Source of the DNA: Gammaproteobacteria bacterium
Lineage (GTDB): Bacteria; Pseudomonadota; Gammaproteobacteria; Enterobacterales; Permianibacteraceae
Assembly: GCA_016182845.1 (NCBI GenBank)
Contig: JACPFT010000020.1
Coordinates: 1-64,000, forward strand
DNA: 64,000 bases
Direction: 5' to 3'
Position numbers and translations under genes: made by a program. The notes below the pieces were generated by a model, which was not told the origin of the DNA, searched no databases, and saw only the letters and a program-made list of their open reading frames with translations. Positions 1-64,000 of the stretch are shown in pieces. How positions within the stretch are numbered: the first letter of the stretch is position 1; the number at the start of each line of letters is the position of its first letter.

Positions 1-2
1 CC

Positions 3-119
<117 letters not shown>

Positions 120-523
120 CCGGAATAACAGTATCTACAACGCTTTTTAGAACCGCTAGCGATAAGACCCGAACAAAAAAGGCTTTACAGGCCAAACGCG
201 CCTTGCGTAGTCTCGGTGGCTCTACCCCTTTCGGCGTATACCCCCATCATGTCCCAGGCCCTGCGATACCGTCGCTCGTACCACGCCCTGCTGCAACAGC
301 AAGGCGGCGTCGGCGCGCAGGTCACTACCGAGCGATATTCCTACGCTCGATTTAGCCCGCGATTTAGCCTCGGCCGCCTTAGCGCCTGAGTCCTTCCGCC
401 GTCGCGGCCTCCCGCCGAATCCGCGTTGAAAGTCTCCAGGCCGCAAGAGCCGGCCGCCCCAATCCCGTGCTTTTCCGGTTCCGCCGCCGCGGCCGGCCCT
501 ATTCCGTCCATTACGAGGCCATC
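120..523. other. Intergenic region, IS110 flank to pheA
   Basis: About 400 bases with no convincing gene. The left part is less GC-rich, with a small A-rich run near 173-180, and may hold the right flank of the IS110-type element. The right part is C-rich. No good -35/-10 pair, hairpin with T-tract or RNA gene was seen. The pheA ribosome-binding site (acgagg, about 513-518) lies at its end. Confidence 0.4.
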
Positions 524-2443
524 ATGTCCCATGCACAAACTCCGGGCATCGCCCTGCCCGACGCTCCCGCCGAAACCACCATCCCCCTACCCGAGTTGCG
601 CACGCGCATCGACCACATCGATCGCGGCCTCCTGGAATTGCTCCGCGCCCGCCGCGACATCGCCGTCGAGGTGGCCAAGACCAAGGATGCCGAGAGCCGG
701 CCCATCCGCGACCTGGGGCGCGAGCAGGATGCCCTGGTGAAGCTGATCCAGCAGGGCAAGGAGCAGGGCCTGGACGCCCATTTCGTCGCCAAGGTGTTCC
801 GCGAGCTGATCGAGGACTCGGTGAAGCTGCAACAGGGCTATCTGCAGGCCCAGGCCAATGCCGACAGCCGCTTGCCCGAGGCCGTGCGCGTCGCCTATCA
901 GGGCGCGCCCGGCGCCTACAGCCACCAGGCCACGGAGGCCTATTTCGCCACGGACGGGGAGCGCCTGCACTGCCTGCCTCAACCCCATTTCACCGCGGTC
1001 ATCGAGGCCGTGGAGCGCGGCGAGGCGGATTACGGCGTGCTGCCCATCGAGAACACCACCTCGGGCACCATCTCCGAGGTCTATGATCTACTGCTGCACA
1101 CCCGCCTGGCCATCGTCGGCGAGGAGAAGCTGCGCATCGAGCACTGCCTGCTAGGTCTGCCCGGCGCCGGCCTGAACCAGATCCGCCAAATCTATTCCCA
1201 TCCGGTCGCGGCGGCCCAGTGCACCCGCTTCAGCTCCAGCCTGAACGGCGTGGACATCCAGTACTGGAACAACACCGCCACCGCCGCCCAGAAGATCCAC
1301 GCCGACGCCGACCCATCCCAGGCCGCCATCGCCAGCGAGGAGGCGGCGCGGCTCTACGGGCTGTCGGTCATCAAGCGCGGCATCGCCAACCAGGGCCAGA
1401 ACTACACGCGCTTCATCGTGGTGGCGCGCACGCCCATCGCCGTGGACGCGCGCATTCCCTGCAAGACCTCCCTGGTCCTGGCCACCCGCCATGTGGCCGG
1501 CGCCCTGGTGGCGGCGCTCTCGGCCCTGCGCGATCACGGCATCAACCTGACCAAGATCGAGTCCAGGCCCATCCTGGGCAATCCCTGGGAGGAGATGTTC
1601 TACCTGGATCTGGAGGGCAATCGCGACGCGCCGGCGGTGCGCGCCGCCCTGGCCGATCTGGCCCGGCACACGCGCTTCCTCAAGATCCTGGGCAGCTATC
1701 CTTCCAGCGACCTGCCCGAGCCCGTGCCCACGGGCGCGGCCCTGGAGCATGCCCAGGCGCCGGCCGTCCCGGCCGAGACGCCGCCGGCCCTCGCCACCGT
1801 GCAGCTGGGCCAGACCTTGATCGGCGCCGGCGGCTTCGTATTGGGCCTGGGCGCGGCCCAAGGCCTGTCCGAGGATGCGGCTCAGCGTCTGGCGGCCGAG
1901 GCCCAGGCCCACAACCTGGCGCTCTGGCATGATCTCGCGCGCGGTCCGGCCCAGGCGGAACAGGAGGCAAAACGCGCCGAGGGGCATGAGTTCGCCTATC
2001 TGCGACGCATCGCCAATGCCGCCGGCTTGCGCGAGCTGGCGCCGGAAGTGCGCGCCCTGGTCCTGCCGGATACGGCTTGGCGCGACACCGAGCTCCTGGA
2101 CGCCGCCGGCGCCCAGCCCCTGCCGGTCCTGCTGCCGCGCGGCGATGCCGGGCCCGGCCAGTGGTTGGAAGCCGCCGGACGCCTGCAGGCCGCCGGCAAT
2201 GCCCAGATCCTGCTGCTGGAAACCGGCCTGCGCACGGCCGACGGCCACCGTCAGCCGGATCTGGCGGCCCTGACCGCCGCCGTGCGCGCCGGCCGCCACC
2301 CGGTCCTGGTCCAGTTGCCCGGCGACAGCGATGCCCTGATGCTCCAGGCCCTCAAGGCCGGCGGCGCCAGCGGCGCCCTGCTTAGCGTCGACGAAGCCGA
2401 GGCCAGCAAGCTGCCGGCCTGGCTCGCCGCCAGCCGCGACTGA
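524..2443 (+). CDS. pheA: Bifunctional chorismate mutase / prephenate dehydratase with an extra degenerate DAHP-synthase-like C-terminal domain
   Basis: P-protein converting chorismate to prephenate and then phenylpyruvate in phenylalanine synthesis. The order is an AroQ-type chorismate mutase (about residues 20-110), prephenate dehydratase (about 118-300, with the N-Y-T-R-F motif) and an ACT domain for Phe feedback (about 312-390, with I-E-S-R-P). The start at 524 is preferred over an in-frame ATG at 467 because gagg sits a few bases upstream and the mutase begins soon after. The protein is 639 aa, whereas usual P-proteins are about 360-390. The extra 250 residues align by eye with type I-beta DAHP synthase: P-V-L-L-P-R-G (534-540) for P-V-L-L-K-R-G, and E-T-G-L-R-T (566-571) for E-R-G-I-R-T. 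The K-P-R-T-S motif is absent and D-P-S-H has become L-P-G-D-S (598-602), so this domain is probably not catalytic. Confidence 0.93.
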   Translation: MSHAQTPGIALPDAPAETTIPLPELRTRIDHIDRGLLELLRARRDIAVEVAKTKDAESRPIRDLGREQDALVKLIQQGKEQGLDAHFVAKVFRELIEDSVKLQQGYLQAQANADSRLPEAVRVAYQGAPGAYSHQATEAYFATDGERLHCLPQPHFTAVIEAVERGEADYGVLPIENTTSGTISEVYDLLLHTRLAIVGEEKLRIEHCLLGLPGAGLNQIRQIYSHPVAAAQCTRFSSSLNGVDIQYWNNTATAAQKIHADADPSQAAIASEEAARLYGLSVIKRGIANQGQNYTRFIVVARTPIAVDARIPCKTSLVLATRHVAGALVAALSALRDHGINLTKIESRPILGNPWEEMFYLDLEGNRDAPAVRAALADLARHTRFLKILGSYPSSDLPEPVPTGAALEHAQAPAVPAETPPALATVQLGQTLIGAGGFVLGLGAAQGLSEDAAQRLAAEAQAHNLALWHDLARGPAQAEQEAKRAEGHEFAYLRRIANAAGLRELAPEVRALVLPDTAWRDTELLDAAGAQPLPVLLPRGDAGPGQWLEAAGRLQAAGNAQILLLETGLRTADGHRQPDLAALTAAVRAGRHPVLVQLPGDSDALMLQALKAGGASGALLSVDEAEASKLPAWLAASRD

Positions 2444-2454
2444 GTGCACCGGTT

Positions 2455-2490
2455 CCGGCGGACGGGCTATCCTGTAGGCCCGTCCGCCGG
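2455..2490. terminator. 13-bp perfect hairpin between pheA and the TfoX-N gene
   Basis: Arms 2455-2467 and 2478-2490 (CCGGCGGACGGGC and its complement) enclose a 10-base loop. There is no T-tract, so it is not a classical intrinsic terminator. The right arm runs into the GGAG that serves as ribosome-binding site for the gene at 2500, so folding could also limit its translation. Confidence 0.5.
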
Positions 2491-2499
2491 AGCAGCTCC

Positions 2500-2862
2500 A
2501 TGCCCGTTACTCCCGATTACCTCGCCTATGTCCAGGACCAGCTCGCGCCCCTGGGCGGGATCAGCACGCGCCGCATGTTCGGCGGCATCGGCATCTATCG
2601 CGAGGGCCTGTTCTTCGCCCTGATCGACGACGATGAGCTGTATTTCAAGGTGGATGACGCCACTCGCCCGGCCTATGTGGCGGCGGACATGCCGCCCTTC
2701 CAGCCTTTCGGCGAGGACAAGCCCATGAACGGTTATTACCGGGTTCCGCCCGAGGTCCTGGAGGACGCCGACGAGCTGGCGGCCTGGGCACGCAAGGCCC
2801 AGGCCGTGGCGGGGCGGGCGGCGGCGAGGAAGCCGCCGGCCAAGCGCCGGGCGAAGCTCTAA
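2500..2862 (+). CDS. TfoX/Sxy N-terminal-domain protein
   Basis: A 120-residue protein matching the TfoX N-terminal domain alone: R-R-M-F-G-G-x-G-I-Y near residues 25-34, then F-F-A-L-I-D-D-D-E-L-Y-F-K-V-D and a Y-Y-R-V-P-x-E-V-L segment. Full-length Sxy/TfoX competence regulators of gammaproteobacteria also carry a C-terminal helix-hairpin-helix domain, which is absent here. Instead there is a short Lys/Arg/Ala-rich tail. Stand-alone TfoX-N proteins are common and mostly of unknown function, so a competence role is not implied. The ATG at 2500 follows GGAG at 2489-2492. The gene is probably co-transcribed with pheA or separated from it by the hairpin at 2455-2490. Confidence 0.8.
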   Translation: MPVTPDYLAYVQDQLAPLGGISTRRMFGGIGIYREGLFFALIDDDELYFKVDDATRPAYVAADMPPFQPFGEDKPMNGYYRVPPEVLEDADELAAWARKAQAVAGRAAARKPPAKRRAKL

Positions 2863-2863
2863 G

Positions 2864-2888
2864 CCCCTCTCCCTGGATGGGAGAGGGG
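2864..2888. repeat. CCCTCTCCC/GGGAGAGGG hairpin after the TfoX-N gene
   Basis: A perfect 10-bp palindrome (2864-2873 and 2879-2888, loop TGGAT) begins 1 nt after the stop codon. It is followed by ttggggagaggg, a second partial copy of the right arm. No T-tract follows. This kind of sequence recurs at gene ends in many GC-rich bacteria and probably protects or ends transcripts. Confidence 0.5.
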
Positions 2889-2914
2889 TTGGGGAGAGGG
2901 TGGTCTTCCAGCGG

Positions 2915-3077
2915 CTAGTGGTCCATGCGGGGTGTCAGTTACATGATTTCGGCGCCTGAACCCCTGATACAGCGTTGCCGCTCCTCGCCATAGCCCTGCT
3001 ATGACTCGTCGCGGCGCCTTGTCTCAGGGCTTCATGCATCCGAACTGACGTTAACCACACCCCGCATGGACCACTAG
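2915..3077. mobile_element. 163-bp fold-back element (MITE-like) with 21-bp perfect terminal inverted repeats
   Basis: The ends 2915-2935 (ctagtggtccatgcggggtgt) and 3057-3077 are exact reverse complements. The inside is also largely self-complementary around the centre near 2996 (catag-ccctg-ctatg), so the whole element can fold into one long imperfect hairpin. It contains no coding capacity. The ends begin with CTAG. It fills most of the 2863-3237 gap between the TfoX-N gene and the histidine kinase. These are the marks of a non-autonomous transposable or REP-like element; the parent transposase is not in the window. Confidence 0.75.
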
Positions 3078-3237
3078 ACCGAGCGCGAACAATACTTCTC
3101 ATGACTAACCGGCATTCGCCGGCTGGCCTATAGTTAGCCTGAGCCCAGGGCCTCGCCTTCGCCCTGGCCCCGAACGACCATGGGCCCCAGAGCTGCCCGG
3201 TGCCTCACACCGCCGCCAGCCCGACAGGAATAGCCCC

Positions 3238-5733
3238 TTGTCCGACCCCATCCCCCTAACCAATCCCGCCACGCACGCCACGCGCTTCGTGGCGCCGCGC
3301 TGGGGCGCGGACCTGAGCCTGGGCATCGCCTACGCCCTGGTCGCCTATGCCTGTATCGAGCTGTCCCGGATCAATGCCGCCATCGCCCTCGTCTGGCTGC
3401 CCAATGCCCTGGCGGTGGGCCGGCTGCTGCGCCGGCCGGCATCGCAGCTGCGCGCGACCTGGCTGACCTGCGTGCTGGCCAATATCCTGGCCAACTTCCT
3501 GGGCGGCAATGCCCCGCTCTTCGCCGTCGGCCTGGCCTTGGCCAACGGCGCCCAGATCGGTCTGGCCACCTGGCTGGGCTTCCGGCTCGTTCCCGAGGCC
3601 CAGCGCCGGCTGCGTCTAGGCCTGGATTGGGCGGTGTTGCTGCGCCTGTACGGCGCTTATCTGTTCCTGGCCATGCCCTTGGGCGCGCTCCTGGGCGCCA
3701 GCCTGCTCTGGGCCAGCTTCGGCGCCGACTGGGCGCAGAGTTTCGGGCGCTGGTGGGTCGGCGATGCCATCGGCGCCCTGTTGCTGCTCTACCCCTGCTG
3801 GCAGCTCGACCGGTCCAGGCTGAGGGCCATCCTGAGGCCGGATGCCCTGCCGCGACTGGTGTTGGAACTGGCGGGGATCGGCCTGTTGAGCTATGCCGTC
3901 CTGCGCAATACCGGCTTTCCCTTCGTCTATATCATGGTGCCCCTGACCCTCCTGGCCCTGCGCGACGGGGCGCTGCGCACCACCCTCGTGGCGGATGCCT
4001 GCTTGCTGCTCCTGGGACTGCCGATGTTGGCCGGGCTGGTGGACATCCCGCCGCTCCTGCTGCGTGCCGAGCCCGTGGCCATCTGGCTGGCCTGCGCCAC
4101 CGCCGTGTTCTTTCCCCTGGTGCTGGGCGTGGTCAGCGAAGCGGCGCGGCAACAGGCGGCACGCCTGGCGGAAGCGCGAGATCAGGCCGAGGCGGCGGCA
4201 CGGGTCAAGTCCGAGTTCCTGGCCAATATGAGCCATGAGCTGCGCACGCCCATGAATGCCGTGCTGGGCATGAGCCATCTGCTGGGCAACACGGCGCTCA
4301 ATGCCGAACAACAGCACTATCTGGACATGATCCGCGGCTCCAGCCGGTCCCTCTTGGGCATACTCAACGACATCCTGGATTTCTCCAAGATTGAGGCCGG
4401 CCGCCTTAGCATCGAGCATGCCCCCTTCGCGCTGCGGGAGGTGCTCGACACCCTGGCCCAGATCATGAGCTTCAACGCCGGGCAGAAACCCCTGGAGCTG
4501 AGCATCACCGTCGCGCCCGGGGTCGAGGAACGCCTGGTGGGCGATGCCAGACGCTTGCAGCAGATCCTGGTCAACCTGGCCGGCAATGCCATCAAGTTCA
4601 CCGAGCGGGGCGAGGTCGCCCTGCTCGTCAGCCCGGAGGGCGGCGGCGCCGAGCGGCCGCGCCTGCGCTTCAGCCTGTGCGACACCGGGATCGGCATAGC
4701 CCCGGAGCGGCTCGCCGACCTGTTCACCCCCTTCACCCAGGCGGACGGCTCCATCACCCGGCGCTTCGGCGGTACGGGCCTGGGCCTGGCGATCAGCAAG
4801 CGCCTGGTGGAGCTGATGGGCGGCGAACTGGGCGCCACGAGCCAGGCCGGCCGGGGCAGCGAGTTCTGGTTCACCCTGCCCTTCGCCGCCCAGACCGAAG
4901 CCCAGGCCTCCGCGACCAACCCCGCCGGCCCGGCGGACGGCCGACGGCGCCTGGAGGGCGTCAGGCTCTTGCTGGTGGAAGACAACGAGCTGAACCAGGC
5001 CGTGGCCCAGGGCATCCTGGAGCAGCAAGGCGCGCGCCTGCACATCGTCGGCAACGGCCAAGAAGCCATGGAGCACCTACGCGGCACGACGACCGGCTAC
5101 GATGCCATCCTCATGGACGTGCAGATGCCGATCATGGACGGCTTCACCGCGACCCGGCTGATCCGCCAGGAACTGGGCTGGACCGGACCCATCATCGCCC
5201 TGACCGCCGGGGTCATGGCCAGCGAGCGGGAACAATGCATGGCGGCGGGCATGGACGATTTCATCCCCAAGCCGCTGCAGGTCGAGGAGCTGCTGCGCAT
5301 CATCGCTAGTCATGTGACGCCGCAGGCGAGCCCGCCGGCGCCGCAGCCCACAGACCCCGCCGAGTCCACCGAAGCGCCGGTGTTCGACCCCGGCAATCTG
5401 TTCGCCGCCTGCGCCCAAAGCCCGGAGCGCATGGCCGCCCTGCGCAAGCTCGTCGCCGATGCCCTGGTACTCGCCCCGGGCCGGCTCGCCGAAATCCACG
5501 ACCAGCTCACCCAGGGGCAAACCGCCGCCGCGGCACGGGGCCTGCACACCCTGCGCGGCAGCCTGGGCACCATGGGCGGCAAGCGCCTGGCGCAGCTTGC
5601 CCATGCCCTGGAGAGGCGCCTCAAGGCCGGCGAGGATGTCGACGGGCCGACGGAGCTAGCCATCATGGAGCGCGCCCTGGCCGAGCTGCAGGCCGCCGCC
5701 GGCATGTGGGCTGAGAGGCTGGACCAGCCCTGA
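3238..5733 (+). CDS. MASE1-like hybrid sensor histidine kinase (HisKA-HATPase-REC-HPt)
   Basis: An 831-residue membrane phosphorelay protein. Residues about 20-300 hold some eight hydrophobic helices resembling a MASE1 sensory domain. A short coiled linker leads to HisKA with phospho-acceptor H333 in N-M-S-H-E-L-R-T-P. Then come HATPase_c (N box N-A-I-K-F-T, D-T-G-I-G-I, G-G-T-G-L-G-L), a REC domain with D627 in L-M-D-V-Q-M-P, and a C-terminal HPt domain with H770 in L-H-T-L-R-G. All phosphotransfer residues look intact. The TTG at 3238 is taken as start because AGGA at 3226-3229 is correctly spaced and no better ATG precedes the first helix. The gene is monocistronic and its ligand and output partner are unknown. 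Confidence 0.88.
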
Positions 5734-5828
5734 AACGCGGATTCTGACCGGCGTTCGATAAAAACCGGCTTGAAATCAACGACTTTTTGCACCATAACCG
5801 CCTATAGGCCTCATGCCGTTCGCAGGTG

Positions 5829-5882
5829 TAGGTCCGGCTTCAGCCGGACAGGGGCAGGACCGTCCGGCTAAAGCCGGACCTA
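5829..5882. repeat. REP-like palindrome pair (TAGGTCCGGCTT-AGCCGGAC)
   Basis: Two 21-base units, 5829-5849 and 5862-5882, are inverted copies of each other with one mismatch. Each is itself palindromic (gtccggct-agccggac). The layout resembles paired REP sequences (BIME) of pseudomonads and xanthomonads. It sits between the histidine kinase and the antiporter and probably marks a transcript end. Confidence 0.7.
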
Positions 5883-5926
5883 TAGCCCGTGCCTTTACCC
5901 AGTCCAGCCCGAGACCGACCGCCCCC

Positions 5927-7906
5927 ATGGACCACGCCATCTTCACCGACCTGCTGCTGATCCTGCTCGCCTCGGTCCTGGTCACGGCGGTATTCCGGCG
6001 CCTGCGCATTCCCCCCATCTTGGGCTATCTGGGCGTGGGCATCTGCCTCGCGCCCGGCGCCTTCGGCGGCGTGGCCCAGGTCGGCGACATCGCCTTTCTG
6101 TCCGAATTCGGCATGGTCTTCCTACTCTTCACCCTGGGCCTGGAATTCTCCCTGCCCAAGATGATGGCCCTGCAGCGCGTGGTCTTCGGCTTGGGCGGCC
6201 TGCAAGTCCTGCTGTGCACGGCGGCCTTCTACGCCGTCAACCGCCTGCTGGGCCTGGAAACGGCGCCGGCCATCGTCATCGCCGCCGCCCTGGCCTTGAG
6301 CTCCACCGCCATCGTCATCAAGGAACTGCAGCGCCGCCACGAGCTGAACAAACACCACGGGCAACTGGCCTTCGGCGTGCTCCTCGCCCAGGATCTGGCC
6401 GCCGTGGGCATGCTGATCCTGATCCCGGCCCTGGCCGGAACCGGCGACCTGCCGCTCTGGCAGTCCCTGGCGTCCATGTCGGTCAAGGGCCTGGCCCTGT
6501 TCCTGACCTTCGCCGGCCTCGGCGCCTGGGTCCTGCCCTCGGTGTTCCACGAGGTGGCGCGCGGCCGGGGCGACGAGTTGTTCGTGCTCACCGCCCTCCT
6601 GGTCGCCCTCTGCGCCGCCTGGCTGACCCATTTCTTCGGCCTGTCCATGGCCCTGGGCGGCTTCCTGGCCGGCATGATGCTGGGCGAAAGCCATTTCAAG
6701 CACCAGATCGAGGCCGATATCCGGCCCTTCCGCGATGTGCTCCTGGGCCTGTTCTTCGTCAGCGTGGGCATGCAGACCGATCTGGCCGTGGTACGGGACC
6801 ATTGGTCCAGCATCCTGATGGCCGGCTTGGGGCTCGTGCTGTTCAAGGCCGTCCTCATCGCCGGCCTGACCCGCGCCTTCGGCGAGAGCGAGAGCATCGC
6901 CCTGCGCCTGGGGCTGGTGCTCGCCCAGGGCGGCGAGTTCGGCTTCGCCCTGTTCACCCTGGCCAGCCAGCACCGCCTGCTCGATCCCCAACAAGCCTCC
7001 TTCGCCTTCGCCGTGATCCTGCTCAGCATGATGGCCACGCCCCTGCTGATCCGCCTGGGCGGCACCGCCGCCCGCCGCGTGCGCCACCGCGAGCGGGAAG
7101 GCGCGGCCTCCGGCGACCCCCGCCAGGCCCTGGACCAGGCCAGCCACGAGCTGAACGGGCATGTGCTGATCTGCGGCTATGGCCGCGTCGGCCAGACCGT
7201 GGCGCGCTTCCTGAAGATGTACGGCCAGCCCTGGCTGGCCCTGGACAACGATCCCATGCGCATCCAGGAGGCCCAGACCGCAGGGGACAAGGTCTATTAC
7301 GGCGATTTCCGCCGCGCCGAACTGCTGCTCGCCGCCGGCCTCAAGCGCGCCCGCCTCCTGATCGTCACCTTCAACGATCCGGAAGTCGCCACCGCCACCC
7401 TGCGCCAGGCCCGGGAACTGCGCCCCGACCTGCCCATCCTGGTGCGCACCTCCGACGACAGCCACCTGGCCAGCCTGCAGAACGAGGGTGCCACCGAGGT
7501 GGTGCCGGAGATCCTGGAGGGCAGCCTGATGCTGGTGTCCCATGTCCTGGTCATGCTGGGCATCCCCATCAGCCAGGTGCTGCGCGCCATTCAGCACACC
7601 CGCCGCGCCCGCTACCAGCTGATGCACGGCTATTTCCTGGGCGAGAATTCCCAGCTCCTGGACGAGGAAGGCAAGCGCCTCAAGCACCGCCACGCCGTGC
7701 CCCTGACCGAGCGCGCCTGGGCCATAGGCCGCCAAGTGGCCGAACTGGCCCTGCACGAGCTCAGCGTCGAGCTGCTCGCCGTGCGCCGCGACAAGCACGA
7801 GCGGGAACCGGCCGCCAATTACGTGTTCCAGACCGAGGACGTGGTCATCCTCTACGGCGACACCGAGAGCATCGAAGCGGCGGAAACGCGACTGCTTTCA
7901 GGCTAA
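5927..7906 (+). CDS. Monovalent cation:proton antiporter of the CPA2 / Kef-YbaL type with RCK domains
   Basis: A 659-residue inner-membrane exchanger that would move K+ or Na+ against protons. Residues about 1-390 form about 12 hydrophobic helices with typical CPA2 signatures: the R-I-P-P-I-L-G-Y-L start of helix 2, G-L-E-F-S, and the L-A-Q-D-L-A region carrying the ion-coupling Asp. A TrkA-N (RCK) Rossmann domain begins near 412 with G-Y-G-R-V-G (417-422) and probably binds nucleotide. A TrkA-C-like segment ends the protein. I chose the ATG at 5927 because the upstream in-frame ATG at 5813 would translate through the REP-like palindromes. No strong Shine-Dalgarno is visible. Length and order fit YbaL/KefB-like proteins; the transported ion is not predictable. 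Confidence 0.88.
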
Positions 7907-7915
7907 AGCCCCCAG

Positions 7916-7942
7916 CGTTCGTCCTGAGCCTGTCGAAGGACG
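7916..7942. repeat. Dispersed repeat R1, copy 1 (cgttcgtcctgagcctgtcgaaggacg)
   Basis: One of about nine copies in the window of a repeat whose core reads CGTTCGTCCTGAGC-[CT]-TGTCGAAGG. It starts 9 bases after the antiporter stop codon. Other copies are annotated at 25515, 29245, 47727, 47798, 54111, 57163, 57210 and 58604. Confidence 0.7.
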
Positions 7943-7994
7943 CAGGGCGTACCTTCGGTCCGCGAAAGTTCACCCCAGCGCCACAAAACGCCGG

Positions 7995-8000
7995 TATAAT
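7995..8000 (+). promoter_or_regulatory. -10 element (TATAAT) of the purEK promoter
   Basis: A perfect TATAAT followed by gcgcgg, 40 bases before the purE start. No convincing -35 at 16-18 bp was found (best ttcacc, 20 bp away). The GC-rich stretch right after the -10 recurs at several promoters here. Confidence 0.5.
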
Positions 8001-8040
8001 GCGCGGTTTCCTTTTTCGACCCCCACGAGGAAACAGGCCG

Positions 8041-8553
8041 ATGCAGACTCCAGGCCAGATGCCGATCCAAGTAGGCATCATCATGGGCTCCCAGAGCGAC
8101 TGGGACACCATGCAGCACGCCGCCGCCATGCTCGACGAGCTGGGCGTCGCCTACGAAGTCACCGTGGTCTCCGCCCACCGGACCCCCGATCTGCTGTTCT
8201 CCTATGCCGAAAGCGCCGATGCCCGTGGCCTCAAGGTCATCATCGCCGGCGCCGGCGGTGCCGCCCATCTGCCGGGTATGTGCGCCGCCAAGACCCCGCT
8301 GCCGGTCCTGGGCGTGCCGGTCGAATCCAAGATCCTCAAGGGCGTCGACTCCCTGTACTCCATCGTGCAGATGCCCGCCGGCATCGCCGTCGGCACCTTG
8401 GCCATCGGCAAGGCCGGCGCCACCAATGCCGGCCTCCTGGCCGCCCAGATCCTGGGCGCCTTCGACGCCGGCGTACGCGCCAAGGTCGACGGCTTCCGCA
8501 AGAACCAGACCGACAAGGTCCTGGCCAACCCCGATCCGAGGAATCAGCCGTGA
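8041..8553 (+). CDS. purE: N5-carboxyaminoimidazole ribonucleotide mutase
   Basis: Class I PurE, which rearranges N5-CAIR to CAIR in purine synthesis. The 170-residue protein shows the P-loop-like G-S-Q-S-D-W near residue 16 and S-A-H-R-T-P with the catalytic His near residue 42. It also has the glycine-rich [13 protein letters not shown] segment. GAGGAAA at 8027-8033 sets the ATG at 8041, and a TATAAT lies 40 bases upstream. The gene overlaps purK by 4 nt (GTGA), so the two are translationally coupled, as expected because PurK makes the substrate of PurE. Confidence 0.96.
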
Positions 8554-9662
8554 GCAATCCGAAAGTCGGCGTCCTGGGCGCCGGCCAGCTGGGCCGCATG
8601 ATGGCGCTGGCCGGTTTCCCCTTGGGCATCCGCTGCGCCTTCTACGACGGCGACCTCACCGCCCCGGCTGCGCCGCTAGGCGCGAACTTCGGCAAGAGCC
8701 AGCTCGACGAATTCCTCAAGAGCGTCGACGTGGTCACCTACGAAAGCGAGAACATCTCCGCCGATCTGGCGGACTACGTCGCGGAACGCAAGCCCATCTT
8801 CCCGGGTCCGGACTCCCTGCGCATCTCCCAGAACCGCCTGAGGGAGAAGAGCCTGTGCAACGAGCTGGGCATTCCCACCCCGGAATTCCGCGCCATCAAC
8901 AGCCTGGACGATCTGGAGAATGCCGCCCTGGAGCTAGGCCTGCCGGCCGTGCTCAAGACCACCACCATGGGCTATGACGGCAAGGGCCAGGCCGTACTGC
9001 GTAGTCCTGCGGACCTGGAATCGGCCTGGAATGCCCTGGGCGCACAAGCCCCGCTGATCCTGGAAGCCTTCGTCCCCTTCGTGCGCGAGCTGTCGCTGCT
9101 GGCGGTGCGCAATGCCGCCGGCGAGTGCGCCTTCTACCCGCTCACCGAGAACTGGCACTACGAGGGCATCCTGCGCTATTCCATCGCCCCGGCGGAGAAC
9201 GTCGACGACGCGCTCCAGGCCTGTGCCGAAGTCTATATGCACAAGCTGCTCGATCATCTGAGGCACGTGGGCATGCTCACCCTGGAGCTGTTCCAGACTG
9301 CCGACGGCCAGCTGCTCGCCAACGAGATGGCGCCGCGCGTGCACAATTCCGGCCACTGGACCATCGAGGGCGCCGAGACCAGCCAGTTCGAGAACCATCT
9401 GCGCGCCATCTGCGGCAAGCCCCTAGGCTCCACCGAAGCCCGCGAGCCCTCGGCCATGGTCAATATCATCGGCCAGTACGGTGCCCTGGACGACGTGCTC
9501 AAGCAGCCCGGCGCCCATCTGCATACCTATGACAAGGAAGAGCGCCCGGCGCGCAAGATCGGCCACATCAACCTGCACTGCCACAACCACCCGGAGCTGC
9601 ACGACAAGATCCGCGCGCTCAAGGACTGGCTGCCGGACGAAGCGCCGATCCTGAAGGGCTGA
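8550..9662 (+). CDS. purK: N5-carboxyaminoimidazole ribonucleotide synthase
   Basis: ATP-grasp enzyme making N5-CAIR from AIR, bicarbonate and ATP. The 370-residue protein begins with [11 protein letters not shown], has the ATP-grasp [11 protein letters not shown] loop near residue 140 and [12 protein letters not shown] in the C-terminal part. These are all typical of PurK. The GTG start at 8550 shares bases with the purE stop and is preceded by gagga at 8538-8542. The two genes form the usual purEK operon. Length matches the family. Confidence 0.95.
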
Positions 9663-9678
9663 AACCAAGACGGAAATT

Positions 9679-9874
9679 AACCGCCAAGGCGCCAAGAACG
9701 CCAAGGTAAGAAGCGTTTTTAACCGCAGAGGCCGCTAAGGATTGAAAGGGGTCAGGCCGTTACGGCGAGCGCCTGACACGGCCCTTAGCTTTCCAAGCCC
9801 TTAGTGGTCTTAGCGGCCTTCGCGGTTCATCTCTTTTTCCCATTTCCCTTGGCATTCTTGGCGCCTTGGCGGTT
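9679..9874. repeat. Nested inverted-repeat element A-B-C...C'-B'-A'
   Basis: Outer arms 9679-9706 and 9847-9874 (aaccgccaaggcgccaagaa and its complement, one or two mismatches) enclose inner arms 9721-9739 and 9809-9827 (aaccgcagaggccgctaag type). These enclose a small hairpin gtcaggc/gcctgac (9751-9757, 9771-9777). The element has no coding potential and occupies the whole gap between purK and the next gene. A lone copy of the outer arm lies at 26887-26914, so it is a dispersed repeat. Confidence 0.7.
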
Positions 9875-9887
9875 TACCTCCCCCAGC

Positions 9888-10295
9888 ATGATCAAACGCA
9901 TTCCCGCCGCCGACCTCGACCGCCTGGAGACCTGGCACAAGTACCGCAAGGGCCTGTGCGATTCCTGTCGCGCCACCTGTTGCACCATGCCCGTGGAACT
10001 GCGCCTGAACGATTTGATCCGCATGGAACTGGTGGACGAATTCGAGCGCGGCGAGCCCATCCAGGCCATCGCCCGCCGCCTCGTCAAACAGGGCATCGTC
10101 GAGCGCTTCCACCAGAAGACAGGGATCTTCACCCTAAGCCGCATGGCCAATGGCGACTGCCAGTTCCTGCGCCGGGACACGCGCTTGTGCACCATCTACG
10201 AACGCCGCCCCAACACCTGCCGCAACCACCCGCAGATAGGCCCGAGGCCGGGGCATTGCGCCTACCAGCCGAAAGAACCCGTCCGTTCGACCTAA
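9888..10295 (+). CDS. YkgJ-family cysteine cluster protein
   Basis: A 135-residue protein with the zinc/iron-chelating YkgJ cysteine pattern: C24-x2-C27-x3-C31-C32 at the N-terminus, then a D-C-Q-F-L segment, L-C-x-I-Y-x-x-R-P-x-x-C-R and a late G-H-C. Members probably bind a metal or an Fe-S cluster; no reaction is established. The ATG at 9888 gives the usual family start, and an upstream extension to 9804 would run through the nested repeat. No good Shine-Dalgarno is seen, only cccccagc. It stands alone, convergent with the GFA-type gene. Confidence 0.82.
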   Translation: MIKRIPAADLDRLETWHKYRKGLCDSCRATCCTMPVELRLNDLIRMELVDEFERGEPIQAIARRLVKQGIVERFHQKTGIFTLSRMANGDCQFLRRDTRLCTIYERRPNTCRNHPQIGPRPGHCAYQPKEPVRST

Positions 10296-10305
10296 AACCG
10301 GGGCC

Positions 10306-10782
10306 TCAAGGCCGTGCCAGGACCGCCTCGCGCCGCGCCAGGCTCTCGGCCGACCAATAGGCCTTCCGGTCGTAATACTCGGCCACGGCGGGAACCCCGG
10401 GCGGCAGGACCACCCAGGGTTGCTTGGACGCCGTGAAGATATGGATGTCCGGCGGCAGATGGTCCGGCTCGTCCAGGGTGCCGACCCGCACAAAGCTGAA
10501 ACGGGGACCAGCCCCGGCGTAATGGCTCCACAGGGCAAGCCGGCAGCACGGGCAGCGTGCGATCCGCTGGCCCTTGCCGCTGGCCGAGGGCGTATCCACC
10601 CAATCCGGCTCGCCGGACACCAGGCTCAGCCGCTCGGTCTCGATCATGGCGTTCAGGGCAAAGGACGCCCCCGACTCCCGCTGGCACCAGCGGCAATGGC
10701 AGCAATGCACGAACAGCGGCGCGGACTCCAGCTGGTAACGAAGCTGCCGGCAGTCGCAGCCGCCGGCCAGGGGATAGCTCAT
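10306..10782 (-). CDS. GFA-family (glutathione-dependent formaldehyde-activating-like) protein
   Basis: A 158-residue protein of the Mss4-like fold. Zinc-ligand cysteines are visible as C9-x-C11, C27-C28-x-C30-x2-C33 and a later C-P-C-C pair, in the spacing of the GFA family. The family was named after the enzyme that speeds formation of S-hydroxymethylglutathione, but many members lack that activity, so the function here is open. The ATG at 10782 is preferred over one six codons upstream because GGAG lies 6 bases before it. The gene follows the VOC-family gene on the same strand by 25 nt and is probably co-transcribed with it. Confidence 0.82.
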   Translation of the reverse strand: MSYPLAGGCDCRQLRYQLESAPLFVHCCHCRWCQRESGASFALNAMIETERLSLVSGEPDWVDTPSASGKGQRIARCPCCRLALWSHYAGAGPRFSFVRVGTLDEPDHLPPDIHIFTASKQPWVVLPPGVPAVAEYYDRKAYWSAESLARREAVLARP

Positions 10783-10807
10783 CGAGGGCTCCAAGGCCAA
10801 AGAAGGG

Positions 10808-11284
10808 CTAGCCGCAGTTGCCCGGCGCCTGCTTCATCGCCTCCGCGATCTCCGCCGGCGTCATGTCGCGGATATGGGTGGCGATGGCCCAGTGGTGCCC
10901 GAAGGGATCCTTGACCTGCCCATAGCGATCACCCCAGAACATGTCAGCCAGGGGCATGGTCACCTCCGCGCCGGCAGCCACGGCCCGGGCCAGGAAGGCA
11001 TCGGCGTCCGCGACATAGAGGTTAAGCGTCACCGGCGCGCTGCTCAGCTTCAGCGAGTTGGGCCCCAGGCAACCCCAGTCCGGGAACTCGTCCACCAGCA
11101 TGAGCGCGGAATCGCCGATGCGGATCTGGGCATGCATGAGCTTGCCCTCCGGACCGGGAACCCGCATGACCTCTTCCGCGCCGAAAGCGCGCTGGTAGAA
11201 CTCGATGGCCGCCGCGGCATTGGCGCAGACCAGGTGCGGCGTCAGGGTGTGCATGCCCTCGGGAATCGGTTTGACTTTCGGCAT
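10808..11284 (-). CDS. VOC-family protein, PhnB/glyoxalase-like
   Basis: A 158-residue vicinal-oxygen-chelate protein: T-P-H-L-V-C-x-N-A-A-A-A-I-E-F-Y-Q-R-A-F-G-A near the start, then M-H-A-Q-I-R-I-G-D-S, L-N-L-Y-V-x-D-A-D, and W-G-D-R-Y-G-x-V-x-D-P-F-G-H-x-W near the end. This is the PhnB-like subgroup often called glyoxalase/bleomycin-resistance or DUF1428-like. Substrate is unknown. An excellent AGGAGG lies 8 bases before the ATG. It leads a two-gene unit with the GFA-type gene. Confidence 0.85.
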   Translation of the reverse strand: MPKVKPIPEGMHTLTPHLVCANAAAAIEFYQRAFGAEEVMRVPGPEGKLMHAQIRIGDSALMLVDEFPDWGCLGPNSLKLSSAPVTLNLYVADADAFLARAVAAGAEVTMPLADMFWGDRYGQVKDPFGHHWAIATHIRDMTPAEIAEAMKQAPGNCG

Positions 11285-11409
11285 GATGAGCCTCCTCTTT
11301 GCGATGCGCCGCTCGCGGTGGGCGTGGGACCAAGGCTGGGATAGGGGGATTCGACGCTATTCAGGGTAGTTGGCGGAGGGGAAAAGTCGAGAGGTACTAT
11401 TCACTATCA

Positions 11410-12303
11410 TCAGAATGTAAAGATCCGCTCCCAGTCCTGCTTCATATCCACCACCTGCCAGCCATGCTCCTGCGCCGCCTTCAGGGTCTTCTTGCCCGGC
11501 GAATAGCAATACTCCCGCTCGCCGTCGGTGTGGTGGATCAGCATGCACAGCGAGGTGGCGGCCGCGCCCGCCCAGCGCAACATGGCGATATCGCCGCTGC
11601 TGTTGCCGAAGGCGGCGATGGGCTGCAGGGCAATCTGGCCTTCGATGGCCAGGACCTTGCCCGGGCCGTTGTCCAGATACCAGGGAATGGGCTCCAAGAC
11701 CACGTCCAGCTTACCGTGCCGATCATGCAGCCGCGTCACCACCCGGCTGCCGATGACCTGCTCCGGCGGGATCCCGTAAGACCCCTCGCACCAGGGGCGG
11801 ATGAAGTAACTGGTTCCGCCGGACACCAGGTAGTTCCTGAAGCCGCGCGCCGCGAACAGCGCCAGCAGCTCGCGCATAGGCGCATAGGTCAGCTCGGTGT
11901 AGGCACACTCGTAGCGGGGGTGGCGCGCCGTGGCCAGCCATTCCATGACCCACCGGCGGTACTCCGCCGTGCTCGTGCCCTTGAGCAACTCGCCGACCAG
12001 GAACAGGGCATCGTCCAGGACCCGGTCCGCGAGGCCGGTGAGCCAGCGCAGGAGCCTCCAGCGGATGTCGGCATGCCAGGGCATATCCCGCGCCAGCTTG
12101 TCGCGAAGCATATCCTTGATGAACAGCAACTCGGTGAGCTGCGGCTTTTCCACCCACAGCGTCCCGTCGTTGTCGAAGGTGGCGATGCGCCGTTCCTCGG
12201 GCACGAACCCGGCCGAAGCCGGATCCGTGACCTGATCCAGGAAGGCCAGGATGGCGTCGCGTGCCGCACCCGGCCGCCAGGAGGGCAGCTCAGCCCCACC
12301 CAT
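11410..12303 (-). CDS. HAD-superfamily phosphatase
   Basis: A 297-residue soluble hydrolase. Motif I is D44-N-D46-G-T-L-W, motif II S-G-G-T-S near residue 170, and the G-P-G-K lysine of motif III is followed by G-N-S-S-G-D-I-A-M-L as motif IV. All HAD catalytic residues are present. The layout resembles phosphoserine-phosphatase-like (PSP/UMH2) HAD proteins, but the substrate cannot be told. The ATG shares one base with the TGA of the upstream membrane-protein gene (TGATG), so the pair is translationally coupled. Confidence 0.85.
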   Translation of the reverse strand: MGGAELPSWRPGAARDAILAFLDQVTDPASAGFVPEERRIATFDNDGTLWVEKPQLTELLFIKDMLRDKLARDMPWHADIRWRLLRWLTGLADRVLDDALFLVGELLKGTSTAEYRRWVMEWLATARHPRYECAYTELTYAPMRELLALFAARGFRNYLVSGGTSYFIRPWCEGSYGIPPEQVIGSRVVTRLHDRHGKLDVVLEPIPWYLDNGPGKVLAIEGQIALQPIAAFGNSSGDIAMLRWAGAAATSLCMLIHHTDGEREYCYSPGKKTLKAAQEHGWQVVDMKQDWERIFTF

Positions 12304-13496
12304 CAGCGATCCCCCGTCGCCAGCGCCGCCGCGCCGGTCGCCTCACCGCCCTGTTCGGAGACCAGGCTGATGTCCGTATTGAAGCCGCACAGGTTGCCGG
12401 CCCAAATGAAGGTCTGCCAGACCAGGACGCCGAAGGGCAGATAACCGAAATATCCGAGCAGGGGCATTTCCGAAAAGATATGGATCACGTCCACATAGGG
12501 AATGTTGTAGACCCAGTAATTCGGATTGGTGATGGGCTCGGGACTCGGGTGCATGCTGCCGTAATTCCAGAACTCCCAGACGAAGCCGTTGAACATGGAG
12601 GCCAGGGCCATGAAAATCCCGGCGGTCCAATTGCCCTTGGCGATGTCGGTGAAGGGATTCCAGATCCCGAGATTGAGCAGGATGCCGGTCATGACCACGA
12701 AGGGGCCGATCCACACGGCCCAGAACATGGGATAGGGCCAGTACACCATGGCGGCGATGATGGCGAGGCCGGCCAGGATCAGGACATTACCGTTCAGCGG
12801 CATCTTCGGGCCGTTCTGGTAACGGGCCGCGAACTTGGGGAAGGTGTTGAACAGGCTGTACCACTGGAAAAACACCGGGGTGATCGTGCTATAGGTGATC
12901 AGGAACTCGATGTGCATCGTGGTTTCCGACCAGGGGATCTGGCGGGCGTTCGGGTAATACCAGTTACCCAAGACGAAATAGTCGTAATACTCGAAATACA
13001 CCCAGCCCACGGTGGACACCAGGAAGCTGAGGAACAGGGTGACGGGCTTGGTGGAGAACAGGGATTTCCCGCTGTTGCGCTTATAGACGATACCGTCGAG
13101 CAGGAAGATGACCCCCAACCAAAGCGGCGTGAAGGCGTAATACACCAAGCTGCCGAAGGGCGTGACGCGAGTCCACATCAGCCACCAGAAGAACAGCATG
13201 CAGACGCCGCCGACCCAGAACCACCAGGGGTAATTCGGTGCCGGCACGGGCCGAGGCGGCACGGGACCGCCCTTGAAGCCGAACCAGGAAGGAAAAACCA
13301 GGAACAGCGTCATGCCGATCACGCCATAGAGCATCAGCAGGAAATAGCCCATGGAAAAGCCCGGCGGCGTACCGTGATAATCCGGCGGGAAACGGCCAAA
13401 GCCCGGCGGCAGATGGTCAGGATAAACGAACCAGGCCACGACCAGGGGCACCAGCAAGGTGAGCACGATGGGCCAAAGCAATTTCCATTTTGTCAT
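12303..13496 (-). CDS. Multi-spanning membrane protein of unknown function
   Basis: I do not recognise this 397-residue protein with confidence. It is rich in Trp, Tyr, Phe and Pro and shows about nine or ten hydrophobic segments, the first at residues 6-24. Notable conserved-looking stretches are F-E-Y-Y-D-Y-F near residue 175, N-A-R-Q-I-P-W-S-E near 190 and W-E-F-W-N-Y-G near 315. The last of these could be a membrane-embedded active-site or binding motif. A clear GAGGAAA precedes the ATG at 13496. It is coupled by a 1-nt overlap to a HAD phosphatase, so a lipid or isoprenoid phosphate substrate is a fair guess but only that. A distant link to AveC-type membrane proteins was considered and not established. 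Confidence 0.7.
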   Translation of the reverse strand: MTKWKLLWPIVLTLLVPLVVAWFVYPDHLPPGFGRFPPDYHGTPPGFSMGYFLLMLYGVIGMTLFLVFPSWFGFKGGPVPPRPVPAPNYPWWFWVGGVCMLFFWWLMWTRVTPFGSLVYYAFTPLWLGVIFLLDGIVYKRNSGKSLFSTKPVTLFLSFLVSTVGWVYFEYYDYFVLGNWYYPNARQIPWSETTMHIEFLITYSTITPVFFQWYSLFNTFPKFAARYQNGPKMPLNGNVLILAGLAIIAAMVYWPYPMFWAVWIGPFVVMTGILLNLGIWNPFTDIAKGNWTAGIFMALASMFNGFVWEFWNYGSMHPSPEPITNPNYWVYNIPYVDVIHIFSEMPLLGYFGYLPFGVLVWQTFIWAGNLCGFNTDISLVSEQGGEATGAAALATGDR

Positions 13497-13709
13497 TCTT
13501 ATCTTTCCTCAGTGGCAGGGAAGGGAAACCCAATGAACTTACCCCAAGCAAAGGGAGACATCCAGGAGGTGGCGAAAAAATAGCCCCTGCCGAAAACATC
13601 CGGAAGGGTATAAGACCATTCAGATAACCGCCCGTCATCCCATGCGAAGACATGTCGCCTAGTAACATCTTCCTTTCGCTCCGCCGCCGCTTGTGAGCAG
13701 CACCTCTTC

Positions 13710-13737
13710 GCGAATCCGCGAACGCGGATTCGCTTTT
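13710..13737 (+). terminator. Hairpin gcgaatccgc/gcggattcgc with TTTT
   Basis: A perfect 10-bp stem (13710-13719 with 13724-13733) is followed by tttt on the + strand. It looks like an intrinsic terminator, but no + strand gene lies upstream. It may instead be part of the repeat block at 13710-14000. Confidence 0.4.
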
Positions 13738-13990
13738 GTGGGTGCCCTGTACGGCGCCGAGCACTGGAAGCCAAACCGGAAACGGCCCGAAGGGGCGCGA
13801 CATGGATGTCGCGCTTCCGGCCCGGGGACAGGGATGTCCTCCTGGCCGGAACCCGGTTTGGCTGAAGCGCGCAGGGGACCCGGAGCGTTAGCTCCGGGCG
13901 CTGTACCGGGCTGTGCTTTCTTTGGTTACTTTCTTTGCACAAGCAAAGAAAGTAACTCGCCCGCCGAGGCGAGACTCGGCCGTGCGACAG
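13738..13990. repeat. Hairpin-rich non-coding repeat block
   Basis: The gap 13497-14004 between two - strand genes holds several perfect hairpins: cccggagc/gctccggg near 13880 and a 14-bp stem gttactttctttgc / gcaaagaaagtaac (13925-13938 and 13943-13956, loop acaa). From memory, the ctttctttggttactttctttg...gaaagtaactcgcc text recurs between genes in xanthomonads and pseudomonads and is often mis-called as a small gene. It lies just downstream of the TonB-receptor stop codon and may end that transcript. I see no real gene here. Confidence 0.5.
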
Positions 13991-14004
13991 CAGTCATCAA
14001 ATCG

Positions 14005-16269
14005 TTAAAAGCGGTAATTGAATTCCACACCCACGCGCCGCGACTCGCCCTTAAGCTCGGTCACGGCGCCTAGGGGCGCGATGCTGTCGAAGAGCAGCTC
14101 GGCGTATTCGCTATTCCCCAGGTTCTTGCCCCAGAGCGCCAGCTCCATGCCATTGCTCCACTGATAAGCCAGGCGCGCATCCCAGAGGCCATAGCCGTCC
14201 TGGCGGGTGTAGGGGTTTTCATACTGATCGAAATAGAAATCCGACTGGTACTGGTAGCCCAGTTGACCCAGCAGCAAGCCGCCCGCCAAGGGCATTTCAT
14301 GGTACAGCCTAGTCCCGACGGTCCACTCCGAGGTAAAGGGCAGGCGGTTGTCGCTGACCACGATGTCGCCCTGCCGATATTCACCCAATTTCGCATGGGG
14401 AATATGTCCCAGGTTGAGATCCCATTGCCAGTCGTCGGCAGGCGCCAGGCGCAATTCGGCCTCGAAACCGTAGATCTTGCTGTCGCCGACATTTTTCAGA
14501 ACATGGTAGGGATTGAAGCCCGTGGTGATATTCACGAAGGCCTGCTGATCCTGGTAGTCGTAATAAAACGCCGCCAAATTGAGGCGCGCGCTCTGCTCCC
14601 AGAGGCTCAGCTTCGCCCCGATTTCATAGGCATCGAGGCGTTCGGCCTCGTATTCGGAGTCCATGGCCTGCTCGGGACTGGTGGAATAGCCGCCGTTGTA
14701 GCCGCCGCTCTTGTAACCCCGCGAATAGCTTCCATACACGCTGGCTTGGCGGGTCAGACGGTAATTCAGGGCCAGTTTTCCGGACAGGTCGTTGTCGCTC
14801 AGGGAACCATCCAGATCCCAGAAGCCGGGAAGCTGGAAGGCCACGGTATCGAGATCGGATACCGCATGATAATCGGTGGACTCCCGGGTGTAGCGCAGCC
14901 CGGTGGTCAGGGTCAGGTCCTGGCTGAGTTCGAAATCGACCTGGCTGTAGAGAGCCACGGACTCATTGTCGATACGGTTGTGGTAGAAAAATTGCGCCGG
15001 TATGAAGGCCAGTTCGGGGATGGCTCGGAAATCGCGGAAGATATCGATATCGTTTTCCTGGCGCAGTTCCTCGCGGACGAAAAACACGCCGTTCACCCAA
15101 TAATAATGGTCCCCTTCCACGCCCAGGCTGAACTCCTGGCTCATCACCTCGCTGTCCGTGCCCAGGCTACCTTCGATGAAATTGCCCGGTCCATCGGAGT
15201 CCCAGGAATGGAAACGATCCAGGTTGCGGTAGCCGGTGAGGGATTTCAGGAAGAGCGCATCGCTCATTTGCCATTCCACTTTCAGGCTGGCGCCGAACAA
15301 CTCGCTGTCGTGACGCTTGTCCTGGGTATCGGCGATGACGTCCCAGTAGTCGTCGGACCCGATCTGGAAACCCAAGGAGGTGAAGCACAGATCGCTGCCC
15401 ACTTCTCCGGGAGAACACATCTGCCCCGCGCCGAAATCCTTCCACACGCCCAGGCTGCCGATGGGTTTGGGTTTACCTTCCCAGTCTTCCGCATACACCC
15501 GCGCCACCAGTTTGACCTGGTCCCATTCGGTTTTCAGGCTGAGGCGCATCTGATCCTGGCGCAGGCCGCCGTCGGAACCTCCGGGGAAGAGGTTATGGGT
15601 AGAGAATTGATAGTCCTGGCGGCCCACGGCCAGGCGCACCGCCGTCGTCTCATCGACAGGCAGGTTCAAGGCGCCCTGCAGGGTCTTGTGGTCATGCTCG
15701 CCATAGCCCAGGCGCACAAAGCCGCCGAATTCGTCCTCGGGTTCCCGGGACATGAGCAACACGGCGCCGCCCGTGGTGTTGCGCCCGAACAGGGTGCCTT
15801 GCGGGCCGCGCAGGATTTCCACGCGCTCCATGTCCAGCAGACTGGCGGCCAGGTGGCTGGCGCTGCCGGTCGGCACCTCGTCCAGGTAGAGGCCGACGGG
15901 CGAGATGGCCGAGGAGTTGTAATCGAACATGCCCACGCCGCGAATATTGAACGCGGGCGGCGTGCCCTCGCCGGCATTGCTGGTGAACTTGATATTGGGC
16001 GCCAGGCCGGACAGCTCCACGCTGTCCTTGATGCGCCATTTCTCCAGGTCCTCGCCATCCAGACTAGTAACCGCTAGCGCGACGTCGCCGCTGGCCTGCT
16101 TACGCTTCTGGGCGTAGACGTAGATGACCTCTCCTTCCTTCGCTCCGGCCTCATTCGCGCCGTCCTCGGGCGTCGTCGAAGCCGTTTCCTGGGCCCAGGC
16201 GGGGTAGCCGGCAGCCAGGGCGGCCATCACGATCACACGCAGATTCTTGGGAGCAAATCCGTCAGTCAT
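14005..16269 (-). CDS. TonB-dependent outer-membrane receptor
   Basis: A 754-residue receptor for energised uptake of an unknown ligand. A signal peptide ends near A-W-A at about residue 26. A plug domain follows with L-Y-L-D-E-V and R-G-P-Q-G-T-L-F-G-R-N-T-T-G-G-A, then a long beta-barrel ending in the aromatic E-F-N-Y-R-F. This plug style is common in receptors for siderophores and for organic substrates such as sterols or lignin-derived compounds, so iron is not assured. The ATG at 16269 gives a proper signal peptide; the frame stays open further upstream but that stretch looks like leader. No ExbBD/TonB, regulator or siderophore gene is adjacent. It is divergent from the giant kinase across 219 bases. 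Confidence 0.9.
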   Translation of the reverse strand: MTDGFAPKNLRVIVMAALAAGYPAWAQETASTTPEDGANEAGAKEGEVIYVYAQKRKQASGDVALAVTSLDGEDLEKWRIKDSVELSGLAPNIKFTSNAGEGTPPAFNIRGVGMFDYNSSAISPVGLYLDEVPTGSASHLAASLLDMERVEILRGPQGTLFGRNTTGGAVLLMSREPEDEFGGFVRLGYGEHDHKTLQGALNLPVDETTAVRLAVGRQDYQFSTHNLFPGGSDGGLRQDQMRLSLKTEWDQVKLVARVYAEDWEGKPKPIGSLGVWKDFGAGQMCSPGEVGSDLCFTSLGFQIGSDDYWDVIADTQDKRHDSELFGASLKVEWQMSDALFLKSLTGYRNLDRFHSWDSDGPGNFIEGSLGTDSEVMSQEFSLGVEGDHYYWVNGVFFVREELRQENDIDIFRDFRAIPELAFIPAQFFYHNRIDNESVALYSQVDFELSQDLTLTTGLRYTRESTDYHAVSDLDTVAFQLPGFWDLDGSLSDNDLSGKLALNYRLTRQASVYGSYSRGYKSGGYNGGYSTSPEQAMDSEYEAERLDAYEIGAKLSLWEQSARLNLAAFYYDYQDQQAFVNITTGFNPYHVLKNVGDSKIYGFEAELRLAPADDWQWDLNLGHIPHAKLGEYRQGDIVVSDNRLPFTSEWTVGTRLYHEMPLAGGLLLGQLGYQYQSDFYFDQYENPYTRQDGYGLWDARLAYQWSNGMELALWGKNLGNSEYAELLFDSIAPLGAVTELKGESRRVGVEFNYRF

Positions 16270-16347
16270 GGCGTGGCATCTCGCAGCGGTTGAGGGGGAG
16301 GATGTACCGCCTGAGAACTTGCGAGTCGGGACCGGCTCGAAGAGTCC

Positions 16348-16353
16348 ATTATA
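16348..16353 (-). promoter_or_regulatory. -10 element (TATAAT) for the TonB receptor
   Basis: A perfect TATAAT on the - strand, about 80 bases before the receptor start codon. No good -35 at 17 bp was seen. No Fur box was recognised nearby. Confidence 0.4.
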
Positions 16354-16424
16354 AAAATGCACCGTTCGGGACGATCGCGTCTTGGCAGGGTTTCTGGCGC
16401 ACCCAACCCGACGCTTATCATTAT

Positions 16425-16453
16425 TTGGCGGCCTAACCGCTCTGGATTATAGT
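16425..16453 (+). promoter_or_regulatory. Sigma-70-type promoter of the giant kinase gene
   Basis: TTGGCG at 16425-16430, a 17-bp spacer and TATAGT at 16448-16453 place a likely transcript start near 16460, about 30 bases before the ATG at 16489. This is one of the better -35/-10 pairs in the window. Confidence 0.6.
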
Positions 16454-16488
16454 CCTCAGCACCATAAACACAATCTCAGGCCATACCG

Positions 16489-19400
16489 ATGTCTTCTTCG
16501 CACGGCTACCGGGCGCTCGGCACCCCGGTGGCGCTTCCGGGCACCATTCAGCTGTTTCTGGCCGAAGATCGCTCGGGCCAAAGGGTGTGGATCAAGCGGC
16601 ACCGCCAGGACCAGCCGCTCAGGGACTTGCTGGAGCGGCGCCTGTACGGACAGGAACAGGCCCTGACCTTGCTGCCCCGGACCCTGAGCCGCTACAAGGA
16701 AGGCGGGGATTATTGCGATGTGCTTAGCCTGCCCGCCGATGCCCAGCCCCTGAGCCAGCTCGCCGACGACTCCCTGCTGGAAATGCTCAGGCTGGCCCTG
16801 TTCGCCTGCCAGGCACTGCAAACCCTGCATGAACTGGGAATCGTGCACAATGCCATCGCCCTGGAATCCCTGTTTTTCTCCCCGGACGAACAACGCCTGT
16901 ACCTGGTGGACTTGAGCGAGGCTTTTCTGGTCAATGTCGTGCACAGCGGCGTCAAGACCGATTTTCTGCAGCGGCACAATCTGGCGACCATGGCGCCCGA
17001 GTTGAGCGGGCGCATGAAGCGCCCGGTGGACCAGCGTTCCGATCTCTATTCCCTGGGCGCCTGTTTCTATCGCCTGTTCTGCGGGCGCTATCCCTTCGAA
17101 TCGCAGGATGTGATGGAGATGGTGCATGCCCATCTCGCCAAGCCGCCGCTCCCGGCCCGGCAGCTGGCGCCGGATCTGCCGGCCATGCTGGAAGCCCTGC
17201 TGGCCAAGCTGCTCAGTAAGGAACCCGGCGACCGCTATGCCAGCGCCCAGGGCCTGGCTGCCGATCTGGAATACTGCCTGGGCGCCTATGTGGATCAGGG
17301 GCGGATTCCCGAGTTCCAACTGGGCCGTCAGGACGCCAAGCGGCACTTGAGCCTGCCTCATAAACTCTACGGCCGCGACCAGGAGGTGGCGAGCCTGCTG
17401 AGCAGCTTCGTCCATGTGGCCGAGGGCGGCAGCAAGGCCGTGTTCGTCCTGTCCGGCTATGCCGGCGTCGGCAAATCCCGCTTGCTGGAAGAAATCCACA
17501 AGCCGGTACTCGAGCATCAGGCTTATTTCATCGGCGGCAAATTCGAGCAGTACCAGAAGAGCACGGCCTATTTCGCCCTGCGCCATGCCTTGAGCGAGCT
17601 CGTCGAGCAATTGCTCGCGGAAAGCGCCGCGCAGCTGCACACGTGGAAACAGGTGTTGCGGGAGGCGGTGGGCAAGCATGGCCGCCTGCTCACCGAGCTG
17701 GTACCCAAGCTGGAGCTCATCATCGGCCCGCAGCCGCCGCTGGGTGAGGCGGAGCCCAGCGAGACCCGGGCCCGCTTCAATCAACTGTGCCTGCAATTCT
17801 TTCGCGCGCTCTGCGGCCAGGGCAAGCTCATCGCCCTGTTCCTGGACGATCTGCAATGGTCGGACTTGGCCACCCTGCAGCTGCTGCAATTGCTGCTGGA
17901 GGACAAGGACATCCACCAGCTGTTTCTGATGCTGTCCTATCGCGACAACGAGGTGGGCGCGACCCATCCGCTGAGCCAGATGCTGGAGTCCCTGGATCGG
18001 ACCAGCCTGGCCCTGACCTGTCTGCCGCTGCCGCCCCTGGATCAAACCGCCATCGCGCGGATGCTGGGCGATATGCTCGAGCAGGAGCCAGCGCGCGTGG
18101 CCGAGCTGACGACCCTGGTGCTGGACAAGACCGCCGGCAACCCCTTCTTTGCCCTGGAATTCATCAAGACCCTGGAGGAGCGCCACTGGCTCTACCGGAA
18201 AAACGGGATCTGGCACTGGAAGAGCGCCGAGATCGCGCAGATGGACGTGACCGGCAATGTCGTGGATTTATTGCTGGCGCGGCTGGAACGCCTGCCCGAG
18301 GCCCAGCGCACCCTGCTCAGCACGGCGGCCTGCATCGGCAACCGCGCCGACATCGGCCTTCTCTGCGCCCTCCAGGCCTTGCCCTACGAGTCCCTGGAAC
18401 AGGCCATCGCCGGCCTGGTCGACGAGGGCTTGATCACCGCCTATGCCGCTCAGGCCGAACGCCAGCAGCTCAGCCACATCAAGTTCTGCCACGACCGGAT
18501 CCAGCAGGCGGCGTATTTATTACCCGGCGCAAAGTCCAAGGCCGAGCTGCACTACGACATCGCCAGCCATTACCTGCGCCAAGGCGAGCCCGCGCAGCTC
18601 GCCGAGCAGGTCTTCGCCTTTATCGAACACCTCAACCAGGCCGCCGAGGTCCTCCTGGAACGGCAGCAGGGGCATTGGCTGGTGGAATACAACCGCATCG
18701 CGGCGCAGCGCGCGCTGGCGGCCAATGCCTATCACAATGCCCAGCGCTACTTCCAACAAGCCATCATCTATTTGCCCACGCTGTCCCAGGCGCCGGGGGA
18801 CGATGCGAGCTTCGAGCTGCATTACGGCCTGGCCCGCAGCTATTACCTGACCCAGTCCTGCGAGGCACTAACCGCCCTGCTGGCGCGACTCCTGGAACAG
18901 GCCGGCGACTTAAGCCAACGCATCCGCGTCCAGCACCTGAAGATCCTCAGCCTCATCCTGCAAAACCAGATGCACCCGGCCCTGGAGCTGGGCATCCAGG
19001 TGTTGGACGAAGTAGGGATACACCTGCCGGCCACCGACGACCCGGGCGAGTTCTATCCCAAACTCGCCGAGTTGTACGACGGTAGCCGGGTCGAAGCCCT
19101 GGCGGATCGGCCGCCGATGACCGACCCGGTATTGCTGCAGGCCATGGAACTGCTCAATGCCCTCTACACTCCGGCCTACATGGCCAGCCCCGGGCAATTC
19201 ATGAAGATCGTCTACACCGCCATGGTGCAGAGTCTGACCCAGGGTATTTCCATCGCCGCCAGCAAGGCCTATGTCACCCATGGCATGCTGCTGTGCGGCG
19301 TCTTCGGCCAGTACGAGGCGGGCATGAAATTCGCTGAACTGGCCATCGCCATCACCGAACGCTATCGGCAGAAGAGCAACCGCGCCGAGATCCCCTTCAC

Positions 19401-22400
19401 CAAGTTCGCGACCGTCCAGCCCTGGAACAAGGCCCTGAACACCTGTTTGTCGCCCCTCAAGCGCAATTTCCAAAAGGGCATGGAATCCGGCGAAGTGGAA
19501 TACGCCTTCCACTCCGCCCTGTTCTACCTGGTATACAGCTACCTGGCCGCCCAGCCCCTGGCCGGCCTGGAAAAGGAGCTGCGCGATTTCCTGGCGCTGA
19601 TGAACGCCGGAAAGCAGGCCTACCACGAGCACTACTGCCGCATCTACCTGCAATTGCTGTTGAACCTGCGCAAACCCGGCCCCGAGCCGACCCGGCTCAA
19701 GGGCGAGGCCTATGACGAGGACCGCGAGCTGCCCCAGCTCGTCGCCGAGCAGAATGTCACCACCCAGTTCAATCTCCACCTGGCCAAGCTGAGCCTGGCG
19801 TTTTATTTCGCGGACTGGCCCCTGGCCGAAATCCAGATGCAGGAGGCGGAAAGCCGGGTGGCCAGCCTGGTGGCGACGGCCCAGTTCGCCGAATTCTTCT
19901 ATATTGCCGCCCTGACCCTGATCGCCCTGGCGCGGCAGGCGCCGCAACAAGCCGAGGCCCATCGCGCCAAGGCCGCCCAGTACCAGGGCATGCTGGCGTC
20001 CTGGGCCCGGCACGCGCCGGAGAATTATGGCCACAAAGCGACCCTGGTCCAGGCCGAGCTCGATGCCTTGGACGGAAAGGACGGCGCCTGGCAGGGTTAT
20101 GACACCGCCATCGCCGACGCCGAACGCCACGGCTATCACCAGGTCAAGGCCGCCGCCGCCGAACTGGCGGCCCAGTACTGGCTGGCGCGCGGCAAGCCCG
20201 TCTTCGCACGGGAGTATTTGAGCGAGGCCCATGCCAGTTACCTGCGCTGGGGCGCGGAGGCCAAGGCCGCCCAGCTGGCCCAGCGCAACGAGGCCTTGAT
20301 GGCGGACTATCTCGCCCGGGCCGAGGTGCGCCGCGAGCATGCCCAGCTGCTGGATCTGTCCTCCCTGCTCAAGGCCTTGGAAACCCTGAGCGGCGAGGCC
20401 GACCTGGATGCCTTCCTGCACCGCATGATGGCCATCATCATCGAGAACGGCGGCGCGCAACGCGGCGCCCTGCTCCTGCTCAGCGAGGAGCGCCTGGAGC
20501 TGGCCATCAGCACCGCGCCGGCCGCCCAGCACCAGGTCCAGGGCGAGCTGCCCCAGGCGGTGCTCACCTATGTGTCGCGCACTTGCGCACCCCTGTTGCT
20601 GGACGAGGACGGCGAGCACCCGCTCTACAACAGCGACCCCTATTTCCGCCAGGGCCGCCCCAAGTCCCTGCTCTGCCTGCCCATCATGGTCAAGGGCGAG
20701 TTCCAGGGCGTGCTCTACCTCGAGCACTGGCATCTGTCCGGCGTGTTCCTGGCCGAGCGCATCGACACCCTGCAGCTCCTGGCCGGCCTGACCGCCATGT
20801 CCCTGGAGAACGCCAAGCTGCTGCGCAAGATCACCGGCCATAGCAAGGAGCTGGAGCGGCGCGTCGAAGAGCGGACCCACGAGCTGGCGGCGGCCAAGCA
20901 GAAGGCCGAGCAGGCGAGCCAGGCCAAGAGCCAGTTCCTGGCCAATATGAGCCATGAGATCCGCACGCCCATGAACGCCGTGCTGGGCCTGTCCCGACTG
21001 GCGCTGAAGACGCGGCTGAACACCGAACAGCGGGATTACGTGCAGAAGATCCTGAATTCCGGGGAAACCCTGCTGGGCATCATCAACGACATCCTCGACT
21101 ACTCGAAGATCGAGGCCAACCGTCTCAGCCTGGAATGCACCGGCTTCAGCCTGGAAAAGGTCATCGAACGCGCCGTCACAATCTGCCAGCTGAAGGCCTA
21201 CGAGAAGGGCCTGGAGCTGGTCCTGGACGTGGCGGCGGATGTGCCCGGGCATCTGCTCGGCGATCCCCTGCGCCTGCAGCAGATCCTGGTCAACCTGCTG
21301 AGCAACGGTATCAAGTTCACCGCTCAGGGCCATGTGCTGCTCAAGGTCGAGCAGCTCGCCCGAGAGGGCCGCCAGGCCCGGCTGCGCTTCACCGTCGCCG
21401 ACACGGGCGTGGGCATGAGCACCGCGCAGTGCACCCGCTTGTTCCAGGCCTTCTCCCAGGTCGACGCCTCCATCAGCCGCAAGTACGGCGGCACCGGTCT
21501 AGGCTTGGCGATCTGCCGCCAGCTCGTGGAGCTGATGGGCGGGCAGATCGGCGTGGACAGCGAGCCCGGCGTCGGATCCCGGTTCAGCTTCGAGCTCTGC
21601 CTGCCCGTCCACCAGGACCTGCCGGAGCGGCCTCGCCTGCCCCTGAACCTGGGCGCCATGAAGGTGCTCGTGGCGGACGACTGCGCCATCACCCGCCACG
21701 TCCTGGTGCGCATGCTGGCCGATCTGGGCATGCAGGTGGAGGAGGCCGAGCACGGTCAGCACGCCATCGACATGGCCCTGGCGGCCCACCAGGCCGGGCG
21801 GGACTACGCCCTGATCCTCATGGACTGGCGCATGCCGGTCCTGGACGGCATCAGCGCCGCGCGTCACATCCGCCAGCGCCTGGATGGCGAGCGCATCCCC
21901 GGCCTGCTGCTGATTTCCTCCTACGATCACAGCGAGGTGAAGCATCTGTTCGAGGAGGCCGGCATCGACGGCTTCGTGGAGAAGCCGGCCAATGCCTCCG
22001 CCCTGCTCAATGCCGTGATGCTGGTCTTGACCCGCGACCAGGGCGGCGAACCGTATTTGCCTGAGCCGGGCGACCAGCTCCTGGATCTGTCCAGCGCCCG
22101 GGTCCTGTTGGTGGAGGACAATGCCATCAACCGCCAGGTGGCCCTGGGTTTCCTGCAGGAAACCGGCACCCAGGTGGACATCGCCGAGGACGGGCTGGAG
22201 GCGCTGCGCCTGGTTCAGGATCAGGATTACGACCTGGTGCTGATGGATGTGCAGATGCCCAACATGGACGGCCTGACCGCCACCAAGGAGATCCGCAAGC
22301 TGGACAAGGGCCGGAACCTGCCCATCGTGGCCATGACCGCCCATGCCATGGAGAGCGATCGCCAGCGCAGCCTGGCGGCGGGCATGAACGCCCACCTGAC

Positions 22401-23154
22401 CAAGCCCCTGAATCCCGACGAGTTGTACAAGACCCTGCTGACCTGGCTGGATCGCGGCCGGCTGGCCGCGCCGCCCCCGCCGGCTGCGGCCGGCGAAGCG
22501 CCGGTCCCCGAGGACGGCCTGTTCGCCGAACTGCGCGAGCTCGGGCTGCTGGCCCTGGACGAGGCCCTGGCGCGCACCCGCAACAACCGGGGCCTGTATC
22601 GCAAGCTGCTGATGGATTTCACGCGGGAATATGCGGACATCGTCCCGAACCTGCGGGAACTCGCCGGCCGGGAGACCCCGGAGGCGCTGCATTTGCGCGT
22701 GCATTCGCTCAAGGCCAATGCCGCCTACGTGGGCGCCAATGCCCTGGCGCAAGCCTGCGCCCAGATGGAACAGGCCCTGCTGGAACACCGGGATTTCCGC
22801 CCGCTGCTGGAGCGGCTGGGCCAGGTGGCCGAGAGCCTGCTGCCGCCCTTGTGCGCCCTGACCGAACGCTACCGCCCGGAGGAAGCCCCCCAAGCCTTCG
22901 AGCAAGGCGACTTCCGCCGCCTGCTGAACGACTTGCTGCCGCTGCTCCAGCATTCGGACTTCGCCGCCGAGGAGGTACTGAGCAGCCTGCGCCAGCTCAG
23001 CCTGGGCGGTCCCTGGGAGAGCCCGGTTGCCGAGATCGCCCGGCTGGTCGACGATATCGAATTCGAAAAAGCCCTGGCCCGAGCCCAAGCACTGCTCGCC
23101 CGCCAGTCCACCCCGGAGCCCCAAAACAATGCCTACCAAGCCCTGTGGAAATAG
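16489..23154 (+). CDS. Giant (pseudo)kinase / AAA-type ATPase / GAF / hybrid histidine kinase
   Basis: A 2221-residue cytoplasmic multidomain sensor of the family called trifunctional serine/threonine kinase, ATP-binding protein and sensor histidine kinase. The order is: Ser/Thr-kinase-like fold (1-275), STAND/AAA ATPase (Walker A G-Y-A-G-V-G-K-S 323-330, Walker B around D453-D454), a long helical TPR-like middle (about 650-1270), GAF (about 1290-1430), HisKA with H1489, HATPase, REC with D1779, REC with D1920, and HPt with H2072. K36 of the kinase N-lobe is present. The catalytic-loop H-R-D is H120-N-A122 and the downstream Asn is missing, while the DFG Asp survives as D141-L-S. The kinase part is therefore probably a pseudokinase. 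The likely output is the response regulator 1 nt downstream. Confidence 0.9.
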
Positions 23155-23155
23155 C

Positions 23156-24067
23156 ATGAAGCTCGCGCCGCAGCAGATCCTGGTCGTGGACGACGAGAAG
23201 AGCAATCTCATGCTGCTCGGCGAATTGCTGCGCGACGAGGCCCATATCCTCCTGGCCAAGGGCGGCGAACAAGGCCTGGAAAAGGCCGCGAACTACCGAC
23301 CGGATCTGATCCTCCTGGACGTGATGATGCCCCAGATGGACGGCTTCGAGGTCATGCGCCGCCTGCGCCAGGAGGAAGCCACCCGGGCGATTCCGGTGAT
23401 CTTCATCACCGCGCTCAACGACGCGATCAGCGAGGAGAAGGGCTTGGTGCTGGGCGCCTGCGACTACATCCAGAAGCCCTTCCACGCCGCCATCGTCAAG
23501 GCTCGGGTGAAGCTGCACCTGGAACTGACCCGCCAGCGCAGAGTGCTGGAGCAGCTGGCCCACCAGGATCCCCTGACCTCCATCGCCAACCGCCGCAAGC
23601 TGGATGAATGCCTGGAATTCGAATGGCGCATCGCCCTGCGCGAACAGGCCCCCCTGTCCCTGGTCATGGTGGACATCGATTTCTTCAAGCAATACAACGA
23701 TCACTACGGCCATGCCGCCGGCGATCGGGCCCTGGAGCGCGTCGCCAAGACCCTGGACGCCCATATGCAGCGCCCCCGGGACCTGGCCGCCCGCTACGGC
23801 GGAGAGGAGTTTCTGGTGATGCTGCCCAACACCGATGCCGAGGGCGCCCTGGGCGTGATGCAGCATTGCATGTCCGCCATCGCCGCCCTGCGCATCCCTC
23901 ACGAACCGGTGGACCACCACCCCTGGCTCAGCTGCAGCATGGGCGGCGTCAGCTGCCGGCCGAATGGCGAACACCGGCTCTCCGAGATCATGAAGCTCGC
24001 CGACGACCGGCTCTACCAGGCCAAGCAGCAGGGCCGCAACACCCTGTGCTGGGAGGAGCTGCGCTGA
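23156..24067 (+). CDS. Response regulator with diguanylate cyclase (REC-GGDEF) domain
   Basis: A 303-residue PleD/WspR-like protein with an N-terminal REC domain (V-D-D-E near residue 10, phospho-Asp in L-L-D-V-M-M-P near 54, conserved K-P-F) followed by a GGDEF domain. The active site is R-Y-G-G-E-E-F and the product-inhibition I-site R-P-R-D lies five residues upstream, both intact. It should make cyclic di-GMP when phosphorylated. The ATG begins 1 nt after the stop codon of the giant kinase. This argues strongly that the two form one phosphorelay, with the kinase HPt domain as the likely phosphate donor. An in-frame extension into the kinase gene exists but is not needed. Confidence 0.92.
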   Translation: MKLAPQQILVVDDEKSNLMLLGELLRDEAHILLAKGGEQGLEKAANYRPDLILLDVMMPQMDGFEVMRRLRQEEATRAIPVIFITALNDAISEEKGLVLGACDYIQKPFHAAIVKARVKLHLELTRQRRVLEQLAHQDPLTSIANRRKLDECLEFEWRIALREQAPLSLVMVDIDFFKQYNDHYGHAAGDRALERVAKTLDAHMQRPRDLAARYGGEEFLVMLPNTDAEGALGVMQHCMSAIAALRIPHEPVDHHPWLSCSMGGVSCRPNGEHRLSEIMKLADDRLYQAKQQGRNTLCWEELR

Positions 24068-24099
24068 CCGAGCGCGCCGCGCTGCGGTGCATTATTCCC

Positions 24100-24128
24100 T
24101 TGACACGTGTTGCATCGCGGAATAAAAA
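24100..24128 (+). promoter_or_regulatory. Candidate dapA promoter (TTGACA-17-TAAAAA)
   Basis: A perfect TTGACA at 24100-24105 and a 17-bp spacer precede TAAAAA at 24123-24128. The predicted start near 24135 lies just before the fold-back repeat at 24139, so the dapA leader would carry both that repeat and the riboswitch, about 435 nt in all. Confidence 0.45.
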
Positions 24129-24138
24129 GGCAAGCTTG

Positions 24139-24280
24139 AGAACCTGTTCAGGATCTCGATCAAGGGATGGAGCGCAAGGCTGGGAGGGGCGAAAAAGCGG
24201 AGTTTACACAGCGTAAATGAGCATTTTGAGCCCCTTCCAACGCCGCGATCCGCCCTTCAGCGAGATCATGGACAGGTTCT
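24139..24280. mobile_element. 142-bp fold-back element between dapA promoter and riboswitch
   Basis: The ends read agaacctgttcaggatctcg (24139-24158) and its near-complement cgagatcatggacaggttct (24261-24280). The interior stays partly complementary up to a tttac-acagc-gtaaa centre near 24209, so RNA or single-stranded DNA would fold into one long hairpin. It has no coding capacity and looks like a MITE or REP-like element. Its sequence differs from the fold-back element at 2915-3077. It ends 7 bases before the first paired strand of the riboswitch. Confidence 0.7.
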
Positions 24281-24287
24281 ATGACAA

Positions 24288-24463
24288 CAAGAGAGGCGCG
24301 TTGCCCAGGTCGTATGCCGTCGGATACCAAGATCCGATGACGGCATATCAGGGGGAGCAACGCCGAAGCCGCCATGGCTTGGAACCATGGCCGGCTGGTC
24401 GCAGGGGCTGAATCCCCTGGACTGTCACCGCGATCCCGCCCGGATCCCGGTGGAGTGCTCTTG
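24288..24463 (+). promoter_or_regulatory. Lysine riboswitch (L-box) upstream of dapA
   Basis: Conserved L-box blocks appear in order: agaggcgcgttgccc (24292-24306), gtatgccg with a closing cggcata (24312-24346), agggggagcaacgccgaag (24350-24368), ccggctggtcgc (24391-24402), ggggctgaatcccctgg (24404-24420) and actgtcacc (24421-24429). The agaggcgcgttgccc and ggggctgaatcccctgg blocks match the E. coli lysC leader as I remember it. CAAGAG (24288-24293) can pair with CTCTTG (24458-24463), and CACCG (24426-24430) with CGGTG (24448-24452), closing the structure as in lysC. No U-rich terminator follows. A weak helix CTGTC/GACAG (24526-24530, 24556-24560) touches the dapA ribosome-binding site, so control may be on translation or through Rho. 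Confidence 0.88.
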
Positions 24464-24569
24464 GCAGAACCGCCTTCTCGGCGCGCGCATCTTGCGTGCC
24501 CACTGTCCTGCCATACACCTCTCTCCGCTGTCAGTTTTCAACGAAAAACTACGCAGACAGGAGATCCCC

Positions 24570-25478
24570 ATGTCGTTCCCTTATCAGCCCGCCGATCCCC
24601 GGCCGGTCCGCCTCTGGACCGCCCTCGTCACGCCCATGCTCCCCAGCGGCGGCATCGACTACGCCAGCCTCACCACCCTGCTGCGCGCCCAGGCCCAGGC
24701 CGGCAACGGCGTCGTCCTGCTGGGCTCCACCGGCGAGGGCGCCAATCTCAGCCTCGCCGAACGGCGCCTGGTGATGCTGCATGCCTGCGGCCTGGGGTTG
24801 AAGCTGCCCATCCTGGCCGGGGTCGGTGGCCTGGAGCTGGAGGCGCAAAAGGACTGGCTGAGCTTCTGCGAGAGCCTGCCGCTCTCCGGCTATCTCATGG
24901 TCACGCCGCTCTACGCCAAGCCCGGCGCCGACGGCCAGCGCCGCTGGTTCGAGACCCTGATGAATGCCGTGAGCCGCCCCTGCATGCTCTACAACGTGCC
25001 CTCACGCGCCGGCGTGCAGCTGGCCGAGGCCGCGCTGGACGGCCTGCGCGGCCATGCCAATCTTTGGGCGGTCAAGGAGGCCAGCGGCGATCCGGTACGC
25101 TTCGCCGCCTATCGCGAGCGCTTCCCGGAGCTGGCCTGGTATTCGGGCGACGACGCCCTGTTCGGCGAGCACGCCCGTCTGGGCGCCGCCGGCCTCGTGT
25201 CGGTGGCCGCCAATATCTGGCCCCAGCAAGTCGCCCAGTGGCTGGCACGCTGCCTCGCCGGCGACACCGGGATGCCCGGCGCCCTGCTCAAGGCCGTGTC
25301 CGAGCCCCTATTCGTCGCCGCCAACCCGGTGCCGACCAAGGCCTTACTGGCCCACCTGGGCCTCATTGCCAGCGCCGAGCCGCGCCTGCCCCTGAGCGCC
25401 GCGGATCTGCCGGGATTGGACGGCCTGCTCGCCGCTCATGCCCAGGCCCAGGGCCTGCCGGCGAGCCAGGCGGCCTGA
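24570..25478 (+). CDS. dapA: 4-hydroxy-tetrahydrodipicolinate synthase
   Basis: First enzyme of the lysine/diaminopimelate branch, condensing pyruvate with aspartate semialdehyde. The 302-residue TIM barrel shows G-S-T-G-E (52-56), Y141-N-V-P-S-R with the catalytic Tyr, and K169 in V-K-E-A-S-G-D as the Schiff-base lysine. The usual first Thr of G-T-T-G-E is Ser here, a conservative change. AGGAGA at 24559-24564 sets the start. The lysine riboswitch upstream supports DapA over the related NanA/KDG-aldolase members of the same fold. The gene stands alone and is followed by an R1 repeat. Confidence 0.93.
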   Translation: MSFPYQPADPRPVRLWTALVTPMLPSGGIDYASLTTLLRAQAQAGNGVVLLGSTGEGANLSLAERRLVMLHACGLGLKLPILAGVGGLELEAQKDWLSFCESLPLSGYLMVTPLYAKPGADGQRRWFETLMNAVSRPCMLYNVPSRAGVQLAEAALDGLRGHANLWAVKEASGDPVRFAAYRERFPELAWYSGDDALFGEHARLGAAGLVSVAANIWPQQVAQWLARCLAGDTGMPGALLKAVSEPLFVAANPVPTKALLAHLGLIASAEPRLPLSAADLPGLDGLLAAHAQAQGLPASQAA

Positions 25479-25514
25479 GCGCTTCTTGGGCGAAAACCGT
25501 GGCCGCGGAATCCC

Positions 25515-25546
25515 CGTTCGTCCTGAGCTTGTCGAAGGGCGAACGG
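25515..25546. repeat. Dispersed repeat R1, copy 2
   Basis: Reads cgttcgtcctgagcttgtcg then aagggcgaacgg, a full palindromic version (CGTTCG...CGAACGG). It lies between the convergent ends of dapA and mazG and may serve as a two-way transcript end. Confidence 0.7.
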
Positions 25547-25556
25547 ATTTCCCGAC

Positions 25557-26348
<792 letters not shown>

Positions 26349-26352
26349 TTCG

Positions 26353-26868
26353 TCACAACAATAATTGCCAGATGCCGACATCGACCCAGCGGCCGAACTT
26401 GAAGCCGACCTCCGGGAAGAGCGCGGCGCGAATGAAACCGCAGGATTCGTGCAAGCCCACGCTGGCCTCGTTAGGCAGGCCGATGCTGCCGACGACGGCG
26501 TGCATGCCCAGGGTCTTCAGTCGCGCCAGCAGGACCGAATACAGCCGCTTGCCGTAACCCCGCCCGGTCGCAGCCGCGTCCAGATACACGGTGGCCTCCG
26601 CCGTGTAGCGATAGGCGCTGCGCGCCTTCCAGCTGCTGGCATAGGCATAGCCCAGAATCCGGCCCTCGACTTCCAGCACCAGCCAGGGCATGCCTGCCGC
26701 ATGGACCGCCGCCATCCGCGGGGCCATGACCTCGCCGGACACCGGCACCTCCTCGAAGGTGACGATGGTGTTGAGGATATAGTGGTTGTAAATCCGGGCG
26801 ATGGCCTCGGCGTCGGCGGCGGCGCCCTCCCGAATGTCCCCATCCACCATCACCGGATTCTCACACAT
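26353..26868 (-). CDS. GNAT-family N-acetyltransferase, phosphinothricin-acetyltransferase-like
   Basis: A 171-residue acetyl-CoA-dependent acetyltransferase. Features are I-R-E-G-A-A-A-D-A-E-A-I-A-R-I-Y-N-H-Y near the start, the acetyl-CoA loop G-R-G-Y-G-K-R-L near residue 115, and Y-R-Y-T-A-E-A-T-V-Y just before it. It closes with N-E-A-S-V-G-L-H-E-S-C-G-F. This set is typical of the Pat/Bar/YncA subgroup, whose members acetylate phosphinothricin, methionine sulfoximine or related amino acids. The natural substrate here is unknown. GAGAG precedes the ATG at 26868. It is in line with mazG (4-nt gap) and follows relA by about 66 bases containing a repeat arm. Confidence 0.85.
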   Translation of the reverse strand: MCENPVMVDGDIREGAAADAEAIARIYNHYILNTIVTFEEVPVSGEVMAPRMAAVHAAGMPWLVLEVEGRILGYAYASSWKARSAYRYTAEATVYLDAAATGRGYGKRLYSVLLARLKTLGMHAVVGSIGLPNEASVGLHESCGFIRAALFPEVGFKFGRWVDVGIWQLLL

Positions 26869-26886
26869 TTAAATCTCTCGGCTTTT

Positions 26887-26914
26887 CCTTGGCGTTCTTG
26901 GCGTACTTGGCGGT
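26887..26914. repeat. Lone arm of the nested inverted repeat
   Basis: ccttggcgttcttggcgtac and the following ttggcggt match the right outer arm (9847-9874) of the element at 9679-9874 with two or three changes. Only one arm is present, between relA and the acetyltransferase gene. Confidence 0.6.
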
Positions 26915-26934
26915 CAATCCCGGCTTCCCGGCCT

Positions 26935-29154
26935 TCACATCTTGCGCCGCGCCTCGATCACATTGGGCAGGCGCGAGATCTGGGCCAGGACCCGCGACAA
27001 CTGGTTCAGGCTGTCGATTTCCAGGGTCAGGATCATTTCCGAGATGGCCGTGGCGCGATTCACATAGGTGCTGGAACCGGTGACATTGACATGGCAGTCG
27101 GCGAGCACGGTGGTGATATCGCGCAGCAGGCCCTGGCGATCATGGGAACGGATGGCGATATCGACGAGGTAATGGCTGATGCCGGCCGTGCCCCATTCCA
27201 CTTCCACCAGGCGCTCGGGGCGCTGCTCCTGGGCGCGCAACACATGGGCGCAATCGGCGCGGTGCACGGTCACGCCGCGGCCAAGGGAAATATAGCCCAT
27301 GATGGCGTCGCCCGGCACCGGCTTGCAGCACTGGGCGAATTGCGTCAGCAAATTGCCCACGCCCATGACCACCACGTCGTCGCGAGAGCGGGACATCTTG
27401 GTCTTGGCGCGCACCGCCGGTATCTGCTCTTCCTTGGGCTTGCCGGTCTCGGTCTGCTCCTGGGCGGCATTGGTGACCTGGGTGATCCGCATATCGCCGG
27501 CGCCGAGGCCGGCGTACAAATCGTCGGCCTGCTGATAATTGAATTTCTTGGCCAGGGCCTCGAAATCCACGTGGGAAATCGACAAGCGCGCCAGCTCCTT
27601 GTCCAGCAGGGCGCGGCCGTCGATGATGTTCTGATCGCGGGCCTGCTGACGAAACCAATGGTGGATCTTGGAGCGGGCGCGCGTGGATTTTACGAAGCCG
27701 AGGTGGGGATTGAGCCAATCCCGGCTGGGCGTTCCCTGCCTGGTGGTGAGGATTTCCACCTGCTCGCCGGTCTTCAGATGGTAGGTCAGCGGCACAATGC
27801 GGCCATGGACCTTGGCGCCCCGGCAGCGGTGGCCCACGTCGGTGTGCACGTGGTAGGCGAAGTCGATGGGCGTTGCGCCTAGCGGCAGGTCCACCACGTC
27901 GCCGGTGGGCGTGAACACGTAGACCCGCTCTTCCACCACCTCCTGGCGCAGGTTGTCCATGAGCTCGCGGGCGTCGGTGACGTCTTCCTGCCATTCCAGG
28001 ACCTGGCGCAGCCAGGCGATCTTGCTCTCGTAGGCGGCGGCGCCCTCGTCCTTGCGGCCTTCCTTGTAGCGCCAGTGGGCGGCCACGCCCAGCTCGGAAT
28101 CGGAGTGCATCTGGAAAGTGCGGATCTGCACCTCCACGGCCTTGCCCTCCGGGCCGATCACGGCGGTGTGCAGTGACTGGTAACCGTTTTCCTTGGGGGT
28201 CGCGATGTAATCGTCGAATTCCCGGGGGATATGCTGCCAGAGCGAGTGCACGATGCCGAGTACGCCATAGCAGTCGCGGATGTCCTGAACCAGCACGCGC
28301 ACGGCGCGCACGTCGTAGATCTCGTCGAAGCCCACGCCCTTGCGGGTCATTTTGCGCCAGATGGAATAGATGTGCTTGGCGCGGCCCTTCACCTCGTAGC
28401 CGGTGATGGCGTTCTTGTCGAGCTCCGTCTCCAGGGTCGCCACCACGGCCTTGATATAGCGCTCGCGGTCGAGGCGGCGCTCGTCCAGGGACTTGGCGAT
28501 GTGCTTGTATTGCTCGGGCTGCAGATAGCGGAAGGCCAGGTCCTCCAGCTCCCATTTGATCTGGCCGATGCCGAGGCGGTTGGCCAGCGGCGCGTAGATG
28601 TCCATGGTGACGCGCGCGGCCTTGATGCGCTCGTCCTCGTCCAGGTATTTCACGGCGCGCAGCACGCAGGTCCATTCGGCCAGCTTGATGAGCACGACGC
28701 GGGCGTCGTCCACCATGGCCAGGATCATCTTGCGCAGGCGGTCCACCTGCTGGGCGGAATCGAATTTGCTGGCCGCCTTTTTCGAGTGCAGGGAACGGAT
28801 GGCCTCCATCTCGTCCACGCCCTGCACCAGCTTGGCGATGGCCGGGCCCAGTTCCTTCTCGACGACTTCGGGAAGAATGGCGCCGGCCGCCACGGTGTTG
28901 TACATCACCGCCGCCACCAGGGTATCGGTGTCCAGGCCCAGATCCGCCAGGATCTCGGCCATCTCCAGGCCTTGCGCGGCCGTGGACGCGCCGGTCGGCG
29001 TCAGCGCCTCCTGGTGGCCCAGCACCAGCTCGGCGGCCCGGCGCAAGAGCGCCATCTGTCCTCGCTCACGCCGCAATTTCAGGCGCTTGAGCCAGGCCTC
29101 GAGGTCGATATAGCCCTCGTGGGTAATGGGATGATCTTCGCGAACCTTTACCAT
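26935..29154 (-). CDS. relA: (p)ppGpp synthetase RelA, synthase-only type
   Basis: Ribosome-linked stringent-response enzyme making (p)ppGpp from GTP/GDP and ATP. The 739-residue protein has a degenerate hydrolase domain: the catalytic H-D pair of SpoT is Y85-N86 here. The synthetase domain carries E312-F-D-D, the acidic ExDD motif of monofunctional RelA, and the N-G-Y-Q-S-L-H-T-A-V substrate loop. Next come TGS, a zinc-finger/conserved-Cys segment with Q-C-C-K-P-V-P-G-D, and a C-terminal ACT domain. Length matches E. coli RelA (744). The ATG at 29154 has only a distant GGAG. It is the first of a relA-acetyltransferase-mazG run. Confidence 0.95.
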   Translation of the reverse strand: MVKVREDHPITHEGYIDLEAWLKRLKLRRERGQMALLRRAAELVLGHQEALTPTGASTAAQGLEMAEILADLGLDTDTLVAAVMYNTVAAGAILPEVVEKELGPAIAKLVQGVDEMEAIRSLHSKKAASKFDSAQQVDRLRKMILAMVDDARVVLIKLAEWTCVLRAVKYLDEDERIKAARVTMDIYAPLANRLGIGQIKWELEDLAFRYLQPEQYKHIAKSLDERRLDRERYIKAVVATLETELDKNAITGYEVKGRAKHIYSIWRKMTRKGVGFDEIYDVRAVRVLVQDIRDCYGVLGIVHSLWQHIPREFDDYIATPKENGYQSLHTAVIGPEGKAVEVQIRTFQMHSDSELGVAAHWRYKEGRKDEGAAAYESKIAWLRQVLEWQEDVTDARELMDNLRQEVVEERVYVFTPTGDVVDLPLGATPIDFAYHVHTDVGHRCRGAKVHGRIVPLTYHLKTGEQVEILTTRQGTPSRDWLNPHLGFVKSTRARSKIHHWFRQQARDQNIIDGRALLDKELARLSISHVDFEALAKKFNYQQADDLYAGLGAGDMRITQVTNAAQEQTETGKPKEEQIPAVRAKTKMSRSRDDVVVMGVGNLLTQFAQCCKPVPGDAIMGYISLGRGVTVHRADCAHVLRAQEQRPERLVEVEWGTAGISHYLVDIAIRSHDRQGLLRDITTVLADCHVNVTGSSTYVNRATAISEMILTLEIDSLNQLSRVLAQISRLPNVIEARRKM

Positions 29155-29244
29155 GCTCTACCGGAACTCCTTGCCAATGCGCACGCCGCCCTATCGCGTC
29201 ATGAAAACCACCGTTCGTACCGAGCAGCGGACCTGCGGCCCCGC

Positions 29245-29283
29245 CCTTCGATACGCCCCTGCGGGGCTACTCAGGACGAACGG
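29245..29283. repeat. Dispersed repeat R1, copy 3 (with GC hairpin insert)
   Basis: Variant form: ccttcgatacgcccctgcgg then ggctactcaggacgaacgg. Here the TGTCG centre is replaced by a small hairpin (gcccctgcggggc) between cttcgatac and actcaggacgaacg. It lies between the rlmD stop and the relA start. Confidence 0.65.
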
Positions 29284-29291
29284 GATGCGGC

Positions 29292-30674
29292 TTACTCTCC
29301 AGCCGCCTCCCGCTCGAACACCGCGATCGACTCGACGTGGGCCGTGTGCGGGAACATGTCCATGACCCCGGCCTTGGTCAGGACATAGCCCTGACGGGCC
29401 AGTTCGCCGGCAGCGCGCGCCAGGGTCGCCGGGTTGCAGGACACGTAGACGATGCGCCGGGCGTTGAAATGGGGGAAATGCTTGATGATTTCCAGCGCAC
29501 CGGTGCGTGGCGGATCGACCAGGATCTTGTCGAAGCCCTGGCGGGCCCAGGCCTCATTGTAGAAATCCCCGGCCAGGTTCGCGCCGTAAAATTCAATATT
29601 CCCGATACCGTTGTGGCGGGCATTCTCCCGCCCGCGCACCACCATGGCCTCGTCGCCCTCCACGCCGATCACGTGGCCGGCCCGGCGCGCCAGGGGCAGG
29701 GTGAAATTCCCCAGGCCGCAGAACAGATCCAGCACGCGCTCGTCCTCCTGGGGATCCAGCAGGTCCACGGCCAGCGGCAGCATGCGCTTGTTGATCCCGG
29801 CGTTGACCTGGGTGAAGTCCATGGGGTGAAAGAGCAGCTCGGCGTCGAAGGCGTCGAAGCGGTAGGACAGGCGCTCGTTGCCATTGTTCGGCCAGAGCTT
29901 GTGCACGCTGTCCGGGCCCTTGGGCTGCAAGTAGAGCTCCAGCTTGTGCTCCTGGGCGAAGCCCAAGAGCTTGGCGAGATCACCCTCGGACAGTTCCTGC
30001 AGATGGCGGAACACCAGGGCCGTGTGTTTGTCGCCCACCGCCACCTCGATCTGGGGGATGGACTCGCGAGCGTCCATGGCGGTGATCAGCTCGCGCAGGG
30101 GCAGGATCAGCCGGCTGACCGAGGGCTCCAAGACCGCGCAGGAAGCGATGTCGGTGATGAAATGGCTGGCCTTCTCGCGAAAACCCACCAGGACCGAGCC
30201 CTTCTTGGCCACGTATTTCACGCCCAGGCGCGCCTTGCGCCGGTAACCGTAGGTCTCGGCCTGCAGGGGCGGCAGGACCTCCAGGGGCTGGACCTGGCCG
30301 AAATGCAGGAGCAGTTCCAGGAGCACGGCCTGCTTGTGGGCGATCTGGGCCAGGGAGTCCATGTGCTGCAGGCTGCAGCCGCCGCAGACGCCGAAATGCG
30401 GGCATTCGGGCGCGACGCGCAGGGGCGATGCCTCCAGGACTTCCAGGGTCTTGGCCTCGTCGAACTGGCTCTTGCGGCGCGTGTACTGGAAGCGCACCTG
30501 CTCGCCGGCCAGGGCGCCGTCGACGAAGACGGCCTTGCCCTCGATGCGGGCGATGCCGCGACCCTCGTGGGTCAGGCCCTCGATCCAGGCTTCCACCGGT
30601 TCCGGCGCGGCCCTGGCCTTGCCTCTGCCCTTGCGGGGCGGGGTGGGGTGGGGGGTAGTTTCAGGAGATGACAT
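29292..30674 (-). CDS. rlmD: 23S rRNA (uracil-1939-C5) methyltransferase
   Basis: RumA/RlmD-type enzyme methylating U1939 of 23S rRNA with SAM. The 460-residue protein has a TRAM domain (about 24-80) and a 4Fe-4S set C91-x5-C97-x2-C100 plus C179. The SAM motif is D-L-F-C-G-L-G-N-F near 316, followed by D-P-P-R-T-G (387-392) and the nucleophile C413 in V-S-C-N-P-A-T-L. The start overlaps the stop of the upstream exonuclease (TGATG); a GTG one codon earlier is equally possible. The N-terminal 23 residues are a Pro/Arg-rich extension. Confidence 0.94.
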
Positions 30675-31444
30675 CACTCGGACCAGTTATTCAGAAATTC
30701 GTTGAGATGGGGCTTGTTGTCCGCCTTCAGGGCGGCGCGCACGAAGGCGCATTCGGCGGCATAGGCTTCGCCGTTGATGCGCCCGCGCAGGAGTTCGAAG
30801 CGCTGGTAGACCAGGTAGGTATTAAGCACATCGGTCTCGCAGTAATCGCGGATCGCGCCGATCTGCCCGGCCTGGTAGGCGTCCCAGACCTTCGCGCCGC
30901 TCATGCCCATCTTGCCGGGAAAGCCGCAGAGCGCGGCGATCTCGTCGAGCGGCGCATTGGCGCGACCGGTGTACATGGCCATCAAGTCCATGAGATCGGT
31001 GTGCCGGGCATGGTAGCGGCTGATGTAGTTGTTCCATTTGAAGCTCGGGTCGTCCTCGCCCTGATCCCAGTAGCGGCCGGCGCTGACGCCGTTTACCAGG
31101 CCCCGGTAGTGCAGGACCGGCAGATCGAAACCGCCGCCGTTCCAGGACACCAGGGTGGGCGTGTAACGTTCGATGCCGTCGAAAAAGCGCGTGACGAGCT
31201 CCTTCTCGTCGGAATCGGGGTTCCCTAAGGACCAGACCTTGAGCTGATCGCGGGTGCGCAGCACGGCGGAAATGGCCACAACACGCTGCAGATGGTGAGG
31301 CAGGAAATCCGAGCCGGTCTTCTGCCGGCGCAGCTGGAACATGGCCTCGGCCACTTCGTAGTCCGACAAGCCGTCCAGGCCGTGGAGCTTGCGGCCCGCC
31401 GCCACATCCGGCACAGTCTCGATATCGAATACGAACAAGGTCAT
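30674..31444 (-). CDS. 3'-5' exonuclease related to the PolB exonuclease domain
   Basis: A 256-residue DEDD-superfamily nuclease (RNase H fold). ExoI is F-D-I-E-T-V at residues 5-10, Exo[11 protein letters not shown] near 105-113, and Exo[13 protein letters not shown] near 205. The acidic residues needed for two-metal catalysis are therefore present. This stand-alone family is annotated as a predicted 3'-5' exonuclease of the DNA polymerase B exonuclease type; its substrate is not known. It is coupled to rlmD by a 1-nt overlap. A TACAAT on the - strand (31482-31487) could be its -10. Confidence 0.86.
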
Positions 31445-31519
31445 AGCCTATCCTTCGGGCGCCTCGCCGGCGGGGTCGCTCATTGTAGGCCATCACCCGC
31501 GCAAAAGGGAGTTTAGGGC

Positions 31520-32545
31520 GTGTATAGCCATACTGCACCGCGTCGCATCGCGACGCGCCCGGCCCTGCCGGCTCTGGGCCTGGCCCTGTTGCTAGCCCTG
31601 GGCTCCGGCCTGGCGTGGGCCCAGGGCGAGGCGGGCCTGGATGCCGGCTCGAATGCCCCGATGAACGAGGTCCTGCTGCTGGACGGCCCGGAGAGCTCGC
31701 CGGCCGCCGAAACGGCCGAACAGAGCTTCGAGAACGAGTACCGCAGCGTGCCTGGCCTGCCGCCCCTGGTCCACGCGGACCTGGATCTGCTGCCCGCTGA
31801 ACGGCGGCTGGCGCGCTTGAACCGGGCCCGCCTCGCGGTCAGCTTCGGCCTGAGGCCGGCCGCGGAGGCACTGCGCCTGCGCCCCGATCTGCCGCTGGTG
31901 CTGCTCCTGGCCCGCAAGCTGGAACTGGATCGGCTGCGCGCCGGCCAGGACGCGCGCATCACCGGCATCTACCTGGAGCAACCCTACCGCCGCGCCCTGG
32001 CCGCCGCCCAAGCCCTGGGCGCCGATGGCAGCGTGGGCATCCTGCTCGGCGCGGAAAGCGCCCCCTGGCTGAGCGAGTCCCTGGAGGACGCCGCCCGACA
32101 AGTGGGCATGCCCCTGCGCCTGCGCCGCATGCGCCCCCTGGACTCGCCCCTGCGCCAATTCGAGGCCCTGCTCAAGACCTGCACGGCCATCGTCGCCCAG
32201 CCGGATCCGGCGGTGTTCAGCAGCCAAAACCTCCAGGCCCTCATGCTCAACGCCTACCGCCACCGGGTTCCGGTCATCGGCTTCTCGGAGGCCATGGTCC
32301 AGGCCGGCGCCCTGGCCGCCGTCTACAACGATCCGGTGCTCTTGGGCCGACAGGCCGCCCAGCTGGTGCGCCGGTCCCTGAGCGAAACGCCAATGCCGCC
32401 GCCGGAATATCCCACGCAGTACGGCCTTACCCTAAACTATCAGGTAGCACGCAACCTGGGCTTGGCCCAGCTGTCCGAGGACGCCCTGCGGCGCGCCATC
32501 CTGCGCCACGAGCCGGGACAGAGCCAAGGTAAACCGACGCCATGA
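31520..32545 (+). CDS. Periplasmic ABC substrate-binding-like protein (TrpX/COG2984-like)
   Basis: A 341-residue exported protein. A signal peptide ends near A-W-A at residue 34. The body resembles uncharacterised periplasmic components of the COG2984 type: [28 protein letters not shown] and [14 protein letters not shown], ending in [10 protein letters not shown]. No ABC permease or ATPase is nearby. Instead it overlaps a hybrid histidine kinase by 4 nt (ATGA), so it probably works as the ligand-binding partner of that sensor. The GTG start at 31520 has AGGGAG 8 bases upstream. Confidence 0.78.
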
Positions 32546-35394
32546 AACCCATGACCGGCATCAAGAGTCGCATCCTCTTCATCGCCATCATTCCCACCTT
32601 GGCGATTTCCCTGCTCATGGGCCTGTATTTCGTCACGGCGCGCATGCAGGATCTGAACGCCTCCTTACGCGAGCGCGGCCACACCATCACCCGCCAGCTG
32701 GCCTATGCCAGCGAATACGCAGTCACCTCCGCCAACGACGAGATCCTGCAGCGCCTAGTGCATTCCGCCCGCGACGGCGGCAACGACGTGGCCGCCGTGG
32801 TCATCTACGACGCCCAGAAGCGGCGCCTGGCCACCAGCGGCACCAAGGGCAAGCTGGAGTTATTGGATTTCGGCACGACGCCGCCGCCGGTGGACCTGTC
32901 CTGGCAGGACACCGATGCCGGCCTCGTGGTACGCGCCGCCGTCCTGGGCCATTTGCTGCCGGTCTCCGACCTGCCGGAAGACCAGCTGCGCCTGCGCGAA
33001 CGCGAGCAGGTGCTGGGCTATGTGGCCGTGCTCATGACCCGCGATCAGGCCCATCTGCGCCAATACCAGACCCTGTTCGCCGTCAGCCTGATCGTCTTCC
33101 TGGGCATGGGCCTGGGTCTCTTCCTGGCCCAGCGCCTGACGCGCACGGTCACCATCCCCATCATCAACCTGGCCCAGGCGGTGAACTGGATCAAGGACGG
33201 GAAATTCGAGACCCGCATCAGTACCGGCGCCAGCGGCGAGCTGAAAGCCCTGGAAAACGGCATCAACGCCATGGCCCGCTCCCTGGAGCAGGGCCACGAG
33301 GAAATGCAGCAGAATATCGAACAGGCCACGGCCGATCTGCGCCAGACCCTGGAAACCATCGAGGTGCAGAATATCGAGCTGGATCTGGCGCGCAAGCAGG
33401 CCCTGGAAGCCAGTCGCGTCAAGTCGGAATTCCTGGCCAATATGTCCCATGAAATCCGCACGCCCATGAACGGCGTCATCGGTTTCGCCGAACTCCTGCT
33501 GAAAACCGAGCTCTCCGGCCGCCAGCGGGATTTCCTGGAAACCATCCATAAATCCGCCAACAACCTCCTGTCCATCATCGACGACATCCTGGATTTTTCG
33601 AAGATCGAGGCCGGCAAGATGGTGCTGGAGCAGAGCGCCCTGGATTTCCGCGCCTGCGTCGAGGACGTGCTGGCCATGCTGGCGCCGGCCGCCCATGCCA
33701 AGGGCCTGGAACTGGCCGCCCTGGTCTATTCCGACGTGCCCTACAACCTCCTGGGCGATCCGGTGCGCGTGCGCCAGGTGCTCACCAATCTCATCAACAA
33801 CGCCATTAAATTCACCGAGACCGGCTCGGTGATCGTGCGCGTCATGGTGGAAAAGGACGAGGCGGAAAAGGCCCTGCTCTGCGTCAATGTCACCGACACC
33901 GGGATCGGCCTGTCGCCCGAGGAAAAGCGCCTGTTGTTCCAGGCCTTCAGCCAGGCCGACACCACGACGACGCGCCGCTTCGGCGGCACCGGCCTCGGCC
34001 TCGTCATCTCCAAGAAACTCGTGGAAAAAATGGGCGGCGATATCGGCCTGGATTCCACGCCTGGCCAGGGCTCGACCTTCTGGTTCACCCTGTCCTGCAA
34101 GAAATCGCCGGAGCTCGACGTCTATCCCCGCGCCGACCGCAGCCTGGCGGAACTGCCGGTCCTGCTCTACGAACCCTGGCAGACCACGGCCCTGGCCTTG
34201 AGCCACCAATTGCAGCACTGGGGCATCAGCCTGCGCGAGGCGAAGACCCGCGAGCAGCTGCTGGACGAACTGGCCGGAACCGGCATGCGCTATTGCTGCC
34301 TGCTGTTAGGCATCAACGATCTGGCCAGCGAGGAGGACTTGCTGCGCGAGGCCATACAGACCGCCAAGGAGCGCCATGCCTGCCCGGTCCTGGTCCTGCT
34401 CAACAGCAGCGATCAGGGCATCCAGGCGCGCCTGACCGAGCTGGGCGCCGATGCCCTGCTCAGCAAACCGGTCAGCCGCGCGGCCCTGTTCAGCAATTTG
34501 CGGCGCTTGATGCTGGATGAGCGCGGCTTTGGCGATCAGAACCTGACCCTGCCGATTCCTAGCCGCCCCCAAGCGGCGGCTTCGGCGCGCCGGCCCGTGG
34601 AATCCGCGCCCAAGGCCTCAGCCGCGCACATCCTCGCCGTGGACGACAACCCGGCCAATCTCAAGCTCCTGACCGTGCTCCTGGAGGATCAGGGCCTACA
34701 GGTGACCCAGGCGGAAAACGGCGTCAAGGCCGTCAACCAGGCCCGGGAGCAGAAATTCGACCTGGTGTTCATGGACATCCAGATGCCTGAAATGGACGGC
34801 ATCGAGGCGCTGAAACTGATCCGCCTGGATCCCCTCAACGCCAAGACGCCGGTCATCGCCATCACCGCCCATGCCCTGTCCGGGGAAAAGGACGCCATGC
34901 TCTCCGCCGGCATGAACGATTACGTCACCAAGCCCATCAGCGGCGAGCAGCTGGAAATGCTACTGCGCAAATGGGTGCGCCACGATCTGAGCCTGAACAC
35001 CGAAGCACGGGGCCGCGCCGGCGACAACCGCCGCCAGGGCAATAGCGTCATCGACTGGGAGCAGTCCCTGAGCATGGCCGGCGGAAAGGCCGAGCTGGCC
35101 AGCGATCTGCTGTCCATGCTCATCGCCAATATCCCGGTGGCGCGCCAGCAGATCGTCAAGGCCCACGGCGAGCAGAACCAGGCCCTGATGCGCGACCAAG
35201 TGCATAAATTCCACGGCGCCACCTGCTACTGCGGCGTGCCGCGCCTCAAATGGGCCGCCGCGACCCTGGAAACCGCCTTGAAGACCCGCGATGTCGGCGA
35301 TACCGAAACGGAGCTGGAAGACCTGCTGGCCGCCATGGCCGATGTCTTGGACGAATCGGAACGCTTCCTGGCCAGTCAGGCGGTTTCCCCATGA
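32542..35394 (+). CDS. BarA-like hybrid sensor histidine kinase
   Basis: A 950-residue inner-membrane phosphorelay kinase. TM1 is at 10-31, a periplasmic domain at 32-175 and TM2 at 177-196. HAMP (200-252), HisKA with H303 and HATPase (about 400-520, with N-N-A-I-K-F-T and G-G-T-G-L-G-L) follow. A degenerate REC (about 530-655) has no Asp at the acceptor site, reading L-L-L-G-I-N-D-L. A second REC has D745 in F-M-D-I-Q-M-P and HPt has H888 in V-H-K-F-H-G. This is the BarA/GacS plan, including the V-H-K-F-H-G...G-V-P-R-x-K signature of BarA HPt. It lies between two periplasmic binding proteins with ATGA overlaps on both sides. The cognate regulator (UvrY/GacA-like) is not in the window. Confidence 0.92.
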
Positions 35395-36260
35395 ACCGGG
35401 GCTGGACGCGCCTAGCCGGGCTCATGGGCATCGCCGGGGCGCTACTCGCCAGCTCCCTGGCGCGCGCCGACCCCATCGCCGTCTATTATCCACGCCCCAG
35501 CGAGGGCAGCCCCGCCATGGTGAGCCGCTACCCGGTGGAATTACTGGAGCGGGCCCTGGCCGTCCAGGGAAGATTCCAAGCCAAGCCCACCCCGCAAGCC
35601 GGCTCGGCCACGCGCAATTTCGAGGAACTGGCCAAGCCCAGCGGCGCCATCGACTTGCTCTGGTCCATGAGCACGCCCGAACGCGAGGCGCGCTACCGGC
35701 CGGTGCGCTTTCCCCTGGATCGGGGGCTGATGGGCTGGCGATTATTGTTGATCCACCGGGATCAGGCCGTGGCCTTCTCCCGGGTGCGCGACGCCCGGGA
35801 CCTGCGCGCCTTCACCGCCGGCCAGGGCGAAAGCTGGCTGGACAGCCGTATCCTCAAGGCCAACGACCTGCCCCTGGTGACCGTGAGCAAGTACCGCCTG
35901 CTCTTCGCCATGCTGGAGCACAAGCGTTTCGATTATTTCCCGCGGGCGGCCCTGGAAATCGGCGATGAGCTGGCCCGGGAAAACAAGGCCGATTTCCTCA
36001 TCGAACCGAACCTGGTCCTGCACTACCCCACGGCTTATTACTACCTGGTGAACCGGCGCAGCGGGGCCCTGGCCCGCGATTTGGAGTCCGGCCTGCAAAC
36101 CCTCAAGGAAAGCGGGGAATTCCAGCGCATTTTCGCGCGCTACCACGCGACGGCCTTGCAGGCCGCCGAGCTGCGCCGGCGCACTCGCATCGAGCTGGAA
36201 AACCCCTTCCTGCCCACTCAGGGCATCGATCTGAAGGATCCGATCTGGTATCGGCCCTAG
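35391..36260 (+). CDS. Periplasmic binding protein, SBP_bac_3-like
   Basis: A 289-residue exported protein with signal peptide about 1-26 (ends S-L-A-R-A). The body has the amino-acid-type binding fold look ([10 protein letters not shown], then F-Y/Y-Y lobes and [14 protein letters not shown] near the end). No transporter genes accompany it. Its ATG overlaps the stop of the BarA-like kinase (ATGA), making it the third gene of a tightly packed unit, so a sensory rather than transport role is likely. Its stop codon overlaps the thrC stop codon on the other strand (36257-36260). Confidence 0.75.
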
Positions 36261-37543
36261 GCCTCCAACAAATAGGCGCGCAAGGCCGAATCATCCGCCG
36301 CGATATCCTGTTCCAGGCCGGGCTTGCCTTCCAGCCGGGCCAGGGGTGCGGGCAGATCCAGGCGCAGATCCAGCAAGGACTCCACGCTGTCCTGGAATTT
36401 CGCCGGATGGGCCGTGCACAGGAACAGACCCTGCTGTCCCGGCTTGAGCGCGGCTTTCAGCCCCGCGTAGGCAATGGCGCCATGGGGTTCGGCCAGATAA
36501 TCCAGGGCATGCAGTTCGCGCAAGGCGGCGATGGTCTGCGCCTCGTCGAAGGCCTCGGCCCGCAGTTCCTCGGCCGGCCCCTTGTGTTCGCGGGCGAACA
36601 GCTCCTCGACCCGGGGCCAGTTGTTGGGCGCGCTCACATCCATGGCATTACTCAGGGTCGCCACCGTCGGCCTGACCTGCCAGACGCCGGAGTCGAGATA
36701 ACGCGGCACCGTGTCATTGGCATTGGTGGCCGCCACGAAACCCGCGATGGGCAGGCCCAGGCGCTGGGCCAGCAAGCCCGCCGTCAGATTGCCGATATTG
36801 CCGCTGGGCACGGACACGAGCAGGTCCCCGTCGCGGGGAGCCTGGGCCACGGCCTCGAAATAATAGAAGCACTGGGCCAGGAGCCGGGCGATGTTGATGG
36901 AATTGGCCGAATTCAGGCCCCGGCGCGCCACCAGGACCGGATCGGCGAAGGCCGCCTTGACCAGGGCTTGGCAGGCATCGAAATCACCGTCCACCGCCAG
37001 GCAGCGGATATTGCCGCCCAGGGTGGTGAACAGTTTTTCCTGCAGGGGCGCGATGCGGCCCTTGGGAAACAGGATCACCACCTCGATGCCCGGCAGGCCG
37101 TAGAAGGCATGGGCCACGGCCGCGCCGGTATCGCCCGAGGTCGCCGACAGAATGGTCACCGGCTTGGCATCGCCCCGCCGGGCCAAGAGCGCACTCAGAA
37201 CCCGCGCCATGAAACGCGCGCCGAAATCCTTGAAGGCTAGGGTTGGCCCATGGAACAGCTCCAGGGCGTAAATGCCCGGCGCCACCGGCACCAGGGGCAG
37301 GGGAAAATCGAAGGCATCGGCGACGAGTTGGCGGCATTCCTCCGGGGAAAACACCTCGCCCAGGAGCCGCTCGGCGATCTCGGCCGAGCGGCTGACGAAA
37401 TCCAGGGCCAGCAAGTCCGGCACATCCCCGAAGCGCGGCCAGTTCTCGGGGAAAAACAAGCCGCCGTCCCGGCCTATGCCGCGCAGCACCGCCTCGGCGA
37501 AATCGACCCGTTCCTCGGGATGACGAATATTGTATAAGCGCAT
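36257..37543 (-). CDS. thrC: Threonine synthase
   Basis: PLP enzyme converting O-phosphohomoserine to threonine. The 428-residue protein has the PLP lysine K105 in L-A-F-K-D-F-G-A, the S-A-T-S-G-D-T-G-A-A phosphate-binding segment and an E. coli-type length. The start at 37543 (M-R-L-Y-N) matches the E. coli ThrC start; the open frame upstream into thrB is not used. thrB ends 10 nt before it. Last gene of thrLABC; its stop shares bases with the convergent binding-protein gene. Confidence 0.96.
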   Translation of the reverse strand: MRLYNIRHPEERVDFAEAVLRGIGRDGGLFFPENWPRFGDVPDLLALDFVSRSAEIAERLLGEVFSPEECRQLVADAFDFPLPLVPVAPGIYALELFHGPTLAFKDFGARFMARVLSALLARRGDAKPVTILSATSGDTGAAVAHAFYGLPGIEVVILFPKGRIAPLQEKLFTTLGGNIRCLAVDGDFDACQALVKAAFADPVLVARRGLNSANSINIARLLAQCFYYFEAVAQAPRDGDLLVSVPSGNIGNLTAGLLAQRLGLPIAGFVAATNANDTVPRYLDSGVWQVRPTVATLSNAMDVSAPNNWPRVEELFAREHKGPAEELRAEAFDEAQTIAALRELHALDYLAEPHGAIAYAGLKAALKPGQQGLFLCTAHPAKFQDSVESLLDLRLDLPAPLARLEGKPGLEQDIAADDSALRAYLLEA

Positions 37544-37553
37544 GTTCGTGTAC

Positions 37554-38492
37554 TCACAAAAGCCGGGCGCCGCGCGTGTCGACGCGGCAGTGGCGGGTAA
37601 AGGCCAAGGGATTTTCCGGAAAGGCGGACTCGATGGCCCCGGCGATATCCGCCATGGCGGCCTCCCGGCACAGGGCGAAGACCGTGGGCCCGGAACCGGA
37701 CAGGCCGAAAGCCAGGGCCCCGGCGTCCCGGGCCGCCTGCTCGGCGGCAAAATAGCCGGGCACCAGCGGCGCGCGATGGGGCAGGATCAGCTCGTCGCGC
37801 AGGGCGGCGAGCATGCCCGCCTCGTCCCCGGCATCCGCCGCCGCCACGAAGGCCGCCAGGTATTGGCCGAAACGCACCATCTCGGCGCGCGAATAGGCCG
37901 TAGGCAGGACCTCGCGCGCCGCCCGCGTCGAGACCTCGATGCCCGGATAATGCACGACCAGGCGCCAGGTCTCCGGAAGGTTCAGACGCCGCGTCTCACC
38001 GTCCTCCGGCAAGATCAGCTGCAAACCGCCCAGCAGGCTGGGCGCCACATTGTCGTAATGCACCCCGCCGCTGATCCGGCCCTCCAGCACCCCGGCGAGA
38101 TGCAGCAGCTCGCTCGCCGAAAACGCCTCGCCATGCCAAGTGTTGAGCGCCACCAGGGCCGCGACGATGGAGGCCGCGCTGGAGCCCAGGCCGCTGCCCA
38201 CCGGCAGGCGCTTGTCCAGGCACAAGCAAAAATCCTCGCGAGGCAGGACGCCGCGCGCCGACAACTCATCCTGCACCAGCTCCCGTGCCGCGTGCACGAT
38301 ATTGGCCGTCGGATCCGCCGGCAGCACGTGGGCGTAGGCTCCCGCGACACGGGTTTCCGCTCGGGCAGCCGGCGCTATGCTCACCACATCGCCGAAGGCC
38401 TCGCCGGACAGGTCCTCCAGTGCCAGGCCCAGGACATCGAAGCCGACGATGAAATTGCCGATGGACACCGGCGCGTAGGCCTGGATGCTCAT
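37554..38492 (-). CDS. thrB: Homoserine kinase
   Basis: GHMP-family kinase phosphorylating homoserine with ATP. The 312-residue protein shows the N-terminal A-P-V-S-I-G-N-F-I-V-G-F-D-V-L-G motif, the ATP loop P-V-G-S-G-L-G-S-S-A-A-S near residue 95 and the late G-L-S-G-S-G-P-T-V-F-A segment. Length is that of E. coli ThrB. It overlaps the thrA stop by 4 nt (ATGA) and precedes thrC by 10 nt, in the enteric order thrA-thrB-thrC. Confidence 0.96.
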   Translation of the reverse strand: MSIQAYAPVSIGNFIVGFDVLGLALEDLSGEAFGDVVSIAPAARAETRVAGAYAHVLPADPTANIVHAARELVQDELSARGVLPREDFCLCLDKRLPVGSGLGSSAASIVAALVALNTWHGEAFSASELLHLAGVLEGRISGGVHYDNVAPSLLGGLQLILPEDGETRRLNLPETWRLVVHYPGIEVSTRAAREVLPTAYSRAEMVRFGQYLAAFVAAADAGDEAGMLAALRDELILPHRAPLVPGYFAAEQAARDAGALAFGLSGSGPTVFALCREAAMADIAGAIESAFPENPLAFTRHCRVDTRGARLL

Positions 38493-40960
38493 GCCAAGGC
38501 CTCCCCGGCCGGATTGAAGGACACGGTGCGCAGCACATCGCCGAACACCCCCGCCGCCGTGACCTCGGCGCCGGCGCCATAGCCGCGGATCACCAGGGGA
38601 ATGGGCGCATAGCGCAGGGTCTCGAAGGCCAGGGCATTTTCTCCGCCCTTGATCGGATACAGGGGGTGCTTCTGCCCCACTTCGATCAGGCCGACCCGGC
38701 CCCGACCCTCGCGGATCTCCCCGGCGAAGCGCAGCACCTTGCCCTCGGCCGCCAGGCGCGCCACGCGCTCGGCGAACCAGGCATCCAGCTCCGACAGGCG
38801 CGCCAAGAAATCCGCCACCGATCCGTCCAGCTCGAAACCCGGCGGAAACAGCGGCGCGATCTCGATATCGGCCAGCTCCTGGGCTCCGCCCGCCTCGCGC
38901 AGCAGGATGAGCAGCTTGCGCGCCACGTCCATGCCCGATAAATCGTCGCGCGGATCCGGCTCGGTGAAGCCGCGCTCGCGGGCGATGCGCACCGCCTCGG
39001 AAAAGGAAATTCCCTCTTCCAGCAAGCCGAACACGAAGGACAGGGAGCCGGACAGAATTCCGGAAAAGCCCACCAACCGGTCGCCGCTCTTGAGCAGATT
39101 CTGCAAGGTGTCGATGACCGGCAGCCCGGCGCCCACCGTGGTCTCGTAGAGGAATCGCCGCGCCTGGTGATTGGCGACCCGGCGCAGCTCCCGGTAATAG
39201 CCGAGATCGGCGGTATTGGCCTTTTTATTGGGCGTGGCCACGTGCAGCCCGGCGCGGAAAAACTCCGGATACCGGCCGGCGATACCGGCATCGCTGCTGC
39301 AATCCACCAGCACGCCGTTCAAGGGTTTCACCCGTTGCACGAAATCCAGCATGACCCCGATGTCGGCGTTCCGTGGCGAGGCCGCCAGGGCATCGCACCA
39401 ACCGTCCAGCCCGATGCCTTGTTCGTCCAGCAGCATGCGCCGCGAGTTGGCGACGGCGAGCACGCGCAGCTCGATCTTCTGCCGCGCCAGCGCCGCCTTC
39501 TGCGCCGCTACTTGCGTCAGCAGCGCCGAGCCCACCGAACCGGCGCCGAGCAGGAACAGGTCGATGCGCTGAGTCGTATTAAAAAAGAATTGATGCACGC
39601 TCTGCAGGGCGCGTGGGCTGTCCGCTCCGGCGATCACCGCCGAAATCGCCCGTTCGCTGGAGCCTTGGGATATGGCCATGACATTGACGTCGGCGCTGGC
39701 CAAGGCGGAGAACAGCCGGCCGGCCACCCCGCGCCGCTCGCGCATGCCGTCGCCCACCGCGCAGAGCACGGCGAGGCCCGGTCGGCACTCCGGCGCCTCC
39801 AAGAGCCTCGCGCCGATTTCCAGTTCGAATTCCTCGCGGATCGCCGCCAGGGCCGGCAGCGCATCGCCGTCAGCGACGCAGAAGCTGATGCTGTATTCGG
39901 AGCTGGCCTGGGTGATCAGGATGACGGAGATGGCCCGCCGCGACACGGCGGAAAACAGCCGCGCCGCCATGCCAGAAACGCCCTTCATGCCGCTGCCGCC
40001 CACGTCGATGAGCGAGACGCCCTCCAGGCAGGACAGGCCGCGCACGGGACCATTGGTCTGCTTGGCGCCGGCATGGATGCGCGTGCCCGGCGCCGACGGG
40101 TTGAAGGTGTTGCGGATCAGGGTGGGAATACGATGGCGGGCGATGGGCGCGATGGTCTTCGGATGCAGGACCTTGGCGCCGAAAAACGACAGTTCCATGG
40201 CCTCCTCGTAGCTCATTTCCTCGATCAGCTTGGCATCGGCGACGCGACGCGGATCGGCGGTATAAACTCCGTCCACGTCGGTCCAGATCTCGCACAATTC
40301 CGCCTCCACGCCGTAGGCCATCAGGGCGCCGGAATAATCCGAGCCGTTGCGTCCCAGGAGACTCGGTTGCCCGCCGACGTCCCGGCCGATAAAACCCGGC
40401 ATCAGCACGATGCGCACCGAATCGGCCTTCAGCGCGGCGAAACGGCGCGGCAGTTCTTCCAGTACCGGACTCGCTTCCAGCAAGGGGCCGATCGTGGGAA
40501 TGAAATCCTCGGCCTCGATGCGGCTCAGGCTCTGGCCCTGGGCAAGGAGAACCTGCTCGACGATGCGCACGGAGCACTGCTCGCCGAGCGCCAGGATCCG
40601 TGCGACGACGGAATCCGGCGCCACGCCGAGCTTGGCGATGCCATCCAGCCACAGCGCCAGCTGCTCGGCGCGCTCCAACACGAAACGGCGCAGAACTGCG
40701 GCATCCAGGGCCGGGAATTCCCGGGCCAGGGCATCGATTTCGCCCAGGTGGTGCTCGCGAAAGCGCCCGAGCAGGGGGGCGAAATCCCGGCCGGCCAAGG
40801 CGGAGTCCTTGCATTCCACCAGGAAATTGGTCACGCCGGACAGGGCGGAAACCACCAGCCCCACGCGGCTAGTTCGGGCGCGCTCGCTCACCAGGGCGCA
40901 GGTCGCCGCGATGCGCGCCGCGTTGCCGAGAGAGGTGCCGCCGAACTTCATGATATGCAT
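38489..40960 (-). CDS. thrA: Bifunctional aspartokinase I / homoserine dehydrogenase I
   Basis: Fused enzyme for the first and third steps of threonine synthesis. The 823-residue protein (E. coli ThrA 820) starts M-H-I-M-K-F-G-G-T-S. It has the kinase catalytic region with N-G-S-D-Y-S-G-A, tandem ACT-type regulatory domains in the middle, then homoserine dehydrogenase with G-A-G-S-V-G-S near residue 475. I chose the ATG at 40960 because it matches the family start; a distal in-frame ATG would run into the attenuator region. Expression is probably set by the leader peptide and terminator upstream, and activity by threonine feedback. Confidence 0.96.
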   Translation of the reverse strand: MHIMKFGGTSLGNAARIAATCALVSERARTSRVGLVVSALSGVTNFLVECKDSALAGRDFAPLLGRFREHHLGEIDALAREFPALDAAVLRRFVLERAEQLALWLDGIAKLGVAPDSVVARILALGEQCSVRIVEQVLLAQGQSLSRIEAEDFIPTIGPLLEASPVLEELPRRFAALKADSVRIVLMPGFIGRDVGGQPSLLGRNGSDYSGALMAYGVEAELCEIWTDVDGVYTADPRRVADAKLIEEMSYEEAMELSFFGAKVLHPKTIAPIARHRIPTLIRNTFNPSAPGTRIHAGAKQTNGPVRGLSCLEGVSLIDVGGSGMKGVSGMAARLFSAVSRRAISVILITQASSEYSISFCVADGDALPALAAIREEFELEIGARLLEAPECRPGLAVLCAVGDGMRERRGVAGRLFSALASADVNVMAISQGSSERAISAVIAGADSPRALQSVHQFFFNTTQRIDLFLLGAGSVGSALLTQVAAQKAALARQKIELRVLAVANSRRMLLDEQGIGLDGWCDALAASPRNADIGVMLDFVQRVKPLNGVLVDCSSDAGIAGRYPEFFRAGLHVATPNKKANTADLGYYRELRRVANHQARRFLYETTVGAGLPVIDTLQNLLKSGDRLVGFSGILSGSLSFVFGLLEEGISFSEAVRIARERGFTEPDPRDDLSGMDVARKLLILLREAGGAQELADIEIAPLFPPGFELDGSVADFLARLSELDAWFAERVARLAAEGKVLRFAGEIREGRGRVGLIEVGQKHPLYPIKGGENALAFETLRYAPIPLVIRGYGAGAEVTAAGVFGDVLRTVSFNPAGEALA

Positions 40961-40989
40961 GATGGATTTCCCAGTAGTTTTCGCATGAC

Positions 40990-41034
40990 CCAAAAAACGA
41001 AAAAGCCCGCGTCCTTCGCAGGAGGCGGGCTTTT
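40990..41034 (-). terminator. Threonine-operon attenuator terminator
   Basis: On the - strand, aaaagcccgc (41034-41025) pairs with gcgggctttt (41010-41001) around a ctcctgcgaaggac loop. It is followed by a U-rich run ttcgtttttt (to about 40992). This is a textbook intrinsic terminator between the leader peptide and thrA, 30 bases before the thrA start. Confidence 0.88.
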
Positions 41035-41047
41035 CATGACTTATCGC

Positions 41048-41122
41048 TTACGCGCGCACGCCCCGCTCCTGCCGACCGGCAGTAGTGGAAGTGGTGGTAG
41101 TGAGAGTGCGCTGCGTGTTCAT
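41048..41122 (-). CDS. thrL: Threonine operon leader peptide
   Basis: A 24-codon open frame (ATG 41122, TAA ending 41048) encodes 8 threonines, six of them within residues 8-14 (T-T-T-T-S-T-T). It lies just before an intrinsic terminator and thrA, the same layout as E. coli thrL. When charged tRNA-Thr is scarce, ribosomes should stall on the Thr run and prevent the terminator at 41001-41034 from forming. Unlike E. coli thrL there are no Ile codons, so control should answer to threonine only. A perfect TTGACA lies upstream on the - strand (41153-41158), but the matching -10 (gaattt) is weak and would put the start almost at the ATG. The Shine-Dalgarno is weak. Confidence 0.88.
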   Translation of the reverse strand: MNTQRTLTTTTSTTAGRQERGVRA

Positions 41123-41209
41123 ACTTTTAAAATTCCACAGGCCGACAAAGCTTGTCAAGCGACGATTTGGCGATGGTCTTATGCTTTTTCGGCAGGAACC
41201 TCACCAACC

Positions 41210-41701
41210 TTACATCAAGGCTCGGATGGCCGTCTGCAAGTCGCCGAGCTTGCGGACCCAGGGCGCCACCGAGCGCAAGACCGGCGGCATGGCGGCCACC
41301 GCCGCCTCGGCCTCGACCTTGCTCGGCCAGACGCCATAGACCAGCACATACCAGACCTCGCCCTGGCGTAGCACGCGGCCATAGGGCGGATCACCGAGTT
41401 GGTGCCGGGCGATGAAGTCCAAGATGTCCTTCTTGTCGCGGAAGGCCACCAGCTGCACGGCGTAATACTGTGCCGGCAAGTCCAGGATCTGCTCGGCTTT
41501 AACCTGCTGCCCCAGGCTCGTCCCAGCAGGCAACGGGGCCGGCACCGGTGCCGAAGGCACGACCGCGTGCATGGCCGGCTCGGCCACGGCCCCGACCACC
41601 ACCGGGGGCTCGGAGGGAATGTCCTCTACAACCTCCTTAGGCGGCGCGGAAGCGCAAGCCGCAAGAAGGCAGAAGAAGAGTGCGCAGACCAAGACTCTCA
41701 T
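41210..41701 (-). CDS. SPOR-domain lipoprotein
   Basis: A 163-residue predicted lipoprotein. The signal peptide has a lipobox L-A-A-C with the acylated Cys near residue 16. A Pro/Val/Ala-rich linker (about 20-75) leads to a C-terminal SPOR domain starting Y-Y-A-V-Q-L-V-A-F near residue 88. SPOR domains bind septal peptidoglycan stripped of stem peptides, so a role at the division site or cell wall is likely. The ATG at 41701 follows GGAG by 7 bases; the frame continues upstream into selO but that part does not look like this protein. It follows selO by 14 nt on the same strand and is probably co-transcribed. Confidence 0.82.
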   Translation of the reverse strand: MRVLVCALFFCLLAACASAPPKEVVEDIPSEPPVVVGAVAEPAMHAVVPSAPVPAPLPAGTSLGQQVKAEQILDLPAQYYAVQLVAFRDKKDILDFIARHQLGDPPYGRVLRQGEVWYVLVYGVWPSKVEAEAAVAAMPPVLRSVAPWVRKLGDLQTAIRALM

Positions 41702-41715
41702 CGAAACGCTCCGTT

Positions 41716-43182
41716 TCACGACGAACAACTGATGCACAACTCGCGACTCCAGGCCGGCGGCAGGGCGGAGTAATGCTCGGCGCCGGCCTGCTCCACATAG
41801 GGATTGCGCAGCACGGCGTGCAGGCGCGCAATCCCGGAATAGTCTCCTTGCTCGGCGGCGGCGATGGCTTCCTGGGCCAGGTGCTTGCGCAGAATATAGG
41901 CGGGATTCACCGCCTCCATGTCGGCGCGACGCGCCTGCGCCTCCCGGCCGTCTCGCGCCAGCCGTTCCCGGTAGCGCGCCAGCCAGGAATGCCAGCCTTG
42001 AGGCTCGGCGCACAGCGCCAGCAGGGCATTAATGTCCTCGTCGACCCGTGCCAAGCGGCGCATAAACAGGGAATAATCCACGGTCTGGTTTTCCAGCAGG
42101 GCCAGTGCGTCGAGGATCAGTTCCCGATCGCCCTCCTCCTCCCGCGCGAGGCCGAATTTGCGGCGCAGGCGCGCGGAGTATTCCGCAACGAACTCCGGCT
42201 CGAAGCCGGCGAGACCCGACTCCAGCTCGGCTTTATCCAACAGGGGCCTCAGGGCACGGGCCAGGCACCAGCAATTCCACAGGGCGATGGAGGGCTGTTG
42301 ATCGAAGGCGTATCGGCCGCTGGTATCGGAATGATTGGGCACATAGCCGGCCTCATAGCTATCCAGGAAACCGTAGGGGCCGTAATCCAGGGTTTCGCCC
42401 AGGATGGACATATTGTCGGTATTCATCACGCCGTGGGTGAAGCCTTCCGCCTGCCAGCGGGCCACGAGGCACGCCGTGCGCCGGACCACCTCGGCGAAAA
42501 AGGCGCCTAGGGGCACATCGGCTTCGCGAGCCTCGGGATAATGCCGGTCGACGACGTAATCGGCCAGCCGGCGCAGGGCATCCACCTGGCCGGTATGGGC
42601 GAAATACTCGAAATGCCCGAAGCGCACATGGCTTTGCGCCAGGCGCAACAGGGTCGCTCCGGGCTCCGCCGTCTCCCGGTACACCGGAGTATCGGACACC
42701 GCCACCGCCAGGGCGCGGGTCGTGGGGATACCCAAGGCCGCCAGGGCCTCGCTGGCCAGGAATTCGCGGATGCAGGAGCGCAACACGGCGCGCCCATCGC
42801 CATGACGCGAATAAGGCGTCAAACCGGCGCCCTTCAGATGCAGATCCCAGCGCTCCCCACGGCCATTGACCACCTCGCCCAGCAAAAGGCCGCGCCCGTC
42901 GCCCAGTCTCGGGTTGTAGGAACCGAACTGGTGGCCGGCATAGACCATGGCGAGGGGCTGCATGCCCTCAAGGACCGATTCGCCGCCCAGTAGCCGGGCG
43001 AAATCCATGCCTTCCGAGGGGGCGAACGGCAGCTCCAGCAAGCCCGCCGCCGCGCCGCTGTAGGCGGCCAAGCGCGGCCGCGCCAGGGCCTGAGGCGCGA
43101 CGGCGGTGTAAAAGACGTCGGGAAGCCGGGCATAGCTGTTGTCGAAGCGCAATCCGGAAAACGCAGCCGGCATGGGGGCCAT
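41716..43182 (-). CDS. selO: Protein adenylyltransferase SelO (YdiU family)
   Basis: Pseudokinase-fold enzyme that transfers AMP to Ser/Thr/Tyr of proteins, linked to redox stress. The 488-residue protein shows Y-A-G-H-Q-F-G-S-Y-N-P-R-L-G-D-G-R and L-K-G-A-G-L-T-P-Y-S-R. The catalytic region G-V-M-N-T-D-N-M-S-I-L-G and D-Y-G-P-Y-G-F-L-D are also present, all signatures of the family. The C-terminus ends C-I-S-C-S-S; E. coli SelO ends S-C-S-S, and animal SelO has selenocysteine in this place. The start at 43182 has no strong Shine-Dalgarno; an ATG three codons later is possible. It is divergent from gpx, another redox gene. Confidence 0.93.
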   Translation of the reverse strand: MAPMPAAFSGLRFDNSYARLPDVFYTAVAPQALARPRLAAYSGAAAGLLELPFAPSEGMDFARLLGGESVLEGMQPLAMVYAGHQFGSYNPRLGDGRGLLLGEVVNGRGERWDLHLKGAGLTPYSRHGDGRAVLRSCIREFLASEALAALGIPTTRALAVAVSDTPVYRETAEPGATLLRLAQSHVRFGHFEYFAHTGQVDALRRLADYVVDRHYPEAREADVPLGAFFAEVVRRTACLVARWQAEGFTHGVMNTDNMSILGETLDYGPYGFLDSYEAGYVPNHSDTSGRYAFDQQPSIALWNCWCLARALRPLLDKAELESGLAGFEPEFVAEYSARLRRKFGLAREEEGDRELILDALALLENQTVDYSLFMRRLARVDEDINALLALCAEPQGWHSWLARYRERLARDGREAQARRADMEAVNPAYILRKHLAQEAIAAAEQGDYSGIARLHAVLRNPYVEQAGAEHYSALPPAWSRELCISCSS

Positions 43183-43196
43183 CCAGGCAAAAGGCC

Positions 43197-43232
43197 ATTA
43201 TAGGGGCGTTGCCGGGGGAGAGGGGCTATAAT
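43197..43232. promoter_or_regulatory. Back-to-back -10 elements for selO (-) and gpx (+)
   Basis: TATAAT occurs on the - strand (43197-43202) and on the + strand (43227-43232), 24 bp apart in the divergent spacer. Each is followed by a GC-rich stretch (ggcc, gcccc). No clear -35 was found for either. Their closeness means the two polymerases would compete. Confidence 0.45.
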
Positions 43233-43288
43233 GCCCCTTCCTTCCCGCGCCCCACCGCAGCAACGGCGCCCGCAACGAGGAGCCTGCC

Positions 43289-43768
43289 ATGACCGGATTT
43301 CACGACTTCCGCCTGACCGCCCTGAACGGCGAGCCCCTGCCCCTGGAGCAGTTCCGCGGCAAGGCCGTTTTGGTGGTCAATGTCGCCAGCGAATGCGGCC
43401 TTACGCCCCAGTACCAGGGCCTGCAGGCCTTGTACGAGCGCCTGGGCCCCAAGGGCCTGGTGGTGCTGGGCCTGCCCTGCAACCAGTTCGGCGCCCAGGA
43501 ACCGGGCACGGCCGAGCAGATCCAGGGCTTCTGCCAACGCAACTACGGCGTGAGCTTCCCCTTGGGCGCCAAGCTGGAGGTCAACGGCCCGGGTCGTCAT
43601 GCCCTCTACCACTGGCTGGCCGGCGAGACCTCGCCCTTCCCCGGCGACATCCAGTGGAATTTCGAGAAATTTCTGATCGGCAAGGACGGCCGGCTCTTGG
43701 CCCGCTTCGCCCCCACGGTCACGCCGGAGGCGCCCGAGCTCGGCGCCGCCATCAACCAAGCCCTGTGA
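43289..43768 (+). CDS. gpx: Glutathione peroxidase-family thiol peroxidase
   Basis: A 159-residue peroxidase of the BtuE/Gpx family. It has the peroxidatic C36 in N-V-A-S-E-C-G-L-T, the second family motif L-G-L-P-C-N-Q-F-G-A-Q-E-P-G with a possible resolving Cys, and W-N-F-E-K-F-L-I near residue 120. The catalytic tetrad (Cys, Gln, Trp, Asn) is visible. Bacterial members usually prefer thioredoxin. GAGGAG lies 8 bases before the ATG. It leads a + strand run with the UPF0149 and SEC-C genes. Confidence 0.92.
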   Translation: MTGFHDFRLTALNGEPLPLEQFRGKAVLVVNVASECGLTPQYQGLQALYERLGPKGLVVLGLPCNQFGAQEPGTAEQIQGFCQRNYGVSFPLGAKLEVNGPGRHALYHWLAGETSPFPGDIQWNFEKFLIGKDGRLLARFAPTVTPEAPELGAAINQAL

Positions 43769-43787
43769 ACCCTTTTTGAGTCAAACC

Positions 43788-44384
43788 ATGATAGACAACG
43801 TGCAAAATCCCGGCCTCTCTTCCGAGGAACGCAAGCTTCTGGCCAGCTTCCTGGAGTCCGACCGGGTGCACCCGGAAACCTTCGACTTCGTGCAGGCCCA
43901 CGGCCTGATGACCGCCCTAGCCATCACCCCGGACGAGATCGCCGAGGACGAATGGCAGGAAGCCCTGTTCGTCGAGCCGCCCCAGTACGTGAGCGAGACC
44001 GAGCGCGGCCAGATCGCCGAGCTGCTGCAGCGCCTGAAAGTGAGCATCGCCCGCGAGCTCTACTCCGGCGAGGCCCTCAAGCTGCCCTGCTCCCTGACCC
44101 TGGGCAAGCGCCCGGACGACGCGCCCCTGCGCGGCTGGGCCATGGGCTTCATGGAGGGCGTGCACCTGCGCGAGGAAGCCTGGTTCGGCGCCGAGGAAGA
44201 AGAACTTGGCGAGCTGATCCTGCCCATCGCCCTGGCCTCCGGCATGTTCGAGGACGAGAGCCTGGAGAAGCTCTACCAGGACCCGGAACTGGTCAAGGAG
44301 CTATGCCAGCAGATCCCCGAGTCCCTGAGCGATCTCTATCTGTACTTTCACGCCCAGGATCAGGCCCAGGGCGAAGAAGCCTGA
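43788..44384 (+). CDS. UPF0149 / YecA-YgfB family protein
   Basis: A 198-residue helical acidic protein with the UPF0149 features L-S-S-E-E...L-A-S-F-L-E-S-D, F-D-F-V-Q-A-H-G-L-M-T-A-L-A-I-T-P near residue 35 and G-W-A-M-G-F-M-E-G-V near 115. In YecA-type proteins this domain is followed by a C-terminal SEC-C zinc motif. Here it stops and the SEC-C motif is a separate gene 53 nt downstream. The ATG at 43788 is preceded by gag; a TTG four codons upstream is possible. Function unknown; the E. coli relatives YgfB and YecA are poorly characterised. Confidence 0.85.
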   Translation: MIDNVQNPGLSSEERKLLASFLESDRVHPETFDFVQAHGLMTALAITPDEIAEDEWQEALFVEPPQYVSETERGQIAELLQRLKVSIARELYSGEALKLPCSLTLGKRPDDAPLRGWAMGFMEGVHLREEAWFGAEEEELGELILPIALASGMFEDESLEKLYQDPELVKELCQQIPESLSDLYLYFHAQDQAQGEEA

Positions 44385-44437
44385 GCGCCAGCAAAAGAAC
44401 CGCTTTTCAATGAGATACGTTTAGAGGTACGCCCCCT

Positions 44438-44650
<213 letters not shown>

Positions 44651-44657
44651 GCACAAG

Positions 44658-44680
44658 AAAGGCGGGGAAACCCGCCTTTT
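44658..44680. terminator. Bidirectional intrinsic terminator
   Basis: aaaggcggg (44658-44666) pairs with cccgccttt (44671-44679) around a gaaa tetraloop, with T-runs on both strands. It lies between the convergent SEC-C gene and the DUF1653 gene. Confidence 0.85.
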
Positions 44681-44683
44681 CTC

Positions 44684-44905
44684 TTACTCCATCGCCCCGA
44701 CGAAGCGAAAGCGCGGCACCCGCTCCCCGTCCAGCTCGACCGTCTCCTCGAACATGGTCAAGGGCCGCACCCACCAGCTGAACTCGCCGTAGAGCGTGCG
44801 GTACAGGACGAGCTCCTCCTCGGTCTCGCTGTGCCGCACGAGGCGCAGCACCTCGTAGTCCTTACCCTTGTAGTGGCGGTAGCGGCCGGGCCGCAGCGCG
44901 CTCAT
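44684..44905 (-). CDS. DUF1653-family protein
   Basis: A 73-residue protein matching DUF1653: [10 protein letters not shown]-x-Y-E-V at residues 6-19, a V-L-Y-R-T-L-Y-G segment, and W-V-R-P-L-x-M-F-E-E-T-V near 45-55. The family is small and of unknown function. A strong GAGGAGG precedes the ATG, which overlaps the trhO stop codon (ATGA). It is therefore translationally coupled to the tRNA-hydroxylase gene. Confidence 0.85.
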
Positions 44906-45792
44906 GCCGCCTCCTCGCGATGGCCGGCGCGGCGCTGGCTCATGCGCATGGCGAAGCGCGCCTTCTGCTCGGCGCTGTACTGGTCCACGCATTTCGGGCA
45001 GGACACGCCCTCCACATAGCCCGGCTGGCCGGTCTCGGCCTCGGAGACCGGCAGACCGCAGGCATAGCACAGCGTGTAATGACCCGGAGCCAGCTGGTGG
45101 TCGACGGTGACCCGTTCGTCGAAGACGAAGCACTCGCCCCGCCACAGGCTGTCCGCCTCGGGCACCTTCTCCAGGTAATTGAGGATGCCGCCCTTGAGGT
45201 GGTAGACCTGGTCGAAGCCCTCGCCCAGCATGAAGGCCGAAGCCTTCTCACAGCGAATGCCGCCGGTGCAGAACATGGCGACCTTCTTGTGCTTGGCCGG
45301 ATCCAGGCGCTCCCGCACATAAGCAGGGAACTCGGTGAAGCTGCCGGTCTTGGGATCGACGGCGCCCTCAAAGGTGCCAACCGCCACCTCGTAGTCGTTG
45401 CGGGTGTCGACGAGGATCACCTCCGGATCCCGAAGCAGGGCATTCCAGTCCTCCGGCTCCACGTACTGGCCCACCCGACGGTTCGGATCCACGCCGGGCA
45501 CGCCCAGGGTCACGATCTCGCGCTTGAGCTTGATCTTCAGGCGCTGAAAGGGCTGACGCTCGGCAAACGACTCCTTGTGGCTCAGGGCCGCGAAGCGCGG
45601 ATCGGCACGCAGATGAGCAAGTACGGCATCGATCCCGGCGCGCGGGCCGGCGATGGTGCCATTGATGCCCTCCTCGGCGAGCAGGAGGCTGCCCTTGACC
45701 TCCTGGGCCAGGCACAAGGCCTTCAGGGCCTCGCGCTTGGCGGCAAAATCGGGTTGGTGGGCGAAGTGATAGAGCGCGGCGACGACGAACAT
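44902..45792 (-). CDS. trhO: Oxygen-dependent tRNA uridine(34) hydroxylase (rhodanese-like)
   Basis: YceA/TrhO, which uses O2 to make 5-hydroxyuridine at wobble position 34. The 296-residue protein has an N-terminal acylphosphatase-like half with E-E-G-I-N-G-T, then a rhodanese domain with the active-site loop C175-T-G-G-I-R-C181-E-K. A C-terminal C-Y-A-C-G...C-P-K-C metal-binding-like knuckle follows. These match the family. The ATG at 45792 has no strong Shine-Dalgarno. A TATAAT lies 27 bases upstream. It is coupled to the DUF1653 gene. Confidence 0.93.
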
Positions 45793-45818
45793 GGCAAAAA
45801 CCCCAAAAACAGCGGGGC

Positions 45819-45824
45819 ATTATA
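45819..45824 (-). promoter_or_regulatory. -10 element (TATAAT) of trhO
   Basis: Perfect TATAAT on the - strand followed by gcccc, about 27 bases before the start codon. No -35 match was seen. Confidence 0.45.
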
Positions 45825-46118
45825 CTGCATGAGCACACCCCCGCATGCGCCCCGCGCATGCTCAAAATTTAACCAACGCATTTCAATGGCTTAGCAACAA
45901 ACCCGCGTTCGACCTACGGTCCGGGCCTGGCGCCGGGCCCACTTTCGGACGGCCCAAAGGCACACCGTCATGAAATTGTCCTAGCACCCGCTGGAAAAGC
46001 CGTGTAATAATCGACCGAGCCTCTGAGTAGGCTCTTGTTCCCATCCTGCATACTGATCAAGTTTCGTCTGACCGGTTACGGCGTGGGTATGTCCCAATTG
46101 TTTTTATGTGAGTTCACA
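45825..46118 (+). promoter_or_regulatory. Upstream region and long leader of the RRM protein
   Basis: No gene is seen in this gap. An extended -10-like TGTAATAAT lies at 46003-46011, which would give an untranslated leader of about 100 nt with a T-rich end. Long leaders are usual for small RNA-binding proteins under cold-shock or autogenous control, but no defined motif was recognised. Confidence 0.4.
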
Positions 46119-46400
46119 ATGACCAAGTCCATCTACGTCGGTAACCTGTCCTTCAAAGCCTCCGAAGACGAAATCCGTGCCCTGTTCTCCGCCCACGGCA
46201 ACGTGCACGGCGTCAAAGTGGTCATGGACCGTGAAACCGGCCGCCCGCGCGGCTTCGCTTTCGTCGAAATGGATGGCGAAGATGCCGAAGCGGCCATCCG
46301 CGCCCTCGACGGCAAGGAATTCATCGGTCGTCCGCTGCGCGTCAACATGGCCCAGGAACGTGAACGTTCCGCCGGCCCGCGCAACTTCAAGCGCGCCTAA
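46119..46400 (+). CDS. Small RRM RNA-binding protein
   Basis: A 93-residue single RNA-recognition-motif protein. RNP2 is I-Y-V-G-N-L at residues 4-9 and RNP1 is R-G-F-A-F-V-E-M near 42-49, so the aromatic RNA-binding residues are present. A short Arg-rich tail follows. Similar glycine-poor RRM proteins occur in proteobacteria and cyanobacteria, and some are cold-inducible. The ATG at 46119 gives the family start; gtgag lies 7 bases before it. Monocistronic, ended by a strong terminator. Confidence 0.93.
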   Translation: MTKSIYVGNLSFKASEDEIRALFSAHGNVHGVKVVMDRETGRPRGFAFVEMDGEDAEAAIRALDGKEFIGRPLRVNMAQERERSAGPRNFKRA

Positions 46401-46427
46401 GCCCTAAGGCTTAAGCCCGAGCTTGAC

Positions 46428-46460
46428 GCCCCGGGCGGCTGTTTGCCGCTCGGGGCTTTT
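46428..46460 (+). terminator. Intrinsic terminator after the RRM gene
   Basis: gccccgggcggc (46428-46439) pairs with gccgctcggggc (46445-46456), one G-U, loop tgttt shared with the stem end, then tttt. Confidence 0.85.
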
Positions 46461-46538
46461 GCTCGTCCGCACATTGACGAATCAAAGTCCACCCGTCCCA
46501 GTTCCCGGGACGTATTTCCCGCCGCACGAGACACCGCC

Positions 46539-46760
46539 ATGAGCACGACGCCGCCGCAGGCTCACCGCCTCGACGAACTGGAAACCCGCCTGGCCTTCCA
46601 GGACGATCTGCTCAACCAGCTCAATGAAGTGGTCACCCGCCAGGATCGGGAGATCCTGAACTTGCAGAAAGACGTTCTGCGCCTGCGCCACCAGCTCCTT
46701 CAGCTCTTGCCGCTGATGAACGCCTCCGCCGGCGAGGAAACCCCGCCGCCGCATTACTGA
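46539..46760 (+). CDS. slyX: SlyX family protein
   Basis: A 73-residue coiled-coil protein. The heptad region E-T-R-L-A-F-Q-D-D-L-L-N-Q-L-N (about 14-28) and the following R-Q-D-R-E-I-L-N-L are the SlyX signature, and it ends in a Pro-rich P-P-P-H-Y tail as in E. coli SlyX. Function is unknown. The ATG at 46539 is chosen over an earlier in-frame ATG that would run through the terminator of the RRM gene. Confidence 0.88.
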   Translation: MSTTPPQAHRLDELETRLAFQDDLLNQLNEVVTRQDREILNLQKDVLRLRHQLLQLLPLMNASAGEETPPPHY

Positions 46761-46798
46761 GGGGAACGCTCGCGAAGCGCGGCGAGCTAACCTGTCGC

Positions 46799-47611
46799 TC
46801 AGGCGGTCAAGCGCCCCTCGACCGCGGCCATGCCGCCCGCCACGGTGACGCCGAACACCTGCCGATAGGCGATGCCTTGGGCCAGCAAGGCGAAGGGCAT
46901 CAGCCAGATGAGCCCGACCGCCAGGGTCACCAGCGAGCCCAGGGCCACCACCAGGCTCATGCATAGCATCAGCAAGAACATCTTGCCGAACTGGTGGCTC
47001 AAGGCCCGGCGCGAGGTTTCCAGGGCCTGCCAGGGTCGCAGCCCTTTCTCGATAACGAGCAGGGTGGCGAACTGATAGGTGACCGCCAGATAGACGCCGG
47101 GACCGGCCAGCAACCAGCCCAGGGGATTTTTCAGGCTGTTCGCCACGCTCAAGCCCAAGCCGAAGAACACTACGATGATCAACCCGCCCATGAGACTGGT
47201 GAGGAACAGGGGCAGCATGCGCGGGAAATGGCGTAGCACTTCCTCCGCCCTGATCGGCATGTCCACCGCGCGCCGGGCCGCCATCAGCAGCAAGGCCGCC
47301 GACATGGGCGCCGTCACCAGGTTCAAGGCCAGCTTGGCGGCCAGGGACAGACCCTGGAAACCGCCCTTGTCCAAGGCCTCGGCCACGAGGGAGCCCAGCA
47401 TGAACACGCCCAGCTGGATCAGGACCGCCAGCCAAAACACCGCTTTCACGCCACGAATGCGCCCCCAGGCTTCCTCGAAGATCGCGGACAGATTCAATTC
47501 GTAGCGGCCGGCCAGGGCATCCTCCAGGTTGCCGCCCACCGAGCGTGGCGGCTCCCCCGGGCCCTGAAGGGGGCTCTGCGGTGTCTGGTAGGGGTTGTCG
47601 TTCATGCTCAT
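46799..47611 (-). CDS. Integral membrane protein of unknown function
   Basis: A 270-residue protein with a hydrophilic Pro/Asn-rich N-terminus (N-D-N-P-Y-Q-T-P-Q) and about six transmembrane helices. These lie in pairs between residues 58 and 255. The layout (glycerophosphoryl-diester-type or YciC-like membrane domain with an E-T-S-R-R-A-L segment between helices) is shared by many uncharacterised inner-membrane proteins. No enzymatic motif is seen. Two ATGs two codons apart are possible; the first (47611) is used. Convergent with slyX. Confidence 0.72.
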   Translation of the reverse strand: MSMNDNPYQTPQSPLQGPGEPPRSVGGNLEDALAGRYELNLSAIFEEAWGRIRGVKAVFWLAVLIQLGVFMLGSLVAEALDKGGFQGLSLAAKLALNLVTAPMSAALLLMAARRAVDMPIRAEEVLRHFPRMLPLFLTSLMGGLIIVVFFGLGLSVANSLKNPLGWLLAGPGVYLAVTYQFATLLVIEKGLRPWQALETSRRALSHQFGKMFLLMLCMSLVVALGSLVTLAVGLIWLMPFALLAQGIAYRQVFGVTVAGGMAAVEGRLTA

Positions 47612-47726
47612 GGGCCGGTCCCGCGCGATCAAAAGAGCGCAGGCTAACGCGCCTCTTCCCTCCTGTCCATCGGACCTCGCGCCGTCATCAGGGCAATCGC
47701 ATCTAATCGACCCAACGGCCAAAGAG

Positions 47727-47840
47727 CCCTTCGATACACCCGCTGAAGCGGGTTACTCAGGGCGAACGGTTATAAAAACGTAAATTTATATAGTAATCCG
47801 TTCGTGCTGAGTAGCGCCGAAGGCGCGTATCGAAGCACTC
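47727..47840. repeat. Dispersed repeat R1, copies 4 and 5, inverted around an AT-rich spacer
   Basis: Copy 4 (47727-47769) and copy 5 (47798-47840) are the hairpin-bearing variant in opposite orientation. The 28 bases between them (47770-47797) are almost all A/T, unlike anything near. The rest of the 47612-47929 gap holds the rdgC promoter. Confidence 0.65.
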
Positions 47841-47871
47841 CCAGGAAGATGCAATTGCCCTGGCGCCGTCA

Positions 47872-47900
47872 TTGGCAGGCCCCGGCCCTTCCCCCATAAT
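47872..47900 (+). promoter_or_regulatory. rdgC promoter (TTGGCA-17-CATAAT)
   Basis: TTGGCA at 47872-47877, a 17-bp spacer and CATAAT at 47895-47900, followed by gcgcgg. The start codon is 30 bases downstream. Confidence 0.6.
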
Positions 47901-47929
47901 GCGCGGTCTTTGCCTGCCCGGAATGCGCC

Positions 47930-48832
47930 ATGTGGTTCAAGAATCTTCAGCTTTACCGTTTCACCAAGCCCTTCGATCTGGATGCCGAGGCCCTGGCCGA
48001 CGCCCTGGATGCCCACCGCTTCCGGCCCTGCGGCAGCCAGGACATGATGACCATGGGCTTCGTGCCGGCCCTGGGCGATGCCCTGGTCCACTCGGCCCAC
48101 GGCTATCAGCTGCTGAGCCTGAAAAAGGAAGAGCGCATCCTGCCCGGCGCCGTAATCCGCGAATGGGTCGAGAACAAGGCCGACGAGATCGCCCAACGCG
48201 AGGCCCGCAAGGTGGGCCGCAAGGAGCGCGCCAACCTCAAGGATGAAGCCATCCTGGCCCTCATGCCCCGCGCCTTCACCCGCTCCGGCATCACCCGCGC
48301 CTATATCAGCCCGGACGGCTGGCTGGTGGTGGACGCCGGCTCGGCCAAGCGCGCCGAGGATTTCATGAGCAAGCTGCGCGAGGCCGTGGGCAGCCTACCG
48401 GTGCTGCCCCTGCAGGTTGCCGCCGCGCCCTCGGCGGTGATGACCGCCTGGCTCAAGGGCGAGGAGGCCGTGCCCGAGGACTTCCTGGTGGGCGAGGAGA
48501 CCGAGCTCATCGACCCGGCCGAGGACGGCGGCATCGTGCGCTGCCGCCGCCAGGATCTGGCGGCCGAGGAGATCCAGGGGCATCTGGCCGCCGGCAAGCA
48601 GGTGGTCAAGCTCGCCCTGTCCTGGAACGAGGCCATGAACTTCGTGCTCACCAACGAACCCAGCGTCAAGCGCCTGCGCTTCACCGATCTGGTCCAGGAA
48701 CAGATGGCCTATCTGGACGGCGCCGACGCCCAGGCCCTGTTCGACGGACAGTTCGCCCTGATGACCCTGGAACTGTCCCGCCTGTTGCCGCGCCTTGTCG
48801 AGGTTCTGGGCGGCGAGGCGCAAGCGGCCTGA
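47930..48832 (+). CDS. rdgC: Recombination-associated protein RdgC
   Basis: Ring-shaped DNA-binding protein that restrains RecA. The 300-residue protein begins M-W-F-K-N-L-Q-L-Y-R-F, has L-L-S-L-K-K-E-E-R-I-L-P near residue 63 and K-V-G-R-K-E near 95, and ends with a helical C-terminus. All are characteristic of RdgC. Length matches E. coli RdgC (303). RdgC is largely limited to beta- and gammaproteobacteria, which helps place the organism. Confidence 0.96.
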   Translation: MWFKNLQLYRFTKPFDLDAEALADALDAHRFRPCGSQDMMTMGFVPALGDALVHSAHGYQLLSLKKEERILPGAVIREWVENKADEIAQREARKVGRKERANLKDEAILALMPRAFTRSGITRAYISPDGWLVVDAGSAKRAEDFMSKLREAVGSLPVLPLQVAAAPSAVMTAWLKGEEAVPEDFLVGEETELIDPAEDGGIVRCRRQDLAAEEIQGHLAAGKQVVKLALSWNEAMNFVLTNEPSVKRLRFTDLVQEQMAYLDGADAQALFDGQFALMTLELSRLLPRLVEVLGGEAQAA

Positions 48833-48939
48833 GTCCGCCGGCGGGGCACGGCGCCCCGCCATTCCCCCACAAGGCGTGTGGACTTGCCTTTCGAGGTCGC
48901 TGAACTACCCTCAGTGAACGAACCGAGAAGGAGACCACC

Positions 48940-49677
48940 ATGCCTCAACCCGCATCCGCTCTACGGTCCCGCAGTCCCTGGCTGGTTCTGTTCTGCGCCA
49001 GCCTGTTGCCTGCTTTGAGCTACGCCGCCGACTGGCAGAGCGCCAACGTCCAGTACCTGCACGGCAATGATTTCGACTTTGGCGACAAGTCCCGCGACAT
49101 CATCACCGTCGAATACGCCAACGGCTGGACCTATGGCGACAATTTCTTCTTCGCCGACGTCATCAAGTCCGACCATAACGACGAGGTCTACGGGGAATTC
49201 AGCCCCCGCCTGAGTTTCACCAAGATGGCCGGCGGCAAGGGCTGGGACGGCCCGGTGAAGGATGTGCTGCTCGCCGGCCAGGTCAATTTCGGCGAGGACT
49301 TCCGCGCCCATCTCTACGGCTTCGGCGTGGATCTCAATGTCCCCGGCTTCGCCTTCTTCCAGGTCAATCTGTATGTCCGCGACGACGAGAACCTGGACGG
49401 CAAGACCTGGCAGCTGAGCCCGGCCTGGTTGCTGCCCTTCTCGATCGGTTCGACCCGCTGGACCTTCGGCGGCTTCCTGGATTACGCCGGCGACGAGGGC
49501 GACAGCAAGAAGAATCTGCTGTTCGTCCCCCAGCTATTGCTCGATGTCGGCGCCTTCTGGGGCGAGCCCGATCACCTATCGGTCGGCATCGAATATTCCT
49601 ACTGGAAAAACAAATTCGGCAACCACATTGGCGTGGACGAGGAAGTCGTTCAGGCCATGGTCAAATGGACTTTCTAA
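48940..49677 (+). CDS. OmpK/Tsx-like outer-membrane channel protein
   Basis: A 245-residue protein with signal peptide 1-29 (ends L-S-Y-A) and a beta-barrel body rich in alternating aromatic residues, ending V-K-W-T-F. The text W-Q-S-A-N-V-Q-Y-L-H-G-N-D-F and the E-Y-A-N-G-W-T-Y-G-D-N-F-F-F-A-D segment resemble the nucleoside-specific channel family of Tsx and vibrio OmpK. A nucleoside substrate is therefore possible, but no nucleoside gene is nearby. AAGGAG lies 8 bases before the ATG. A binding-protein gene follows 81 nt downstream. Confidence 0.8.
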   Translation: MPQPASALRSRSPWLVLFCASLLPALSYAADWQSANVQYLHGNDFDFGDKSRDIITVEYANGWTYGDNFFFADVIKSDHNDEVYGEFSPRLSFTKMAGGKGWDGPVKDVLLAGQVNFGEDFRAHLYGFGVDLNVPGFAFFQVNLYVRDDENLDGKTWQLSPAWLLPFSIGSTRWTFGGFLDYAGDEGDSKKNLLFVPQLLLDVGAFWGEPDHLSVGIEYSYWKNKFGNHIGVDEEVVQAMVKWTF

Positions 49678-49758
49678 TCGCGCGGGGCGCATGGACGATG
49701 GCCATGCGCCTGGCGTGCGCTAAAACCCGTTGATACACCCGAACGAGGAGCCTGGATC

Positions 49759-50496
49759 ATGCGGATATCCCGACTGAGCCATACGCTGTTTGCCCTGTGC
49801 GCGCTGAGCTTCGCCGCCCAGGCGGAAAAACTGTCCGTCGGCGTGGAAACCACCGAATACCCGCCCCACTACTCCACGGCCGACGGCCAGTACAGCGGCT
49901 TTGCCCGCGCCGTGCTGGATGCCTTCGCCAAGAAGCATGGGCATGAGTTCGAGTACCGGGCCATGCCGGTCGCCCGCCTACTGGACGCCTTCATCAGGGG
50001 CGATGTGGATCTGAAGTACCCGGACAACGAAATGTGGCAAGGCGATGCCAAACAGGGCAAGGGCGTGGTGTATAGCAAGCCCGTTGTCGCCTATACCGAC
50101 GGCGTCCTGGTCCTGCCGGAGAACAAGGGCGCCGGGGTGGACAAGCTTGCTACCATCTCCATGATGCGCGGTTTCACGCCCTGGGAATTCCTGGATCGCA
50201 TCAAGGCAGGGAAGATGAGCACCCTGGACGCCAACAGCTTCGACGCCGTGCTCCTGATGGCCGTCAACAAACGTACGTCCGGTGCTTACAGCAACGTGGC
50301 CGTCGCCCAGTACATGCTCGACGTCAAGCTGAAAACCCCGGGCGCCCTGGTGTTCGACGACGGACTACCGCACACCAACTCCAATTACCACCTGTCCAGC
50401 ATCAAGCGCCCGGAGATCATCAGCCAGTTCGATACCTTCCTGGCCGAGGAGAAGGCGCAGATCGATCAACTGAAGAAAGAGTACAAGGTGGAATAG
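49759..50496 (+). CDS. Periplasmic substrate-binding protein (SBP_bac_3-like)
   Basis: A 245-residue exported protein with signal peptide 1-22 (ends A-Q-A). The mature start S-V-G-V-E-T-T-E-Y-P-P-H-Y-S and the Y-S-G-F-A-R-A-V-L-D-A-F segment fit the amino-acid-type solute-binding fold. No ABC permease or ATPase is adjacent, so it may be an orphan binding protein or feed a sensor. GAGGAG is 10 bases before the ATG. Same strand as the OmpK-like gene but with an 81-nt gap; linkage is uncertain. Confidence 0.75.
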   Translation: MRISRLSHTLFALCALSFAAQAEKLSVGVETTEYPPHYSTADGQYSGFARAVLDAFAKKHGHEFEYRAMPVARLLDAFIRGDVDLKYPDNEMWQGDAKQGKGVVYSKPVVAYTDGVLVLPENKGAGVDKLATISMMRGFTPWEFLDRIKAGKMSTLDANSFDAVLLMAVNKRTSGAYSNVAVAQYMLDVKLKTPGALVFDDGLPHTNSNYHLSSIKRPEIISQFDTFLAEEKAQIDQLKKEYKVE

Positions 50497-50517
50497 GCCT
50501 AGGCGGCGGAGGCTCGC

Positions 50518-51219
50518 TCAGGGGTTGAGCAGGGCCTCCCAGCTGGCCACCAGATCCGCCGACCCCGGTATGCGCGCGGCGGCGGCGCGGTGCTGGGCCT
50601 CGTCCAGGCTCGCGTTCCATCCCACCAGGATCTCGCTCAGGCGTTCGATCTCCTCGGCCAAGGCGGGGAGTTCGTGCGCCCGCCCATTCTCGTCCGCCAC
50701 CTCGGGCAACCAATGCTTGGCCAAGGCATGTTCGGGAAACACGCCGCGATAGGCCAACAGGCGTTCGCGCAGGGCGGCCAGTACGGTCTCCAGGAAGGCC
50801 TGCTTGGTGGCCGCGGAAATCACATCGATCTCTTCCAACTCGCCGAAGGGCGCCGAGTCCACGCCTAAAAGCACGGCAGCTCCGCTGTCATCGGCGCGGA
50901 TGGTCGCGGAACGCTCGCTGTCGCAGATCACGGCCAGGGCGCCGAAGATCTCGCCCGGACGCAGCAGGGCCAGAGTCGCGGTGCCGTCGTCCTCCAGGCC
51001 CACCTTCAGCTGGCCCTTGAGCACGAAGAAGAACCAGGAATCGAATTCGCCGCGCCGGATCACCACCTCGCCAGGCTGAAGTTCCAGGAGACGGGCATGA
51101 TCGAGCAGGACTTGCAGCTGCGCGGGCTCCAGGGCCTGCACGCGGGCAAAAAACGGGATGGCCGCCAGGACGCCGGCCAGACGGGCGCGGGGCAGGCGTG
51201 CGGATTCCAGGCTGCGCAT
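50518..51219 (-). CDS. Cyclic-nucleotide-binding-domain protein without DNA-binding domain
   Basis: A 233-residue protein with one CNB (Crp-type) beta-roll at about 20-135: P-G-E-V-V-I-R-R-G near 48, F-V-L-K-G-Q-L-K-V-G, and L-R-P-G-E-I-F-G-A-L-A-V. The sugar-phosphate-binding E and R of true cNMP sites are replaced (G-A-L-A-V-I-C-D-S-E-R-S-A-T has the R), so ligand binding is possible but unsure. The C-terminal 90 residues are helical and lack a helix-turn-helix. GGAG precedes the ATG by 7 bases. It is convergent with the binding-protein gene and divergent from the response regulator. Role unknown. Confidence 0.78.
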   Translation of the reverse strand: MRSLESARLPRARLAGVLAAIPFFARVQALEPAQLQVLLDHARLLELQPGEVVIRRGEFDSWFFFVLKGQLKVGLEDDGTATLALLRPGEIFGALAVICDSERSATIRADDSGAAVLLGVDSAPFGELEEIDVISAATKQAFLETVLAALRERLLAYRGVFPEHALAKHWLPEVADENGRAHELPALAEEIERLSEILVGWNASLDEAQHRAAAARIPGSADLVASWEALLNP

Positions 51220-51433
51220 GGGTACACTCCACTACGGGACCGGTAAGCGCTACCGGCCGAAAGACAGAAAGCCAACATTTTCCGATATATCATCAGCATA
51301 GCCAAGTGCCCCCGGCTTTGCGCCGCTAGTCTAGCGGCAGCGTGCCGTGTATGCTGAAAGATTCTGCGGCCGGCCCTGTTCCGAGCACGCCCTCGAAGTC
51401 CATGAAGCGCGCGAGCGCGGCGAAGATTGTGCC

Positions 51434-52141
51434 ATGAGTGAAGCCTGTATCCTGCTCGTAGACGACGATGAGAAGCTGACCAGCCTGATCGGCGATTTCC
51501 TGCGCGAAAACGGCTTTCGCGTCGAATCCGAGCCGCGCGGCGACCGGGCCATCGAGCGCATACGCAAGGAGCAGCCGCGCCTGGTGATCCTGGACATCAT
51601 GCTCCCGGGCGCCGACGGCTTGGCGGTGTGCCGTAACGTGCGCCCCCATTATTCCGGCCCCATCCTCATGCTCACCGCCCTGGACGACGACATCGACGAG
51701 GTGGCGGCCCTGGAGCTGGGCGCCGACGACTATCTGGGCAAACCGGTCAAGCCGCGCCTGCTGCTGGCCCATGTGCGCGCGCTGCTGCGCCGTTATGACG
51801 AAGAAGAGCCGCCGGTCCGCGATCTGGCCCGCCCGGAGTCGCTGCAATTCGGCCCGCTCTACCTCAATGCCATGCGCCGCCAGGCCAGCATGCACGGCGT
51901 TCCCGTGGATCTGACCATGGCGGAGTTCGATGCGCTCTGGCACCTGGCCTGCCATGCCGGCACCATCCTGACGCGCGACGAACTCTACCGGGGCATCTAC
52001 CACCTCGATTACGACGGCGTGGACCGCAGCCTGGATCTGCGCATCTCCCGCTTGCGCAAGAAGCTCGGCGACGATTCCAAGTCGCCGCGACTGATCAAGA
52101 CCGTGCGCGGCAACGGCTATCTCTTTACCGGACAACCCTGA
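51434..52141 (+). CDS. OmpR-family response regulator (RstA-like)
   Basis: A 235-residue DNA-binding regulator: REC domain with D-D-D near residue 9, phospho-acceptor D54 in L-D-I-M-L-P and the K-P-V-K segment. A winged-helix domain follows (T-M-A-E-F-D-A-L-W-H-L, then R-S-L-D-L-R-I-S-R-L-R-K-K-L and V-R-G-N-G-Y-L-F). It pairs with the histidine kinase 36 nt downstream in an RstA/RstB-like arrangement. The ATG at 51434 matches the family start; the Shine-Dalgarno is poor. Targets unknown. Confidence 0.92.
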   Translation: MSEACILLVDDDEKLTSLIGDFLRENGFRVESEPRGDRAIERIRKEQPRLVILDIMLPGADGLAVCRNVRPHYSGPILMLTALDDDIDEVAALELGADDYLGKPVKPRLLLAHVRALLRRYDEEEPPVRDLARPESLQFGPLYLNAMRRQASMHGVPVDLTMAEFDALWHLACHAGTILTRDELYRGIYHLDYDGVDRSLDLRISRLRKKLGDDSKSPRLIKTVRGNGYLFTGQP

Positions 52142-52177
52142 GCCCGGTAGGGCTCCGCAAGCGGAGAGCTTAGGACC

Positions 52178-53494
52178 ATGAAGGCCTTCCTGGGCAAGTA
52201 CATCGTAGTGCTGTTGGCGGTTAACCTACTGGGCTACCACCTGGGTTACTGGCTGCAATGGGCCTATATCGAACCCTACCGCTTTCGCGTGATCATGGCC
52301 AAATACGAGGACTTGGCCATGAAGGAGCTGGCGGTCATGGACTCCCTCAAGCCGGAGCAATGGCCGGAAGCCGCCAAGGCCATCGAGAAGCGTCTGGATA
52401 TTCCCACCGACATCGACACCTTCTCGTCCTTCGAATTCGCCGAATACCGTGACGAGGATCTGTTTAACAATCGCGTCGTTTACCACGGCCATTACCTGGA
52501 CGGCCTGTTCCTGGATCTGTTCCTGAAACGCGGCGTGTCCTATATGACCTGGGGCCCGCTGCCCGAGCCCTTCTGGTTCACCCACCTGGACATCCTCGTG
52601 CGCCTGGCAATCTGGGTGGGCATCATCGTCGTGACCCTGCTGGCCCTGTTCCTGCCTTACAAGCGCCGCCTGGACAGCATTACCGATTCTCTGCGCGCCA
52701 GCCTGGCCGACGGCATCGCCCACCCGCTCCCGGACTCCAGCGACGACTCCTTGGGCCAGCTGTCGCGGGCCTATAATCAGACCGCCCATGCCATCGAGCA
52801 ATGGCGCCACCGCCAGAGCCAGCTGCTGGCCGATCAGCGGGATCTGATGCACGCCATCGCCCACGAGCTGCGCGGCCCCCTGGCCCGCGCCGACTTCGCC
52901 CTGGAAATCCTGCGCGACTCGACGGCCGAGGAACAACGCCGGAAGCTCACCGACAACCTGAGCGGCGCGCTCTCGGAGCTGGAAGAGCTGGTGCGCGAGG
53001 TCCTCGGCTATGCCCGCCTCCAACACGGCGCCACGGCCCTGAATCCGGAGTCCATCGACCTGGCTGAACTGGTGGACACGGTCATCGCCAAGGTCAAGAC
53101 GCTCTACCCGAATATCGCGTTCCAAAGCGACGCCACCGGCCTGCAGGTGCGCGCCGACCGCCATCTCTTGGAGCGGGCCACCCTGAACCTCATCAAAAAC
53201 GCCGCCTGTTATGCCCGCAGCGCCGTGCAAGTGCACTGGCAGACCCAGGACGGTCTGTTCCGGCTCAGCGTCGAGGACGACGGCCCGGGCATCCCCCTGG
53301 GCCAGCGCGAAAGCGTGTTCATGCCCTTCGTGCGCCTGGACCCCAGCCGCTCCCGCGATTCCGGCGGCGTGGGCTTAGGGCTCGCCATCGTCAAGACCAT
53401 CAGCGAGCGCCATGCCGGCAAGGTCGCCCTGGACGAGAGCACCCTGGGCGGCGCCCGCTTCACCCTGGCCTGGCCCTCGGGTCTGGCCGCGTAA
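52178..53494 (+). CDS. Sensor histidine kinase (RstB-like)
   Basis: A 438-residue kinase: TM1 near 8-27, a periplasmic domain of about 115 residues, TM2 near 145-165, then HAMP. HisKA follows with H229 in A-H-E-L-R-G-P, and HATPase_c with N-L-I-K-N-A, D-D-G-P-G-I and G-V-G-L-G-L-A-I-V. All catalytic boxes are present. The short A-H-E-L-R-G-P-L-A-R motif and gene order fit the RstB/CpxA group. It follows its regulator by 36 nt. The signal is unknown. Confidence 0.92.
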   Translation: MKAFLGKYIVVLLAVNLLGYHLGYWLQWAYIEPYRFRVIMAKYEDLAMKELAVMDSLKPEQWPEAAKAIEKRLDIPTDIDTFSSFEFAEYRDEDLFNNRVVYHGHYLDGLFLDLFLKRGVSYMTWGPLPEPFWFTHLDILVRLAIWVGIIVVTLLALFLPYKRRLDSITDSLRASLADGIAHPLPDSSDDSLGQLSRAYNQTAHAIEQWRHRQSQLLADQRDLMHAIAHELRGPLARADFALEILRDSTAEEQRRKLTDNLSGALSELEELVREVLGYARLQHGATALNPESIDLAELVDTVIAKVKTLYPNIAFQSDATGLQVRADRHLLERATLNLIKNAACYARSAVQVHWQTQDGLFRLSVEDDGPGIPLGQRESVFMPFVRLDPSRSRDSGGVGLGLAIVKTISERHAGKVALDESTLGGARFTLAWPSGLAA

Positions 53495-53495
53495 T

Positions 53496-54068
53496 CTACG
53501 GCCTTCGCGTCAAGGCGATGGCGATAACGAGCGTCTCGCCATCGCCGCGCAAGACCGGCGCCGCTTCGGCGCTGAGCCACAGGCATTCCTCGGCGGCCAG
53601 GGTCTCTCCGGCCACCTCGAGGCTGCCGGCCAGCACATAGAACAGCCAGTCGTCGGCCGGTTCCAAAGCCTGGGGCTCGGGGAAGCGCCAGGACAGGACG
53701 CGCAAGGCAGCCCGGGCATGGCGCCGCTCCACCATCAGATTGAAATCGCGGATGGCCCCGCCAAGCAGCCGGCAGTCCGTGTGCACATCGCCTGCGAATT
53801 CAAAGGGTTGTAAGACCTTGTCCAGAACACGCTCCGGCCCGCCGTCGACGCTCAGGGCCATGCCCTCGCCATCCAGCACCAGGATGGTGCGGTCGATGCC
53901 GGGAAAACGCGAGAACGGGCCGGATTCGGCCACGGTGGCGATGGACAGCCGCGCCAGGAAGCCCTCGCCGCCGTCAGGCGCCGGCAGTTTCAGCAGCTCG
54001 CGGGTCGTGCCGCCGCCGTTTTTCCAGGGCATGTCCACATAGTCTTGAGGTCCAAGGCGGCGTTTCAT
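53496..54068 (-). CDS. HutD/Ves-family cupin protein
   Basis: A 190-residue bicupin-like protein with the family start W-K-N-G-G-G-T-T-R-E-L near residues 15-25, S-I-A-T-V-A-E-S-G-P-F-S-R-F-P-G-I-D-R, and D-F-N-L-M-V-E-R near 110. HutD is linked to histidine use in pseudomonads and Ves to cold response in E. coli; neither role is proven, and no hut genes are here. The stop lies 1 nt from that of the convergent histidine kinase. Confidence 0.85.
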   Translation of the reverse strand: MKRRLGPQDYVDMPWKNGGGTTRELLKLPAPDGGEGFLARLSIATVAESGPFSRFPGIDRTILVLDGEGMALSVDGGPERVLDKVLQPFEFAGDVHTDCRLLGGAIRDFNLMVERRHARAALRVLSWRFPEPQALEPADDWLFYVLAGSLEVAGETLAAEECLWLSAEAAPVLRGDGETLVIAIALTRRP

Positions 54069-54110
54069 GGGTATTTCTCAGAATAAATCAGGCTAAAAAG
54101 GCTCGGGCCG

Positions 54111-54140
54111 CTCGTCCCGTGCCTGTCGAAGGCAGGGCGG
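54111..54140. repeat. Degenerate copy of dispersed repeat R1
   Basis: ctcgtcccgtgcctgtcgaa then ggcagggcgg resembles the R1 core with several changes. It is in the 234-base gap before rapA; a TAGAAT at 54256-54261 in the same gap could be the rapA -10. Confidence 0.45.
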
Positions 54141-54302
54141 CAAACGACTGAGTTCATTCAAGTTCTTTCCGAGCGCCGCAGCGGAAGGTCCGCGAGACCC
54201 GGGAGTCGGTGTGTGTTGAACCTGACCGATCCTAGGCCATCGTCTAGGATTTCGGTAGAATACCGGCCCCATTTTTCACGATGCGCCACTAGCGCCAGGT
54301 TG

Positions 54303-57152
54303 ATGAGCATGCAGGTTTTTGTCCGTGGACAGCGTTGGATCAGCGATACCGAAACCGAGCTTGGCCTCGGCACGGTGCTGAAAGTCGATGGCCGCCTGGT
54401 GACCATACTCTACCCGGCCAGCGGCGAGACCCGCGTCTACAGCATGCACAATGCGCCCCTGTCCCGCGTGCGCTTCGCGCCGGGCGACGAGATCGAGCAC
54501 CACGACGGCTGGCTGATGACCGTCGCCGAGGTCATCGAAGCCGAGGGCCTGCTCAGCTACAAGGGCCTGCGCGACGAAACCGAGCCCGCGGAAGTGCCGG
54601 AGGCCGGCCTGTCCAATCTGACCCAGCTCAACAAGCCCCAGGATCGCTTGTTCACCGGCCAGGTGGATAGCTCGGCCTGGTTCAAGCTACGCCATGACAC
54701 CCTGAAGAAGAGCCAGATGCTGGCCGCCTCGCCTTATCGCGGCCTGCTCGGCGCCCGCGTGTCCCTGGTGCCCCACCAGCTGCACATCGCCAAGGAAGTC
54801 GCCAGCCGCTACGCGCCGCGCGTCCTGCTGGCCGACGAAGTGGGCCTGGGCAAGACCATCGAAGCCGGCATGATCCTGCACGCCCAGCTGGAGTCCGGCC
54901 GCGCCCGCCGTGTGCTCATCGTCGTGCCCGAGTCCCTGCAATACCAGTGGCTGATGGAGATGCGCCGGCGCTTCAACCTGCGCTTCGCCATGATCGACGA
55001 GGACGCGGTCCTCGACACCGAGAGCAGCACCAACCCCTTCGGCGACGAACCGCTGACGCTCTGCTCCCTGGAACTCCTGGCCATGCAGCCGCGAGCCCAG
55101 AAGCTCGCCCTGGCCTGCGAATGGGATCTGCTGGTGGTGGACGAGGCCCATCACCTGGCCTGGGATCCGGAAGAGCCCTCGGTGGAATACCGCGCCATCG
55201 AGCTCCTGGCCTCGGACATCAAGGGTGTCCTGCTCCTGACCGCCACGCCGGAGCAGCTGGGCGTGGCCGGCCATTTCGCCCGCCTGCGCCTGCTCGATCC
55301 CGCCCGTTTCCACGATCTTTATGCCTTTATCGACGAAGAAAGCCGCTATGAAGAAGTCGCCGAGTCCGTGCAGGAGCTGCTCGACGGCGGCGAACTCAGC
55401 GCCGCCGCCCAGGCCAAGCTCGGCGAGCTGATCCAGGGCGACGAGGCGGCGCAGGCCCAGCTCGCGCTGCTGACCGGCGAGGCCGAGAAGGACGAGAAGA
55501 CCGCCGCACGCCAGGGCCTGGTGCGCGCCCTGCTGGACCGCCACGGTACCGGCCGCGTCTTGTTCCGCAACACCCGCGCCGCCATGACCGGCTTCCCGGA
55601 GCGCGATGTTCATGCCCATGCCCTGCCCTGGCCCAAGGAATACGCCCTGGGCGAGAAGGCCAGCGGCCGCCTCTACCCGGAGGCTTCCTATGCCGGGCTC
55701 GCCCCCTGGTGGTTCTTCGATCCGCGCGTGCACTGGCTGTGCAACACCCTGAAGGAGCTGAAGCAGGAGAAGGTCCTCATCATCTGCCATCGCGCGGAGA
55801 CCGCCCTGGAGCTGGAAGAAGCACTGCGCACCCGCGAGGGCATACTCTCCGCCGTCTTCCACGAAGGCCTGTCCATCTTCGAGCGCGACCGGGCCGCAGC
55901 CTTCTTCGCCGACTCCGAATCCGGCGCGAAAGTGCTCATTTGCTCGGAGATCGGCTCCGAAGGCCGCAATTTCCAATTCGCGCGCCATATGGTGCTCTTC
56001 GACCTGCCCATGCACCCGGACCTGCTGGAGCAGCGCATCGGCCGCCTGGACCGCATCGGCCAGCGCCACACCATCCACATCCATGTGCCCTATTTCGAGA
56101 CCGGCGGCCAGGAGGCCCTGTTCCGCTGGTATCACGAGGGCCTGAATGCCTTCGCCAGCATCTGCCCGGCCGGCGCCACCCTGTACGACGAGCTCCTGAA
56201 CGAACTCAAGCTCGCCATCGTCAAGGAGGGCCACGATCTGGACGCCCTGATGGTCCACACCCGCCAGCTGGCCGAGGAGCACAACGCCGCCCTGGAGCGG
56301 GGCCGCGACCGCCTCCTGGAAATCAATTCCGCCGGCCATGACGACGGCCCGGAGACGATCCACGCCATCGAGACCCTGGACCGCGACCCGGAACTGCCGG
56401 AATACATGGAGCGCTTGTTCGGCCTCATCGGCATCGACGTCGAGGACCACAGCGACTACAGCTACGTGATCCGCCCGGGCGATCACATGCAGGTGCCGAG
56501 CTTCCCCGAGCTGGACGAGGACGGCGTGACAGTCACCTACAGCCGCAGCCGTGCCCTGGCCCGCGAGGATCAGCAGTTCCTGTCCTGGGAGCATCCCATG
56601 GTCACCGGCGCCCGCGACCTGGTGCTGTCCCAGGCCACCGGCAACGCCGCCGTGGCCATGCTCAAGAACCCGGCAGTCAAGCCCGGCACCGTCCTGGTCG
56701 AGACCCTGCACATCGTGGAGTGCATCGCCCCGCCGGAACTGGGCGCCGACCGCTTCCTGCCCAAGACCCTGATCCGCAACCTCCTGGACCCGGTGGGCAA
56801 CGACCTGTCGCCCAAGGTGGGCATCAACGGCCTGTCCAAGCAGCTCACCGAGCTGGATAAATCGGTCTCGGGCAAGCTGGTGCGCGCCGCCCAGGACTCC
56901 CTGCGCGCCTCGCTGGCCAAGAGCGATGCCCTGGCCAAGGAAAAGATGGTCGGCATCGTCGCCGAAGCTGAGGGGAAAATGCGCGAAGTCCTGGATGGCG
57001 AACGCCACCGCCTCGCCGCCCTGAAAGCCGTGAACCCCAACGTCCGCCAGGACGAGCTGGACTTCCTGGCCGAATGCCGCGACGAACTGGCCGGCTATAT
57101 CGGCAATGCCCGCCTGCGCCTGGACGCCATCCGCATCATCATCGCCAGCTGA
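54303..57152 (+). CDS. rapA: RNA polymerase-associated ATPase RapA
   Basis: Swi2/Snf2-type ATPase that recycles RNA polymerase. The 949-residue protein (E. coli 968) starts with two Tudor-like subdomains (G-Q-R-W-I-S-D-T-E-T-E-L-G-L-G near residues 9-23). The helicase core has A-D-E-V-G-L-G-K-T (177-185), D-E-A-H-H-L near 280 and motif VI Q-R-I-G-R-L-D-R-I-G-Q near 580. Identity to E. coli RapA is obvious by eye along the whole length. The ATG at 54303 or the one two codons later could be used; AGG sits before both. Confidence 0.95.
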   Translation: MSMQVFVRGQRWISDTETELGLGTVLKVDGRLVTILYPASGETRVYSMHNAPLSRVRFAPGDEIEHHDGWLMTVAEVIEAEGLLSYKGLRDETEPAEVPEAGLSNLTQLNKPQDRLFTGQVDSSAWFKLRHDTLKKSQMLAASPYRGLLGARVSLVPHQLHIAKEVASRYAPRVLLADEVGLGKTIEAGMILHAQLESGRARRVLIVVPESLQYQWLMEMRRRFNLRFAMIDEDAVLDTESSTNPFGDEPLTLCSLELLAMQPRAQKLALACEWDLLVVDEAHHLAWDPEEPSVEYRAIELLASDIKGVLLLTATPEQLGVAGHFARLRLLDPARFHDLYAFIDEESRYEEVAESVQELLDGGELSAAAQAKLGELIQGDEAAQAQLALLTGEAEKDEKTAARQGLVRALLDRHGTGRVLFRNTRAAMTGFPERDVHAHALPWPKEYALGEKASGRLYPEASYAGLAPWWFFDPRVHWLCNTLKELKQEKVLIICHRAETALELEEALRTREGILSAVFHEGLSIFERDRAAAFFADSESGAKVLICSEIGSEGRNFQFARHMVLFDLPMHPDLLEQRIGRLDRIGQRHTIHIHVPYFETGGQEALFRWYHEGLNAFASICPAGATLYDELLNELKLAIVKEGHDLDALMVHTRQLAEEHNAALERGRDRLLEINSAGHDDGPETIHAIETLDRDPELPEYMERLFGLIGIDVEDHSDYSYVIRPGDHMQVPSFPELDEDGVTVTYSRSRALAREDQQFLSWEHPMVTGARDLVLSQATGNAAVAMLKNPAVKPGTVLVETLHIVECIAPPELGADRFLPKTLIRNLLDPVGNDLSPKVGINGLSKQLTELDKSVSGKLVRAAQDSLRASLAKSDALAKEKMVGIVAEAEGKMREVLDGERHRLAALKAVNPNVRQDELDFLAECRDELAGYIGNARLRLDAIRIIIAS

Positions 57153-57162
57153 TCGGCCAATA

Positions 57163-57257
57163 CCGTTCGTCCTGAGTAGGGGCGCCTGCGCCCCGTATCG
57201 AAGGACCCCCGTTCGCCCTGAGCCTCCTGAGCCTGTCGAAGGGCGAAGGGCGAACGG
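57163..57257. repeat. Dispersed repeat R1, two tandem copies (hairpin and simple forms)
   Basis: 57163-57204 is the variant with a GC hairpin insert (gtaggggcgcctgcgcccc, then gtatcgaagg). 57210-57257 is the simple form with small internal duplications (cctgagcctcctgagcctg; gcgaagggcgaagggcgaacgg), as if made by replication slippage. The tandem copies begin 11 bases after the rapA stop. Confidence 0.7.
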
Positions 57258-57285
57258 AGGCCTGTGCCCCCTGCCCCTCCCCCGC

Positions 57286-57291
57286 TATACT
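57286..57291 (+). promoter_or_regulatory. -10 element (TATACT) before yihY
   Basis: TATACT followed by cccccc, 32 bases before the yihY ATG. No good -35. Confidence 0.4.
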
Positions 57292-57322
57292 CCCCCCAAG
57301 CCCGCAAAATCCCAAGCGTGAC

Positions 57323-58615
57323 ATGGACTTGTTGCATCGCCTCGAAGCCCGACTCTGGGCAAAGCCCGACACCGGCGGCTCCCGCTTACACCAGCTAAGC
57401 CGGCGCGCCCTGCAGCTGCTCTACGTCATCCTGCGCGATCTCACCGAGGGGCAGCTGTCCCTGCGCGCCATGAGCCTGGTCTATACCAGCCTCTTGTCCC
57501 TGGTGCCCCTGCTCGCCGTCAGCTTCTCGGTGCTCAAGGCTTTCGAGGTGCATAACCAGATCGAACCCATCCTGCGGCAGTGGCTGGCCCCCCTCGGACC
57601 CCAGGGCCAGGAGATCAGCACGCGCATCATCGAGTTCGTCGCCAATATGAAGGTCGGCGTGCTGGGCGCCGTCGGCGTCGGCCTGTTGTTCTACACCGTG
57701 CTGTCCCTGCTGCAGAAGGTCGAGCGGGCCTTCAACGACACCTGGCATGTCAAACAGGATCGGGGCTTCGCCCAACGCTTCACCCACTACCTGTCCGTGC
57801 TGATCATCGGTCCGGTCCTGGTCTTCTCCGCCTTGGGATTGACCGCCAGCCTGATGAACTCGGCGGCCGTGCAGGCCATCGGCGCCTGGCCGCTGCTAGG
57901 CAACCTCATCGCCGCCATCCCCCGCCTCCTTCCTTATTTATTGATCATCGCCGCCTTCTGCTTCATCTACAGCTTCGTGCCCAATACCCGGGTTCGCCTG
58001 GCACCCGCCCTGGCCGGCGCCGTGGTCGGCGGCGTGCTCTGGCAGACCACCGGCTGGCTGTTCGCCGCCTTCCTCGCCGATGCTGGCTCCTACACCGCCA
58101 TCTATTCCGCCTTCGCCACCCTGATCCTCTTCCTGTTCTGGCTCTACCTGTCCTGGCTGACCCTCCTGATCGGCGCCAGCATCAGCTTCTACCTGCAGAA
58201 CCCCGGCTTCATCCGCCAGGACTTGGGCGGCATGAGCCACCGCGAACGCGAGGAGCTGGGCCTGGAGCTGCTGCGCCGGGTCGGTCAGGCCTATTACGCC
58301 CAAGCCCCCGCGCCGACCATGCACGAACTCGCCGAAAGCCTGGGCCGCACTACCCTGGATCTGGACGAAGCCCTGCACCGCCTCGGCGCCTCCCACTTCC
58401 TGGCCGCCACCCAGGACGAACCACCCCGCTATCTGCCCGGCCGCCCCTTCGACGCCACGAGCGTGCACCAGGCCCTGCTCTGCCTGCGCGGCAGCTCAGC
58501 CGCCAGCGCCGGCCCGGCGGCACGGCTCCTCGAAGAACTGGACCTGGCCCAGGCCCAGCACTTGGCCGGCCTCAGCCTGAAAGATTGGCTGCTACGGGAG
58601 GGCCGTTCGTCCTGA
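57323..58615 (+). CDS. YihY/UPF0761 inner-membrane protein
   Basis: A 430-residue protein with six predicted transmembrane helices between residues 45 and 295 and the family text L-R-A-M-S-L-V-Y-T-S-L-L-S-L-V-P-L-L-A-V near 45. It also has F-N-x-T-W-x-V near 130 and I-Y-S-A-F-A-T-L-I-L-F-L-F-W near 262. The family was once called RNase BN by mistake and has no proven function. About 130 C-terminal residues form a helical cytoplasmic tail that is longer than in E. coli YihY. The last three sense codons and the stop lie inside an R1 repeat (58604-58634). Confidence 0.88.
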   Translation: MDLLHRLEARLWAKPDTGGSRLHQLSRRALQLLYVILRDLTEGQLSLRAMSLVYTSLLSLVPLLAVSFSVLKAFEVHNQIEPILRQWLAPLGPQGQEISTRIIEFVANMKVGVLGAVGVGLLFYTVLSLLQKVERAFNDTWHVKQDRGFAQRFTHYLSVLIIGPVLVFSALGLTASLMNSAAVQAIGAWPLLGNLIAAIPRLLPYLLIIAAFCFIYSFVPNTRVRLAPALAGAVVGGVLWQTTGWLFAAFLADAGSYTAIYSAFATLILFLFWLYLSWLTLLIGASISFYLQNPGFIRQDLGGMSHREREELGLELLRRVGQAYYAQAPAPTMHELAESLGRTTLDLDEALHRLGASHFLAATQDEPPRYLPGRPFDATSVHQALLCLRGSSAASAGPAARLLEELDLAQAQHLAGLSLKDWLLREGRSS

Positions 58616-58634
58616 GCCTGTCGAAGGACGAACG
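58604..58634. repeat. Dispersed repeat R1 that supplies the yihY stop codon
   Basis: cgttcgtcctgagcctgtcg then aaggacgaacg, a palindromic simple form. Read in the yihY frame its start gives Arg-Ser-Ser-stop, so insertion of the repeat fixed the present C-terminus of that protein. Confidence 0.7.
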
Positions 58635-58680
58635 AACCGCCCACTGCACAGAAAACCGCCAACCCCATGCCGCGATCCGC

Positions 58681-58686
58681 TATACT
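58681..58686 (+). promoter_or_regulatory. -10 element (TATACT) before rhlB
   Basis: TATACT followed by cccgcgc, 49 bases before the rhlB start. No clear -35. Confidence 0.4.
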
Positions 58687-58729
58687 CCCGCGCTTGACTC
58701 CATGACATAACCGCTTACCGGATACCACC

Positions 58730-60232
58730 TTGCTCAGCTTCATCAAAAACCTGTTCGCCCGCCTGACCCGTTCCAGCTCCGAACCGGCCCACGAAACCCG
58801 TACAGCCCAACACAAAGAACACGGCGACGACGCCGGAAAGAAGCGCCGCCGCAACCGCAACAACCGTAAGCGCGGTGAGCGGACCGAGCGCAGCGAAGCC
58901 GTCAGCGCGCCGGTCATCGACAACTGGACCCTGGACGACTTCCCGGTCCCCGTCGCCGAGGGCAAGACCCGCTTCCACGATCTGGACCTGCCCTTAGCCC
59001 TGGTCCATAGCATCGCCGATCTGGGCTTCCAGTACGCCAGCCCCATCCAGGCCGAGATCCTGCCCGCTACCCTCGCCGGCCGCGACGCCGTCGGCCAGGC
59101 CCAGACCGGCACCGGCAAGACCGCCGCCTTCCTGATCACCATCATCGACCGCATCCTGCGCACCGAGGGCGAACCCCGCCCCGCCGGCCAGCCCCTGGCC
59201 CTAGTCCTGGCGCCGACCCGCGAGCTCGTGATCCAGATCGGTAAGGACTCCCTCGGCCTCAACAAGCACACCGGCCTGCGCACCATCACCCTGGTGGGCG
59301 GTATGGACTACCAGAAACAACAGCGCGAGCTGGACCAGGGCCAAGTCGACATCATCGTCGCCACCCCCGGCCGCCTCATCGACTTCTGCGAACAGAACCT
59401 GGTCGACCTGTCCAAGGTCCAGATCCTGGTCATCGACGAAGCCGACCGCATGCTCGACATGGGCTTCGTGCCCCAGATGCGCCGCATCGTGCGCCGCACC
59501 CCCTACAAGGGCGAGCGCCAGACCCAGCTGTTCTCCGCCACCTTCCCGCGCCAGGTGCGCGAGATGATCGAGAACTGGTGCGTCAACCCCATCGAAGTCA
59601 CCATCAACCCCGAGCATGTCGCCACCGCCACCGTCGAGCAGCGCATGTACATGGTGACCACCGACAAGAAATACGACGTGCTCTACAACCTGATCCAGAA
59701 CGAGGATCTGCAGCGCGTCATGATCTTCGCCAACCGCCGCGACGAGACCCGCCGCCTGGCCGACCGCTTGAAGGCCCATGGCATCAGCTCCGCCCTGCTC
59801 TCCGGCGACGTCGAACAGAGCAAGCGCGTCAAGACCCTGGAAGCCTTCCGCGAAGGCCAGATCCGCGTCCTGGTCGCCACCGACGTCGCCGGCCGCGGCA
59901 TCCACGTCGACGGCGTCTCCCACGTCATCAACTTCACCCTGCCCGACGATCCGGAAGACTATGTGCACCGCATAGGCCGTACCGGCCGCGCCGGCGCCAC
60001 CGGTACCTCCATCAGCTTCGCCAGCGAAGACGACGCCTTCGCCATGCTCAAGATCGAGGAGCTGATGGGCGAGAAGCCCAACTACCTCTACCCCGAAGAC
60101 ACCCTGATGACCAAGGCCCCCTACGTGGAAATGCCCCGCGAAGAACGCCGCCCCCACGGCGGCGGCGGACGTGGCGGTCCGCGCTCCGGCGGCGGCCATT
60201 CTGGCGGACGGGGGGGGCCGCGCCGGCACTGA
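58730..60232 (+). CDS. rhlB: DEAD-box ATP-dependent RNA helicase RhlB
   Basis: RNA helicase of the degradosome type. The 500-residue protein has a basic low-complexity N-terminal extension (about 1-60), the Q motif near 81-108 and Walker A A-Q-T-G-T-G-K-T (124-131). D-E-A-D is near 239, followed by S-A-T and H-R-I-G-R-T-G-R. The tail is Gly/Arg-rich (G-G-G-R-G-G-P-R). The M-L-x-x-I-K-x-L-F start and G-K-T-R-F-H-D-x-x-L match Pseudomonas RhlB rather than RhlE or DeaD. The TTG start at 58730 fits that N-terminus; the Shine-Dalgarno is weak. Confidence 0.9.
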
Positions 60233-60522
60233 CCCCCATCCCACCGAGCCGCCAGCCTCCATGGCTGCGGCTCCCAACGACACTTTTGCCCCCTTACGTC
60301 ACTTTCTGCCCCGCCCCGCTCCGCCAAATTTTCCCATTGCCGCTTCTGTTCCCTTAACCTCAGTCTTCGTTCTGCGAAAACCACCACAATTTCAAACATC
60401 TGCCCCAACGCAACAGCCGATCTTTACCTATACTGCGCCGTACCTGCGTGTTGGCACGGATTCTGTATAAGTCTCCTCCAACAGCAAGTGCAACGCCGCC
60501 CCAGCTCTCGCCGGGAGCGGAA
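60233..60522. other. Intergenic region between rhlB and the pilins
   Basis: No gene is seen. The region is C-rich on the left and becomes less GC-rich. A -24/-12-like TTGGCACGGATTCTGT (60451-60466) was considered as a sigma-54 site; the -24 half fits well but the -12 reads GT instead of GC. Confidence 0.35.
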
Positions 60523-60551
60523 TTGACAGGTTAGACCTAAGCTGTTAATTT
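60523..60551 (+). promoter_or_regulatory. Candidate pilin promoter (TTGACA-17-TAATTT)
   Basis: A perfect -35 (60523-60528), 17-bp spacer and a weak -10 (60546-60551) would start transcription near 60558, 10 bases before the AAGGAG (60568-60573) of the first pilin. It competes with the imperfect sigma-54-like site at 60451-60466. Confidence 0.4.
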
Positions 60552-60579
60552 CCAAGCACTTTCACTCAAGGAGTCATCC

Positions 60580-61080
60580 ATGAAGAAGATCCAGCAAGGC
60601 TTCACCCTCATCGAACTGATGATCGTGGTTGCCATCATCGGCATTCTCGCTGCCGTCGCGATCCCTGCCTACCAGGACTACACCATCCGCGCTCAGGTGA
60701 GCGAGGGTCTGAACATGATTGGCGAGGCCAAGGACAATATCCAAGACTTCCGCGCCAACAAGGGCCGCATGCCGGCGAGCAACACCTCTGCCGGCCTGCC
60801 CCTGGCAACCAGTATTGTGGGTTCCTATGTCACTGCAATCCATGTGACCGCGGATGGCAGCTTGCTGATTGCTTATGGCAATAAGTCTAACGCTGCGATT
60901 CAAAATCAGACCATTGGCGTACGCGCCGCCGTTCCTGGCGGCAATGCCACCAGTGGCTCGCCCATCGCCTGGACCTGCGGTCGTTCCAATGCCCCGGCCA
61001 ATACCACGGTTATCGGTGGCACGGTACCTCCGACCACGGTTATCGACAAGCATATGCCGATTTCTTGCCGCAAAGAGTAA
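60580..61080 (+). CDS. pilA: Type IV major pilin
   Basis: A 166-residue type IVa prepilin with a 7-residue leader ending in Gly, then [20 protein letters not shown]. This contains the prepilin peptidase/methylase site and Glu5 of the mature chain. The globular part ends with a Cys pair (W-T-C near 132, I-S-C-R-K-E at the end) that should close the D-loop disulfide. Strong AAGGAG 7 bases before the ATG. A terminator-like hairpin follows, so it is probably expressed more than the second pilin. Confidence 0.95.
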
Positions 61081-61104
61081 TCGCCAATGCGCATCTGCTG
61101 AGAG

Positions 61105-61127
61105 ACCGGCCGGGAACTCCGGCCGGT
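61105..61127 (+). terminator. Hairpin after pilA
   Basis: accggccgg (61105-61113) pairs with ccggccggt (61119-61127), loop gaact. It is followed by tacctt rather than a clear T-tract, so it may act as a partial terminator or mRNA stabiliser. Confidence 0.6.
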
Positions 61128-61176
61128 TACCTTCCTAGACCCAGCCTCATACCCGCGTATTGATTGGGGTGTACCG

Positions 61177-61680
61177 ATGCGAAAATCGATAGCCGCCTTC
61201 ACCCTTATCGAACTGATGGTAGTCGTGGCAATAATCGGAATTCTCGCCTCCGTGGCAATCCCCGCCTATCAAAACTACGTGGTCCGCTCCCAGGTCAGTG
61301 AATCCTTACAACTGGTGAAAGAGGCAAAACTCAAAGTTTCCGAGTTTCGAAATCAATACGGACGGCTTCCCGGAAGCAACCAATCGGCAGGCCTACCTTC
61401 CCCTTCAAGCATAATTGCCAGTTATACTCAAAGCGTCGCTATCACGAATAACGGCATAGTGCTACTAACCTTCGGTAACAAAGTCAGTCAGACCATCGAC
61501 GGCCTCCAGCTCGCGCTATCGCCAGCGACCCCCGGCGCAAGCCTCACCTCATCCTCTCCCCTGGTATGGGTCTGCGGTTTCGCCACCACCCCAGCTGGCA
61601 CCCAGGAAATAACCGGCTCGGCAGCAGCCGACAATACAAATACGCCCGATAAGGTCTTACCCGGAAGTTGCCGCCCCTAA
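61177..61680 (+). CDS. Second type IV pilin with Ala instead of Gly at the cleavage site
   Basis: A 167-residue pilin related to the one upstream: same F-T-L-I-E-L helix, same -Y-Q-[ND]-Y- spacing and same C-terminal Cys pair (W-V-C near 131, G-S-C-R-P at the end). The leader M-R-K-S-I-A-A ends in Ala, not Gly, at the -1 position. In Pseudomonas pilin Gly-1 is nearly essential and Ala is the one change known to be tolerated, so processing may be slower. GGGGTG precedes the ATG. The base composition is clearly lower in GC than pilA, pointing to separate origin or divergence. Confidence 0.92.
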
Positions 61681-61722
61681 CGCGCAATACTCGAATACGC
61701 GCCACCGTCGTCCCGAGACACT

Positions 61723-63660
61723 ATGACAACCAACCAGCGAGCCATCGCACTCAGCCTATCGCTGCTTTCCTTACTAATCATTTTTGTGTATTGGCCAGGC
61801 CTGAACGGGCCTTTTGTCTTTGACGACGAGCCCAATATCAAGGAAAACCCCGCGCTCCATATCAAGGATCTTAGCCTTGACTCGCTTCGCAATGCCGCCT
61901 TCTCCATCAAAGCAGGCCCCCTATATCGCCCCATCAGCATGTCGAGCCTGGCCGCAAACTATTATTTTTCGCAACTGGAGCCTTACGCCTACAAGCTGAC
62001 AAACCTAGGCGTGCACCTACTAGCGACCCTGGCTCTCATGTTGTTCGCGAACCGCTTGCTTCACCTTTACTCCTACCATCCAACCAACCAGGAATCATCC
62101 TATAAACCGGATATTCCTCTGATATGCCTACTACTTGGAGCACTCTGGGGCCTACACCCGTTGAATTTAAGCAGCGTGCTATACATTGTTCAGCGCATGG
62201 CCAGCTTGGCCGCCATGTTCAGTTTCCTTGCTCTAGCAAGTTATTGCCATGGTAGACTTTGTCAGTTGCGAGCCCAGCGCGGCTGGCCCTTTCTGATACT
62301 CAGCCTCATCGTTTTATATCCACTGGCAATCTTTTCGAAAGAAAATGTGGTTGTCTTGCCACTTATAATGCCGACCATAGAATGCCTCCTACTTCCTCAG
62401 CGATGGCAACAAACACTAAAGTGGATACGACAACACCGAATAATGTTATGGCTCGCGCTCGCCCTTCCCGTGGCATTCTGCCTGTGGCATATGGACTATG
62501 TATTGAACGGCTACGTCTCACGCCCTTTTACGCTCGAAGAGCGCATACTGACAGAGAGCCGGGCGCTTTGGTTTTATCTTCAGCAAATCGCTCTGCCGAA
62601 TATTTCCCAGCTCTACTTATTCCATGATGACTTCTCCACTTCAAAAGGAATACTTTCGCCACTGACGACGCTAACTTCGCTTATAGCATGGTGCATTACT
62701 TTCCTTGGCATTTGGATGCTTCGCCGCAAACATCCTCTAGCAGCATTTTCCATCCTCTTTTTCCTTATCGGTCACTTAATCGAATCCACCATATTCGCAT
62801 TGGAGTTGGTTCATGAGCATCGGAATTACTTCCCCTCTTTTGGCCCATTGTTACTACTTAGCGTGGCGCTAACAACACTTTGCAAAGACAAAATCGGAGG
62901 CAAAGCGCGAATCACCGTTATAGCCCTATTTATTGCCTTTCTGGCTCACAGCACATGGACAAGGGCGAATGCCTGGTCGAGCTGGCCGCGCCTGGCGGCA
63001 ACAGAACTGACTCTGGCCCCCAGCTCGGCTGGCAGCAACTACGAAATTGGCCGCGTTTATTTCGCAAAAACCGTCCTCGAAGGAAAGCATAATTACTATA
63101 ATCTGGCGCGAGAACACTTACTAAAATCATCCATGCTGGACCCCAACATGGTGCTTGGCATGCTTGCTGTATTGCGCTTAGATGCGGCAATGCAAAAAAC
63201 TGAAGATAAGAATCTTCTGAAACAGTTGCTCACTCGCTTGCAGACTCAAACAGCTACTGCCGCAACCGTCCAGCACGTCAACCAACTGTTGGCTTGCCAT
63301 ATAAAGCAAAATTGCGAAGTATCTTCATCAAGCATTCTGAGCATCCATCAAGCTCTACTAAAAAACCCGAGTCTACGCGGGCGCGCATTAGCGGTCACCC
63401 TTTCAAATTTGGCACTATTAGCCCTGGAAGAATCTAATCAAAACCTAGCGTTAGCCTACACAGAGCTGGCATTGGACAACTACCGCGACGACGCGGGAAT
63501 TTGGCTTTCTTCCATATATGTGTCAACGGTCGCAAACAAGCCGGATAGAGCAAGAATCCTTGCCAAGAACTTTCTTGAACTTCCTGCGTCATTGGGCCAA
63601 GAGGCGTACACCCGTCAAATTCTAAATCAGGGGCCCGGAACAAGGAAAAATAATGAATAA
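61723..63660 (+). CDS. GT-C membrane glycosyltransferase with TPR-like tail (TMTC-like), putative pilin glycosyltransferase
   Basis: A 645-residue protein. Residues 1-420 hold about ten transmembrane helices; the first periplasmic loop begins F-V-F-D-D-E-P-N-I near residues 30-38, the acidic GT-C catalytic motif. L-Y-R-P-I-S near 68, H-P-L-N-L-S-S-V-L-Y-I-V-Q-R near 146, S-K-E-N near 205 and H-E-H-R-N-Y-F-P near 364 are shared with O-mannosyltransferases of the TMTC type. The last 220 residues are TPR-like helices. Such enzymes take one sugar from a polyprenyl phosphate. Its place just after two pilins and before a GT2 gene that could make that donor suggests pilin O-glycosylation. GC content is low. 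Confidence 0.78.
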   Translation: MTTNQRAIALSLSLLSLLIIFVYWPGLNGPFVFDDEPNIKENPALHIKDLSLDSLRNAAFSIKAGPLYRPISMSSLAANYYFSQLEPYAYKLTNLGVHLLATLALMLFANRLLHLYSYHPTNQESSYKPDIPLICLLLGALWGLHPLNLSSVLYIVQRMASLAAMFSFLALASYCHGRLCQLRAQRGWPFLILSLIVLYPLAIFSKENVVVLPLIMPTIECLLLPQRWQQTLKWIRQHRIMLWLALALPVAFCLWHMDYVLNGYVSRPFTLEERILTESRALWFYLQQIALPNISQLYLFHDDFSTSKGILSPLTTLTSLIAWCITFLGIWMLRRKHPLAAFSILFFLIGHLIESTIFALELVHEHRNYFPSFGPLLLLSVALTTLCKDKIGGKARITVIALFIAFLAHSTWTRANAWSSWPRLAATELTLAPSSAGSNYEIGRVYFAKTVLEGKHNYYNLAREHLLKSSMLDPNMVLGMLAVLRLDAAMQKTEDKNLLKQLLTRLQTQTATAATVQHVNQLLACHIKQNCEVSSSSILSIHQALLKNPSLRGRALAVTLSNLALLALEESNQNLALAYTELALDNYRDDAGIWLSSIYVSTVANKPDRARILAKNFLELPASLGQEAYTRQILNQGPGTRKNNE

Positions 63661-64000
63661 ACTAAGCATTGTTATCCCTGCGAGAAATGAATCCAGCGGA
63701 TTAAGCATGTTGCTACCGAATTTGCGAGAAGCGTTCCCTCAAGAGGAAATCATTATCGTCAATGATGGATCAACGGACAATACCGCGGACACCGCAGAAC
63801 AGTATGGAGCAAAAGTGATCAATCATCCATACAGCATGGGTAACGGCGCAGCGATTAAAACAGGAGCACGAGCCGCTACCGGCGACACGATTGCCTTCTT
63901 GGATGCAGATGGCCAACACGCTGCAGCAGATCTTGAACAATTGCTGCGCAAACATCAAGACGGCTACGATATGGTTGTCGGCGCTCGTAAGTGGAGCGGT
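63653..64000 (+). CDS. GT2 glycosyltransferase, polyprenyl-phosphate sugar synthase-like (runs off the window)
   Basis: The first 116 residues are visible: S-I-V-I-P-A-R-N-E near residues 5-13, I-I-I-V-N-D-G-S-T-D-N-T near 33, G-N-G-A-A-I-K-T-G near 62 and the metal/nucleotide motif F-L-D-A-D-G-Q-H near 82. This is the GT-A fold of dolichol-/undecaprenyl-phosphate mannose or glucose synthases. The ATG overlaps the end of the GT-C gene by 8 nt and has AAGGA 6 bases upstream, so they are coupled. It is the natural supplier of a polyprenyl-phosphate sugar for the GT-C enzyme. The sugar and the C-terminal membrane part cannot be seen. Confidence 0.85.
   Translation, partial: MNKLSIVIPARNESSGLSMLLPNLREAFPQEEIIIVNDGSTDNTADTAEQYGAKVINHPYSMGNGAAIKTGARAATGDTIAFLDADGQHAAADLEQLLRKHQDGYDMVVGARKWSG

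Follow-up and report, generated by a model that had tools for sequence, protein, structure and literature searches.

A degenerate type I-beta DAHP synthase barrel behind the ACT domain of a gammaproteobacterial PheA, probably the relic of a trifunctional enzyme

The window analysed here, a stretch of 64,000 nucleotides at the start of contig JACPFT010000020.1 of a gammaproteobacterial genome (GCA_016182845.1), harbors a pheA gene encoding a P-protein with a C-terminal DAHP-synthase-like domain (524..2443 on the plus strand, 639 aa; the ATG at 524 was assumed as the start, the open frame being listed from a GTG at 467). Three domains succeed each other on the plus strand, all of them over their Pfam cut-offs, namely the chorismate mutase domain CM_2 (596..835, residues 25-104; E 2e-19, 70.2 bits versus 27), the prephenate dehydratase domain PDT (890..1432, residues 123-303; E 3e-60, 203.5 bits versus 25.2) and an ACT domain (1493..1663, residues 324-380; E 3e-8, 33.7 bits versus 27), which we take to be the expected phenylalanine sensor. 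The whole protein reached the cut-off of the NCBIfam prephenate dehydratase model PRK11898 (230.1 versus 219 bits) and did not reach that of the bifunctional PheA equivalog PRK10622 (400.8 versus 577 bits). Beyond the three Pfam domains, about 250 residues are left over, which are divided into an ACT-barrel linker (1703..1795, residues 394-424, plus strand) of low model confidence, with pLDDT values of 55-64 where the tail model begins (its first 30 residues), and a degenerate type I-beta DAHP synthase barrel (1796..2440, approximately residues 425-639, plus strand), which was assigned by sequence, fold and residues. The four-domain order CM-PDT-ACT-DAHPS is thus present in one frame, and the coordinates and residue numbers that a sequence-only reading of this DNA had given for the tail were correct. 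Directly upstream of pheA, the window and its contig (C2) open with the end of a frame (3-116), with a presumed resemblance to the C-terminal end of an IS110-type transposase; a Pfam scan of its 38 aa returned no match.

The sequence-only reading had proposed that the extra residues form a DAHP-synthase-like barrel, and a match of the isolated tail to Pfam DAHP_synth_1 was indeed obtained (E 7e-4), but its 19.0 bits lie under the curated cut-off of 25.5. The tail also matched the NCBIfam DAHP synthase model PRK13396 (E 4e-8) and, by sequence, the PDB entry 5j6f, annotated as DAHP synthase, chorismate mutase-isozyme 3 (E 5e-6), and both searches agree in pointing to the type I-beta subclass. 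An AlphaFold2 model of the tail, for which a 53-sequence alignment of fused relatives served as input, displayed a full (beta-alpha)8 barrel with an N-terminal hairpin (pLDDT 88.5, pTM 0.82), and in VIA-align it matched 5j6f_B, the Geobacillus DAH7PS-CM, best (Z 27.0, 2.2 A over 219 residues), a top rank that this entry shares with further type I-beta DAH7PS structures. The proposed overlay on Thermotoga maritima DAH7PS likewise gave a fold match, with Z 26, and all 50 of the 50 Foldseek rows shown for the model were DAH7PS or the related KDO8P synthases, which bears out the proposed TIM-type barrel. A Shewanella tail was modelled as a barrel as well (pLDDT 90.0). The open frame of the tail is weak evidence by itself in such GC-rich DNA, where 821 of 20,000 tail sequences shuffled by mononucleotide remained open; it is the homology and fold matches that make a chance resemblance unlikely, and the fold together with the graded series of relatives described below rules it out.

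The residues of the barrel were scored in aligned columns, with the type I-beta enzyme of the same genome (L003) as reference, over a motif set including the Cys of GPC, KPRTS, KRG, DPSH, E-V-H and SDG. Only three of the 20 active-site motif positions are kept: KRG retains its Arg, and ERGIRT its Glu and its second Arg. A second alignment, covering the 10 of 14 loci that yielded a frame by the motif used, retrieved the same three. On the plus strand, P-R-G is found where K-R-G is expected (2135..2143, residues 538-540), E-T-G-L-R-T where E-R-G-I-R-T is expected (2219..2236, residues 566-571), and Q-L-P where D-P-S-H is expected (2312..2320, residues 597-599), the His column being a gap; the KPRTS loop is gone. 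The column alignment thereby confirmed the losses that had been read from the letters (KPRTS, the Lys of KRG and DPSH), and the motif description was accurate: a type I-beta barrel stripped of nearly all motif residues of its old pocket lies behind the ACT domain, and judged by its residues, it should be catalytically dead.

Full-length matches to type I-alpha, type I-beta and type II DAHP synthases were detected in the window's genome, the standalone type I-beta enzyme being L003, and the tail is therefore probably not needed for DAHP. The type II match (G000:C16:246402-247703) sits in a 1044-aa open frame, longer than the 457-520 aa measured in six further genomes that have a match; the extra length may reflect either another fusion or GC-rich DNA that happens to stay open. 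The presence of L003 bears on a further suggestion of the sequence-only reading, in which the dead barrel would dock the real DAHP synthase. In a fuller form of this idea, the barrel would join the type I-beta enzyme of the genome as a pseudo-subunit and pass phenylalanine or prephenate signals to it. Complexes between chorismate mutase and DAHP synthase are known in other bacteria (PMC10520331; PMC4281200). Docking is accordingly possible in the window's genome, but it cannot be a general role, since 22 of the 27 genomes with dead tails, including every examined genome of g7 (Shewanella) and of f10, are devoid of a standalone type I-beta match above 77 bits; those with one are G000, G031, G246, G319 and G372 (residues were scored for 25 of the 27, G260 and G385 being called dead from weak matches and genus). 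Each of nine dead-tail genomes that were checked has between one and three further DAHP synthase frames of type I-alpha size, with a type I-beta frame in addition in G031, so that eight of the genomes without a standalone type I-beta match hold other DAHP synthases. We regard docking as very improbable.

The fusion is by no means restricted to the window. Of 394 genomes sampled from the order, at least 72 carry it, spread over nine families (f1, f6, f8, f10, f11, f13, f15, f20 and f25), with Shewanella, Ferrimonas, Motilimonas, Oceanimonas, Zobellella and Oceanisphaera as named genera; a profile built from 13 fused proteins listed 69 genomes with a frame of more than 600 aa matched into the tail, to which G001, G002 and G319, ranking below the rows listed, were added. 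In the loci seen from Aeromonas, Vibrio, Photobacterium and E. coli, PheA is without a fused barrel; a hand-made list of near-duplicates was left aside in part of this comparison. In a 323-genome sample of the class, no match was found in other gammaproteobacterial orders at E 1e-100, a threshold at which fused proteins of another body type could be hidden, and the PheA frames listed from these orders span 281 to 473 aa, with one exception of 789 aa (G451). Outside Gammaproteobacteria, and among the best 80 matches of the scan, fused loci occurred at least in loci labelled Ignavibacteriota, Bacteroidota, Acidobacteriota, Myxococcota and Planctomycetota. In the phylum to which G724 belongs (and which includes Stygiobacter electus), 19 of 247 genomes have full-length fused matches; in that of the planctomycete G726 the count is 11 of 246, and G720 is a further case, with a degenerate tail.

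Related architectures were also observed in these phyla. In G760, G852, G844 and G738, PheA is nonfused, with frames of some 390-405 aa that are 57-64% identical to the Stygiobacter trifunctional protein, which would suggest separate losses of the barrel outside Gammaproteobacteria. A reversed-order fusion, L270, lies in the planctomycete genome G1161 (3-1601, minus strand), where the DAHP synthase barrel comes first (127-375) and prephenate dehydratase follows from 406, cut by the end of the stretch. In the planctomycete standalone DAHP synthases L272 and L273 (G1021 and G1109), the match to the trifunctional protein begins near residue 356, before the barrel, and they possibly carry a related ACT-like front domain.

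Fused tails differ widely in what remains of their active sites. Among 91 distinct tails, taken from frames above 600 aa with one kept per set identical over the last 150 residues, 31 retain all 20 motif columns, and the other 60 have lost sites in differing combinations. Fusions with all 20 sites were found in G001 and G002, which represent a sister genus within the window's own family, in G076 (f15), and in G292 and G328 (f8), and 26 of 27 fused loci from outside Gammaproteobacteria, spread over five phyla, also keep every column; the fused barrels of L036 and L081 (Stygiobacter electus) exceed the Pfam DAHP_synth_1 cut-off with 261.5 and 277.2 bits. Of the tails with losses, those of f20 keep KRG, ERGIRT and the His of DPTH and have lost KPRTS, and most f10 rows keep KPRSS and have lost the KRG lysine and DPSH. 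Degenerate fused tails also occur in two planctomycetes, L072 (genome G720) and L257 (genome G990), whose site losses are probably independent; at the KRG lysine, L257 has Glu, as in Shewanella, and L072 has Thr.

The Lys of KRG and the Asp of DPSH supply the charges expected for PEP and metal. In the Shewanella and f10 rows the old pocket has been switched in a common manner, with the KRG lysine turned to Glu in 13 of 13 and 4 of 4 rows, a Gly to Asn in 12 of 13 and 3 of 4, and the Asp of DPSH to Asn in 12 of 13 and 4 of 4, respectively. Shared switches of Lys and Asp in 13 Shewanella and four f10 rows, along with the two Arg and one Glu kept in the window, are what might be expected if the barrel sensed metabolites, as the sequence-only reading had also suggested, with a remodelled pocket still able to bind PEP, erythrose 4-phosphate or some other ligand from the pathway. 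However, the switch is not general, in that G388 and Ferrimonas, which belong to the same family as Shewanella (f6), are without the full set and the window differs too, and the Lys to Glu and Asp to Asn replacements would remove the very charges on which such binding should rely; a sensor is thus considered distinctly unlikely.

The descent of the barrel was addressed with two unrooted trees. The first, restricted to barrels of at least 120 bits, separates 25 standalone type I-beta rows from 50 fused rows on a 100/100 branch, the standalone rows coming from two phyla only (20 from the order and five from Ignavibacteriota genomes). The wider tree was drawn from 61 hand-picked loci less two duplicates and comprises 59 rows, 29 tagged as fused and 30 standalone, planctomycetes included, 20 of the loci being new and drawn from two further groups of genomes. 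The separation of fused from standalone rows largely persists in it, with L256, a full trifunctional planctomycete protein, grouping among standalone rows and the standalone L266 among fused rows. An AU test of the fused rows as one group, including the reversed-order fusion L270, did not reject it (p 0.173). These trees make one main fused lineage likely, and a strictly single fusion is neither rejected nor established. The window tail was too divergent for the trees of standalone versus fused barrels and was placed unreliably in another barrel tree, where its branch is extreme (7.7), so that its origin rests on shared architecture. A recent copy of the genome's own L003 is not favoured as its source; L003 groups with the standalone type I-beta enzymes of the order, away from the order's fused barrels.

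A tree of the PheA body was built from 86 hand-picked loci and rooted with 29 sequences of other gammaproteobacterial orders. Enteric-type PheA and the sampled trifunctional proteins form an ingroup with 100/100 support, which splits into a cross-phylum clade containing the window and a clade of the order, whose earliest branches are the fused f8 and sister genus and within which the nonfused E. coli, Vibrio, Aeromonas and f9 are nested. Reconstruction at the base of the 57-row ingroup gave nine changes for a fused against 11 for a nonfused ancestor by parsimony, a result that ties once a loss costs three times a gain, and a two-state model gave a likelihood ratio of 13.7 for a fused ancestor, with a fitted gain rate above that of loss (0.35 versus 0.16); 28 of the 83 inner branches of the tree are weak and open. 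A fused ancestor, with the PheA of E. coli, Vibrio and Aeromonas as truncated forms, is moderately favoured by these reconstructions. No convincing DAHP synthase relic was detected beside pheA in 40 nonfused loci, the best candidate being L114 (E 0.17) at a contig end. The position of the window gene itself, outside the order clade (99/85), would also suit horizontal transfer from a planctomycete-like donor, which is suggested by a body 55% identical to that of L204 (the locus with the L091 gene) versus 42-47% to 12 fused proteins of the order; against this, the order as one clade was not rejected by the AU test (p 0.378).

Selection on the dead tails was estimated from median dN/dS values (Nei-Gojobori, NG86), using only pairs with dS of 0.1 to 1.8 in both parts of the protein. 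The medians for the PheA part and the tail were 0.014 and 0.064 in Shewanella (six pairs), 0.003 and 0.020 in f10 (eight pairs), 0.028 and 0.078 in Motilimonas (one pair), and 0.149 and 0.40 in Oceanimonas, Zobellella and Oceanisphaera (21 pairs). Some lineages therefore constrain the dead barrel, and in others it is relaxed; in all four groups the body is the more constrained part, and in Shewanella and f10 the barrel is under purifying selection. In the window, the tail is rich in alanine (22% versus 14% in the body) and raised in GC at codon position 2 (0.541 versus 0.445), and this composition and the long branch point to weak constraint, with the fold probably kept according to the confident model.

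These data weigh on the pseudogene reading (PMC1173090), according to which the tail has no function and is a remnant in the course of being lost, tolerated as harmless to PheA. The alanine-rich window tail, with its lost KPRTS loop and very long branch, is what such a remnant should look like; the relaxed tails of the Oceanimonas group (dN/dS 0.40) imply that some dead tails may be dispensable, and close relatives of fused species lack the tail altogether, such as Aeromonas beside Oceanimonas. On the other hand, the tail dN/dS stayed below 1 in 36 of 36 usable pairs, with a maximum of 0.62 and very low values in Shewanella and f10, and the tails of both the window and Shewanella give confident barrel models; the purifying selection in Shewanella makes a pseudogene fit that genus poorly. 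As a general account the remnant is rated unlikely, if with appreciable weight, and for the window itself simple decay is a serious rival.

The account that we prefer, and hold as a whole to be rather probable, combines the computed homology, predicted fold, motif loss, all-motif versions and purifying selection in Shewanella and f10, and considers the window PheA as a decayed trifunctional enzyme whose dead barrel has a structural or allosteric role. Its ancestor would have been one chain made up of chorismate mutase, prephenate dehydratase, a phenylalanine-binding ACT domain and a functional type I-beta DAHP synthase, in which a single ACT domain might have gated the first committed step and the last phenylalanine-specific steps together. 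Regulatory domains directly precede the barrel in other type I-beta enzymes, and since the ACT domain occupies the same place here, phenylalanine gating of DAHP synthesis would be the natural reading of the intact protein, which was presumably active. DAHP synthase chemistry would then have been lost in cells holding other DAHP synthases, the barrel remaining folded and being kept by several lineages as a non-catalytic domain. The window tail would descend from a version with all motifs, and in its lineage the barrel is probably still folded, under weaker constraint. The dead barrel most likely serves the ACT domain as its structural or allosteric partner, and would set the quaternary state and the phenylalanine response of the mutase-dehydratase. 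The broader proposal, that a trifunctional enzyme was ancestral to the enteric P-proteins, that E. coli PheA is a truncated form and that the dead barrel of Shewanella and its relatives is a selected pseudoenzyme tuning phenylalanine control, is put forward tentatively, as quite possible rather than probable.

One protein family thereby presents a series that runs from an all-motif fusion of the first and last steps through partly damaged copies and a conserved dead domain to loss, and the retention of a dead enzyme domain for allostery becomes testable in it. Relatives with a seemingly working copy suggest that the two ends of the pathway were at one time joined in a single protein, an arrangement that the ancestor of the E. 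coli enzyme may have shared, so that the textbook PheA may have lost a DAHP synthase. For the Shewanella fusion, which was called of unknown origin in 2005 (PMC1173090), the series offers an origin.

Among known systems, E. coli PheA has a CM-PDT-ACT body like that of the window (46% identical) and stops at CYPSENVVPVDPT, where the fused proteins run on into the linker and barrel. The CM-DAH7PS enzymes of Geobacillus and Listeria (5j6f, 3nvt and 3tfc), the best sequence and fold matches to the window tail, join a type I-beta barrel to chorismate mutase; they are active enzymes with neither PDT nor ACT. Thermotoga maritima DAH7PS (1rzm and 1vr6), matched in fold as given above, carries its own N-terminal regulatory domain before the type I-beta barrel, as the ACT domain stands here, and is monofunctional and active. 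The closest precedent is found in Shewanella oneidensis, where aroQ-pheA was described by Song et al. in 2005 as carrying a fused aroAI-beta pseudogene "of unknown origin" (PMC1173090). The sequence-only reading, which knew of no described protein with this order, is overtaken here, as the order was already in print; beyond that paper, searches of the open-licence literature yielded no further description of the architecture, and subscription papers may have more. The S. oneidensis AroQ-PheA fusion shares the domain order and DAHP synthase subclass with the window and, called a pseudogene, is dead as well, whereas the Shewanella rows examined here, which exclude S. oneidensis itself, belong to a different lineage and have lost different residues. 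In its passages on the fusion, the 2005 account gives no origin, intact version or selection test, and to these passages the present analysis adds a likely origin, the range of the fusion and evidence of selection.
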